A DNA stretch of 34,652 nucleotides from positions 1 to 34,652 of IMG/VR virus record IMGVR_UViG_3300032665_000117. One strand, 5' to 3'. A model generated the notes under the pieces. That model did no database searches. It was not told the origin of the DNA and worked only from the letters and a program-made list of their open reading frames with translations. The position numbers were made by a program, and so were the translations under genes. Shown here piece by piece: positions 1 to 34,652 of the stretch. The stretch's first letter is position 1. Each line of letters opens with the position of its first letter. This DNA is from a virus.

Positions 1-943
1 CAATCAGGTATTGTGTATCAGGAACAGTGCGTAAAGTAATTATATTATTATAGTAGAGTATCGCTCTAGGGATACCAGGATTATAAAAGTAACACTGGGC
101 GTTTATTTGCTGACCCGCCGGTATTGTTAGAGGATTGCCCGACGCATCAGTGAAATTAATATTAGCTATCCCAGTGTTATAGTTTATTGTATTCGAAGTA
201 GTCGAGTAGCCACCATACAGTGGTACATTACCAAAAGGCGCAGGTCCTGGTCTCATGAGGAGTCCGTAATTGACATTTCCCTCCAAAAACTGACCAGAGT
301 CGGCTACTACGACCGATGCACCAGTACTATCAACAGTCGTAAAGTAAACGGCCGGTATTGCGCTCGTTACGGGGATTTTTTGGAAGTTAGTTGAAGGACC
401 TGATGCCGTAATAGGAGGATCAATATTCTGACCCGTTGCAATAATCCCTGTGATATCAACGTGGCCTCTTAGAATCCCGCTAGGTATTGCGTTAACTCCT
501 GGCTGTGAGGCTGGAGCAAATGGGATTTGAAGCGTATAGGATGAGCCACCATTTCCCGCTCCAACGGCTTCATAAGGCTGGATATAGTTTTCCCAATATT
601 GAAAGAATTCGCTTCTCTGAGTAAAGAATCCTGCACTAACTCCACTAATCCGAGCATAAGGCATAAACCCTTGATAGACGGGATAGAAGTTTATAGTGGA
701 GGAGCCTGTCCCTGTTCCTTCAGTTTGCACGCTATAAAGAGGCATGTTGTACTGATCTACACCAGGGACAGTTTGGAAGTTATAAATAGTCTTTAGATCG
801 AAGAGCTGCACCCTTGCATCGACATCCATGATCCAAAAACGGTTAATGTAATCAATAATAAGATTATCAGTGATCACCGCATCAGAGGGTGATTTAATGA
901 TTCTTCGAACATAGGTTATCACATCGGAAAGGATATTTATAAA
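1..943 (-). CDS. Head-tail connector/adaptor-like structural protein, partial
   Basis: This frame is open for all 943 nt and runs off the left edge, so the C-terminus is missing. The N-terminal part is helical (NILSDVITYVRRIIK, then DNLIIDYINRFW) and leads into YNFQTVPGVDQYNMPLY. That order resembles podovirus connector or DNA-stabilisation proteins, in which helices precede a beta strand with a VPGxxxY motif. The remainder is beta-rich and Gly/Pro-rich. There is no convincing start: the frame begins directly after the TGA of the HNH gene (944-946), and the first possible start is a GTG at 920-922 with no ribosome binding site. The HNH gene may have displaced the original start. The gene lies at the end of the leftward late operon. 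The family call is inferred from the motif pattern only. Confidence 0.6.
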
Positions 944-1546
944 TCACCTATAGGTTCGATGTTTCTTCGCATGGCAACCTTTGCACAACCATCGGACTTC
1001 AAGAGGCTTTGAGTAATCTTCATGGTGACCTTGCGTCTTACATTCGGCATTGCACTCTTCACATCTTTCATTTCTTTTTAAAACTCCTGCTCGTATGGCC
1101 CAAAGAATGAGAGAATGACACGCAGCTTTCTGTGGGTTTTCTTTTTTCCATTTTGCACTTATCTCCCCGCCCCGCGTTCCATTTGATTTTCTCCACTCGG
1201 CTTGCCGTAACCTGTTCTTTTCTTTTTCTTCTATCGTTCTTCTTTTAATCGCCCTTTTCTCGGCTATTGCTTCTCTATGTTTTTCATAAGATCTTTTATT
1301 TTGCTCGGCTCGTTTCTCCCAATCAACATAGTAAGAAACTCTGCTCTTTTCCCTAAGAAGTTCACGGTTCTCTTCTCGATATTCTTCGGCGTATTTCTTA
1401 TAATATTCAGGCTGATTCTTTCTCTGTTCAGCATTTCTTTTCCGTATACAAGCTTTGCAATATGAATTCAAGCCATCAAACTTATATTTATCTATTCCAA
1501 AATCGCCAGCATCTTTATCAATTTCACACTTTACGCACTTTTTCAT
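944..1546 (-). CDS. HNH-type homing endonuclease with N-terminal zinc ribbon
   Basis: A 200-residue protein. The N-terminus has a treble-clef or zinc-ribbon pattern (CVKCEIDK, then YCKAC near residue 33). A long charged Glu/Arg/Lys helical middle follows. The C-terminus has CEECNAECKTQGHHEDY and LCKGCHAKKH, the cysteine and histidine pattern of phage HNH nucleases. It has its own ribosome binding site (GGGAG). It sits between the structural operon and the connector gene and ends exactly where the connector frame begins, as expected for a selfish endonuclease inserted at a gene boundary. No intron core was recognised around it. The family is clear; the target site is unknown. Confidence 0.8.
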   Translation of the reverse strand: MKKCVKCEIDKDAGDFGIDKYKFDGLNSYCKACIRKRNAEQRKNQPEYYKKYAEEYREENRELLREKSRVSYYVDWEKRAEQNKRSYEKHREAIAEKRAIKRRTIEEKEKNRLRQAEWRKSNGTRGGEISAKWKKENPQKAACHSLILWAIRAGVLKRNERCEECNAECKTQGHHEDYSKPLEVRWLCKGCHAKKHRTYR

Positions 1547-1602
1547 ATTCTCCCGATTAAAGAGGAGAATTGTAACGTCTTAAAGCAAATTCAGCAACGC
1601 AA

Positions 1603-1806
1603 TTACTTGCAGCCCTTCTTCTTAATATCGGCGATCTCTTCGCACATGAACTTAAGAGCAGCAGGCAAATTAAAATCATCTGTCAAGTAATCAGGAGGCT
1701 TTGCTGATCCATTATTTTTATGAAACATTATCAAATCTTCTTCGTATTGTTTATTCGCACGTTTTTCATGCTCTGAGAAAATTTTAATAAGATTTTTGAG
1801 GTTCAT
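1603..1806 (-). CDS. Small hypothetical protein in the late operon
   Basis: A 67-residue charged protein of unknown function. It starts at the ATGA overlap with the upstream 192-residue gene, so the two are translationally coupled. The C-terminus is IKKKGCK. A 17-nt stretch around this end also occurs at the end of the unrelated 53-residue gene at 10096-10257. There is no membrane segment or known domain. Confidence 0.65.
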   Translation of the reverse strand: MNLKNLIKIFSEHEKRANKQYEEDLIMFHKNNGSAKPPDYLTDDFNLPAALKFMCEEIADIKKKGCK

Positions 1807-2381
1807 TCAGCTCCCATGAAGATCGACTTGCGCCCTTTATTAACAGGTATTGCATCGAGTCTTTGGATAGTAGTATCAGCGGCGAGTTGTCCATAATAAG
1901 ATCCTTCCGATCCTCTGGATGTAGTACTATCTTTCATCACGATACGGTGGTAAAACTTACTTTTAATCTGCTCTGCCACATATCTTGGTGCAAATATCGG
2001 CTTATTAGTAGGAATCACCCATTCTTCGGCTGGCACTCCCGCATAAGGCTTCGTCCACATTTCGATATTCTCGCCTTTAAGCTCGCTATGCTCTGCAATA
2101 AATGCGACGTATTGCTTCATGTAGTTGTATTCATCGCGGTATTTCTCATTAAACTTATCTCTACAACTGACGACCGTCTTGGGCTTTACATAGTATTCTT
2201 TTGCATCTGAGATCTGATTCGTGGAGAGCTTGGTTTGCGGCTCTGTCTCCATCTTAGGTGCTTGATTCATGCGGTCTTGAGTTAAATCTTTAATCGATTG
2301 ATCAAACTGATCAAATTGCTTTGCTGCTTGGTCCAGTTCTTTAGCTGCGGCGCTGTTGGTCACTTTTGGTTTTTCTGTCAT
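1803..2381 (-). CDS. Hypothetical structural-operon protein
   Basis: A 192-residue protein. The N-terminal 60 residues are polar and probably helical or disordered, rich in Gln, Asp and Lys. The rest appears more globular (KYRDEYNYMKQYVAF, later EWVIPTNKPIFAPRYVAEQI). I do not recognise a family. It sits between the beta-rich virion proteins and the connector, where podoviruses encode minor head or head-completion proteins, so a virion-associated role is plausible but inferred from position only. Confidence 0.65.
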   Translation of the reverse strand: MTEKPKVTNSAAAKELDQAAKQFDQFDQSIKDLTQDRMNQAPKMETEPQTKLSTNQISDAKEYYVKPKTVVSCRDKFNEKYRDEYNYMKQYVAFIAEHSELKGENIEMWTKPYAGVPAEEWVIPTNKPIFAPRYVAEQIKSKFYHRIVMKDSTTSRGSEGSYYGQLAADTTIQRLDAIPVNKGRKSIFMGAE

Positions 2382-2390
2382 GATATCTCC

Positions 2391-2819
2391 TTAATTTGGG
2401 CTTATGTTGATAAAGCTGCCAGGGATCGTGACTAAAGGAATATTTAAACCAGTAGAACTTATTTGACCAGTGTTATTATCCCCTATAGCAACAATTTGAG
2501 GCTGCGTAGTTGCGGTAGATGTTTGGAAGGGATCAACCCCTACCAATGAATTAATATTTACTAATACTTGATTGGGGGGTGTTATCCCTATGATAAAGCC
2601 AGTCTGGCCATTAAGCTGCCTGCATCCAAATTGAGGAGGGATCACAAGCCTTACCTGCTGCCCATTTACATAGTTGAGCATAGTAATAGACGGGACAGTC
2701 ACGGTGACCAAAGTATTAGCACCTAAACTAATATTAGTAATAACAAACGACCATGGCTGGAAATATTGAGGCTCGATGGGAGGGTTCGAATATGGAGCTA
2801 TAGGACCTGAGATCGCCAT
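2391..2819 (-). CDS. Beta-rich virion protein, short paralogue of the 366-residue protein
   Basis: A 142-residue Thr/Val/Asn/Pro-rich protein with almost no Lys or Glu, typical of a beta-sandwich capsid decoration or fibre protein. It carries GQQVRLVIPP, QLNGQTG, VLVNI and PQIVAIGDNNTGQ in the same order as the C-terminal half of the neighbouring 366-residue protein (GQEVAFRIP, VVVNI, PQIVAVGDNNSG), so the two are paralogous. A strong terminator hairpin lies between them, so expression of this gene and those downstream is probably lower. The ribosome binding site is AGGTAATGC before the ATG. Confidence 0.75.
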   Translation of the reverse strand: MAISGPIAPYSNPPIEPQYFQPWSFVITNISLGANTLVTVTVPSITMLNYVNGQQVRLVIPPQFGCRQLNGQTGFIIGITPPNQVLVNINSLVGVDPFQTSTATTQPQIVAIGDNNTGQISSTGLNIPLVTIPGSFINISPN

Positions 2820-2828
2820 GCATTACCT

Positions 2829-2860
2829 AAAAAAAAGAGTGAGGCTTTTAAACCTCACTC
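2829..2860 (-). terminator. Rho-independent terminator/attenuator within the late operon
   Basis: On the minus strand an 8-bp perfect stem (GAGTGAGG/CCTCACTC) with an 8-nt loop is followed by eight U residues. It lies downstream of the 366-residue virion gene and just upstream of the 142-residue gene. It would separate abundant capsid transcripts from the lower-copy downstream genes unless antitermination or read-through occurs. Confidence 0.85.
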
Positions 2861-2892
2861 CAACTTACAACTTATAATTTTATTTTACAAGT

Positions 2893-3993
2893 TTACATGT
2901 TTAGATCTGACAAAATCGCTTGATAATAGATTACATCAGCAGCAGTACCAGAAATGGTTGCTCCAATGATAAATCCTTGATAAGTAGCGTTGATGTACGC
3001 ACCAGCAATAGCAGGGCCATTGATTGTGCTGACAGCTGTCGTACCAGTTCCGTTGTAAACGGTAGGACTATTATATCCAAACTGATTCGATCCGCTGTTG
3101 TTATCACCAACTGCAACGATTTGTGGGAATGTGAGCCCTTTAACACCTGTCACCGGTTGGTTGGTGTTAAATGCTGTATACCCTGTCGAGATGATGTTCA
3201 CTACAACAGTTGTTGAGTTCGTAACTGATGTCACGTATCCGTAGATCGGTTGACCAGGGATTGTGTTATCAGGCAGCGAATTCAACTGTGTTGGTCCCCA
3301 AACTGTGGGGATACGGAACGCCACTTCTTGCCCTACAACAAAGTTGTGAGGAGCAGTTGTAACAACAGTTGTTGTTGCACCGAGTGTCAAAGCAGAAATT
3401 ACCGCTTCACCAGGAACATAGAGAGATGGATAAAGGACTTGTTTCCAAGATCCGATATTACCTGTCGATGTTGCTGTGTTAAAAGCTGTGTAGTTAGTCT
3501 GGTTTGTGTTCCATGGGATAGTGAAATGCGTTGAGTCAATCACTGTCACAACAAAAGGGATACCGCTAATTTGTGGCATACCAGTTGTTGATGTCTCATA
3601 GAGGTTTTGGAAAATAACGACATTTCCAGAAACGAGTCCATGAGCTGTTGTTGTTGTGATTTCAGCAGGGTTTGCCTTGCTTATTGAAAAGTCAGTAGAT
3701 CCGGTGTGTTGATACACAGGTCCATACTGAAGTGACAATCCAGCCTGAACGATGCTAAATCCACCTGTTGTGGTGAATAGAGAAGCGTTTGTACCTGATG
3801 TTGTTGTAACATAGGCCGCTGCACCTTGACCCATATCAGAAAACCACTGAGCCTGAGTTACTCCGCCAGCATTGGCAGTGATCTCAGTTGTGTTGATGAT
3901 CTGGATATAGTTAGGAGTGAATGGGAGAATAACGTTAGTTGCTCCTCCATTTGAAGTCACTGTTCCTGTTGCAATTCTTGAATATTCAGCCAT
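2893..3993 (-). CDS. Beta-rich virion protein with repeated domains
   Basis: A 366-residue Thr/Gly/Ser/Asn-rich protein starting 3 nt after the capsid stop codon. The middle contains a module of the type HGLVSGNVVIF, then GIPFVVTVIDSTHFTIP, a pattern shared with phage tail and head-fibre repeats. A second, related module follows: HNFVVGQEVAFRIP, then VVVNI and FPQIVAVGDNNSGS. The second module is duplicated as the separate 142-residue protein downstream. Position directly after the capsid gene suggests an abundant head decoration or fibre protein; this is inferred. Confidence 0.75.
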   Translation of the reverse strand: MAEYSRIATGTVTSNGGATNVILPFTPNYIQIINTTEITANAGGVTQAQWFSDMGQGAAAYVTTTSGTNASLFTTTGGFSIVQAGLSLQYGPVYQHTGSTDFSISKANPAEITTTTAHGLVSGNVVIFQNLYETSTTGMPQISGIPFVVTVIDSTHFTIPWNTNQTNYTAFNTATSTGNIGSWKQVLYPSLYVPGEAVISALTLGATTTVVTTAPHNFVVGQEVAFRIPTVWGPTQLNSLPDNTIPGQPIYGYVTSVTNSTTVVVNIISTGYTAFNTNQPVTGVKGLTFPQIVAVGDNNSGSNQFGYNSPTVYNGTGTTAVSTINGPAIAGAYINATYQGFIIGATISGTAADVIYYQAILSDLNM

Positions 3994-3996
3994 AAA

Positions 3997-6344
3997 TTAG
4001 ACCCCCAAGTTGCTTAGGCGAGTAGAAAGCAAGTTTCTAATCGCGGTGTCTTGAGTGATCGCTTGCGCTTGAGCGAATTTAACCGCCAAAGTCGCGTTTT
4101 GAGCGAGCATTCCTGAATAATATGGATCACGATAAATCAGCTGCATCGAATAGCCATCTTGATTTATGTGTGTTACGGCTTGTTTACCAACAGTTGTGTT
4201 GTAATAAACGTCTTGTCCGTTTGCAGAAGCACCACGTGCAACAGCAGCCTCCGAGCTGGTAAGGATACGGACGTTAAATACCGATCCATACTCAGATGGA
4301 AGAGCTGAGCTATTGTTAGGATAGTTCCATTGGTTCAAGAAGCCAGATCCAGTAAGACCATCAAAGTCAGACTGAAGCTCAGTTGATGACAGCATAAAAT
4401 ATGCTGATCGCACTGGGCCTGTTCCGAATCGATCCATACCTTCGATACCACTCATAAATTTATAAGCGTTATTTGTATCGAGTGTTGTGGCAACTAAGCT
4501 GAAGTCAGAGACTCCGAGGTTAGTTGGGTTATCACCATTGGATCCGCCGCCAGCATTCAATGTTGATGCAGCAGAAACGATGTAGTCGCGCAAAATTAAA
4601 TCTTCTGCTTGACGCCAACTTGTTACTCACCTTTCGGTGGGATTGGTCATTTCTGCCAACCTCTGCAATTTCATTTATTGTTGCAGATCGGACTATCGCA
4701 TACGCTATTGTTAGCGTCCTCTGGATTTAGTCTCTCAGGCTGCATTTAAGCTTGCCCCTTGTCACCCCATCGGGCTTCCAAGTCGATTACCAAAGGTTTA
4801 ATGGCCACTTGTCAAGATGGCCACGGCGAGACGCTCGGATACCCAAGCTAACACCAATTATCTCTCGCCTAAGAGGGCGTGTTATTCAGCATTACTATTT
4901 CTCTATAGCAGTTCTCACGATATTCTTTTTCTTTTTCAGGAATTTTAGCCAATCCATTCGTAGGATTGTAATTTCTACAAAAGTTTAATATCTTTATCGC
5001 TTGAATTGCTTTGATCTGAAGATAAGGAATACATCTCTTCAAAAACTCTATGGTATCGGATCTTGATTGAATCGAAAATCTAAATGCAGCCCCTCTTAAA
5101 GCTGTATTAGCTTTCACAATCGATAATCCTCCATATTCACAGTTTGAAAGGATATGCTTTATTGATCGTTCGCTAACCATAGTCAATAAGATTTTCGGTC
5201 TAAACTTAATTAAATCCGATTTTTGCCTGTTTTGACCTGCTTTACGAACCGATCTTTCTATAGAAAATGATCCATCTGTGTCCATAATTCCAGCAACATA
5301 AGCCCAAAAATAAGGACAATTGCTGTTTACTCTAAGGACATTATCTAACGTGTAAGACTCGATTTTTCTATTTAAATTCAAGTCTTTGCATAATTGATAA
5401 TAGTTCTTTCCTTCTAATGGATTTGTCAAAAATTCCATAAGTTGGTCAGCGGAATCCTTCTTCAAAACTAGATGGTCGCGAACCTTATTTAAAAGATTCA
5501 AACATCCTTCTTTCCCTTGAAGCATCCATTTCCAGATGATACGATCATTTTCTTTTTTTGGCTTATCGCATGCAATAGTGCCTCCAAACAAATTATTTAA
5601 ATACACAGATGCCTGTTTCATTGAGTTGTGAAATTGGATTAAGGGAAGCATTTTCTTTGATCCTTTCCTGATTCCTATCATTCCATCTCCATCAATTAAT
5701 CCTGCTATATAAGCCATCATTTCCTTTTCTTCCGGATCTTTCATATAGTCCTTTTTTCGGCTATATTATAGACCCACCATCATTATGCTGCAAGTATAGA
5801 ACCCTCTTGATCCTGAAGGATCACCTGTTATTGATGATACACCCAGTTCCAAAAAAAGCCATTTGTGCCATCGATTATATCTCTCTGGGGCACTTGTGCC
5901 GGAGGCATACTGTTACTTCTTTAGACCCCTTGCAGCCGCAAGGCGGGAATCCCTCTTCGGAGACTCCTCTCATAGTTACCTATGAGATCAGACTATCGCA
6001 TCCCATTTCTGGGCCTCTGAATTTAGTCGTTCAGGCTGCACACTTTCGTTGCTTGCCCCTTGTTGTCCTGCTTAAGCAGCCAGGAGATCCAAGTCAATTA
6101 TCAAAGGTTTTACATCGACACACCGGAGTTCTTTATCGATCCCACTATTACCCAATTGGATAGTAGGCGGTTGCAAACTTCTTGGACGCATAAAGCGGCA
6201 AGTAGTACCACCATTTGAAGGCATAGAAACCTTATCGCAAACGGTGATGTAGTTCATAGTTGGGGTCGGCACATATAACATTGCAGGCGCAAGCGATTGC
6301 AAGATAAGCGGTCCGAGATTCCCCGTATTAGTAATCATTGACAT
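3997..6344 (-). CDS. Major capsid protein (N4-gp56-like), split into four exons
   Basis: The exons on the minus strand are 6344-6135, 5905-5801, 4854-4817 and 4618-3997, giving about 324 residues when joined. Exon 1 begins MSMITNTGNLGPLI and ends LGNSGID. Exon 2 begins PPAQVPQRDIID and ends QVILQDQEG. Exon 3 is VLAWVSERLAVA plus two bases. Exon 4 starts WRQAEDL and runs through RDYIVSAAST to TRLSNLGV. Together these reconstruct the conserved capsid helix and core. Boundaries follow the reading frame and intron P1 pairing; the exon 1/2 acceptor (after 5906) is chosen because it keeps frame. Exon 2 has an extra base near 5868-5869 and a missing base near 5829-5830, leaving an in-frame TAA, so it may be an assembly error or a damaged gene. 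The start has only a weak ribosome binding site. Confidence 0.8.
4619..4816 (-). ncRNA. Group I intron C, ORF-less (198 nt)
   Basis: P1 is GGCCAU (exon end, 4822-4817) paired with GUGGCC (4808-4803), with a U-G wobble at the 5' splice site. P10 is CAA in the guide paired with UUG at the start of exon 4. P7 is GACUA (4732-4728) with UAGUC (4695-4691). P8 is a hairpin with an ACGCUA/UAGCGU stem. The P9 hairpin is CCACC-GAAA-GGUG. The intron ends in G (4619). The core closely matches intron A (CCUUUG-UAAU-GACUUGG, AGGGGCAAGC, GCGAUAGUC). Splicing at these sites keeps the capsid reading frame. Confidence 0.85.
4869..5744 (-). CDS. LAGLIDADG homing endonuclease (two-motif monomer)
   Basis: A 291-residue protein with two LAGLIDADG motifs: IAGLIDGDG near residues 13-21 and VAGIMDTDG near residues 150-158. 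Each is followed by a beta-rich DNA-binding half, so it is expected to act as a monomer on an asymmetric site. Both motifs keep the acidic metal-binding residue. The start has a good ribosome binding site (AAGGA, 4 nt before ATG) and a sigma70-like promoter just upstream, so it can be expressed independently of the capsid transcript. Its last codons (NNTPS and the TAG stop) overlap the guide-like sequence of insertion B. It is not an intein, because stop codons separate it from the capsid frame. Confidence 0.93.
   Translation of the reverse strand: MKDPEEKEMMAYIAGLIDGDGMIGIRKGSKKMLPLIQFHNSMKQASVYLNNLFGGTIACDKPKKENDRIIWKWMLQGKEGCLNLLNKVRDHLVLKKDSADQLMEFLTNPLEGKNYYQLCKDLNLNRKIESYTLDNVLRVNSNCPYFWAYVAGIMDTDGSFSIERSVRKAGQNRQKSDLIKFRPKILLTMVSERSIKHILSNCEYGGLSIVKANTALRGAAFRFSIQSRSDTIEFLKRCIPYLQIKAIQAIKILNFCRNYNPTNGLAKIPEKEKEYRENCYREIVMLNNTPS
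4871..4884 (-). other. Internal-guide-like sequence of insertion B
   Basis: The minus-strand 14-mer TAACACGCCCTCTT is complementary to the ligated junction of exons 2 and 3, except for G opposite the splice-site U, which makes the usual group I U-G pair. It overlaps the final codons and stop of the LAGLIDADG gene. A 7-bp stem, GGCGAGA (4869-4863) with UCUCGCC (4831-4825), starts just after it and encloses the acceptor site. Confidence 0.75.
5765..5793 (-). promoter_or_regulatory. Candidate sigma70 promoter of the LAGLIDADG gene
   Basis: A -35 TTGCAG (5793-5788), a 17-nt spacer and a perfect -10 TATAAT (5770-5765) lie about 20 nt upstream of the endonuclease ATG, inside the insertion. This would uncouple endonuclease expression from the late capsid transcript. 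Confidence 0.5.
5906..6134 (-). ncRNA. Group I intron A, ORF-less (229 nt)
   Basis: P1 is AUCGAU at the end of exon 1 (6140-6135) paired with GUCGAU (6119-6114), with a U-G wobble at the splice site. P7 is GACUA (6028-6024) with UAGUC (5995-5991). P8 is CCCA-GAAA-UGGG. Core strings are nearly identical to intron C. Peripheral hairpins follow toward the 3' end. The acceptor is placed after G5906 because only that site keeps the capsid frame (GID then PPAQ). An alternative after AACAG would match the end of intron C better but shifts frame. Confidence 0.85.
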
Positions 6345-6584
6345 TTCGAATCTCTTGTTCGAAAGTTTGTGACGTGATGATCGGTGGACGACGGCAATGA
6401 AGCCAGACCTACTACGTCCGTTCTCGATCACATCGGGTCGTCTGTAACGCTAGACAGCGAGAATATGATGTAAATCTGTGTCACGTTAACAATGACAAAA
6501 GATTGATCATTTTGGCTTTAACGCGGCCGGCGAATAGCTATAACGTAGCTAACGTGATTGGGAATATATATAATGAATTATTTA
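6345..6584 (-). promoter_or_regulatory. Leader region upstream of the capsid gene
   Basis: About 240 nt with no supported gene on either strand. The capsid-proximal 87 nt are open in the capsid frame from a GTG at 6431, but residues before MSMITNTG look non-conserved. The far end is AT-rich and contains a direct repeat of TAACGT. A leftward late promoter is expected here, but I could not pick a convincing -35/-10 pair. Confidence 0.3.
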
Positions 6585-6779
6585 TTAGCAAGTTTCATGA
6601 GCAGATTCATCAAATACATAAGCCCACATTCTCGCGAATTGAGTCGGCAATTTATGATGATCCCATTGCCCGTCTACCCAATTTGCTATGAATAGTTCTT
6701 GTTTTTGAGCGATTATATTCCAAACCCAAATAGAGCTTTTATCTTTAGGTTTATGTTTTGTTGCGTCGTGCCATTTCAT
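6585..6779 (-). CDS. DUF551-like small protein
   Basis: A 64-residue protein starting MKWHDATKHKPKDKSSIWVW, chosen over an upstream in-frame start because the family begins with an MKW-type motif and because the ATG overlaps the preceding stop codon. It is rich in Trp and aromatic residues. It is one of five related proteins in the window. The function of the family is unknown. Confidence 0.65.
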   Translation of the reverse strand: MKWHDATKHKPKDKSSIWVWNIIAQKQELFIANWVDGQWDHHKLPTQFARMWAYVFDESAHETC

Positions 6780-7015
6780 TCTTTGTTCTCCTCGCCATAT
6801 TGATCTTTCTTCGGAAGCTCGGGAAAAGGACACCAATGCGTAGGGACTTCTAATTGTCCTGCGTAACTTTCCCAATCGTTCATGTTATTTTCTTGATAAT
6901 AGAAGACGGCTAGATCAACACAAGGAACAGTCTGCTTCGTATCGACAGCCAGAACCAATTTTCTTACTGGTGGAAAAGTTTTAATATCATCGAAATCAAG
7001 CTGAATCCAATCCAT
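6776..7015 (-). CDS. DUF551-like small protein
   Basis: A 79-residue protein with the family pattern: MDWIQLD at the start, KLVLAVDT in the middle, and THWCPFPELPK near the C-terminus (the usual ending is HWMPLP). It overlaps the downstream paralogue by ATGA and the upstream terminase-small-like gene by 20 nt, so the three form a translationally coupled unit. Confidence 0.7.
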   Translation of the reverse strand: MDWIQLDFDDIKTFPPVRKLVLAVDTKQTVPCVDLAVFYYQENNMNDWESYAGQLEVPTHWCPFPELPKKDQYGEENKE

Positions 7016-7442
7016 CGAATACCTCTTCTTGAGTCTTTAGTCTCTTACGTGCTTCTTGTAGCTCTTCTACTTGCTTCATAATAGTATTGTAGGCAGAAAC
7101 CGTTTCAGGAGCCACGGTGACTTCACTGGTTTCTTTTTGATTCAGCCTATTTTTACCAAGCCATACTAGCATTGTATTATCACCACTAATAGCTTTATCG
7201 AATTGAGCCTTTCTCAATACACCATCTCCCTGAAACTTCTTTTGCTGTGAATAAGCGGTAAAAGATACATTAAACTTTTCTTCAACTCTTCGATAAAATG
7301 TATCATGATGCATATCAAAATAAGGTGCGATTTCAGTGCCATGACATCCGGCAAGAAGCAATTGATCTACAAGATCCCAGTCTATTAGTTTCTCAGGGCG
7401 ACCAGTTTTAGGTGTAATAGTTTGCTTAGGATGTTTAGACAT
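6996..7442 (-). CDS. Candidate terminase small subunit (HTH DNA-binding)
   Basis: A 148-residue protein. Residues 14-55 (GRPEKLIDWDLVDQLLLAGC, then GTEIAPYFDMHHDTFYRRV) look like a helix-turn-helix. This is followed by an alpha-helical region with DGVLRKAQFDKAISGD and MLVWLGKNRLNQKE, which matches the MLIFWLKNR motif common in phage small terminases. The C-terminus is a charged helix suited to oligomerisation. It lies 12 kb from the large subunit and on the opposite strand. The alternative is a transcriptional regulator. No strong ribosome binding site is visible. Confidence 0.6.
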   Translation of the reverse strand: MSKHPKQTITPKTGRPEKLIDWDLVDQLLLAGCHGTEIAPYFDMHHDTFYRRVEEKFNVSFTAYSQQKKFQGDGVLRKAQFDKAISGDNTMLVWLGKNRLNQKETSEVTVAPETVSAYNTIMKQVEELQEARKRLKTQEEVFDGLDSA

Positions 7443-7510
7443 AAAAAAACTTTATACATTCTTATTAAAAAAAAGTACATGCATAAATAATTGTTGTTCG
7501 TTAAATTGCC

Positions 7511-7537
7511 CCTTTCCCCTAAAATCTTAGGCAAAGG
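7511..7537 (+). promoter_or_regulatory. Hairpin in the leader of the 134-residue gene
   Basis: CCTTT/AAAGG and CCTAA/TTAGG stems separated by a small internal loop, with an AATC apical loop, lie just before the ribosome binding site AAAGGAG. The region 7443-7550 separates divergent genes, so this may be an operator or a leader structure controlling translation. Confidence 0.45.
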
Positions 7538-7550
7538 AAAGGAGAACTGT

Positions 7551-7955
7551 ATGAGTACAACAAATTCTGTATGGAACGACCCTAAATTACAACCTATCAT
7601 TATGGCGACGCCTCACGGATGTTATTATAATAGTGTGACCCTCCGTTATGAGCCATATGACCCCATTTTAAGCACAGATGCTGCAAAACTTCATTTATAT
7701 GCTGGAATGCTTCGCGATGTTCGTGATAAGACAAATGCAAGCGTTGTAGAAGAACATAAAGAATGGTTCGGTAAACATATCGTTCAAATAAGGACTGACA
7801 TTATCGCTCGAAGATATAGACTAATATCGCCCTCCAGCACAGAATTTAGTTCTCTATTTCTCGGATTCATTTTTTTTGCTTCTGTGATATGCATTTCTGT
7901 AGCAATGATCTCATTCCAAAGTTTTATTAGGACCAAAAACGTAATTAAATTATAG
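7551..7955 (+). CDS. Hypothetical protein with C-terminal membrane anchor
   Basis: A 134-residue protein starting MSTTNSVWNDPK. This ATG has a strong AAGGAG site 8 nt upstream, so it is preferred to an in-frame ATG 60 nt earlier. The N-terminal 100 residues are soluble and mixed. Residues about 104-124 form one hydrophobic segment (LFLGFIFFASVICISVAMI), followed by a short basic tail. It is co-transcribed with the 317-residue gene 9 nt downstream. No homology recognised; it could be a host-interaction or superinfection factor. Confidence 0.7.
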   Translation: MSTTNSVWNDPKLQPIIMATPHGCYYNSVTLRYEPYDPILSTDAAKLHLYAGMLRDVRDKTNASVVEEHKEWFGKHIVQIRTDIIARRYRLISPSSTEFSSLFLGFIFFASVICISVAMISFQSFIRTKNVIKL

Positions 7956-7964
7956 AGGATATAT

Positions 7965-8918
7965 ATGGCATCGATTACCCATGTTCAAGCTCCGCACTCA
8001 ATGGAAAATCCCTATCTTAGTGAACAAATTGCAGCGAAAGAAAAATTCCAACTATTATCTGATGTTCCAGGATTGGAAGCACTGAGCCTCCGGATAAAAG
8101 GAGGAACATCATGGAGCTTGTATCGTGAAGGATATTATCCACTCTATCGCTCACTAGCCATTATGGGATTGGGATATTTAGCTGGAGCAGGATTGGGTGT
8201 GGCTGTGTTAGGACGCTCCGCATCTATTGAAAAGATATTTTGGCTTTCGCAAATCCCAGTAACATTTAGCGCCTGTATTGAACATTTTGTCACAAAAAAT
8301 AGTGACGAGTATCATAAAGCCTACACCACAAATCCCTATAAAGAAATTTCAAACCGTCTTTTTGAAGAAGATGGGATTTTGCAAAAATTTAGAGGCAATG
8401 GGTCTGGAGAACTATTAATCGAACCATATATTTCTCCTATTCCTCCGCATGATATAATCTATGAGAAACAACAGCTTGATGCATTGGAAAAGCAGACACC
8501 TGGATATATTCGAGACATGTACAGAAACAGGGGAGAACGTATTTCAAGGGACCTTTTCAAGCCTTGGGCCGAAGCTGGATTGATTGTGAATGCTCGCATC
8601 GAACATCTTCTCAATAAAGAGATCGAACATCTTCCTCCTCAGCGATTAAATGAAGAAAAGAAACTGGAGAAAATCTATGTGACGAATGCAAAACTTGCCC
8701 ATAATTTCTATCTACATTACTACGATAAAGCTCTAAATGAAGCCAAAGCCATCAACTCGCATCACGCTAAACATTTCTCATTAACATTCGGAAAGAATGT
8801 AAATGATTTAAACTGGGACCTCAATTGGAGAAATCTTCTAGACGATCGACTCGCAGATGTCTATAGACTTGAAGAGATTCGCAAATCGATAGAGGAGTAC
8901 AAGAAAGAGCCCTTTTAA
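7965..8918 (+). CDS. Hypothetical 317-residue protein with one hydrophobic segment
   Basis: The start ATG has a GAGG site. Residues about 66-87 (AIMGLGYLAGAGLGVAVLG) are hydrophobic and Gly-rich and could span or insert into a membrane. The rest is mostly helical and charged, with many His, Glu and Lys. No catalytic motif was seen. It is the second gene of a two-gene unit that ends in a good terminator. Phage structural genes flank it only on the other strand, so an accessory (moron-like) role is possible but unproven. Confidence 0.7.
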   Translation: MASITHVQAPHSMENPYLSEQIAAKEKFQLLSDVPGLEALSLRIKGGTSWSLYREGYYPLYRSLAIMGLGYLAGAGLGVAVLGRSASIEKIFWLSQIPVTFSACIEHFVTKNSDEYHKAYTTNPYKEISNRLFEEDGILQKFRGNGSGELLIEPYISPIPPHDIIYEKQQLDALEKQTPGYIRDMYRNRGERISRDLFKPWAEAGLIVNARIEHLLNKEIEHLPPQRLNEEKKLEKIYVTNAKLAHNFYLHYYDKALNEAKAINSHHAKHFSLTFGKNVNDLNWDLNWRNLLDDRLADVYRLEEIRKSIEEYKKEPF

Positions 8919-8929
8919 GGGTTCTTTTT
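8904..8929 (+). terminator. Rho-independent terminator after the two-gene unit
   Basis: A stem (AGAGCCC with GGGTTCT, one G-T pair, extended by A-T pairs) has a TTTTAA loop that contains the stop codon of the 317-residue gene. It is followed by a T run. The stop of the small minus-strand gene 8915-9037 also lies in it, so the site may end transcription from both directions. Confidence 0.8.
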
Positions 8930-9037
8930 CCTATTCTCTTCGCGACATAAGTTTTTCAGCTGATAGAATAAAGTCACGAAGAACAAAACGATCATTCCTC
9001 CGGCTACAACATTCATTGCTGGCGACAGGTCCGACAT
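8915..9037 (-). CDS. 40-residue single-pass membrane protein
   Basis: Starts MSDLSPAMNVVAGG with an excellent ribosome binding site (AAGGAG, 6 nt before ATG). Residues about 9-26 (NVVAGGMIVLFFVTLFYQ) form one membrane segment, followed by a basic tail (KNLCREENRKKNP). It has the shape of a holin-, antiholin- or spanin-like peptide, but nothing else in the window confirms lysis function. Confidence 0.6.
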   Translation of the reverse strand: MSDLSPAMNVVAGGMIVLFFVTLFYQLKNLCREENRKKNP

Positions 9038-9119
9038 AACGACTCCTTAGTTGAGGTCTTTATTTTTCTCAAAATCGTTTATGATGCCCATTATCGAATT
9101 CGTTAAGTTTTTGTTAAAC

Positions 9120-9575
9120 CTAAATTTTGCGAATGAATCGATTTCGCATGAGTTGAACTTTCATGTTTGTATCAGTCCTTTTTTTCTTTCTCAAGTTATC
9201 ATCAGCCTTCAAATATTGAAGGTTTTCAAGACAATGTTTTCCTCCATCATTCAATGGAATAACATGATCAACATGGCATCCACAGGGTTTATTAAGATAA
9301 AAAGATCTTATCTTACGAAATTCTTCTTTTGGTACATCTCTAAGTCCATCAATCCTATAGAATCCATGAAAAGCCGATCGCATTTTTTGTTGTTTTAAGC
9401 CCTTTTCACTTTTAAAGTATTTCCTTCTATTTTCTTTATTGCTTGGAAGATGATTTCTTCGATAATTCTTTTGCTTGGCAGTAATATTTTCTTGGATGAT
9501 TTTTTCTTGAACTTGTGGTGCCATAAATTTCTTTGCATGAGATATAAATTCTTTTAGTTCGTTATAATCCGGCAT
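9120..9575 (-). CDS. Free-standing HNH endonuclease
   Basis: A 151-residue basic protein. The C-terminal third has the HNH core CGCHVDHVIPLNDGGKH followed by LENLQYLKADDNLRKKK, with the conserved His pair and the Asn of the ENLQ motif. The N-terminus is helical and Lys-rich. The upstream 130 nt (9576-9705) are very AT-rich and hold no gene. It is probably a mobile endonuclease; no intron was seen around it. Confidence 0.88.
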   Translation of the reverse strand: MPDYNELKEFISHAKKFMAPQVQEKIIQENITAKQKNYRRNHLPSNKENRRKYFKSEKGLKQQKMRSAFHGFYRIDGLRDVPKEEFRKIRSFYLNKPCGCHVDHVIPLNDGGKHCLENLQYLKADDNLRKKKRTDTNMKVQLMRNRFIRKI

Positions 9576-9705
9576 TAATATAGAATAACATATTCCCCAT
9601 AAATATCACAGTCTGATAATCAAGATTATGTTATAAATAATTACTTGTTTTCATATGTTTTTGCACTAAACTATTATTGAATGTAAATAATCTTTTTTAA
9701 ACATA

Positions 9706-9966
9706 CTATTTTTTGTTTGAACGGATGCGGAAAGTCTCTTTTTTTAATGGAATCTTTGCGGAGTCTTTAAGATCAGTAGGAATTTCTTTATTCCTCCCCA
9801 TCAAGTTAAATCTTAGGTTGAAATGGGAAGTTGTTATTTTACCCAGCTCATTATCGCCAGCATCTTCATTATCAAAATAATCCCAAGTGTTGACGAACTC
9901 GTCATGTTCTACAAGTTTTTTTAATTCGTCTTGCGTTACCCAAACTTGGATGTTTTCTCTTTTCAT
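9706..9966 (-). CDS. Hypothetical early protein
   Basis: An 86-residue protein beginning MKRENIQVWVTQDELKKLVE, with an acidic middle (DYFDNEDAGDNELG) and a basic C-terminus (RIRSNKK). The start overlaps the stop of the upstream 26-residue gene by ATGA, and that overlap carries GGAAGGGG as ribosome binding site. No family recognised. Confidence 0.65.
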   Translation of the reverse strand: MKRENIQVWVTQDELKKLVEHDEFVNTWDYFDNEDAGDNELGKITTSHFNLRFNLMGRNKEIPTDLKDSAKIPLKKETFRIRSNKK

Positions 9967-10043
9967 TTCCCCTTCCTTTTTCTTTTCTTCTTAACTTTGA
10001 CCAGAATGACTGTGTGATCACCGAATAGATCTAATTGAACCAT
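9963..10043 (-). CDS. 26-residue basic peptide
   Basis: MVQLDLFGDHTVILV followed by a Lys/Arg-rich tail. Supported by the ATGA coupling with the next gene and by an AGAGGAA site about 10 nt upstream. Very small, so the call rests on spacing and composition. It could act as a leader peptide for 9706-9966. Confidence 0.45.
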   Translation of the reverse strand: MVQLDLFGDHTVILVKVKKKRKRKGK

Positions 10044-10095
10044 AGCCAAGCAGTTCCTCTGTCTTTGTAAGAAAGAACATCTTAGCATGAGGGCT

Positions 10096-10257
10096 CTATT
10101 TGCAGCCCTTCTTCTTCATTTTTTGATACTTTTCGATGATGGGATCGCGGACCTTTTCGTCGTAATTGGCGAGCTTATCATTCTTGCGGGCCGCTTTTTC
10201 GATGATCTTTTCCCCTTTGCGGATTTGCTTGGAGACTTTGCGCATCTTCCTGTCCAT
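10096..10257 (-). CDS. 53-residue basic coiled protein
   Basis: Starts MDRKMRKVSKQIRKGEKII with a strong AAGGAAGG site, is helical and Lys-rich, and ends MKKKGCK, like the protein at 1603-1806. Unknown function; perhaps nucleic-acid binding. It overlaps the doubtful frame 10116-10334 and is the better-supported of the two. Confidence 0.65.
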   Translation of the reverse strand: MDRKMRKVSKQIRKGEKIIEKAARKNDKLANYDEKVRDPIIEKYQKMKKKGCK

Positions 10258-10334
10258 TTTTTTGCCTTCCTTTTTAGAGAGCCGAAAATATCTTCAACGG
10301 TGAATCCGAAAACGCCACCAAAAAAGTTTTTCAC
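10116..10334 (-). CDS. Doubtful overlapping small basic protein
   Basis: A 72-residue frame starting with GTG 2 nt after the stop of the 40-residue gene (MKNFFGGVFGFTVEDIFG). Its second half lies over the 53-residue gene in another frame and has shadow-like composition. Only the first 25 codons lack a competing gene. It may be expressed by coupling, or be spurious. Confidence 0.3.
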   Translation of the reverse strand: MKNFFGGVFGFTVEDIFGSLKRKAKKWTGRCAKSPSKSAKGKRSSKKRPARMISSPITTKRSAIPSSKSIKK

Positions 10335-10336
10335 AA

Positions 10337-10459
10337 TTATTTTGCTTTCTTGTGATGCTTTTTCATGGCGTGCATGCCGTGCTTTTTAGCTTCATGCATT
10401 TTGCCATGCATTTCTTTTTTCTTTGCTGGCATTTCTTCTTTTTCGTGCTTGTGTTTCAT
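10337..10459 (-). CDS. 40-residue Lys/His/Met-rich peptide
   Basis: A 40-residue protein made almost entirely of Lys, His, Met, Glu and Ala, with repeated MHGKMHE, KKHGMH and MKKHHKK blocks. The AAGGAG site is 5 nt before the ATG. The composition suggests metal or nucleic-acid binding; this is inference only. Confidence 0.6.
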   Translation of the reverse strand: MKHKHEKEEMPAKKKEMHGKMHEAKKHGMHAMKKHHKKAK

Positions 10460-10492
10460 AACCGCTCCTTGTGGGTTAAAAGAAAAACTACA

Positions 10493-11266
10493 TCAGTAAA
10501 GATTTTTATTACAACGATTTTTCTTTAAGATATGAATAAGAAGCGCCGCATCATTGGTAGGAACCACATCTTTTTTATATTTTAAGAAGTCATATCCCTC
10601 TCTAGCTCGCTTCAATTCAGCTGGCGAGTTCCTAAAAGTGAGAACCACCCGATCTTTTTCTTTTAATTTCAGTCCCCAAAGATACGGACTTCCGGCTTTG
10701 ATTGGATTTGGATTTTCTTTTGCGTTGTTAACAACTTGTTCACGACCGGCCAGAGGCTCCTGATCTCGAGTAGTTATCAAAGAAGACTTAGTTAAAGAAG
10801 AGAGGATTCTAATAGTAGACACTTTTGCCAGTAAAGATGTAGACACTTTCGTTGTTGATAACTGGCCTCTTTTCTTCAAAAGTTTGGCAAAAAAGAGCTC
10901 ATCTTCTGACACATCTTTTATCACAGATTCGGAATGTTTTTTCCAATTCATCTTGAAATGACAAGCATCGATCAATATGCATAGCTCCACAAAATTTGCT
11001 TCCGCTTCGTATGTCAAAGTGCGCCTCTTTGGGTCTTTTTTGACTTTTAAGACACCGAGCTCAATTGCTTGTTTGATACATTTTTTTATTTGCGTGATTC
11101 CTAATCCAGTTTCTTTTGCTATCTTCTTGTGACTCAAAAAGATAGTGTCTGTCCAGGTGTACATGGGGATTAGCCCTGCATGGAAGAGTTTCCTAGTGGA
11201 AGGCCACATGGAATTATATTTATAAGTTGCATCTAAGAGATTCGTTTTAGATAAAGATTTTGTCAT
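10493..11266 (-). CDS. Replication-initiator-like winged-helix protein
   Basis: About 257 residues, starting MTKSLSKTNLLDATYKYNS. This ATG has an AAAGGAC site; an in-frame ATG 39 nt upstream has none. Residues about 40-75 (FLSHKKIAKETGLGITQIKKC, then AIELGVLKVKK) form a clear helix-turn-helix with wing, as in phage replication initiators of the O/DnaD/RepA type. The C-terminal half is basic and polar (PNPIKAGSPYLWGLKLKEKD). A 220-nt leader with regulatory elements precedes it. Alternatively it is a transcription factor. No helicase or helicase-loader gene lies next to it. Confidence 0.6.
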   Translation of the reverse strand: MTKSLSKTNLLDATYKYNSMWPSTRKLFHAGLIPMYTWTDTIFLSHKKIAKETGLGITQIKKCIKQAIELGVLKVKKDPKRRTLTYEAEANFVELCILIDACHFKMNWKKHSESVIKDVSEDELFFAKLLKKRGQLSTTKVSTSLLAKVSTIRILSSLTKSSLITTRDQEPLAGREQVVNNAKENPNPIKAGSPYLWGLKLKEKDRVVLTFRNSPAELKRAREGYDFLKYKKDVVPTNDAALLIHILKKNRCNKNLY

Positions 11267-11438
11267 CTGGCTTGTCCTTTTTTTACAAACCAACTGAAAA
11301 ATCATCTAAGTTCTTTCGCTAAATTCGCCGTCTTGATAAGGTTAGAGACGGATCGGGGTGGTTTAGGAAGGAACTTATCCTTTTTCTAGTTGGTTTTTGT
11401 GTCAGAAGCAAGCACTAAGCTAGCCTTTCCCTCCGATT

Positions 11439-11469
11439 ATTATCAAGTATTTTAAAGGAACTCAGTCAA
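11439..11469 (-). promoter_or_regulatory. Candidate promoter for the replication-type gene
   Basis: Leftward TTGACT (11469-11464) and GATAAT (11444-11439) with a long 19-nt spacer, in the 220-nt gap upstream of the gene ending at 10493. The predicted transcript would have a leader of roughly 165 nt. Confidence 0.4.
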
Positions 11470-11471
11470 CA

Positions 11472-11507
11472 AACCGGCGCTACCTAGTGGTGCCGGTTCT
11501 TTTTTTT
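11472..11507 (+). terminator. Rho-independent terminator pointing right, with no upstream plus-strand gene
   Basis: AACCGGC/GCCGGTT stem with an inner ACC/GGT stem and TAGT loop, followed by C and eight T residues on the plus strand. No plus-strand gene lies to its left before 8918, so it may end a small RNA from 11306-11471 or an antisense transcript over the replication gene. Confidence 0.8.
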
Positions 11508-11529
11508 AGTAAATATTCAATCTTAGACT

Positions 11530-11760
11530 TTAGGCTGGAATCTTAGGCAAAGGCATCCAATGCGTGACAATGCCGCCTTTTTCCCAACTATGAAGTGATG
11601 ACAGTGAAGAACTATCTACGTCTATGAAACTTTCCGATGGAAAGTAAGGACCAGCATAACCGCCAGTCTCTTGAGAGAACTCTTGATTGATGTAATGCTT
11701 AACAACGAGGAGACGAACGCCGACAGGAGGTTTTTTTTTGTTGATATCGATCCATTTCAT
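11530..11760 (-). CDS. DUF551-like small protein
   Basis: A 76-residue protein with the full family signature: MKWIDINKKKPPVGVRLLVV at the start and THWMPLPKIP at the C-terminus. Its start overlaps the stop of the next paralogue upstream by ATGA. It is the clearest of the five paralogues. Confidence 0.8.
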   Translation of the reverse strand: MKWIDINKKKPPVGVRLLVVKHYINQEFSQETGGYAGPYFPSESFIDVDSSSLSSLHSWEKGGIVTHWMPLPKIPA

Positions 11761-12023
11761 TCTAGCATTCTTTTCTTAGCCATAAGATTTATCACCTCAT
11801 CGTTTGTGATCACAGGTTTTTGGTATGGCGTTTTAGGGAGATATGCCCAATAAGTGATATCCTGCAATTTATCTTTGAGAAAACCCTCTGAATAATACCC
11901 ATATTCATCTCTATACCCTCTTTGGATATATCCATTAGAATCACAAAGTAAAACGTCCCAATCATCGGGAGGAAGTTGATGCTTAACGTCGATCCAGTGG
12001 ATCCATTCGATTATCTCTTTCAT
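11757..12023 (-). CDS. DUF551-like small protein
   Basis: An 88-residue protein with a family-like start (WIHWIDVKHQLPPDDWDVLL) and a typical ending (ITYWAYLPKTP), plus a short C-terminal extension. It is coupled by ATGA overlaps to genes on both sides. Confidence 0.75.
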   Translation of the reverse strand: MKEIIEWIHWIDVKHQLPPDDWDVLLCDSNGYIQRGYRDEYGYYSEGFLKDKLQDITYWAYLPKTPYQKPVITNDEVINLMAKKRMLE

Positions 12024-12208
12024 TGGTCCTCTTCTTTAGAAGGATGGAATTTTCCGACAAAAACCCATTTTCCGTTTCCACCTCTAAAAACTCGAAAAGG
12101 AGTGTATTCTTTTGAAACCCAATATGCATTTTCAAAGTGAGTATCCTTTTCTGTTGGATCTCTGTTTGCAATAACAACATGAGGCAATCCATCTGTTAAT
12201 GTATTCAC
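12020..12208 (-). CDS. Hypothetical small protein
   Basis: A 62-residue protein (MNTLTDGLPHVVIANRDPTE) in the coupled leftward operon, with 4-nt overlaps on both sides. A rival overlapping frame exists, but this one fits the ATGA spacing. It contains FRVFRGGNGKWVFVGKF, a beta-rich segment. Function unknown. Confidence 0.65.
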   Translation of the reverse strand: MNTLTDGLPHVVIANRDPTEKDTHFENAYWVSKEYTPFRVFRGGNGKWVFVGKFHPSKEEDQ

Positions 12209-12438
12209 TTTTCCCTCTCTATTTTAGGATTAAAATTCGGCTCATAATGCTTTTTAGAAAACCATGTCCAAGTATGGCCATTGGAACAGCGACGATTAAT
12301 TGTGTAGCATGGGAATCTGGTTAAGTCTGAGGTAGTGCTTGAAAATACTTCGTCTTGTCCACAGTTAGGGCAATAAGTTTGGTTAACTGGAAGAGTCAAA
12401 CAACCATCCTTTAGGCTTTTTCCTTCGATAAATCTCAT
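12205..12438 (-). CDS. Small zinc-ribbon protein
   Basis: A 77-residue protein with YCPNCG near residue 22 and RCSNGHTW near residue 50, a four-ligand zinc-ribbon pattern (three Cys and one Cys or His). Conserved aromatic residues follow (WTWFSKKHY). Probably a small nucleic-acid- or protein-binding module of the early operon. Confidence 0.65.
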   Translation of the reverse strand: MRFIEGKSLKDGCLTLPVNQTYCPNCGQDEVFSSTTSDLTRFPCYTINRRCSNGHTWTWFSKKHYEPNFNPKIEREK

Positions 12439-12480
12439 AAAACATATCGATCACTGCGATATCCAACGCCTGGGATGCAT

Positions 12481-12681
12481 TCATCCATATAACTCTTCTC
12501 TTTGATATGACTTATGCGGATATTGCTTCATATAAGGATTGGGGAGTTCCTCCCAAGCCCTTTCGAGTTCTTCTCTACTCTTGCACAAATACGTCGGATA
12601 AAAGTCTCCTGTTTCGATACAGGTAGGAAATATATTTTTTACTAATATCCAATCTTCTTCATTCCATTCGTCGTCTATCAT
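12481..12681 (-). CDS. Hypothetical acidic/aromatic protein
   Basis: A 66-residue protein beginning MIDDEWNEEDWILVKNIFP, acidic in the first half. It is coupled to the upstream 49-residue gene by ATGA. No family recognised. Confidence 0.6.
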   Translation of the reverse strand: MIDDEWNEEDWILVKNIFPTCIETGDFYPTYLCKSREELERAWEELPNPYMKQYPHKSYQREELYG

Positions 12682-12827
12682 TTTTTCTTTTTCGGAATTT
12701 TCGCTCCGGCCTTTCGTGCTTGGTTGAGAGCTGCTGCAATGCTTTGATTGCGCGGATGTCCTGAAGCTTCCATTTCTTTAATATTTTTACCGATGGTTTT
12801 TTTTGATGCGCCTTTTTTTAATGGCAT
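12678..12827 (-). CDS. 49-residue basic phage protein (MPLKKG type)
   Basis: Starts MPLKKGASKKTIGKNIKEME, continues ASGHPRNQSIAAALNQARKA and ends in a KIPKKKK tail. This small basic pattern recurs in many phage genomes, usually with unknown function. It has a strong AGGAGG site 5 nt before the ATG. Confidence 0.8.
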   Translation of the reverse strand: MPLKKGASKKTIGKNIKEMEASGHPRNQSIAAALNQARKAGAKIPKKKK

Positions 12828-12835
12828 ATGGCCTC

Positions 12836-13060
12836 CTATTTTTTGACCGAGAGTTTTCTTTTACCGTAAATCTTATTAAACATCGAAGCATCTATAGGTG
12901 GATGCATTTTTCTAGTAACCTTTTCAAGCCTACGAAGAGTCCGTACACGTATTCCTTTTCCAAGCGTCAGATTTTTAATAGTCAATTCGTTAAAACCTGT
13001 CATCCTCGCAAGACCCTTAACGGTTATCCCTGTCTTATCCAGCCATTCTTTTAAGTTCAT
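12836..13060 (-). CDS. Cro/CI-like HTH regulator
   Basis: A 74-residue basic protein. Residues about 10-40 (GITVKGLARMTGFNELTIKN, then LTLGKGIRVRTLRRL) match the lambda-repressor/XRE helix-turn-helix, with a short basic C-terminus and no dimerisation or cleavage domain. It is divergent from the recombination operon with a 78-bp shared control region, the classic place for a regulator of an early switch. It heads the leftward early operon. Confidence 0.75.
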   Translation of the reverse strand: MNLKEWLDKTGITVKGLARMTGFNELTIKNLTLGKGIRVRTLRRLEKVTRKMHPPIDASMFNKIYGKRKLSVKK

Positions 13061-13138
13061 ATTTTCCCATAAGATATAGTTTCGTCATGGATTTTAAGTG
13101 ATAGTAACATTACAATCTACAGAAAAAAAGGAACGTTC
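13061..13138. promoter_or_regulatory. Divergent early control region
   Basis: 78 bp between the HTH regulator (minus) and the nuclease gene (plus). The rightward side ends in an AAAAAGGAAC ribosome binding site. It must hold promoters for both directions and probably the regulator's operators, but I could not identify a clear inverted repeat. Confidence 0.5.
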
Positions 13139-13732
13139 ATGACAGATGTTATTGATCCTAAGTGGGTGCGGGTGAGTTCGATCCTTCGCATGATGCCCAC
13201 TTTACTAATAGAAAATAGATGGGGATACCCACTCGATGCAATAGATAGTAGTATTTTAGAGAGAAAAGCAGAGCTGGGATCTAATGTCCATGAAGCAATT
13301 GCCGAGCATATTAAAGAAGAGTTTTATATACTCTCTGATCGTGAGCAGGGCTATTTCGACAGTTATTTGAAATGGGAAAAGAGCGTTAGCCTGGAATGTC
13401 ACATGACAGAGAAGCGATACTACTATGAACCTATGAACCTAACAGGATGTATAGACATGATCGGCAAGATAAATCCTTGTGGACTGCCTCAACTAATAGA
13501 CTTTAAATGCACTGTCGCTTCCGATCCTGTAAAGTGGCCCATTCAGGCTGCATTCTATTACCTTCTTACTCAATTTAATGGAATGAAGCTCGATCCGAAT
13601 TGTCTGTTTATCCAGTTAGATAAGGAAGGAAAAGCACCAAAAGTGCATCGATACGAGATTACAAAAGAGCTTACTTCGGCTGCGATTTCTCTATACAATA
13701 CGTATATGTACTTGACTCGGAAATATCAATAA
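13139..13732 (+). CDS. PD-(D/E)XK nuclease, RecB/Cas4/lambda-exonuclease-like
   Basis: A 197-residue protein with the fold's motifs in order: GSNVHEAIAEH (motif I His, about residues 49-59), TGCIDMIGKI (Asp, about 101-110), LIDFKCT (D-x-K, about 118-124) and QAAFYYLL (about 137-144). This is the catalytic set of phage recombination exonucleases. It is the first gene of a cassette with RecT, so it probably resects DNA ends to load the annealing protein. The start has an AAGGAAC site. Confidence 0.82.
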   Translation: MTDVIDPKWVRVSSILRMMPTLLIENRWGYPLDAIDSSILERKAELGSNVHEAIAEHIKEEFYILSDREQGYFDSYLKWEKSVSLECHMTEKRYYYEPMNLTGCIDMIGKINPCGLPQLIDFKCTVASDPVKWPIQAAFYYLLTQFNGMKLDPNCLFIQLDKEGKAPKVHRYEITKELTSAAISLYNTYMYLTRKYQ

Positions 13733-13762
13733 ATACACAATAGGAACTATATCGGATGGAAT

Positions 13763-14017
13763 ATGAATGAAAAAATAGCAAAAGAAGAAAGAGAAAAAAA
13801 AGAAGAGGTCGGAAATGCTGTTCGTTTGCTTCTTGATGTTCTCACGCGGAATAAAATAAAAATGTCGATTGCAGGTGATGTTTTATTGAATTTGTTTTTA
13901 AAGATTTCCGCGTGCATGAATGTCCCAGAAGAAGAACTGAAAATAATTTTAGATCAGGCAAAAACCCACTATCCGAAGGTTTTAGAATCAAAACGAGAAT
14001 TTGAGGATTATAAATAA
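13763..14017 (+). CDS. Hypothetical helical protein of the recombination cassette
   Basis: An 84-residue, mostly helical protein with a Lys/Glu-rich start (MNEKIAKEEREKKEEV) and a hydrophobic middle (VLLNLFLKISACMNVPEEEL). It sits between the nuclease and the coiled-coil gene. No family recognised. Confidence 0.65.
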   Translation: MNEKIAKEEREKKEEVGNAVRLLLDVLTRNKIKMSIAGDVLLNLFLKISACMNVPEEELKIILDQAKTHYPKVLESKREFEDYK

Positions 14018-14041
14018 AAAACCCGTTGCTGTAACAACGGG
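14016..14041 (-). terminator. Hairpin after the 84-residue gene, terminator in the minus direction
   Basis: A perfect 7-bp stem CCCGTTG/CAACGGG with a 6-nt loop. The A-run on its left makes a U-run only for leftward transcripts; rightward it is followed by the ribosome binding site of the next gene. It could stop antisense transcription entering from the tail-fibre side, or act as an intercistronic mRNA hairpin. Confidence 0.65.
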
Positions 14042-14057
14042 CAAAGGAAGGAACTAT

Positions 14058-14726
14058 ATGAATGAGGACATCGCAAACGATAGCACTTACATCGATTTTC
14101 TGCTAGAAACAACGCAACTTCCTGAAGTTCAAAAAGATGATAGGCATGATGCCATTCAAAAGATTGAATTTTACAACCAAAAAATTAGCAAACTCTTAAC
14201 AGAATCTGAACTTTTGGTTGTTGAAGATGAGGATAGCTGTAAAAGAGCTCTCGATATCACCGTAGACGCTAAATTGATTTACAAAACCATTGAGGAATAC
14301 CGCAAGAAAGCTATAGAGCCCAGCCGAAAAATCATCCAATCTATTAATGACTGTGCCAAAGGACTCCAGTGTTCTCTTGCATGTATTGATACTACTATTA
14401 GATTTAAGATCTCTGCTTGGCAAGCTGTGCAAGAGGAAAGGGCCTCCATTGCCCAGAAGACGATCAGAGAGATATCGAGCGATTTAAATATTAGTATGGA
14501 TATACTCTCTTCTCACTTTAGCCATCTAAAACCTCTTTCCACTGCGAATGCAATTGCATATACGAGAGAGAAGATGAGCTTTAAGATTACAGATATTAAT
14601 CTTATACCTGATGAATATTGGATCATTGATGAGAAGGCTATTCAAAACCACATCGATTTGGGTCGAAGTGATATTCCAGGTGTGGAACTTTTTAAAGAAC
14701 GAACTTTACACGTAAGGAGAAAATAA
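14058..14726 (+). CDS. Coiled-coil protein upstream of RecT
   Basis: About 222 residues, starting MNEDIANDSTYIDF with a GGAAGGAAC site; an upstream in-frame ATG lies before the hairpin and is less likely. Residues about 50-120 form a long helical, charged segment (RALDITVDAKLIYKTIEEYR, then KKAIEPSRKIIQSIND). Coiled-coil proteins of this size commonly sit between the exonuclease and RecT in phage cassettes. Possibly a recombination cofactor; its role is inferred from context. It overlaps recT by one nucleotide (TAATG). Confidence 0.7.
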   Translation: MNEDIANDSTYIDFLLETTQLPEVQKDDRHDAIQKIEFYNQKISKLLTESELLVVEDEDSCKRALDITVDAKLIYKTIEEYRKKAIEPSRKIIQSINDCAKGLQCSLACIDTTIRFKISAWQAVQEERASIAQKTIREISSDLNISMDILSSHFSHLKPLSTANAIAYTREKMSFKITDINLIPDEYWIIDEKAIQNHIDLGRSDIPGVELFKERTLHVRRK

Positions 14727-15511
14727 TGACTAAAGAACTATCCCTAATCCCAACACCACAGGAAATGCAGGCTCTCGAAATCATCTGCAAATATGCGGTT
14801 GAATCCAAATATTTCCAATCTCTTGGTGGCATAGCCGGCGTTATGTGTATTGCTCTTTATGCCAGAGAAATCGGTGTTCCGGTAATGACGGCTGTAAATG
14901 GTGGCTTCTCCAATGTTCAAGGCAAGATAACCATGAGCGCTGAGCTCATGCATTCTTTGCTTCGTGGTAATGGTGTGCGTATTAAAATCATACAGTCTGA
15001 TTCTACTCGTTGTGAAATCTACGGCAAGAGATCTGATACTGGAGATGAGTACACTTCACTCTATACGATTGAAGATGCTAAGAAGGCTAATCTTGTCAAA
15101 TCGGGAGGATCGTGGGAAAAAAACCCTTCCGATATGCTCTTTGCACGTTGTATCTCAAGACTTAGACGAAGATTGGCTCCTGATATCGCTACGAAGGCTT
15201 ATGTGGAGGGCGAACTTGAGGATGCTGAAGTTGATATGACAGCGGCGCCATCTCCCTCTCAGCCTAGTGAAGAAGAGATTACAGCTCAATTTAAAGAGAA
15301 GTTCAAATCTATTGAAAACATGGATTATGATCTTGAGGAATTCGTGAAGTTTACTTCTGAAAAAGGAAAGAAATCAACGATAGAGACCATTAAATCTGCT
15401 CTTAATCAAGTTGAAAAATTCACTGCTGCTTATCTGAAATGGGTAGCATCCAAAGAGCCTGTACAGGAAGTCTCGGCAGTTGTTGAGACGAAGGAAATGA
15501 CACTGGTATGA
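14726..15511 (+). CDS. recT: RecT-family single-strand annealing protein
   Basis: A 261-residue protein. The core has GGFSNVQGKITMSAELMHSL, then WEKNPSDMLFARCISRLRRR and LAPDIATKAYVEGE, the RecT/RedB-type signature (usually W-x-x-x-P-x-D-M-x-x-x-R-x-x-S-R). A variable acidic C-terminal tail follows. It anneals complementary single strands made by the neighbouring nuclease, supporting recombination-dependent replication and gene exchange. This fits the mosaicism seen elsewhere in the window. Confidence 0.88.
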   Translation: MTKELSLIPTPQEMQALEIICKYAVESKYFQSLGGIAGVMCIALYAREIGVPVMTAVNGGFSNVQGKITMSAELMHSLLRGNGVRIKIIQSDSTRCEIYGKRSDTGDEYTSLYTIEDAKKANLVKSGGSWEKNPSDMLFARCISRLRRRLAPDIATKAYVEGELEDAEVDMTAAPSPSQPSEEEITAQFKEKFKSIENMDYDLEEFVKFTSEKGKKSTIETIKSALNQVEKFTAAYLKWVASKEPVQEVSAVVETKEMTLV

Positions 15512-15750
15512 ACTGGATAAGTGTAGATGATGATTTGCCCACCAATGATGCACCCGTTCTAATATGTGGAATGTTTACGGGAAGACCATTTAGAACATTG
15601 GGAATTTACGAGCCTGAACTGCAACGATGGAAAACATTGGCACATTGCGAGGAATTCATCATGATTGAAGTTGCCGAAACTGAAATATATGAGGATGTAA
15701 AAGTAAAATTCTGGTCTCATATGCCAGAAATACCGAAGGATTTCATATGA
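15508..15750 (+). CDS. DUF551-like small protein
   Basis: An 80-residue protein with the family start MNWISVDDDLPTNDAPVLIC and ending (VKFWSHMPEIPKDF). It is coupled to recT by ATGA and is the only one of the five paralogues on the plus strand. Confidence 0.75.
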   Translation: MNWISVDDDLPTNDAPVLICGMFTGRPFRTLGIYEPELQRWKTLAHCEEFIMIEVAETEIYEDVKVKFWSHMPEIPKDFI

Positions 15751-16049
15751 AACTAAAACATCTCTCAATGCATAACATGAACGACGTTCCTGAACATATC
15801 ATGGAAGAGATCCATGTTGTGTATGATAAACTCATGAAGGCTATTGGGCCCATATTAGAGGAACACAATTCAAATATATCCTTGGGGGCATTTAACGTTC
15901 TTCACTGTGCAATATTAAAACATCTCATAAGCGACGCTCCTGGAGAACTCGAAAAAGCTGTTCTTTTGCAGTGTCAATCCTTAATCAAGAATCTGGAAAT
16001 GTTAGCTGGAAGAGAATTTAAATTTGAAGAGTTTGAAAAGAAGGATTAA
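15747..16049 (+). CDS. Hypothetical protein, last gene of the recombination operon
   Basis: A 100-residue helical protein (MKLKHLSMHNMNDVPEHIME at the start) coupled by ATGA to the preceding gene. The C-terminus is acidic and basic (FKFEEFEKKD). Its stop overlaps the stop of the convergent tail-fibre gene. Function unknown. Confidence 0.65.
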   Translation: MKLKHLSMHNMNDVPEHIMEEIHVVYDKLMKAIGPILEEHNSNISLGAFNVLHCAILKHLISDAPGELEKAVLLQCQSLIKNLEMLAGREFKFEEFEKKD

Positions 16050-17602
16050 GTACAATATTCAGTGATTACGACGAGGCCGGCTGTTCCGTTACCGCCGTTT
16101 GTTGCTGAGACTGTGCTTGGAATATTGCTTGATCCCGAACCGCCTGCTCCATATCCAATTCCAGGTTGTCCGGCTCCGACAGCAGGATGACCACCGGCTC
16201 CGAGTTGCGTTGAAGCGCCGATTCCGCCTACTGCAATATATCCAGTAGAAATCAAACTGACAATTCCCAATTGCCCTGATGAACCAGGTGTCCTATAGTT
16301 TCCGCCCGTTCCTCCGGTACCTCCCATTCCACCATCCGTCGCAATACAAAGAGTCTCGGCTATTCCGGCTGTACCACCAGAACCTCCTATAGCGGTCATT
16401 AAAGCCCCGAAACTTGTGTTGCCACCCGCTGCTCCAGCGCTAGTGTTTCCAACGCCTCCTGCGCCAATTGTGACTGCTTGGCTGGCTCCAATCGTTGCAG
16501 CTGAGAATATTCCTACGGCATATTCTCCACCACCACCACCACCACCCGCGGCACATTGAGTGCTATTGGTAGCTGGAGCACCACCTCCCGCTCCGCCACC
16601 ACCTAATATTTGAATATCAGCATAAACCATGCCTGCGCTCGGAGTATAGGTTCCACTAGTAGTAAATACTTGATTAACTACTTTGACGATTGCAGATCCA
16701 GAGCTGCTAGTAATAGTAACGGTATTACCCGACCCCATCGTACTGATGCCGGTACCTCCCTTGATGATAATAGTCCCTGCACTTGGAGTCGCAGTTCCGC
16801 TATCTTCTTGAAAGGTCAAAGATGATGCCGATGTATTAGTAATAGTAACGGTATTGCCAGAGGAACTTGTTGTAATGCCAGTACCGCCATGTACTACTAA
16901 TACTTCTCCGCTTGGGACAGCGCTATTAGTGTCATCTGTCAAATATGAAGTAGCAATCGTTCCGTTATTGGTCACGGTTACGACATCGGTAGCGCCTGTT
17001 GTTGTAAGACCGCCAGTTCCGACGACATGAAGGACATTTGCCGCTGGAACCGCCGTGCCCGAATTTGTCACAAAGCTTGTGGGTACTGAAGAAGCCGCGT
17101 TTACAGTAATAGTACTGCCGGCGCCTGATGTACTAACGCCTGTTCCTCCCACAACATTGAGCACCCCACCAGATGGAACCGCCGTGCCGGAATTCTCAAC
17201 ATAAGACGTCGCAACCGTTCCAGCCGTCGATATCGTTAATGTATGAGCGCTTGGCACTCCTATCACATTAATAGTAGTAGTATCACCGATGACTGCGATG
17301 TTGTTTGAGCCATCAACTCCCACCGGTCCGCCGCTATTGCCTGATAGTGTTGCTGTCACAACGCTCTCAGATCCTATTGGAAGCCAATTCGCTGTTAATA
17401 CTCCCGTTGCATTGGAGTATGATTGAAGTACATACTCAAGCCCATTGCTGGGATTGATCCATCTTTTTTGAATGGGATAGTTTACATCTTGAGCAGTTGG
17501 TGCTCTTGTTTCAAAGACCGTAATAAAGGCAGATGACGACGAACGACCTACAGACAATGCATCTAATGACGTTGTAACTGTAGGGTTCGTATTCTGAGTC
17601 AA
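16046..17602 (-). CDS. Tail fibre with Gly-rich C-terminal domain
   Basis: 518 residues, with a TTG start after an AGAGGATCAC ribosome binding site. The N-terminal 30-75 region (NYPIQKRWINPSNGLEYVLQ, then TANWLPIG) is shared with the three other fibres and is probably the virion anchor. The middle has four repeats of the type SGTAVPSGGVLNVVGGTGVS. The C-terminal 190 residues are extremely Gly-rich and end VVITEYCT, almost like the fibre at 27954-28817 (IVIITEYIT). Gly-rich loops of this kind occur in phage adhesins, where they bind receptors. It converges on the recombination operon with a 4-nt overlap. Confidence 0.85.
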   Translation of the reverse strand: MTQNTNPTVTTSLDALSVGRSSSSAFITVFETRAPTAQDVNYPIQKRWINPSNGLEYVLQSYSNATGVLTANWLPIGSESVVTATLSGNSGGPVGVDGSNNIAVIGDTTTINVIGVPSAHTLTISTAGTVATSYVENSGTAVPSGGVLNVVGGTGVSTSGAGSTITVNAASSVPTSFVTNSGTAVPAANVLHVVGTGGLTTTGATDVVTVTNNGTIATSYLTDDTNSAVPSGEVLVVHGGTGITTSSSGNTVTITNTSASSLTFQEDSGTATPSAGTIIIKGGTGISTMGSGNTVTITSSSGSAIVKVVNQVFTTSGTYTPSAGMVYADIQILGGGGAGGGAPATNSTQCAAGGGGGGGEYAVGIFSAATIGASQAVTIGAGGVGNTSAGAAGGNTSFGALMTAIGGSGGTAGIAETLCIATDGGMGGTGGTGGNYRTPGSSGQLGIVSLISTGYIAVGGIGASTQLGAGGHPAVGAGQPGIGYGAGGSGSSNIPSTVSATNGGNGTAGLVVITEYCT

Positions 17603-17611
17603 GTGATCCTC

Positions 17612-18793
17612 TTAGTTGATGATCATCCATCCGACAACTGAAGCATCAGTTGCAAGAGGTGTCGCTGGGGTACCCTGCGTTGCAGCGTAAACTACAAAGC
17701 TGGTCCCAGCCGTAATTGTTCCGACGCTGATTTCACCAAGAGCAGTTGAAGCACCGACAGCTTGTCTCCAAGTCACAATCAATGAACTTGCAGTGACGGC
17801 TGTTGTTGCAACTGTTGCTGTGCCCGATGCCAGAGTTACCGATCCGAAAGAGTTTGCACCGGCAGTCGTTGTTGTAGCAACACTTGTACTCAATATTTTA
17901 TTGCCAGCCGTTCCTAATACGAGGTTGCCATTAGTTGCTGTAATAGCACCAAGGGTTGCGGTAAGCGATGTTGAAGCTGTCAGAGATCCAGTAACCGCGG
18001 TATTGCCGGTAGCGTTTCCGATATTAACCGCTCCAGTTCCGCCAGTCCCGATCGTTGTGACTCCAGCACCCGAATTATTAATAGTGGTAGTACCAGTGAT
18101 TGCAGCACCACCGGCTGATACGGTTAATCCACCTGTTGTAGCAACGAGACCTGTTGATGCGGTTAAAGACCCTGTCACGGCAGTATTTCCTGTGGCATTG
18201 CCGATATTAACAGCCCCTGTACCACCTGTCCCGATTGTCGTAACACCTGCCCCAGAAGCGTTGATATGAGCAGTTCCGACTTGTGTTAGGGCGGCAAGTG
18301 TTGTAGCTCCAGTTACTCCAAGAGTTGTTCCAACTGTTGCAGAAGTTGTGACGGCAAGGGATGATCCAGCAGTTAGTGTAGTACCAGATGCCAGTGTTGT
18401 TGTTGTTGCAGCAGATCCTGGGAAGGTGACGGCTGAGGGAAGTGACAAGGTGATTGAAGCACCTGATCCGGCTGTTGTAATTTCTCCAGAGGTACCAAAG
18501 ATATTAATATTACCAGCTGATGGGGTTGCTGTACCGGAGTCGCCGGTTAGAGTAGTTAATGTTCCAGATGATGTGCTTGATTGTGCCCAAGTTGCAGTAA
18601 GGAGACCGCCAAAGCTAGATACGGATGTAAGCTCAAAACCGAGCCCTGCGGATGTATTGATCCATCTTTTACCAATGGGAAATCCTGTATCATTCACAGT
18701 GGGTGAACGTGTTTCTATATGGGGTACTTCGACGTTCTCGGGTCTATTTCCGAAACCTACTGTATTTAGACTTGCGCCTGGCTGTGTGGACAT
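17612..18793 (-). CDS. Tail fibre with Thr/Ala/Gly repeats
   Basis: A 393-residue protein. The N-terminus carries the shared anchor (IETRSPTVNDTGFPIGKRWI, then LTATWAQ). The centre is low-complexity beta-helix-like sequence, including two copies of a unit with GVTTIGTGGTGAVNIGNATG. It ends SVVGWMIIN, a different tip from the neighbouring fibre. The start ATG has a GGAG site. It lies 9 nt from the next fibre gene, so both are co-transcribed. Confidence 0.82.
   Translation of the reverse strand: MSTQPGASLNTVGFGNRPENVEVPHIETRSPTVNDTGFPIGKRWINTSAGLGFELTSVSSFGGLLTATWAQSSTSSGTLTTLTGDSGTATPSAGNINIFGTSGEITTAGSGASITLSLPSAVTFPGSAATTTTLASGTTLTAGSSLAVTTSATVGTTLGVTGATTLAALTQVGTAHINASGAGVTTIGTGGTGAVNIGNATGNTAVTGSLTASTGLVATTGGLTVSAGGAAITGTTTINNSGAGVTTIGTGGTGAVNIGNATGNTAVTGSLTASTSLTATLGAITATNGNLVLGTAGNKILSTSVATTTTAGANSFGSVTLASGTATVATTAVTASSLIVTWRQAVGASTALGEISVGTITAGTSFVVYAATQGTPATPLATDASVVGWMIIN
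17970..18265 (-). repeat. Diverged tandem repeat inside a tail-fibre gene
   Basis: Two units of about 113 bp, offset by 183 bp, encode the same protein segment (VTTIGTGGTGAVNIGNATGN). Most differences are synonymous, which indicates an old duplication held by selection on the protein. Such repeats can lengthen or shorten the fibre by recombination. Confidence 0.75.
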
Positions 18794-18858
18794 AAAAAAA
18801 TCTCCTTGTCTAAAACAAAATCTATGACTTTTAAAGATTTTTTAAAAGAAAATAAAGA

Positions 18859-19254
18859 TTATTCTTTGTCGGGAGATTTTAGGATGGAGACGATGACCAA
18901 AAGATAGGAGTAAAAATCGTAATGATTGATGGGTAAATCCATTGCATGCTTGGGAAGGTTTTCGATGTTTTTTACCATCGTTTCAAGCATATCAATTTTA
19001 TCTTGTTTCGTTAGAAGTTGAGGTTCTTCCATTTTTGTGGGGTCAGGAATAGGGTCTTCATCTTTGACTTTGATCACGATTTCATTGTTGTTATCATCGA
19101 CGCGTAGGAAATTAGACCAGTTTTTGGCAGAACAGCGTAGTTCATATAAGCCCCCATCTATACTGATTTCTCCGCATTTACAAACGACATAATCGTATTG
19201 ATGGAAGCTTTCTAAGACGTCATTGCAGAGTTTACATTTAGCTCGGTTTCTCAT
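18859..19254 (-). CDS. Small zinc-binding phage protein
   Basis: A 131-residue protein. The N-terminal 30 residues have CKLC, then VCKCGEISIDGG, a compact Cys cluster that I recognise as recurring in small phage and bacterial proteins of unknown role. The C-terminal half is helical. It overlaps the next gene upstream by 17 nt. Expression probably ends before the fibre genes, since 18794-18858 separates them. Confidence 0.7.
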   Translation of the reverse strand: MRNRAKCKLCNDVLESFHQYDYVVCKCGEISIDGGLYELRCSAKNWSNFLRVDDNNNEIVIKVKDEDPIPDPTKMEEPQLLTKQDKIDMLETMVKNIENLPKHAMDLPINHYDFYSYLLVIVSILKSPDKE

Positions 19255-19606
19255 CCAGATATCTCTTTCCCATTTTAAAAGTAATCACGACTAAGTTTCT
19301 GTCTTGTGATAATTCTGTGTGTATCAATTTATCTCGAATAAATATAGTAATGTCGTAAGGAAAAAATTCCAATATTCTCGGATCATCTTCATATTCAGGA
19401 GTCATATATCGGAAACATTCATAATCCATCTTTTCGAAGAGCCAATATAAGGCTTCATTCAAATCTTCTTGTCCTTTGAAAGGTAAAGAAAGACTTAAGT
19501 GTATTTCGGGTTTTGTCGAAGGAGGAGAAATTGAAACGAGTGCTTTATTCAAATATTCTTCATCTATTTTCCATTTAGACTCATTCGAATTTTTGATTTT
19601 TTTCAT
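19238..19606 (-). CDS. Hypothetical protein
   Basis: A 122-residue mixed alpha/beta protein (MKKIKNSNESKWKIDEEYLN at the start; EIHLSLSLPFKGQEDLNEAL later). Coupled by ATGA to the upstream 50-residue gene. No family recognised. Confidence 0.65.
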   Translation of the reverse strand: MKKIKNSNESKWKIDEEYLNKALVSISPPSTKPEIHLSLSLPFKGQEDLNEALYWLFEKMDYECFRYMTPEYEDDPRILEFFPYDITIFIRDKLIHTELSQDRNLVVITFKMGKRYLDEKPS

Positions 19607-19755
19607 TTATCCGCCAATGACTTCATAAGCGATTTTACCGCTTCCTGTGCATTTAATTGCTTAAACACTTCTCTCATATAATGATCCGAATTCATCTTCT
19701 TCCTGTCGATCTTAGGAATTGATTTAATTACTTTACGTTTACAGCAGTTTTTCAT
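19603..19755 (-). CDS. 50-residue basic protein divergent from terminase
   Basis: MKNCCKRKVIKSIPKIDRKK followed by a helical tail (VFKQLNAQEAVKSLMKSLAD). A GAGGATGG site precedes the ATG. It starts 12 nt from the terminase start on the opposite strand, so the two genes' control signals must overlap neighbouring coding sequence. Confidence 0.6.
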   Translation of the reverse strand: MKNCCKRKVIKSIPKIDRKKMNSDHYMREVFKQLNAQEAVKSLMKSLADK

Positions 19756-19767
19756 ACCATCCTCATA

Positions 19768-21057
19768 ATGAATAATTTACTAGCTCCCAAGCAGATGGAG
19801 TTTATACTCGACTCCACCAAAAAGATCAATATAGCTCATGGCTCTGTTCGTTGTGGCAAGACGGTTGGAACCCTTTTCCGTTTTATGCAAGCCGTCGGCA
19901 ATTGCCCTGATTCCCAGATCTGGATGATAGGTCATTCCTCTTCTACCATCTATCATAATGCGATACGTCTACTAATGGAAGCCAATACTCCTAATAATCC
20001 TTTGTCGGTCTTTCAACCATTCCTAACGTGGCAACCTGGTAAGGCCGAGCTTAAGTTCCGAAATAAGACCATATCGACAGTAGGCGCCAAAGATGAAGGC
20101 GCAATTGGAGCAATCCAAGGTAAGACATTTTCGCTTGCCTATTGCGATGAGATCACGCTATATCCCGAATCTATCATCGATATGATTCATACTCGACTTT
20201 CTAATCCCCATTCCCAGCTATTTTGCTCCTGCAACCCGTCTCATCCAGATCATAAAATAAAGAAATGGATCGATAAAGCCCGAGCCGGTGATCCTCTGTA
20301 TTACGAACTCGCCTTTACTCTAGATGATAATCCTTATCTCGATGATGAATACAAACGGATGGTTAAAGAAAGCTTATCTGGTCTCTTTTACAAAAGAAAC
20401 TATCTGGGTCTTTGGTGTCTAGCACAGGGAGCTATTTTTGATTTCTTCGATAGAAATATATACGTAGTAAAAAAACCACCAAGAGCCGCAGAATATTGGA
20501 TCGCAGGCATTGACTATGGGATTACTAATAACTTTGCATGTGTCCTAATAGGTATTAATACAGGAATGCATACCCAGACTGGTATTTGTCGATGGGTAGA
20601 AAAGGAATATGTTTGGAACTCAGCTGAAAAGGGACGACAAAAAACTAACAGTGAGCTTGCCGATGATTTGCAATCATTTCTTGAGCCCTATGCATTGCGC
20701 GGTGTATACATTGACCCTAGCGCTGCTTCTTTTAAAGTGGAGCTTCGAAGAAGGGGAATAACTACAATCGATGCAGATAATGATGTTCTAAGTGGTATCA
20801 CCTTTATGACATCGGAAATGCAAAAGGGTAATCTCTTCGTGTGTGAGGAGTGTCCTACTACTATCAAAGAAATAGAATCCTACGTCTGGGATCATAAGAA
20901 AGCTGAGAAAGGAGAAGATGCTCCGATGAAGGTTAATGACCATAATATGGATGCGTTAAGATATGCTATTTTTACTCATAAAGTAACTAAGTACCAGCCC
21001 TATAAGCATAATCCCAACCAATACGCACAGAATAGATTTTCAAGAGGGAATTTTTAA
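19768..21057 (+). CDS. terL: Terminase large subunit
   Basis: A 429-residue packaging motor. The ATPase domain has Walker A GSVRCGKT (residues 25-32), Walker B LAYCDE (123-128) and a coupling motif CSCNPSHP near 152. The nuclease domain has the acidic residues of an RNase H fold: GIDYG near 250, YIDPSA near 315 and NDHNMDALRYA near 395. Length and motifs fit the PBSX/terminase_6 group. The ribosome binding site is weak. The stop overlaps the next start (TAATG). The partner small subunit may be the minus-strand gene 6996-7442. Confidence 0.95.
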   Translation: MNNLLAPKQMEFILDSTKKINIAHGSVRCGKTVGTLFRFMQAVGNCPDSQIWMIGHSSSTIYHNAIRLLMEANTPNNPLSVFQPFLTWQPGKAELKFRNKTISTVGAKDEGAIGAIQGKTFSLAYCDEITLYPESIIDMIHTRLSNPHSQLFCSCNPSHPDHKIKKWIDKARAGDPLYYELAFTLDDNPYLDDEYKRMVKESLSGLFYKRNYLGLWCLAQGAIFDFFDRNIYVVKKPPRAAEYWIAGIDYGITNNFACVLIGINTGMHTQTGICRWVEKEYVWNSAEKGRQKTNSELADDLQSFLEPYALRGVYIDPSAASFKVELRRRGITTIDADNDVLSGITFMTSEMQKGNLFVCEECPTTIKEIESYVWDHKKAEKGEDAPMKVNDHNMDALRYAIFTHKVTKYQPYKHNPNQYAQNRFSRGNF

Positions 21058-21314
21058 TGACAGAAGATGAAGTAAAAGAAATAGCCGCCAAAATATGCCA
21101 TGAAAAAATGAAAAATTTATATGAACATATAAAAGAAAAAATCTCATCAGAAATCAGATTTGAAATACGTTCAGGAAAAATACGGTTTGAAAATTTTTTA
21201 TCAGATGATGAAAGCTCTATTTTAAAAAAAAGAATAGACAGTGAATGTATCAGCTATATGAACGCTGTTCTGAGAGAGGCCTTTACAAAATTTATGAAAT
21301 CAGTGAATAGTTAA
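21057..21314 (+). CDS. Hypothetical helical protein downstream of terminase
   Basis: An 85-residue charged helical protein (MTEDEVKEIAAKICHEKMKN), coupled to terL by a one-base overlap. It lies between terminase and portal. Function unknown. Confidence 0.6.
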   Translation: MTEDEVKEIAAKICHEKMKNLYEHIKEKISSEIRFEIRSGKIRFENFLSDDESSILKKRIDSECISYMNAVLREAFTKFMKSVNS

Positions 21315-21320
21315 ATAACT

Positions 21321-21391
21321 AGTAGCGTAGTTTAACAAAAGAGCAAAATACACGAAAGTGTGATGAAGGTTCAAATCCTTCCGCGAACGTC
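21321..21391 (+). tRNA. tRNA-like remnant without an anticodon loop
   Basis: A perfect T-arm (GAAGG-TTCAAAT-CCTTC, 21365-21381) and a plausible D-arm (GTTT...GAGC) preceded by the canonical T8-A9 are present. The acceptor pairs only in its inner GCG/CGC. The anticodon arm is replaced by ACAC-GAAA-GTGT, a tetraloop hairpin, so no anticodon exists. It is probably a decayed tRNA or a tRNA-like RNA, not a working tRNA. It lies just upstream of an HNH gene. Confidence 0.4.
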
Positions 21392-21448
21392 ATAAATTTT
21401 CACAGTCGAATTTGAAAAATAATCATAGCTTCTCTATACTCTTCGTCT

Positions 21449-21721
21449 ATGGGAAAATATCAATATCATTTCGGAAGAAAATTCTTTCAACGCAAAAACG
21501 GCTATTGGCAATGTACCAAGGACAGTACTCTGTATGCCCATCGCTGGATTTGGATCAATCACTTCGGTGAAATTCCCGATGGCATGGACATCCATCATCG
21601 GGATAATGATCCAAGCAATAACGACATATCCAATCTACTAATGCTTACTGCATCACAACATGTAAAATTTCACTGGCGGGTGAAAAAATTCGAACCTAAT
21701 CAGCTTCTCTTAGCAATATGA
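21449..21721 (+). CDS. HNH homing endonuclease (small, phage type)
   Basis: A 90-residue protein with AHRWIWINHFGEIPDGMDIH followed by HRDNDPSNNDISNLLMLT, the HNH_3-type core with the His-His pair and Asn. It is inserted between terminase and portal, and its last 67 bp are duplicated 282 bp downstream. No strong ribosome binding site is visible. Confidence 0.9.
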   Translation: MGKYQYHFGRKFFQRKNGYWQCTKDSTLYAHRWIWINHFGEIPDGMDIHHRDNDPSNNDISNLLMLTASQHVKFHWRVKKFEPNQLLLAI

Positions 21722-21906
21722 GTATTTGCATTATTTGTGGTGCCGAAACGGGGCAAAAAAGGGTCGCCTGTTTCAAAATAGGAGAGGCTTTTTTCTTAGA
21801 CACTTTTCTCCATGAAAAGAGTCGTCTATTTGCCTGTTTCAAAATAGGAGAGGCTTTTTTCTTAGACACTTTTCTCCATGAAAAGAGTCGTCTATTTGCC
21901 TGTTAA
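21718..21906 (+). CDS. Repeat-containing small ORF with CxxC
   Basis: A 62-residue frame coupled to the HNH gene by ATGA. It begins MSICIICGAETGQKR, a plausible zinc-knuckle start, then consists of two identical 22-residue repeats (CFKIGEAFFLDTFLHEKSRL). The repeat part is probably DNA-level amplification of a hairpin-forming element, so the ORF may not be functional. Confidence 0.35.
   Translation: MSICIICGAETGQKRVACFKIGEAFFLDTFLHEKSRLFACFKIGEAFFLDTFLHEKSRLFAC
21766..21904 (+). repeat. 66-bp perfect tandem repeat, two copies plus a partial
   Basis: Copies at 21766-21831 and 21832-21897 are identical; seven bases of a third follow. Each unit contains an inverted repeat (GAC-CTTTTC with GAAAAG-GTC). 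Perfect identity suggests recent slippage or recombination. Confidence 0.92.
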
Positions 21907-22184
21907 ATTCGGACGTCTTATTTAAATCATATCAATACAACATGTAAAATTTCACTGGCGAGTGAAAAAATTCGAACCTAATCAGCTTCTCTTAGCAATA
22001 TGAAAGGAGGATCTTCTTAAAAAACTAATGTTGCGTTAATAAAATCTTTAATGTTAATTTGGGCTCGATCATTTGACTCGCATCGGAGGTCTTTACGAGC
22101 TTCTATTATCCACCTTGGAATAATGATATTGAGCCCAATCAAGGTAACGTCAGACAGTGGCTTGACAATCTCTATAGCAAGTTC

Positions 22185-24188
22185 ATGCCCATTGAGCAAT
22201 CGCGTTGGAACCAAAGTAATATCGACACCCTCTTTTATGCCGGTGCCCAAGACTTTGTAAATAGATATTTTGGATTTCAGGCTAATAGCAACGCTAGTAG
22301 CTATTATTTCAACATCTGCCAACAGCCTGTCAACATGATTACCGGCTACGAGCGTCAGCATCGTAAGGGATTCATGTGTCAGGCTATAGAGGGAGCAGAT
22401 AACCTTACCACAGATCAATATACAAAACTTTTGACACATACCGCCAATATCGGTGGAATTCACGAGCAAAAATCGAAGGCAAAAGAGCTTGCTGCCATTT
22501 CTGGCATGGTTCTGTTGCAACCTTATTTAGATTTCACTGGAGCCGATCAAGCCCAAGGGGAACTTAAAGCTAAAATCTGGGAATACAATAGCTTTCTAGT
22601 TGATCCCTACTTCCGCAATCCAGATATGAGTGATGCTCAATTCATCTGGTGTCAAGAATATATTTCTAAAAAAGTGGCTGAGGAGAGATTTCCAGAGCAA
22701 AAAAATAACATAATGCCTATGTCCGGCACTCCCCAACGTTATGGCTCGTTCTACTTTCTTCCTGAAAACTACAACATGGCTCGCAATGACCTGATGGTCT
22801 TGAGTTATGTCTGGTACAAATGGAAAAAGAAAAAGAAACGACTCTATAGCCGTAAACGGAATCAATTCTTTGATTTTGCCGGCGGAGATGGGCAAATGGA
22901 CGCTCTCCTAGCCAATCTAGAGGATGTCGAAGAAGTGACGGTTGAAGTGCCATCATGGAAACTGGCGGTCGTTTTAAACGATCAATTGATGTTTCAGGGA
23001 GACAATCCGCTAGGATTTGATTCGTGCCCGATGATTAGTTATTTTTGGAATTACGAACCTCACATAAATTACTACGATCTGCGCTGCCGTGGACTTATCC
23101 GCACTATGCGGTCGCCCCAGTACCTTTTCAACTACAAAGTCATCCAAAACAACGACATTGCGGCCGCGACAATTAACGCCGGTTGGAAGCGTAAAGTCGG
23201 AGCTGTTGCCAATGAAGATAATCTCAAGAAATCAGGCCAAGGCTGGGATGTCATCGTAAACGATGGCTATGAGATGACAGATGTAGAAAAGATCATCCCA
23301 TCTGCTGTTCCTGAGTCCGATCTGGCACTCGCCCAGCAAATGGAAGATTTGATGTACAAGACCTCAGGTATCAATCTAGAAAATTGGTCGGGTCAACAAG
23401 ATAAACAAACTTCAAGCTTAACTGTACTCCTTAAGCAAGCTGCCAATCTGATGGTATTCCAGAAATATTTTGACCAATGGGATTATTCGGACATGCTTCT
23501 TGGGGATAAAATGCTTCAAATAATGATTAACAATTGGAGTGCTGAAAAAGTCGAATTGATGATTGGTGAAGAACCGAGTCCTCTTTTCTACTCCAAGATC
23601 TTTGCTAAATATAAAGTCATTATGGAAGAGAGTGATCTCACTCCAACTCAACAGAATTTGCAAGCCCAACAGATGATGGATATGAACGAAAGATTCGGAA
23701 GAGAGGTCTTCCCTCCTTCGATGATCATACCAAAACTCAACATCACAGGAAAAGCCGATGCAATCAAGTTTCTACAGTCACAAGAACAGCAGACAGCTGC
23801 CGTACAGCAGCATAGCCAAAATCTTGAACATGCCTTCAATGAGGCTCGTCTTAAAGAGATGTATAGCAAAACAGCAGCCCAAATCGCGACAGCACGTGAA
23901 AGACATGGCAGGGCTGAGGCTGATATTGGGCTCTTTGAAGAAAGACTCAGCGAAATCACACGTAATCGCGCGCTCGCTACTAAAGATAAGATGGAAGCTC
24001 TTGAAAAACTCGTGGATGTCATTGCTAAATATGGCGAAATTGAAACGGCTCTTAAAATGCAAGATATTGAGAATTTCGACAGAAATCAGATCATGGATGA
24101 GAACGAAGAAAAAGTTGACGCTAAGCGATCGAGTTTAGCCAACGATTTCATGACTGGGATTTTGGGCGGACAGGCTCAAGGACAATGA
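22185..24188 (+). CDS. Portal protein, P22-like; true N-terminus upstream and disrupted
   Basis: 667 residues from the first in-frame ATG. Typical features are YYFNICQQPVNMITGYERQH near residue 40, a long alpha/beta wing and stem region, and a C-terminal coiled, Gln/Ala-rich helix (about 550-640). The frame continues upstream without a start to 22077 and encodes FTSFYYPPWNNDIEPNQGNV, which looks like genuine portal sequence. The likely start region (ATG at 22051) lies in another frame, so one base seems to be missing between about 22081 and 22110. No ribosome binding site precedes 22185. The portal forms the DNA gate to which terminase docks. Confidence 0.88.
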   Translation: MPIEQSRWNQSNIDTLFYAGAQDFVNRYFGFQANSNASSYYFNICQQPVNMITGYERQHRKGFMCQAIEGADNLTTDQYTKLLTHTANIGGIHEQKSKAKELAAISGMVLLQPYLDFTGADQAQGELKAKIWEYNSFLVDPYFRNPDMSDAQFIWCQEYISKKVAEERFPEQKNNIMPMSGTPQRYGSFYFLPENYNMARNDLMVLSYVWYKWKKKKKRLYSRKRNQFFDFAGGDGQMDALLANLEDVEEVTVEVPSWKLAVVLNDQLMFQGDNPLGFDSCPMISYFWNYEPHINYYDLRCRGLIRTMRSPQYLFNYKVIQNNDIAAATINAGWKRKVGAVANEDNLKKSGQGWDVIVNDGYEMTDVEKIIPSAVPESDLALAQQMEDLMYKTSGINLENWSGQQDKQTSSLTVLLKQAANLMVFQKYFDQWDYSDMLLGDKMLQIMINNWSAEKVELMIGEEPSPLFYSKIFAKYKVIMEESDLTPTQQNLQAQQMMDMNERFGREVFPPSMIIPKLNITGKADAIKFLQSQEQQTAAVQQHSQNLEHAFNEARLKEMYSKTAAQIATARERHGRAEADIGLFEERLSEITRNRALATKDKMEALEKLVDVIAKYGEIETALKMQDIENFDRNQIMDENEEKVDAKRSSLANDFMTGILGGQAQGQ

Positions 24189-24189
24189 A

Positions 24190-24372
24190 TTATTTTAATT
24201 CAACGCCTTGCTTAGCTAGCTCTCTTGGGTAATCGCCTTTCATCAACATAACTGTCTTGATGATAAGAATTTCTCTTTCTAAGTTGTTGAATTTATGATT
24301 CATCCATAAAAGAGAACCAACAATTCCTCCGAGCACTATCACTGTATCCGTGTGCTTTTCGAACCATTCCAT
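24190..24372 (-). CDS. 60-residue membrane protein
   Basis: MEWFEKHTDTVIVLGGIVGS with one membrane segment (about residues 10-25), then a charged helix (NNLEREILIIKTVMLM). AAGGACGG ribosome binding site. It is convergent with the portal, one base apart. The shape suits a holin- or antiholin-like protein; not proven. Confidence 0.6.
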   Translation of the reverse strand: MEWFEKHTDTVIVLGGIVGSLLWMNHKFNNLEREILIIKTVMLMKGDYPRELAKQGVELK

Positions 24373-24438
24373 GATTTCCGTCCTTTTTCCAGAAATTATA
24401 CCATAGCTCCTAATAAAACAACACTCTCAAAGAATTCC

Positions 24439-24466
24439 TTGAGAAATATGATTTCAAAGCTATAAT
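24439..24466 (+). promoter_or_regulatory. Strong sigma70 promoter with leader hairpin
   Basis: TTGAGA (24439-24444), a 16-nt spacer and perfect TATAAT (24461-24466). The leader then has GAGCC-TAC-GGCTC (24477-24489) and an AAGGAGAAG ribosome binding site before the ATG at 24502. It drives the block of small plus-strand genes. Confidence 0.72.
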
Positions 24467-24501
24467 GAGACCTAAAGAGCCTACGGCTCAAGGAGAAGAT
24501 T

Positions 24502-24723
24502 ATGGCAAAACCAAAGCGCATAGATGATCATTCATTCTGGGCTGGCGGAAAGTCTAAAGATTCAGTATTTCCAAAAGGAGTACATACAAAACACGAATCT
24601 TCAGCTGAAGGCGCAGGTGCAGAAAATGAATATGAAGATACAACCGAAGCAATCAAGAGCCAACAAATGATGGGCGTTTCCAAAGCTAAGGGCCATCCTC
24701 TTAAATCTGGATACAGAAACTAA
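24502..24723 (+). CDS. Hypothetical small polar protein
   Basis: A 73-residue Gly/Ser/Lys-rich protein (MAKPKRIDDHSFWAGGKSKD at the start, GHPLKSGYRN at the end). First gene after a strong promoter. The 145-nt gap that follows holds only a long-loop GGGCGC/GCGCCC inverted repeat. Function unknown. Confidence 0.7.
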   Translation: MAKPKRIDDHSFWAGGKSKDSVFPKGVHTKHESSAEGAGAENEYEDTTEAIKSQQMMGVSKAKGHPLKSGYRN

Positions 24724-24868
24724 TTTTGCTGGGCGCTTAGAACAAAAAAGTTTTATTTTACTTGATGCGCCCACAATCCAATCTTTGAGGTGGGAAATTG
24801 GAAGGAACAAAAACAAAGACATTTAGCAAAATGCACAATTATCCTGCCTCTTTAACTAAGGAGTCCCT

Positions 24869-25132
24869 ATGAAAACAGGTTTTAACGATCCAATCAAAGT
24901 CAAAGAAGGCAAGTCAATGAAGTCCCCTTGGGATTTCACATGTCCTGATTATGATGAAAGATCAAGCTGCTACGTCAATGCCGGATCACATTATGGCGTA
25001 GGTCATAAGCAGCCTGTTGGACATGAGGGTAATCCTAAAAATATGTCTCCAGTTCTTCCAAAAGGAAGAGTTAATACAATGGAAGTCGACGAAGTTCCTA
25101 ACAAGAATTTGAAGTTCGAAGCCAGAGAATGA
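24869..25132 (+). CDS. Hypothetical small protein
   Basis: An 87-residue protein (MKTGFNDPIKVKEGKSMKSP) with an AAGGAG site. It contains WDFTCPDYDERSSCYVNAGS and GHKQPVGHEGNPK, polar and Gly/Pro-rich; perhaps a small virion or head-associated protein. Overlaps the next start by ATGA. Confidence 0.7.
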   Translation: MKTGFNDPIKVKEGKSMKSPWDFTCPDYDERSSCYVNAGSHYGVGHKQPVGHEGNPKNMSPVLPKGRVNTMEVDEVPNKNLKFEARE

Positions 25133-25257
25133 AACTTTCCTATCGATTCTATGATGTCCATGGAAAAGAGATCATAATCAACGATAATGAATGGCACTTC
25201 TTGGTATCAAATGATACCTGCTACTTGATAAAAATCATGGAAGGACATCAAATATGA
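25129..25257 (+). CDS. 42-residue small protein
   Basis: MKLSYRFYDVHGKEIIINDN followed by EWHFLVSNDTCYLIKI, a compact beta-rich sequence. ATGA overlaps with both neighbours support it as part of a coupled run of four small genes. Confidence 0.6.
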   Translation: MKLSYRFYDVHGKEIIINDNEWHFLVSNDTCYLIKIMEGHQI

Positions 25258-25454
25258 TAATAAATTTTGTTGACTCAACCGCTCATGATTCCGATGGAGA
25301 AATAATAGAAATTCCTGATGGTCACAACATGGTTATGGATAAAAATGGAAAAGTATTTCTCTTAAAAACAGAAAGATCTTCTGAAGTCGAATTCGTTAAT
25401 CGTCATCCATCCCAAGATAATAAAACAAAAGAACCTCTCAATGAAACTCTCTAA
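25254..25454 (+). CDS. Hypothetical small protein
   Basis: A 66-residue protein (MIINFVDSTAHDSDGEIIEI) with a beta-hairpin-like centre (GHNMVMDKNGKVFLL). Coupled to the genes before and after. Confidence 0.65.
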   Translation: MIINFVDSTAHDSDGEIIEIPDGHNMVMDKNGKVFLLKTERSSEVEFVNRHPSQDNKTKEPLNETL

Positions 25455-25620
25455 ACCTAAAACAAAGCAAGCCCACACAGCTAGAACTAAAATCGGAATG
25501 GGCGATTTCTATGGCACTGGCCTGAGAGCTAAGATGGGGAAGGTTCGCTCGGTTTATCCTCCTGGCGCAAATCCTTTACCTCCGAAGAAACTCCGCAAGC
25601 CTCCGAAAACACTTGCTTAG
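25441..25620 (+). CDS. 59-residue basic phage protein
   Basis: MKLSKPKTKQAHTARTKIGM, then GDFYGTGLRAKMGKVR and a Pro/Lys-rich tail. Small basic proteins of this shape recur near phage portal and capsid genes. The last 92 bp overlap the 3' end of the minus-strand gene 25529-26224. Confidence 0.65.
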   Translation: MKLSKPKTKQAHTARTKIGMGDFYGTGLRAKMGKVRSVYPPGANPLPPKKLRKPPKTLA

Positions 25621-26224
25621 GCAGCACTTTTCTAGATCTTTTATAGGCATGTCTTAAGGGATGCATGATAGAACATGTATTTTCACTTCCTTTGCACCAT
25701 TTATCAGCTTCCTCTTTCGAGAACACATCAGCAGTATGAATGTCTTCACCTCCTAAAAGAGAATATCGTTTAGGTCCTTCATTTTCCCATTTATCAGCTT
25801 CTTTTTGATTTAAGACCTCACCTGCTTTTTCATGATTCTCATCATAAAGTTCCCAATACCATTCAACGATCTTATCTTTTTCTTTGGCATATTCAGCCAT
25901 ACGTTCAGACGATTTTTTGTAATCCTCATGACCAAGAGGTGGCATGTCGAGCTCATAAAGTTTATGATCATCGCATGGACCAGCTCTATAAACTCTAGGG
26001 TATTTAGGTTTGAATTTAGGAAGCTTAAAAAGCTCATCTTGCTCTGCTTCAGGAAAAGACTTTTTGTATTTTAGAGGGATGTTCAGATTATAAAACTCGA
26101 TTAGCTGGTCAAATTTCCTCATTCTTCTCTCAAAAGTTGCTATGACATCACGGAATTCTTGTTCTACGTAACGAGCATTTTCTTCTAAAACTCTAATCCG
26201 TTGAATGAGTTCATCTTCTTTCAT
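25529..26224 (-). CDS. Hypothetical protein with N-terminal coiled coil
   Basis: A 231-residue protein. The N-terminus forms a charged helix (MKEDELIQRIRVLEENARYV). The middle is Lys/Glu-rich with FSKEEADKW and LNQKEADKWENEG repeats. The C-terminus is polar (KPSEPSPS). Overlaps the upstream gene by 14 nt. No family recognised. Confidence 0.65.
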   Translation of the reverse strand: MKEDELIQRIRVLEENARYVEQEFRDVIATFERRMRKFDQLIEFYNLNIPLKYKKSFPEAEQDELFKLPKFKPKYPRVYRAGPCDDHKLYELDMPPLGHEDYKKSSERMAEYAKEKDKIVEWYWELYDENHEKAGEVLNQKEADKWENEGPKRYSLLGGEDIHTADVFSKEEADKWCKGSENTCSIMHPLRHAYKRSRKVLPKQVFSEACGVSSEVKDLRQEDKPSEPSPS

Positions 26225-26735
26225 TTTTCCCTTTTTGATTCGCTTCTTTGCTTATCTCTTCATATATCTTATCGATCACAGCATCTGGAAGATCGTCGTC
26301 TTCTTTTGCCTCCATTTTTTCTTTTTCATGAAGAAAATTGTAAATGCTCTCAGATATCGTTTCATTACCTGTCATCTTACCCTTCTCGTATTGTTTCCAA
26401 AGTTCTTGAGCAGGAAGAATCCAGATAACTTTAATGTTATCCGATTTAGGATAGGCCTTAAAAAGCATCGAATTACTCTGAGCTTTAGGTTTAGTCAATC
26501 TCGGCTGCCAGATGAGCGTTTTCTCTGGCACTTCTTGCATGGATTTATATTTCCCAGAAGAAAACAGCTTGAACTTCTCGTCGAGCCCGATTGTTCGTGC
26601 ATGAGCAAAGATATAAAACGGATAATCCCCAAATGGCTTTTTGTTGATCAGATCTTGGCAACATTCAGCAATATCAAATCCTTGTCTAGTGAAATGAGTG
26701 AAGCGATCATGTGCATCAAGAAGCTTAACCTTCAT
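26211..26735 (-). CDS. Hypothetical protein
   Basis: A 174-residue protein. The N-terminal two thirds look globular (MKVKLLDAHDRFTHFTRQGF, YPFYIFAHARTIGLDEKF, TLIWQPRLTKPKAQSN). The C-terminal end is acidic then basic. Cys and His are not arranged as a metal site. It is in a coupled leftward four-gene operon. Confidence 0.65.
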   Translation of the reverse strand: MKVKLLDAHDRFTHFTRQGFDIAECCQDLINKKPFGDYPFYIFAHARTIGLDEKFKLFSSGKYKSMQEVPEKTLIWQPRLTKPKAQSNSMLFKAYPKSDNIKVIWILPAQELWKQYEKGKMTGNETISESIYNFLHEKEKMEAKEDDDLPDAVIDKIYEEISKEANQKGKNERR

Positions 26736-26982
26736 TTTTATTCCTTTGAAATTCTTGTAGGTCTTTAATTATTTTTTCGGGAGTCGTTTTCATCATTGCC
26801 TCGCTAGGCATGTAAAGAAAAGCCGTTCTTATATAAGGATTGACGTCTTCCAAAGGCACTGATGCTAAATATCTTTTCCTCCACATTTTCACCTCATCAT
26901 TATTGGAATCTAAAATCCATTGAAATTTTCTTAATTGGGAAAGAGTTTCTTCCATTATCCGAATCGTTTCTTCCAAATCCAT
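26725..26982 (-). CDS. Small helical protein, paralogue of 26983-27186
   Basis: 85 residues with DEVKMWRKRYLASV, then a Thr-Pro-Glu turn and a terminal helix KIIKDLQEFQ. The same order occurs in the upstream neighbour (EIKMWREKFLLE, then NIAVILQEE), so the pair arose by duplication. Confidence 0.6.
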   Translation of the reverse strand: MDLEETIRIMEETLSQLRKFQWILDSNNDEVKMWRKRYLASVPLEDVNPYIRTAFLYMPSEAMMKTTPEKIIKDLQEFQRNKNEG

Positions 26983-27186
26983 CTATGCAATCTCCTCTTG
27001 TAATATCACAGCGATATTGGTGGGACCATAATATGTCATATCTTTTGAAGATATCCCATAAAAAATATTTCTCAGTTCCTGATTCTTATCAGGATTTTCA
27101 TGTTGATAGAAATGTTCCAATAGGAACTTCTCTCTCCACATTTTTATTTCAAAAGCCATTTCAGCGAAGTCAGTTGGGTTTTCCAT
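26983..27186 (-). CDS. Small helical protein, paralogue of 26725-26982
   Basis: 67 residues beginning MENPTDFAEMAFEIKMWREK. First gene of a leftward operon divergent from the scaffold gene, with a palindrome in the shared promoter region. Function unknown. Confidence 0.6.
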   Translation of the reverse strand: MENPTDFAEMAFEIKMWREKFLLEHFYQHENPDKNQELRNIFYGISSKDMTYYGPTNIAVILQEEIA

Positions 27187-27194
27187 TATTGCCT

Positions 27195-27214
27195 ATAATT
27201 TAAATTTAAATTAT
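27195..27214. promoter_or_regulatory. 20-bp perfect palindrome, candidate operator
   Basis: ATAATTTAAATTTAAATTAT is its own reverse complement. It is 8 bp from the start of the leftward small gene and 53 bp from the scaffold start, a position suited to controlling both directions. Confidence 0.6.
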
Positions 27215-27267
27215 GGTTGTAAAATATATTCTAACCGCGTGTCGGCGTCAAGACAAAGGATATTAGT

Positions 27268-27957
27268 ATGTCTATTAGTAATAACGATACCCCACCACAA
27301 GAGCCTGTAAAAAACGAAGCGATTGAACAAAATCTTGCAAAACAAAGACAGATGTATGAAAGAAAACTTGAACAAGAGCGACTTGCTCGTCAGCAAGCGG
27401 AGGAAAGAGCTGCTGCGGCAGAAAGGGCCTCCCAAGAGCGCGCTCGCCTCTCGCCCCTTAATGAAGATGAGGATGATGATGAACCTTATATCGATAAACG
27501 AAAATTACAAAAAACTTTAGCTAAATTCGGTGAACAGACCAAACAACAAACCCAAGCTGAAATACAAGCTGCCGTGCAACAAGCTTTAGATGAAGAACGC
27601 CGTAACAATTACTTGAAAGAGAATTCTGACTTTAACAATGTGATGAACGGAGAGACCATCGAGAAATTCGCTTTAAAGCATCCTAGGCTCGCTGAAAACA
27701 TCTTACGGATGCCTGATGGGTTTGAGCGTCAAAAGCTCGTCTACGAGAATATAAAGGCCCTTGGCATCGATAAGCCAGAGCAGAAGACTCCAGGCATCCA
27801 AGACAAGATCGATGCTAACAGAAGAGCGCCTTATTATCAGCCAAGCGGTGTAGGGACAGCTCCTTATGCGACATCAAGTCAGGGTGACTTTAGCCCAGCA
27901 GGTCAAAAAAATGCCCATGCCAAGATGCAGGAGCTTAAAAGCCGGCTTAGAATTTAA
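27268..27957 (+). CDS. Scaffolding protein
   Basis: 229 residues. An N-terminal long coiled coil rich in Gln, Arg, Glu and Ala (EQERLARQQAEERAAAAERA) leads into an acidic block (LNEDEDDDEPYIDKRKLQ) and more helices. It ends in a basic helix (NAHAKMQELKSRLR), typical of scaffold proteins whose basic tail contacts the capsid. It is 20 kb from the capsid gene on the opposite strand in this layout. Its stop overlaps the stop of the convergent fibre by 4 nt. Confidence 0.8.
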   Translation: MSISNNDTPPQEPVKNEAIEQNLAKQRQMYERKLEQERLARQQAEERAAAAERASQERARLSPLNEDEDDDEPYIDKRKLQKTLAKFGEQTKQQTQAEIQAAVQQALDEERRNNYLKENSDFNNVMNGETIEKFALKHPRLAENILRMPDGFERQKLVYENIKALGIDKPEQKTPGIQDKIDANRRAPYYQPSGVGTAPYATSSQGDFSPAGQKNAHAKMQELKSRLRI

Positions 27958-28817
27958 GTTATATACTCGGTGATGATAACAATTCCAGCGGCTCCTACGC
28001 CGCCTGCCGCTCCTGTGCCATCATTACAACTTGTGCCACCGCCACCGCCACCGCCATATAGGACGCCACCATTTCCAGTAGCATTAGTTCCGCCGGTACG
28101 TAGGACAGCTTGGCCTCCTTGACCATAAATTGAATTTCCTCCAGCCCCACTAATCGCCCAGCCATTACCACCAGAAACATATGATCCAAAAGAAACTCCT
28201 CCACCTCCGCCACTAGCATTAACGTCACCAGAACTGCCGGCCCCTCCTACTCCTCCAGTTGCTGAAGCCGCACTGCCTCCGCCACCAGTCGAACTACCAC
28301 CGGAACCAAAACCGCCACCAGTTGCAGAAACTAATAAACCAACAGAAGATGTATTTCCAGCAGTTCCATTATTTGCTCCAATCCCACCTCCATTAGCCGT
28401 AGCACCTACGGTGACAGCTTGTGATGCTCCAATTGTGGCAGCTGAAGCATGTAATTTCGCATAGCCTCCGCCGCCGCCACCACCTCCACAAGCTGCACCT
28501 GAAGTGCTGGCCGCAGCGCCCCCTCCTCCTCCACCGCCTCCAACAACTTCTATAATGCAATAGACCATTCCAGACGTGGGGGTATAAGTTCCTGATGAAG
28601 TAAAAGTTTGAACGTTAATAGAGGAAAAAACAGCTTGCCATGTGGGGAGTGCACTTGAAGAAACATAAGTCAAAGCATATCCCGCAGTCCCAGTTGCAAC
28701 AGATTGAAGAGCTCCTGTACTTGTAGTCCCACCCGCAATGGGCGCATATGCAGTAAATGATGCATCCCCTGTTCCTCCCGCATTTACAACCTGTGGTAAT
28801 GGTCCGTTATAAGACAT
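27954..28817 (-). CDS. Short tail fibre/adhesin with Gly-rich tip
   Basis: A 287-residue protein. A short N-terminus lacks the common anchor. After FTSSGTYTPTSGMVYCIIEV the sequence is very rich in Gly with GAACGGGGGGGG-type runs, and it ends IVIITEYIT. The tip is paralogous to the fibre at 16046-17602. It may sit on the end of the 717-residue fibre encoded immediately upstream (TGATG overlap). Confidence 0.8.
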   Translation of the reverse strand: MSYNGPLPQVVNAGGTGDASFTAYAPIAGGTTSTGALQSVATGTAGYALTYVSSSALPTWQAVFSSINVQTFTSSGTYTPTSGMVYCIIEVVGGGGGGGGAAASTSGAACGGGGGGGGYAKLHASAATIGASQAVTVGATANGGGIGANNGTAGNTSSVGLLVSATGGGFGSGGSSTGGGGSAASATGGVGGAGSSGDVNASGGGGGVSFGSYVSGGNGWAISGAGGNSIYGQGGQAVLRTGGTNATGNGGVLYGGGGGGGTSCNDGTGAAGGVGAAGIVIITEYIT

Positions 28818-30970
28818 CAGAACACCTCGTAATTTGTGCCGTCGAAAATGACATTGATAGATTGATAATTTGTTGCCATCGTATAAGTGGTTTGGCCATC
28901 TATGGTGACCGTTCCACCAACAGTCGTCACGCTGATATTGCTTGTTGCTGCGGCTCCATTAGAATCTTTAATGTAGATTACGCGTCCGGTCGTTGGCGCG
29001 TTAGGAAGCTTTATTGTAATCACGCCGCCGGAAGTTTGGCAGGCCAGGAATTGATCTGTGCTGAGTACGGTATAAGGAGATGCTCCATGGGCAACTGAAG
29101 TGATTGCGAGAACCGACCCTCCATCTTGCCAGGTAGGAAGAGCGCTAGCCCCATTTGAAGTAAGGACTTGTCCAGCAGTGCCGACTCCAGATACGTTTTG
29201 AAAAGTTCCTGTGGCAGTCGTTCCAGCACAAATTACCGAGTATGCTGTAAAGGTTGTATTTCCTGTTCCGCCATGCCCAACATTTAATGTGCCTCCGAGA
29301 GTCTCGGTGGTTCCAGCTCCTGCAAATGTCAGACCTGAAGTGCCCCCTGTGAATGTGAAGCTGTTTCCAGTTAAGCCTCCGCCCGAATCGCCAGTTATCG
29401 TAATGGAGCTTGCAATTGATGAAACTGATCCTAATTGCCCTGTTGCGGTATTGATAGTGACGTAGTTGAGGTTGGAGACAGAAACGCCTTCGATGCCAGC
29501 GATGTAGCAACTGCTTTGTTGTCCAGTGCCTGATCCTTGAGTTCCGATTCGGATGACGTTGGATTCTGCGGCAACACCAGCATTTCCAATGACAATGTTA
29601 TTGCTTTCTGAGGATGTATAATTACCGCCCGCGCCGGAACCTAATCCAATATTATGAGATCCACTGCCAACATCGACTAGGGCAAAAGTTCCTACTCCAG
29701 TATTATTGCCGCCAGATGTAGTGAATAAAGAATTGTAGCCTACAGCCACATTATTGCCGCCCGATACAAGAGCAAATAATGACTCGAAACCAATACTTGT
29801 ATTATTCGATCCGGTTTGAAGGCTGGATCCAGATGAACTACCCATAGATGTATTGTATGATCCAGAAGTAAGGCTTCCTAAGACACCATTACCAAGGGCT
29901 GTGTTGTTCGTGAAGGTTAGGGCTGAATTTCCAGCACCGAACCCAATCATTGTATTTGTATTAGCATCGGTGACATTGAGCTTTGAAGTCGTCCCACTAT
30001 TTACAAATAAAACAGATGATCCACAGTTTTGAGCCGCGTTATCTGCATAGATTGTAACGGTGGTGCCTGTGATGCTGCCCGTATCACCATCAATTGTTGT
30101 AATAGTCCCGCCAGATCCGGTTGCAGAGATTTCTATCGATCCAGCTCCGTTTGTAATGGTAACTCCGCTACCAGCCGTAAGAGTTGCCAGAACTGGGTTA
30201 GCTCCAGTCGATCCAATAGGGAGCTGACCATTCGTTGCAACGCCAAGGGGTGACAATGCCGATGTACTTCCTTCGAATAGAGCCAGACTATGGGCTGTTT
30301 GGGTTCCGAGCTTGGCAGCAAGAGCTGCCGACGTAACAGCGTTAAAGGTGTCAGTTCCCGCAATTGCCTGAGCATTCGTTGCAAGGGTGACTGTCCCTTC
30401 TTGAGTCGTGGAGGATTGTAATCCAACAATGGTCAGAGTGTTGATCGGCGAGTTCCCGATGACGTTGATACCTGTTGAATTATTACCTACTACGAACAAA
30501 GTATTTGAGACGTTTGGGGAAACGAGACCGCCGGTATTGCCTTCGTAGGTTGCACCACCGCCGACTAGATCAAGACTAATGCCGTTGAGTTCTGGAGTGA
30601 TGGTTATCGTGCCGCTGACAGATTCAACTGTGAAATTGCCGTTTAAAGCCGGAGGAATCGTATTAATAGTTTCAATACCCGCAATGCTTATCCCTGATGA
30701 CAGTAGCACCCAATTGGCTATGAGGTTTCCTGATGTGCCTTCATAAGAGGCAAGTTGGTAGATCGCATCTGAAGTCGTATTGACCCATTCTTTCCCCAAA
30801 GGATAGGTGTTATCCCCACTATTGGGATTCCGTGGCAATCTTATGGCATCCAAGAGCGTTGTAGAGGCTGTTCCTGTGCCTTGAGAGTAGACTTGTTGGC
30901 CGTAGTTAGTTGTCACGATTTCCCCGCTAGATTTAAAGGCATTATTATACCTATAGAAATTCTTTTGCAA
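28817..30970 (-). CDS. Large tail fibre with YadA-like repeats
   Basis: 717 residues, TTG start with AGGGG upstream. The N-terminal region has the shared anchor (NTYPLGKEWVNTTSDAIYQL, ANWVLLSS). The centre has repeats of the form NTALGNGVLGSLTSGSYNTS and NNVAVGYNSL, like the left-handed coil of trimeric adhesin heads. The C-terminal domain (TGRVIYIKDSNGAAATSNIS, ending INVIFDGTNYEVF) is a recurrent phage fibre end. It is probably the main trimeric receptor-binding fibre. Confidence 0.87.
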   Translation of the reverse strand: MQKNFYRYNNAFKSSGEIVTTNYGQQVYSQGTGTASTTLLDAIRLPRNPNSGDNTYPLGKEWVNTTSDAIYQLASYEGTSGNLIANWVLLSSGISIAGIETINTIPPALNGNFTVESVSGTITITPELNGISLDLVGGGATYEGNTGGLVSPNVSNTLFVVGNNSTGINVIGNSPINTLTIVGLQSSTTQEGTVTLATNAQAIAGTDTFNAVTSAALAAKLGTQTAHSLALFEGSTSALSPLGVATNGQLPIGSTGANPVLATLTAGSGVTITNGAGSIEISATGSGGTITTIDGDTGSITGTTVTIYADNAAQNCGSSVLFVNSGTTSKLNVTDANTNTMIGFGAGNSALTFTNNTALGNGVLGSLTSGSYNTSMGSSSGSSLQTGSNNTSIGFESLFALVSGGNNVAVGYNSLFTTSGGNNTGVGTFALVDVGSGSHNIGLGSGAGGNYTSSESNNIVIGNAGVAAESNVIRIGTQGSGTGQQSSCYIAGIEGVSVSNLNYVTINTATGQLGSVSSIASSITITGDSGGGLTGNSFTFTGGTSGLTFAGAGTTETLGGTLNVGHGGTGNTTFTAYSVICAGTTATGTFQNVSGVGTAGQVLTSNGASALPTWQDGGSVLAITSVAHGASPYTVLSTDQFLACQTSGGVITIKLPNAPTTGRVIYIKDSNGAAATSNISVTTVGGTVTIDGQTTYTMATNYQSINVIFDGTNYEVF

Positions 30971-31003
30971 TAATTTCTTTACCCCTGAAGAAAAGATTAA
31001 GAG

Positions 31004-31032
31004 TTGTTGTTATTATTGATGATAGTTATTAT
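31004..31032 (+). promoter_or_regulatory. Candidate sigma70 promoter for the small membrane cassette
   Basis: TTGTTG (31004-31009), a 17-nt spacer and TATTAT (31027-31032), 33 nt before the first ATG. The three overlapping plus-strand genes that follow have no other visible source of transcription. Confidence 0.5.
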
Positions 31033-31064
31033 AGAGGGGATTAAAGATAGAAAGGATGGGAAGT

Positions 31065-31160
31065 ATGAATTGGACAATTCTTACTGTAGTTTTTTATGCC
31101 ACCTGCGCTTTGCTATTGATGTCTGGAATTTACTGGGGGCTTCATGGAAAAAGAAATTAA
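31065..31160 (+). CDS. 31-residue single-pass membrane peptide
   Basis: MNWTILTVVFYATCALLLMS, then GIYWGLHGKRN: one membrane segment and a basic end. AAAGGATGGG ribosome binding site. It overlaps the next gene by 17 nt. Holin-like in shape only. Confidence 0.5.
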   Translation: MNWTILTVVFYATCALLLMSGIYWGLHGKRN

Positions 31161-31224
31161 TCGGGACGCGAAAGAAAGAATCGCAAAACTTGAAACGAAA
31201 ATGGAAAGTTTGGAGAAAAAATGA
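31144..31224 (+). CDS. 26-residue charged helical peptide
   Basis: MEKEINRDAKERIAKLETKM and a short tail form a heptad-like charged helix. It overlaps genes on both sides (17 nt and ATGA). Very short, so the call rests on coupling and composition. Confidence 0.4.
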   Translation: MEKEINRDAKERIAKLETKMESLEKK

Positions 31225-31448
31225 CTTGTGAATGCAAAAAACAATATTGGAATGTTTCGGACTACATGACTATTGTGGCTATATTTTTTCTCATGTGGAA
31301 ACCACTTCTTCTCATTTCATTTTTAGTGTTATGGTTTATTGGTTGGGTTCTTTGGGATAATTTTCTAAGACCTGAAAAAAAGGAAGCTATTATTCTTGTT
31401 CCTGAGACGAAGACTCCAAAGCCGAAAACCCAGCGGCTTGTGAAGTGA
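31221..31448 (+). CDS. 75-residue membrane protein
   Basis: One or two membrane segments (IVAIFFLMWKPLLLISFLVL, then WFIGWVL), a Cys-rich start (MTCECKK) and a Pro/Lys/Thr-rich soluble tail. The 3' end overlaps the 3' end of the convergent ejection gene by 59 bp. With the two peptides before it, this could be a lysis or membrane-attack cassette; inferred only. Confidence 0.6.
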   Translation: MTCECKKQYWNVSDYMTIVAIFFLMWKPLLLISFLVLWFIGWVLWDNFLRPEKKEAIILVPETKTPKPKTQRLVK

Positions 31449-33597
31449 CACCTTTTGATTTCAGATATTCTGCAAGTTTTTGCATTTTTGGAGCAAAAGT
31501 TGCGGGATTATTTCGGGCAAGAACTGCCTCTTCTACCATAGTCAAGAATTTTGGATCAGCAAACAATCTTGATGTTAAATAAGCACCTGTCAATCCTGCA
31601 CCAATTTTTGCAAAAGGATAAGGGTTTCCTAATAACAAATTACCCAACCCATAAAGAACTCCAGTTAGAATAGTAGCATCCGTTGCTGCCGTCGCAGTCT
31701 GTGATGTGTTCAAAAATTTCTGAGCCGTTTCCGCAAGACGACCTGTTACATTTTGGAGTCGATCCAGCTTTTGGTAAGCCTCTTTTCCTATGAGTTCTCT
31801 TACAATAGCTCGATCTGTTTTTTTCTCTAAAAGATTCGAGAATTTTCCTGTTTTAAGTTGTTTTGTTGTACTATCGATCATCTTATCGCCGATTACTTGA
31901 TCGAGTTTAGCAAAGCGAAGTTGATCCCAAAGTTCTCTCCCTTCAGTAGTTCCAAGCAATGATTGTTTTATTTCTCTGATGCCTCTAATAGAAGACATTT
32001 GATTCAAAATCTTATCCGGATTTTGATCTTTTTTAAGAAATTTACCGACGGTACCTTCTCGAAATGTTTTGATATGTTCAGAGGCTTTTTTATTCGCTTC
32101 CGCCAATAATTTGCCATGACCTTTGCCACTAGCTCCATATGCCAAGATCGTTTTATCCAATTCTTCGACAATTGGTTTTAACAACTTATCTAATCCGCCT
32201 TGAGTATCATATGATATTTCTTGAGAAATTGCCTTTTTAAGGTTTATTAAATCTTGGATTTTAGCAGGTCGTGCAGCACCTGTTACATCCACTAAATCTT
32301 GTTTAGCCATTTCTATAATATCTAATACATTTCTTTGAGGAGAAGATTTGAAGCTACCAGGTTTTAATTTGTTCTCTATATCTTGCATTCGAGCGAGAAT
32401 AGGCGTTGGGTTTGTCGCATCCGCAGGAGAAATTAAAGATTCATATTTTTCATAGATTTTAGAATATTCTTCTTGTGATGCTTTACGACTTTTTTTAGCC
32501 AAGTTTTGAAAAGCTTCACCTGCATCGTGAAGAGACTCAAATTTAACCTGCTTTCCCGCATCAATCACTTTTTTATATTCATCAATCACGTTAGTTGTCA
32601 TTTGAGATCTAAGTTTCTCTAAAGGTTGTCCAACCAATCCAGATGCTGCCAGTTTTGCTTGAATAGTTTTTAAAACATTACTGCCCGTTATCGTTCCTAC
32701 ATCAAGCGGAACTTCTGCTTCACGTGCTTTTTGAATCAATTCTGATTGCGTAGCAAGTTTACTTTTGGGCGTGAAAAATGCAGTAGCTTGAGCTAGTGAC
32801 TGTTTTGGATTTTTTAAGCTCTTTATGACTCCTGCTGCTCCACCCCCAATCAAATCACCAACAATCGATGCTGCGATAGTTCCAATGGGTCCAGCATCGC
32901 CTTCTTCTGCCATTTGAAGAGCTGTTCCTGCTCCCAAACCGCGAAGTGTTTCGGTACCCGTTGGAAGAATCGCTTTAGTTAATTCTTTTGTGCTCAGACC
33001 TGATTTAGCCAATTGAATTGCATTAGAAGGTTTTTTGATAAATCCCACCCAATTTGCAGCTTTCTCTAAAGCTCCTTCAGGATGAGTATCTATTCCAGTT
33101 GCTTTTTGAACTAATCCCCTTACTCCTAAGTCTGCTGTTTTTATAAATTCTTCAGACTTTTCAGGATGAGCAAGTTGATCTTGTAAGCTTTCTAAAAGTT
33201 TCTGATCTTCTTCGTCAAAAGCTCCTATAGATTTTAGCTCTAAAAGTCTTTCGATATCTTGAGCAACATTTTCTCTATATGGGACTTGTTGAGCTTCTTT
33301 CGAAGCAAGAGGTGCAACCGCCAATTCATATGGCATTAAAGCTCTTTCAGCAGCTCCTAAACCGACTTGCATACCGATTCTTCCGGCTTTTCTTGCACCA
33401 CGAACAGCTGCCGGCTTTTTAGATAAGAGATGCTTATCTATTTCTTGTTTCGTATATCCGGCTGCTAGGGCCTCTTTGTATTTATCCTCATGAAATTTTG
33501 AAGTGGATTGTTGTTGACCAGATCTTTTGGACAGGAAATCTTTTATCTCTTGATCGGTATATCCTTCGGCTCTTGCAATATCATGAGGAGTACTCAT
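31390..33597 (-). CDS. Internal virion/ejection-type protein
   Basis: 735 residues. The N-terminus has two copies of a short motif (DIARAEGYTDQEIKDFL and EALAAGYTKQEIDKHLL) that is common at the start of podovirus ejection proteins. Gly/Ala-rich hydrophobic stretches follow (GTIAASIVGDLIGGGAAG), then long helices and a C-terminal hydrophobic region (ATILTGVLYGLGNLLLG). This suits a protein injected into the cell envelope. It overlaps the next gene by ATGA. It is the longest protein in the window, and I see no lytic transglycosylase motif in it. Confidence 0.75.
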   Translation of the reverse strand: MSTPHDIARAEGYTDQEIKDFLSKRSGQQQSTSKFHEDKYKEALAAGYTKQEIDKHLLSKKPAAVRGARKAGRIGMQVGLGAAERALMPYELAVAPLASKEAQQVPYRENVAQDIERLLELKSIGAFDEEDQKLLESLQDQLAHPEKSEEFIKTADLGVRGLVQKATGIDTHPEGALEKAANWVGFIKKPSNAIQLAKSGLSTKELTKAILPTGTETLRGLGAGTALQMAEEGDAGPIGTIAASIVGDLIGGGAAGVIKSLKNPKQSLAQATAFFTPKSKLATQSELIQKAREAEVPLDVGTITGSNVLKTIQAKLAASGLVGQPLEKLRSQMTTNVIDEYKKVIDAGKQVKFESLHDAGEAFQNLAKKSRKASQEEYSKIYEKYESLISPADATNPTPILARMQDIENKLKPGSFKSSPQRNVLDIIEMAKQDLVDVTGAARPAKIQDLINLKKAISQEISYDTQGGLDKLLKPIVEELDKTILAYGASGKGHGKLLAEANKKASEHIKTFREGTVGKFLKKDQNPDKILNQMSSIRGIREIKQSLLGTTEGRELWDQLRFAKLDQVIGDKMIDSTTKQLKTGKFSNLLEKKTDRAIVRELIGKEAYQKLDRLQNVTGRLAETAQKFLNTSQTATAATDATILTGVLYGLGNLLLGNPYPFAKIGAGLTGAYLTSRLFADPKFLTMVEEAVLARNNPATFAPKMQKLAEYLKSKGVTSQAAGFSALESSSQEQE

Positions 33598-34211
33598 CCG
33601 AATATTTCCTCTAAAGATCTTTTTTTCTGAGGCGATTGACGAAAACTTTGTTGAGAAGTTCCATGTTCAGCGAGCCCTTGCTGAATGATCTGTTCCATAG
33701 CATCTAAAATACCTTCACGTTGAGCATCTGGAACTGTAGGATCATATATTTTTTCAGCTAAAGTTTCAAATTCTGCTTTATTTCGAATAGGGATGGTGCT
33801 TGCCAATGAAATCAAAGATTTTCCCAATTGCTCGTATTCCCCATATTTTTTTGCAGTTGTATTAAAAAATTGCGATCCTATTTTAGATCCTCTCCCCAAG
33901 CCACCAGATTTATTGATTTCTTTCATGCGTTGAAGAGTCTGAAGACCGGATTGAAGTTGAGCAATCTTCGGGGCACTCTTTGCCTGTCCTTGAAGCTTAT
34001 TTTTGACGATCTCTTTCTGGATATCCTCTGGAAAAGCCGAAATATCCTCTCCGAGCAAATTTTTATAAGCCTCAGATTTCTTTTGTCTGAGTATTTGTTC
34101 CCCAAAAAACTTAGGGATCTCCGTCGCAGCACTCTGAGATAGATTTCCGAGCCCTTTCATTAGCTGATCTGAGAATCTTGGGCTTCTATTTTCTTCAATG
34201 ATTTCTACCAT
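33594..34211 (-). CDS. Ejection-operon protein, helical
   Basis: 205 residues, starting MVEIIEENRSPRFSDQLMKG with an AGGAGATAG site. Mostly helical and polar with SQSAATEIPKFFGEQILRQK and LQSGLQTLQRMKEINKSGG. It lies between the Gly-rich protein and the 735-residue protein, as expected for the middle gene of a three-gene ejection cluster. Role inferred from position. Confidence 0.65.
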   Translation of the reverse strand: MVEIIEENRSPRFSDQLMKGLGNLSQSAATEIPKFFGEQILRQKKSEAYKNLLGEDISAFPEDIQKEIVKNKLQGQAKSAPKIAQLQSGLQTLQRMKEINKSGGLGRGSKIGSQFFNTTAKKYGEYEQLGKSLISLASTIPIRNKAEFETLAEKIYDPTVPDAQREGILDAMEQIIQQGLAEHGTSQQSFRQSPQKKRSLEEIFG

Positions 34212-34220
34212 ATCTATCTC

Positions 34221-34652
34221 CTAGAATTGTGCCTGTTGAAATCCAGAGGCGAGTGAACCTCCAAGTTGACCGCCTAACTGTGCCCCTGGAATGCCCCCAA
34301 AAGCCCCTCCAATTGCAGCGCCGGCTGCTGGAGCACCTATGCCTATTAGCTTACTTAAGAATGATTGCTTAGGCTGTTTTTTGATCAGGAAATTTTCATA
34401 GGGTCTTTGGCCGAGTAGTGATTCACTAATGCCTAATAGATCCATCAGAGCCTGTCTCTGAAGCCCTTGCCGTTGTTGTGCTAATTGCGAAGCGAAGTCA
34501 ATCGCGCCTTGAGTTTGAGCATTCTTAAATCCGCTTCCATGGCGTGCGCCCATCCCTAGTCCGCTAAATCTAGAAGCATTCTGACCCGAGAAGGTTTGAA
34601 AATCTCTTTGCGCCTGCTCTTCAATAGGTGCAAATGCAGCCTCATCGCCTTG
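34221..34652 (-). CDS. Gly/Ala-rich virion protein, partial
   Basis: The frame is open to the right edge, beyond an internal ATG at 34551-34553, so the N-terminus is missing or lies across the edge. The start of the visible part is Gln/Ala-rich (EEQAQRDFQTFSGQNASRF). The C-terminus is a hydrophobic GAPAAGAAIGGAFGGIPG region (a membrane-active glycine zipper) ending LASGFQQAQF. The pattern resembles the small ejection protein of P22-like phages. If the window is circular, the only start codon available at the junction is a TTG. Confidence 0.65.
   Translation of the reverse strand, partial: QGDEAAFAPIEEQAQRDFQTFSGQNASRFSGLGMGARHGSGFKNAQTQGAIDFASQLAQQRQGLQRQALMDLLGISESLLGQRPYENFLIKKQPKQSFLSKLIGIGAPAAGAAIGGAFGGIPGAQLGGQLGGSLASGFQQAQF

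Follow-up and report, generated by a model that had tools for sequence, protein, structure and literature searches.

The major capsid gene carried by the virus record IMGVR_UViG_3300032665_000117 contains an insertion, B, for which the best reading is a group I intron that works with the core of another intron. From comparison with related capsid genes we consider it probable that B, as a non-autonomous group I intron, depends for its excision on the core of the next intron, C, to which a bridging helix would link it, and that it is removed before C excises itself. The 34.7-kb record was analysed over its whole length of 34,652 nucleotides (hereafter the window). The initial annotation had suggested that one core might serve two successive splicing reactions, a proposal now strongly supported by comparative sequence evidence, from which we infer splicing itself. 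The anatomy of B, the absence of a core, the co-variation of guide and helix and the strict co-occurrence of such insertions with a full intron are established at the level of sequence.

The window encodes a P22-like portal and terminase, and its major capsid gene lies on the minus strand as four exons split by insertions A, B and C. Exon 1 (6135–6344, from the ATG to GID) is continuous with exons 2–4 in intron-free relatives and is followed by intron A (5906–6134), a complete group I intron of 229 nt with its guide, GGTGTGTCGAT, at 6124–6114. Spliced alignment then delimits exon 2 (5801–5905), with a +1 shift at residue 82 and a −1 shift at residue 95, and exon 3 (4817–4854, VLAWVSERLAVA..), which lies between B (4855–5800, 946 nt) and C and is 38 nt long, as originally described. 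Intron C (4616–4816), a complete group I intron of 201 nt with its guide at 4808–4801, would provide the shared core. Exon 4 (3997–4615), also placed by spliced alignment, encodes a product resembling the phrog_1357 major head protein (2e-10). A tblastn search of the full capsid protein against cultured-phage records gave one weak match of 27% identity to MW202713, annotated as a major capsid protein, and exon 4 alone had no match in these records. GTDB matches fell in six MAGs from six unrelated phyla and were rejected as an indication of the host, being attributed to binning noise. Near the capsid region, the window also has HNH endonuclease genes at 9120–9575 (minus strand) and 21449–21721 (plus strand), a sign of a heavy homing-gene load.

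Searching IMG/VR and GTDB contigs recovered the capsid gene at 210 loci (114 distinct), with peat, soil and freshwater among the source samples, and insertions were mapped by a purpose-written spliced protein-to-DNA alignment. Of the 114 distinct genes, 55 are free of insertions and so fix the exon boundaries; the remaining ones hold one to six insertions each, 154 in all. Part of this set was found through guide, intron or micro-insertion patterns and is biased towards genes that have them; the first 80 loci, collected without those patterns, follow the same rules. Downstream of the capsid region, one relative, L090, also has an int-alpA RNA (RF02996) above the family threshold, at 8815–8882.

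The 5′ splice site of B lies after 5801 (minus strand), between CAAGAGGGT and TCTATAC, and its 3′ splice site after 4855 (minus strand), between GATAATTG and GTGTTAGC. Both sites had been predicted to restore the capsid frame exactly, and the joined frame, ...QDQEG/VLAWVSERLA..., is indeed the uninterrupted sequence of intron-free relatives, showing that the exon boundaries of B are correct. The 14-nt internal guide described earlier, TAACACGCCCTCTT at 4884–4871 (minus strand), is likewise borne out: it consists of TAACAC, which forms a P10 of 6 bp that co-varies in relatives, and GCCCTCTT, which forms a P1 of 8 bp, and none of 300 dinucleotide shuffles of B equalled it. As is characteristic of group I introns, the splice-site U faces a G in P1 and the terminal base of B (4855) is G; between guide and acceptor is a short tail, GGCGAGAGATAATTG, at 4869–4855. 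The rest of B is largely taken up by an ORF for 291 amino acids (4869–5744, minus strand) whose product matches PF00961 (1.3e-8), confirming its assignment as a LAGLIDADG homing endonuclease. The ORF sits between the 5′ splice site and the guide, that is, in the P1 loop, and its final codons (NNTPS) extend into the guide. In the complete introns of L067 and of L024 (codon 123), homologues of this endonuclease likewise occupy the P1 loop, so B has the layout of a complete intron minus the core. A promoter-like TTGCAG-N17-TATAAT, recognised by inspection as a consensus match only, precedes the endonuclease ORF at 5765–5793 (minus strand) and overlaps the LAA tag described below.

To search for cores we used a covariance model, R1, built from 29 complete sister introns aligned from P3 to P7, in which helices P3, P4, P5, P6, P7 and P8 all show compensatory changes, including the P3/P7 pseudoknot and its bulge; 99.2% of the cells in this alignment are paired, versus 35–42% after sliding by 1–3 columns. 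With filters off, R1 found exactly two cores in the window, at 4798–4688 (minus strand; E 2e-23) in intron C and at 6109–5988 (minus strand; E 1e-20) in intron A, and it detects cores throughout the relatives. Both introns have the P3/P7 pseudoknot, P4–P6, P8 and a bulged P7 with a G-C pair that define group I. Under the same settings, no P3–P9 core with a P7 guanosine site was found within B (4855–5800) at E≤10. The initial annotation had seen no catalytic core in B and had named a complete separate core in this interval as the result that would count against its reading; the first observation stands, and the core is absent. B is not a group I intron in the sense of a self-contained ribozyme. 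A search with the Rfam Intron_gpI model (RF00028), also proposed at the outset, agreed in leaving B blank, but it missed the true cores of A and C as well, neither of which reached the gathering threshold. The Rfam scan of B, which gave nothing relevant at E≤5, is worthless on its own because Rfam misses those real cores, and Rfam scans were rejected as a core test. RF00028 is blind to this group I subgroup despite its canonical core, and surveys relying on it will overlook such introns.

Core-less insertions of 32–987 nt recur at capsid codons 88, 92 and 104, the last being the site of B. Every one of them ends in G and has a P1 of 6–9 bp and a P10 of 4–9 bp, and the guide ranked 0 or 1 against 300 shuffles in every insertion tested at the three sites. 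Among relatives with an insertion at codon 88, pair three of P10 takes the forms A-T, T-A, C-G and G-C, P10 tracking the exon as ACTGG/CCAGT, ACAGG/CCTGT, ACGGG/CCCGT and ACCGG/CCGGT, and at codon 104 GTGTTA/TAACAC alternates with GTATTA/TAATAC. Besides the 946-nt B, codon 104 is occupied by mini-insertions of 33 nt (L007) and 49 nt (L040) and by endonuclease-deleted forms of 93 nt (L122) and 325 nt (L118). These patterns bear on the idea that B is a dead core-less relic, with the capsid gene not expressed or exons 2 and 3 joined in some other way. The anomalous +1/−1 frame pair in exon 2 of the window would fit such a relic, but co-variation of guide and exon extends across many lineages, the capsid sequence flanking B on either side is conserved and the arrangement is kept in many relatives. 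We consider a relic very unlikely: recurrence at three sites, this co-variation, the full intron that follows each insertion and the retargeted, co-varying stem described below all disfavour it.

All 43 complete genes that have a core-less insertion also have a full intron downstream of it, whereas only 5 of 65 genes that have no such insertion have a full intron in this part of the gene (Fisher p 6e-25, a value overstated by the non-independence of related loci). The distance between the two is 9 to 56 codons, and the full introns at codons 97, 99, 101, 117 and 122 (37 cases) are always preceded by a core-less insertion. A few partner introns escape R1, having ORFs in their loops or another class of core; those in question that were inspected do have a core. 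The codon-99 partners (L092, L100 and L101) are of another type, and the one in L100 is matched by RF00028 and has an ORF on the opposite strand.

Insertion and partner are linked by a helix. The tail of the core-less insertions, the 15–28 nt that separate the guide from the terminal G, base-pairs with exon sequence downstream, and in 40 of 46 pairs, with partners at codons 97, 101, 117, 120, 122 and 144, the helix ends 7–10 nt before the 5′ splice site of the partner, thus adjoining the exon bases of the partner's own P1. With the codon-99 partners the distance from the helix end to the splice site is 14 nt. In the window, the 7-bp stem noticed earlier is present, formed by GGCGAGA (4869–4863, minus strand) and TCTCGCC (4831–4825, minus strand), the latter abutting the 8 exon nt that form P1 of intron C, and it co-varies in relatives, where GGCGAGA/TCTCGCC is replaced by GGCTAGA/TCTAGCC or GGCGAGT/ACTCGCC. 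The target of the tail changes with the partner: for an insertion at codon 104 it is TCTCGCC, TCTAGCC or ACTCGCC when the partner is at 117, TAGCTATGC when it is at 120 and TGCGCCAAGC or TGAGACAAGC when it is at 122, and in each case the tail matches. Compensatory changes are seen even at the farthest partner site (GAACC/GGTTC, GATCC/GGATC). The helix register was picked for maximal pairing, for which the permutation test allows; tails swapped among genes scored lower, none of 5000 permutations in the two largest classes being as good, and the mean score of the tail-exon helix was 20.0 versus 12.9 ± 0.3 with shuffled tails. Some helices are weak when taken singly (L041, L084, L108 and L225). 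In the complete introns of this family P1 is followed after 5–6 nt by P3, the guide joining P3 directly with no P2, and the bridging helix is therefore an extra element. We take the core-less insertion and the downstream core to be one working unit, for which this helix is the strongest evidence.

The nearest natural case is the tiny intron of the Phialophora type. Small degenerate group I introns of 63–78 nt occur in the rDNA of Phialophora, Porpidia and Arthonia, and splicing of those from Phialophora (63–75 nt) is reported to depend on no more than P1, P7, P10 and base pairing with the 3′ exon, and reportedly requires a longer 3′ flank (PMC3160393). B and the mini-insertions might in the same way be minimal self-splicing introns with no need of another core, as they share P1, P10 and a helix between the middle of the intron and the 3′ exon, every part except P7 (PMC3160393). 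The rDNA introns, however, keep P7, end in U and have no second core invoked for them (PMC3160393), whereas the core-less capsid insertions end in G, have no P7 that we could find and are always accompanied by a core-bearing intron downstream. B in particular has a terminal G and no P7-like element by the core model, and assignment to the degenerate small introns of the PaSSU type was rejected. Moreover, the helix follows the position of the partner and not that of the acceptor, and we regard independent self-splicing as distinctly unlikely.

Under the shared-core reading, B would supply the parts of a substrate (5′ splice site, P1/P10 guide and terminal G) together with a mobility gene, but no ribozyme, and the core of intron C, located 57 nt past the B acceptor, would carry out both transesterifications on B. 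Pairing of the B tail with the end of exon 3, beside the P1 segment of C, would tie the P1/P10 domain of B to the C core, placing the 3′ splice site of B in a loop and bringing the foreign P1/P10 to the place beside the core where complete introns hold their P1. Since both splice sites of B lie within P1/P10, a core that docks this domain could perform both steps. Excision of B would remove the bridging helix, upon which C's own P1 could dock and C excise itself; B would have to leave first, because the excision of C removes the core. It is known that a P1 hairpin can serve as a substrate when supplied apart from the core. In engineered spliceozymes, one group I core acts on two splice sites and removes a foreign intron of which it is no part (PMC4094466); those systems are artificial and act in trans, whereas the present one is natural and apparently acts in cis, and its core would afterwards excise the intron that contains it. 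A core acting in trans, be it an excised A or C or another copy, would make the cis geometry irrelevant, and the ability of group I cores to react in trans is established (PMC4094466). That alternative seems to us very unlikely, as the next intron in cis is the one whose 5′ splice site the bridging helix adjoins, and insertion and full intron strictly co-occur in the same gene.

The insertions also have a distinctive coding property. Reading from exon 2 into the 5′ end of B in the capsid frame gives SILAA-stop (TCT ATA CTT GCA GCA TAA; 5783–5800, minus strand), and similar read-in tags include LDLLAA in A (6134–6072, minus strand) and EQYALAA in L141. Among 134 distinct read-in tags, 80 end in AA-stop and 46 in LAA-stop, compared with 1.7% and 1.2% in shuffled insertions. 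Mini-insertions that have no stop of their own shift the frame such that the downstream exon reads RLAA-stop, and insertions near the capsid N-terminus have no such tag. The ssrA tag ends in LAA, and translation of unspliced RNA would therefore probably yield a protein marked for ClpXP; the read-in tags are probably a degradation signal for the unspliced capsid product. We found no paper describing read-in degron tags of this kind in the open literature. Tags resembling ssrA hint at a way in which introns could be borne in a highly expressed structural gene of a phage, where translation is coupled to transcription. They also weigh against translational bypassing, in which ribosomes would hop over the insertions as in T4 gene 60. 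Mini-insertions roughly 50 nt long, located in a phage gene with homing endonucleases nearby, have a superficial likeness to that system, but in-frame read-in finishes in a degron-like tag, insertion sizes range from 32 to 987 nt and guides co-vary with exons. Matched take-off and landing codons are absent (for example, GGT versus TAG, AGG, TTG, AAG or ACG), for which reason a bypass element of the gene 60 type was rejected, and we consider hopping extremely improbable.

A further anomaly is confined to the genes that carry intron A, which sits at codon 69: all of these (nine distinct genes plus copies), unlike all others, have 1, 2 or 4 extra bases at codon 82. These bases (G, AG, TG, TTAG or TAAG) always end in G and follow a second ATCGAT; they are found in the window, where spliced alignment (+1 at residue 82) identifies the extra G at 5869 (minus strand) as a putative 1-nt micro-intron, and in L119, L120, L122, L124, L126, L133, L141 and L142. 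The guide of intron A can form P1 with the codon-82 ATCGAT and four P10 pairs with the GCRC that follows, and this P10 co-varies (GCAC/GTGT and GCGC/GCGT); a contiguous P10 of this guide at A's own acceptor is absent. Dropping the 2- or 4-nt extras restores the capsid frame. The 1-nt lineage (the window, L119, L122 and L124) in addition lacks a base at codon 95, in the window between 5830 and 5829 (minus strand), where an added G would restore an invariant Glu codon (GAA or GAG); no guide for this missing base was found in any of the four sequences. Sequencing error at codons 82 and 95 was rejected, the same pattern occurring in independent contigs with no other frameshift among the 114 capsid genes, and an intron A extending from codon 69 to 82 with PPAQVPQRDIID inside it was rejected because that stretch is conserved, with synonymous changes only. 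We tentatively entertain, with somewhat more doubt than conviction, that one core serves a graded series of full introns, core-less guide-bearing introns (32–987 nt) and guide-less micro-introns of 1–4 nt at codon 82, the last removed with the guide and core of A. If so, the codon-82 micro-introns would be the smallest introns known.

Phage group I introns with LAGLIDADG or other homing endonucleases resemble B in their P1/P10 guide, the G.U at the 5′ splice site, the terminal G and the loop ORF, and they resemble the partner introns described here in having a normal P3–P8 core; they differ from B, which is core-less, the core being in the intron that follows on the far side of the 38-nt exon. 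Non-autonomous introns that obtain catalytic parts from elsewhere are also found among degenerate group II introns, the group III introns of euglenoids included, but these differ in their branching chemistry and in their use of spliceosome-like trans factors. Tandem group I introns with exon skipping likewise place two introns around a short exon in one transcript; in that case neither intron lacks a core and skipping of the exon can occur (PMC10136302), whereas here one is core-less and the exon is coding and kept. In the open literature, subscription papers being outside the search, we found no natural precedent for a shared core, the only ones being engineered systems. If the proposed mechanism is correct, these would be natural non-autonomous group I introns, in which catalysis is parted from the removed intron within one gene and a co-varying helix links the two. 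A step of this kind, in which many introns share one catalyst, is as a rule proposed only to explain how the spliceosome arose from group II introns; here it would be seen for group I. The arrangement is found in dozens of phage genomes, in which phage gene callers and Rfam overlook these introns entirely.

Follow-up and report, generated by a model that had tools for sequence, protein, structure and literature searches.

Group I introns, coreless inserts and candidate ssrA-like tails in the major capsid gene of a phage clade

The interrupted capsid gene of the window

The window analysed here is the 34,652-base virus record IMGVR_UViG_3300032665_000117 (positions 1 to 34,652), which is itself a fragment. 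On the minus strand it carries a major capsid gene that a first-pass annotation had divided into four exons by three insertions, two of them taken for clear group I introns and the third for a LAGLIDADG element. Our own spliced-alignment program likewise placed three inserts in the gene, with lengths of 229, 946 and 201 nt (Table 1). Uninterrupted genes of relatives yield the same protein in one open frame; the exon joins are therefore right, and the homologue alignment bears out the four-exon structure. The limits originally given for exons 1 to 3, including the 38-nt exon 3, were retained, whereas exon 4 had been begun three bases early and starts at 4615, not at 4618. The capsid protein of the intact relative L015 matched PHROG 1357 (major head protein) with an E-value of 1e-15; in Pfam, matches lay below the cut-off only. 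The first-pass annotation had named an intact capsid gene elsewhere in the genome as an observation that would refute the exon structure; no second copy was found within the record, a fragment.

Table 1. Features of the interrupted capsid gene (positions in the window; all on the minus strand)
Feature	Position	Strand	Remarks
Capsid exon 1	6135..6344	-	Codons 1-69, ending ATCGAT; agrees with intact relatives
Intron 1	5906..6134	-	229 nt; group I intron without ORF; boundaries with U at the 5' exon end and terminal G
Intron 1, in-frame unspliced tail	6072..6134	-	...LIIDLDLLAA-stop
Intron 1, putative guide	6114..6123	-	P10 strand, wobble G and P1 strand; pairs with both copies of ATCGAT, at codons 69 and 80
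Capsid exon 2	5801..5905	-	105 nt; holds the out-of-frame island
1-nt micro-insert	5869	-	Directly after the second ATCGAT, codon 80
One-base deficit compared to relatives	5829..5830	-	Near codon 94, exon 2
Element 2	4855..5800	-	946 nt; coreless; codon 104; LAGLIDADG gene inside; no R1 match
Element 2, in-frame unspliced tail	5783..5800	-	SILAA-stop
LAGLIDADG homing endonuclease ORF	4869..5744	-	Within element 2; 291 aa; Pfam PF00961, E 1.3e-8
Element 2, putative guide	4871..4884	-	Pairs with GAGGGT (5' exon end, U.G wobble) and GTGTTA (3' exon start)
Element 2, putative anchor strand	4863..4869	-	GGCGAGA
Capsid exon 3	4817..4854	-	38 nt
Anchor partner in exon 3	4825..4831	-	TCTCGCC; ends 8 nt upstream of intron 3's 5' splice site
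Intron 3	4616..4816	-	201 nt; group I intron without ORF; partner of element 2
Intron 3, putative guide	4802..4808	-	Wobble G and P1 strand
Capsid exon 4	3997..4615	-	Match to PHROG 1357 major head protein, E 2e-10

The group I assignment of introns 1 and 3 was confirmed with a covariance model, R1, which was built from 33 introns of relatives with lengths of about 170-210 nt. R1 matched intron 1 (E 4.8e-36) and intron 3 (E 3.6e-40), values that are flattered because the training set includes L002, which carries the same two introns as the window. Both introns have a U at the 5' exon end, a U.G wobble to an internal guide and a terminal G. An Rfam search of the window region matched none of the inserts, neither introns 1 and 3 nor element 2, even at E≤1. 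The third insertion does encode a LAGLIDADG protein, as had been proposed. However, an ORF-bearing group I intron was rejected as an explanation for this element, which is without a core and has only 56 nt on the 5' side and 14 nt on the 3' side of its ORF. An intein was rejected as well: a stop codon lies 15 nt past the 5' junction, hence the insert is not continuous with both exons. Element 2 instead belongs to the same class as coreless inserts of 30-93 nt that occur at codon 104 in relatives. The first-pass annotation had overlooked this coreless class and its tie to a downstream group I intron, the 1-nt insert and the one-base deficit in exon 2, and the in-frame tags.

Long introns and coreless inserts in related capsid genes

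Relatives were gathered by means of exon 4, insert patterns, the portal protein and the C-terminal part of the capsid. The spliced-alignment program was run on 283 loci, 61 of which were excluded (45 had no capsid, 16 were truncated or scored low), and the 222 retained loci represent 123 unique genes according to exact 300-nt matches. The aligner accepted inserts from 24 nt upwards and otherwise 1-nt shifts only, and inserts of 5-23 nt could escape it. Its scoring gave a small bonus to boundaries with U at the 5' exon end and G at the insert end; these boundaries were assessed separately among all placements yielding the identical spliced product. The 123 unique genes contained 165 inserts at 35 sites in 64 genes, with up to six inserts per gene, and 59 genes had none. 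Loci fetched with insert-specific patterns bias these frequencies, but the portal-based sample is free of this bias: its 80 loci (41 without capsid, 5 more truncated) yielded 31 genes that are unique and complete, of which 17 carry inserts and 9 carry coreless ones. With respect to the host, seven loci fall in genome bins of mixed taxa, two of them named Chlamydiota.

Among the 123 genes, 18 of the 35 insertion sites lie within codons 60-125, a stretch covering 20% of the gene (P = 5e-5). Conservation near insertion sites was 0.965 compared to an average of 0.938 (P = 0.002). Both values fit the suggestion, made from the window alone, that a conserved target favours a hot spot of insertion. 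The 165 inserts comprise 116 long introns and 49 coreless inserts. An R1 match overlapped 115 of the 116 long inserts, the sole exception being that of L282 at codon 144, and none of the 49 coreless ones. At E≤1e-3 the model gave 124 matches in 64 loci (698,579 bases), all of them inside capsid inserts; a match is built in for the 33 training introns but not for the others. Forty of the coreless inserts are 29-93 nt long and occur at codon 88 (21 genes), codon 91 (7) and codon 104 (12). Nine further ones at codon 104, element 2 of the window among them, measure 946-987 nt. Boundaries with U before and G at the end of the insert were possible in 49/49 coreless and 113/116 long inserts. As they keep the substrate rules yet are without the defining core, the coreless inserts were not filed as group I introns.

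Every coreless insert (49/49) contains a G followed by a strand that pairs with the 5' exon end, with this G opposite the exon's last U. The strand preceding the G pairs with the start of the 3' exon in 48 of the 49 inserts; for the insert of L177, no such pairing was found. Judged by its sequence, this layout corresponds to putative P1 and P10 helices as known from group I introns. Sites 88 and 104 each offer a third codon position that is free to vary, and in 42 of 42 inserts the guide matches the exon there by a Watson-Crick pair. The pairs at position +3 are of all four Watson-Crick kinds at site 88 (T-A 14, A-T 3, C-G 2, G-C 2) and are distributed as G-C 11, A-T 9 and C-G 1 at site 104. 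At all three sites (88, 91 and 104) an insert's own guide paired better than swapped guides; the distinct combinations of exon end and guide number 8, 5 and 5, fewer than the inserts, so that the sequences are not independent.

On the 3' side of the guide, the coreless inserts have another 15-28 nt. This stretch pairs with exon sequence ending approximately 8 nt upstream of the next group I intron's 5' splice site, and the exon partner changes with the identity of that neighbour. At site 104, anchor and partner are GGCGAGA/TCTCGCC (as in the window) or GGCTAGA/TCTAGCC with a neighbour at 116, GCATAGCTA/TAGCTATGC with a neighbour at 120, and TTTGGCGCA/TGCGCCAAG with a neighbour at 122. When all anchor positions were scored, the actual next long intron provided the best anchor for 38 of the 49 inserts (9.4 expected by chance) and, at site 104, for 20 of 21 across the partners at 116, 120 and 122. 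The 11 misses comprise L237, L110 and nine inserts at site 88 whose neighbours are located at 98, 101, 120 or 144; these nine pair strongly near their own 3' splice site and therefore obtain their highest score at the position for 96. The two with the neighbour at 144 pair there by GAACC/GGTTC and GATCC/GGATC. Site-91 inserts paired no better than shuffled sequences with the first 40 nt of their exon; their anchor sits further along.

A long intron is located downstream of 49/49 coreless inserts, compared to 25/35 long introns at codons 60-104. Likewise, a long intron at 116-122 occurs in 21/21 genes with a site-104 insert versus 12/102 genes without one (P = 1.4e-15). We infer that a coreless insert is a satellite intron, kept beside the intron whose core cuts it.

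Micro-inserts at codon 80 and in-frame Ala-Ala tails

Exon 2 of the window has one extra base at codon 80 and one base too few near codon 94. The two offset each other, so that the DNA keeps its net frame, and the stretch of 14 codons between the two positions is shifted and contains an in-frame stop. Both anomalies are identical in the records L002 and L003 and also occur in the diverged relatives L021, L044 and L229; a random assembly error was rejected on these grounds. All nine phages with an intron at codon 69 have the second ATCGAT at codon 80, together with 1, 2 or 4 extra nucleotides (G, TG, AG, TTAG or TAAG) that always follow a U and end in G. Within the 123-gene set, the micro-insert is present in 7/7 genes with intron 69 and in 0/116 others (P = 1.4e-11). 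The two phages beyond this set are L109, which is truncated, and L291, the one new phage obtained by a pattern search that was open to 1-26 nt and returned only lengths of 1, 2 and 4. In all four genes tested, the guide of intron 69 itself was the only stretch fitting site 80 with a P1 of at least 6 and a P10 of 4. In trans-excision splicing, the excised piece needs a terminal G. The codon-80 micro-inserts have the features of substrates for this reaction, as they follow a U, end in G and have flanks that can be paired to a guide. If the 1-nt insert of the window is itself excised, four exons is an undercount.

The codon-94 deficit accompanies the 1-nt insert (window/L002, L021, L044 and L229) and is absent from genes with 2 or 4 extra nucleotides. 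Excising position 5869 alone leaves the window gene not fully in frame, as the deficit persists. No guide for the deficit was found that is consistent across the four genes. When exon 2 was folded for three genes, the site lay in a hairpin loop, with folds not clearly better than those of shuffled sequences (z -0.32, -0.50 and -1.78). The excisions proposed here do not account for the deficit. Sequence identity among the phages with the 1-nt insert amounts to 92-99% in exon 2 and to 76-96% in the codon-69 introns, and the four genes differ per pair by 118-153 synonymous versus 23-36 nonsynonymous codons. As exon 2 is more alike than the introns and synonymous changes are numerous elsewhere, it is either constrained beyond its protein sequence or was exchanged more recently.

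Reading from the exon into the unspliced insert, Ala-Ala-stop was encountered in frame in 95/165 inserts, compared to 1/330 in the other two frames. These tails are built from 22 codon combinations, and Leu precedes Ala-Ala in 50 of the 95; examples are EQYALAA, NEYALLAAA and DYAYRLAA. The ssrA (tmRNA) tag likewise has a C-terminal Ala-Ala, often Leu-Ala-Ala, and some of the tails are close to the E. coli sequence ENYALAA. By this resemblance, the in-frame tails are candidate ssrA-like tags. They differ from ssrA in being intron-encoded and would be made by translating unspliced mRNA, whereas ssrA is added by tmRNA. According to one report, the Ala-Ala end of the ssrA tag is the main ClpXP signal, and GFP-YALAA is degraded while GFP-LAA is not (PMC7652416). 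The shortest tails found here may accordingly depend on the upstream protein. We infer that a ClpXP-like protease destroys the tagged products.

The tails are unevenly distributed. They occur in 43/49 coreless inserts and in only 6/49 introns with a coreless partner, compared to 46/52 other introns after codon 36 (P = 1.7e-15 versus partner introns). In the window, tags are present in intron 1 (LLAA) and element 2 (SILAA) and absent from intron 3, the partner of element 2. The coreless insert thus appears to carry the tag on behalf of its partner intron. None of the 15 introns at or before codon 36 is tagged; given this divide, the tag seems to be retained where the truncated capsid is long enough to cause harm.

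Proposed splicing, alternatives and implications

We consider it probable that the capsid gene houses a nest of RNA introns of three sizes, namely full introns, satellites served by the core of a neighbour, and micro-introns, together with ssrA-like tags. Full group I introns would use their own core. The coreless satellites would have kept substrate recognition only, that is, the U at the 5' exon end, the P1/P10 guide, the terminal G and the anchor, and the core of the downstream intron would most likely catalyse both its own excision and that of the satellite. The micro-introns of 1-4 nt at codon 80 would be excised by the codon-69 intron reusing its own guide. In the window, intron 1 would accordingly serve itself and the 1-nt insert at 5869, and intron 3 would serve itself and element 2. 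Translation of an unspliced transcript would end at Ala-Ala-stop and yield a truncated capsid protein with an ssrA-like degradation tag, a role that the coreless insert would take over from its partner intron. A broader proposal, which we favour with some reserve, is that this represents a splicing system of natural origin with two tiers. Group I ribozymes would serve introns that have shed their core, down to a single nucleotide, the tags would police unspliced products, and the system would act as an intron addiction device.

Several features of the inserts also recall translational bypassing. The cassette in T4 gene 60 is a short insert with an early stop that is linked to a homing endonuclease, and ribosomes skip it by means of matched take-off and landing codons. 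The inserts studied here are, for the most part, similarly short, have early in-frame stops, reside in an essential gene and include one kind with a homing endonuclease, as expected if ribosomes hopped over inserts that arrived as homing-endonuclease cassettes. However, the matched codons of gene 60 are absent: GGT precedes the insert at sites 88 and 104 and the last triplets of the inserts inspected at these sites (ATG, TTG, TAG, AAG, AGG, ACG, GCG) include no glycine codon, so that take-off and landing codons do not match. In addition, the inserts of about 950 nt far exceed 50 nt, the guides covary with both exon ends and the anchors shift with the location of the downstream intron, all of which makes bypassing very improbable. 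Production of the capsid as separate polypeptides from a split gene is hardly credible. Element 2 and many site-104 inserts do end in an in-frame ATG or TTG abutting the 3' exon, which could serve as restart codons, but 3 of the 21 site-104 inserts end in AAG or TAG (L195, L229 and L235), and guides and anchors would be left unexplained.

An unlikely alternative would accept guide-directed splicing and assign it to a protein nuclease and ligase, or to a new small ribozyme formed by insert and exon, with the group I introns merely correlated. The guide does resemble a splint over the exon junction, and the inserts are without a core. Against this, the inserts obey the group I rules (U at the 5' exon end, U.G wobble, terminal G), all 49 have a group I intron downstream whose position is tracked by the anchor, and micro-inserts are found only alongside an intron with a fitting guide. 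For the window itself, an extra base, a missing base and an in-frame stop, all within 14 codons, could signify that the capsid gene is decaying, in which case the exon 2 island would be broken and the patterns of the relatives would not apply. We regard this as quite improbable, since the pattern is shared by three diverged relatives, synonymous differences among the four genes greatly exceed nonsynonymous ones, and the family motif is exactly kept in the shifted frame of the island.

The splicing reactions proposed here have engineered parallels. Group I ribozymes have been engineered to remove single nucleotides, both in vitro and in E. coli, and 100-nt introns in E. coli (PMC6155759). Among them are the trans-excision splicing ribozymes derived from Pneumocystis and other group I introns, which remove short segments down to 1 nt from another RNA through P1, P10 and P9.0 pairing (PMC6155759). 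These are laboratory designs acting in trans, whereas the inserts described here are natural, reside in an essential phage gene and have their putative partners on the same transcript. Spliceozymes, engineered from the Tetrahymena intron for 100-nt introns, likewise provide a core to introns lacking one, according to PMC4094466 and PMC6155759; there the ribozyme carries the guides, and here each coreless insert bears its own guide and an anchor for its partner. The group III introns of Euglena chloroplasts are similarly short (about 90-120 nt), are without a catalytic domain and are thought to be served by trans-acting factors; however, they derive from group II introns, and in the available part of that source no partner is identified for individual introns (PMC4424553). 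A capsid intron with a LAGLIDADG-like ORF that is efficiently spliced has been described in mycobacteriophage LittleE, and the same report mentions another capsid-gene group I intron in the lactococcal phage Tuc2009 (PMC3706429). LittleE has one capsid intron, and the accessible part of the report describes no coreless or micro-inserts (PMC3706429). A search of the open-access literature, outside of which most subscription papers lie, revealed neither the coreless class nor the tags in any other natural system, and no natural precedent in which a coreless insert with its own guide is supplied with a core. To our knowledge, group I introns that depend on a shared splicing machine were so far known only as engineered examples, and we know of no earlier case of a phage protease signal encoded by an intron and guarding capsid assembly.

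The Ala-Ala tags suggest that phages shield capsid assembly from truncated subunits by an intron-coded protease signal. Natural 1-nt introns would mislead gene finding, as the genes concerned appear frameshifted. If the proposal is true, the 1-nt insert ties the capsid to the intron that removes it, so that loss of the intron would be lethal, the essence of an intron addiction device. How introns lose their catalytic part and come to rely on a shared machine is a long-standing question in the origin of the spliceosome. Here, dozens of natural cases occur in one gene of one phage clade, and covariation names the partner of each, which renders the idea testable with simple mutants. If true, these phages would provide a living model for the onset of a spliceosome-like division of labour.

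Codon-104 insertions and exon 2

Ahead of the LAGLIDADG ORF carried by the coreless insertion at codon 104 (element 2), a TTGCAG motif, 17 nt and a TATAAT motif were read by eye (window 5800-5745), and from its sequence this arrangement could possibly represent an internal promoter of the element's own. At the same codon, the relatives' locus L229 has an insertion of only 93 nt, in which an apparent end of the LAGLIDADG ORF is retained ahead of the guide; by eye, it looks like a deletion derivative of the LAGLIDADG-bearing element. Within exon 2, one base is lacking near codon 94 (window 5829-5830) only in phages carrying the 1-nt insertion at codon 80, and the predicted fold would place this site in a hairpin loop of exon 2.

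Genomic surroundings and related loci

The terminase and portal genes (window 19768-24188) lie on the opposite strand to the capsid gene (3997-6344). In several relatives, by contrast, the capsid gene has a portal-like match on its own strand, a few kb upstream; this difference may reflect rearrangement or assembly. Seven relatives' loci (L284-L290) originate from genome bins assigned to a mixture of taxa, among them Bacteroidales, Chlamydiia, Simkania and Patescibacteria.

HNH or endonuclease-like ORFs elsewhere in the window
ORF	Position
HNH or endonuclease-like	944-1546
HNH or endonuclease-like	9120-9575
HNH or endonuclease-like	21449-21721

The portal gene has one of these ORFs directly on its upstream side. 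The intron model, built from relatives' introns, revealed no convincing core at any of the three; thus, introns there, if any, would be of a different kind.

Detection of the capsid introns

Our model matched the capsid group I introns (window 3997-6344) at E below 1e-35, values flattered by a training set that held the same introns. Rfam gave no match to them, even at E<=1, and annotation relying on Rfam would overlook them.
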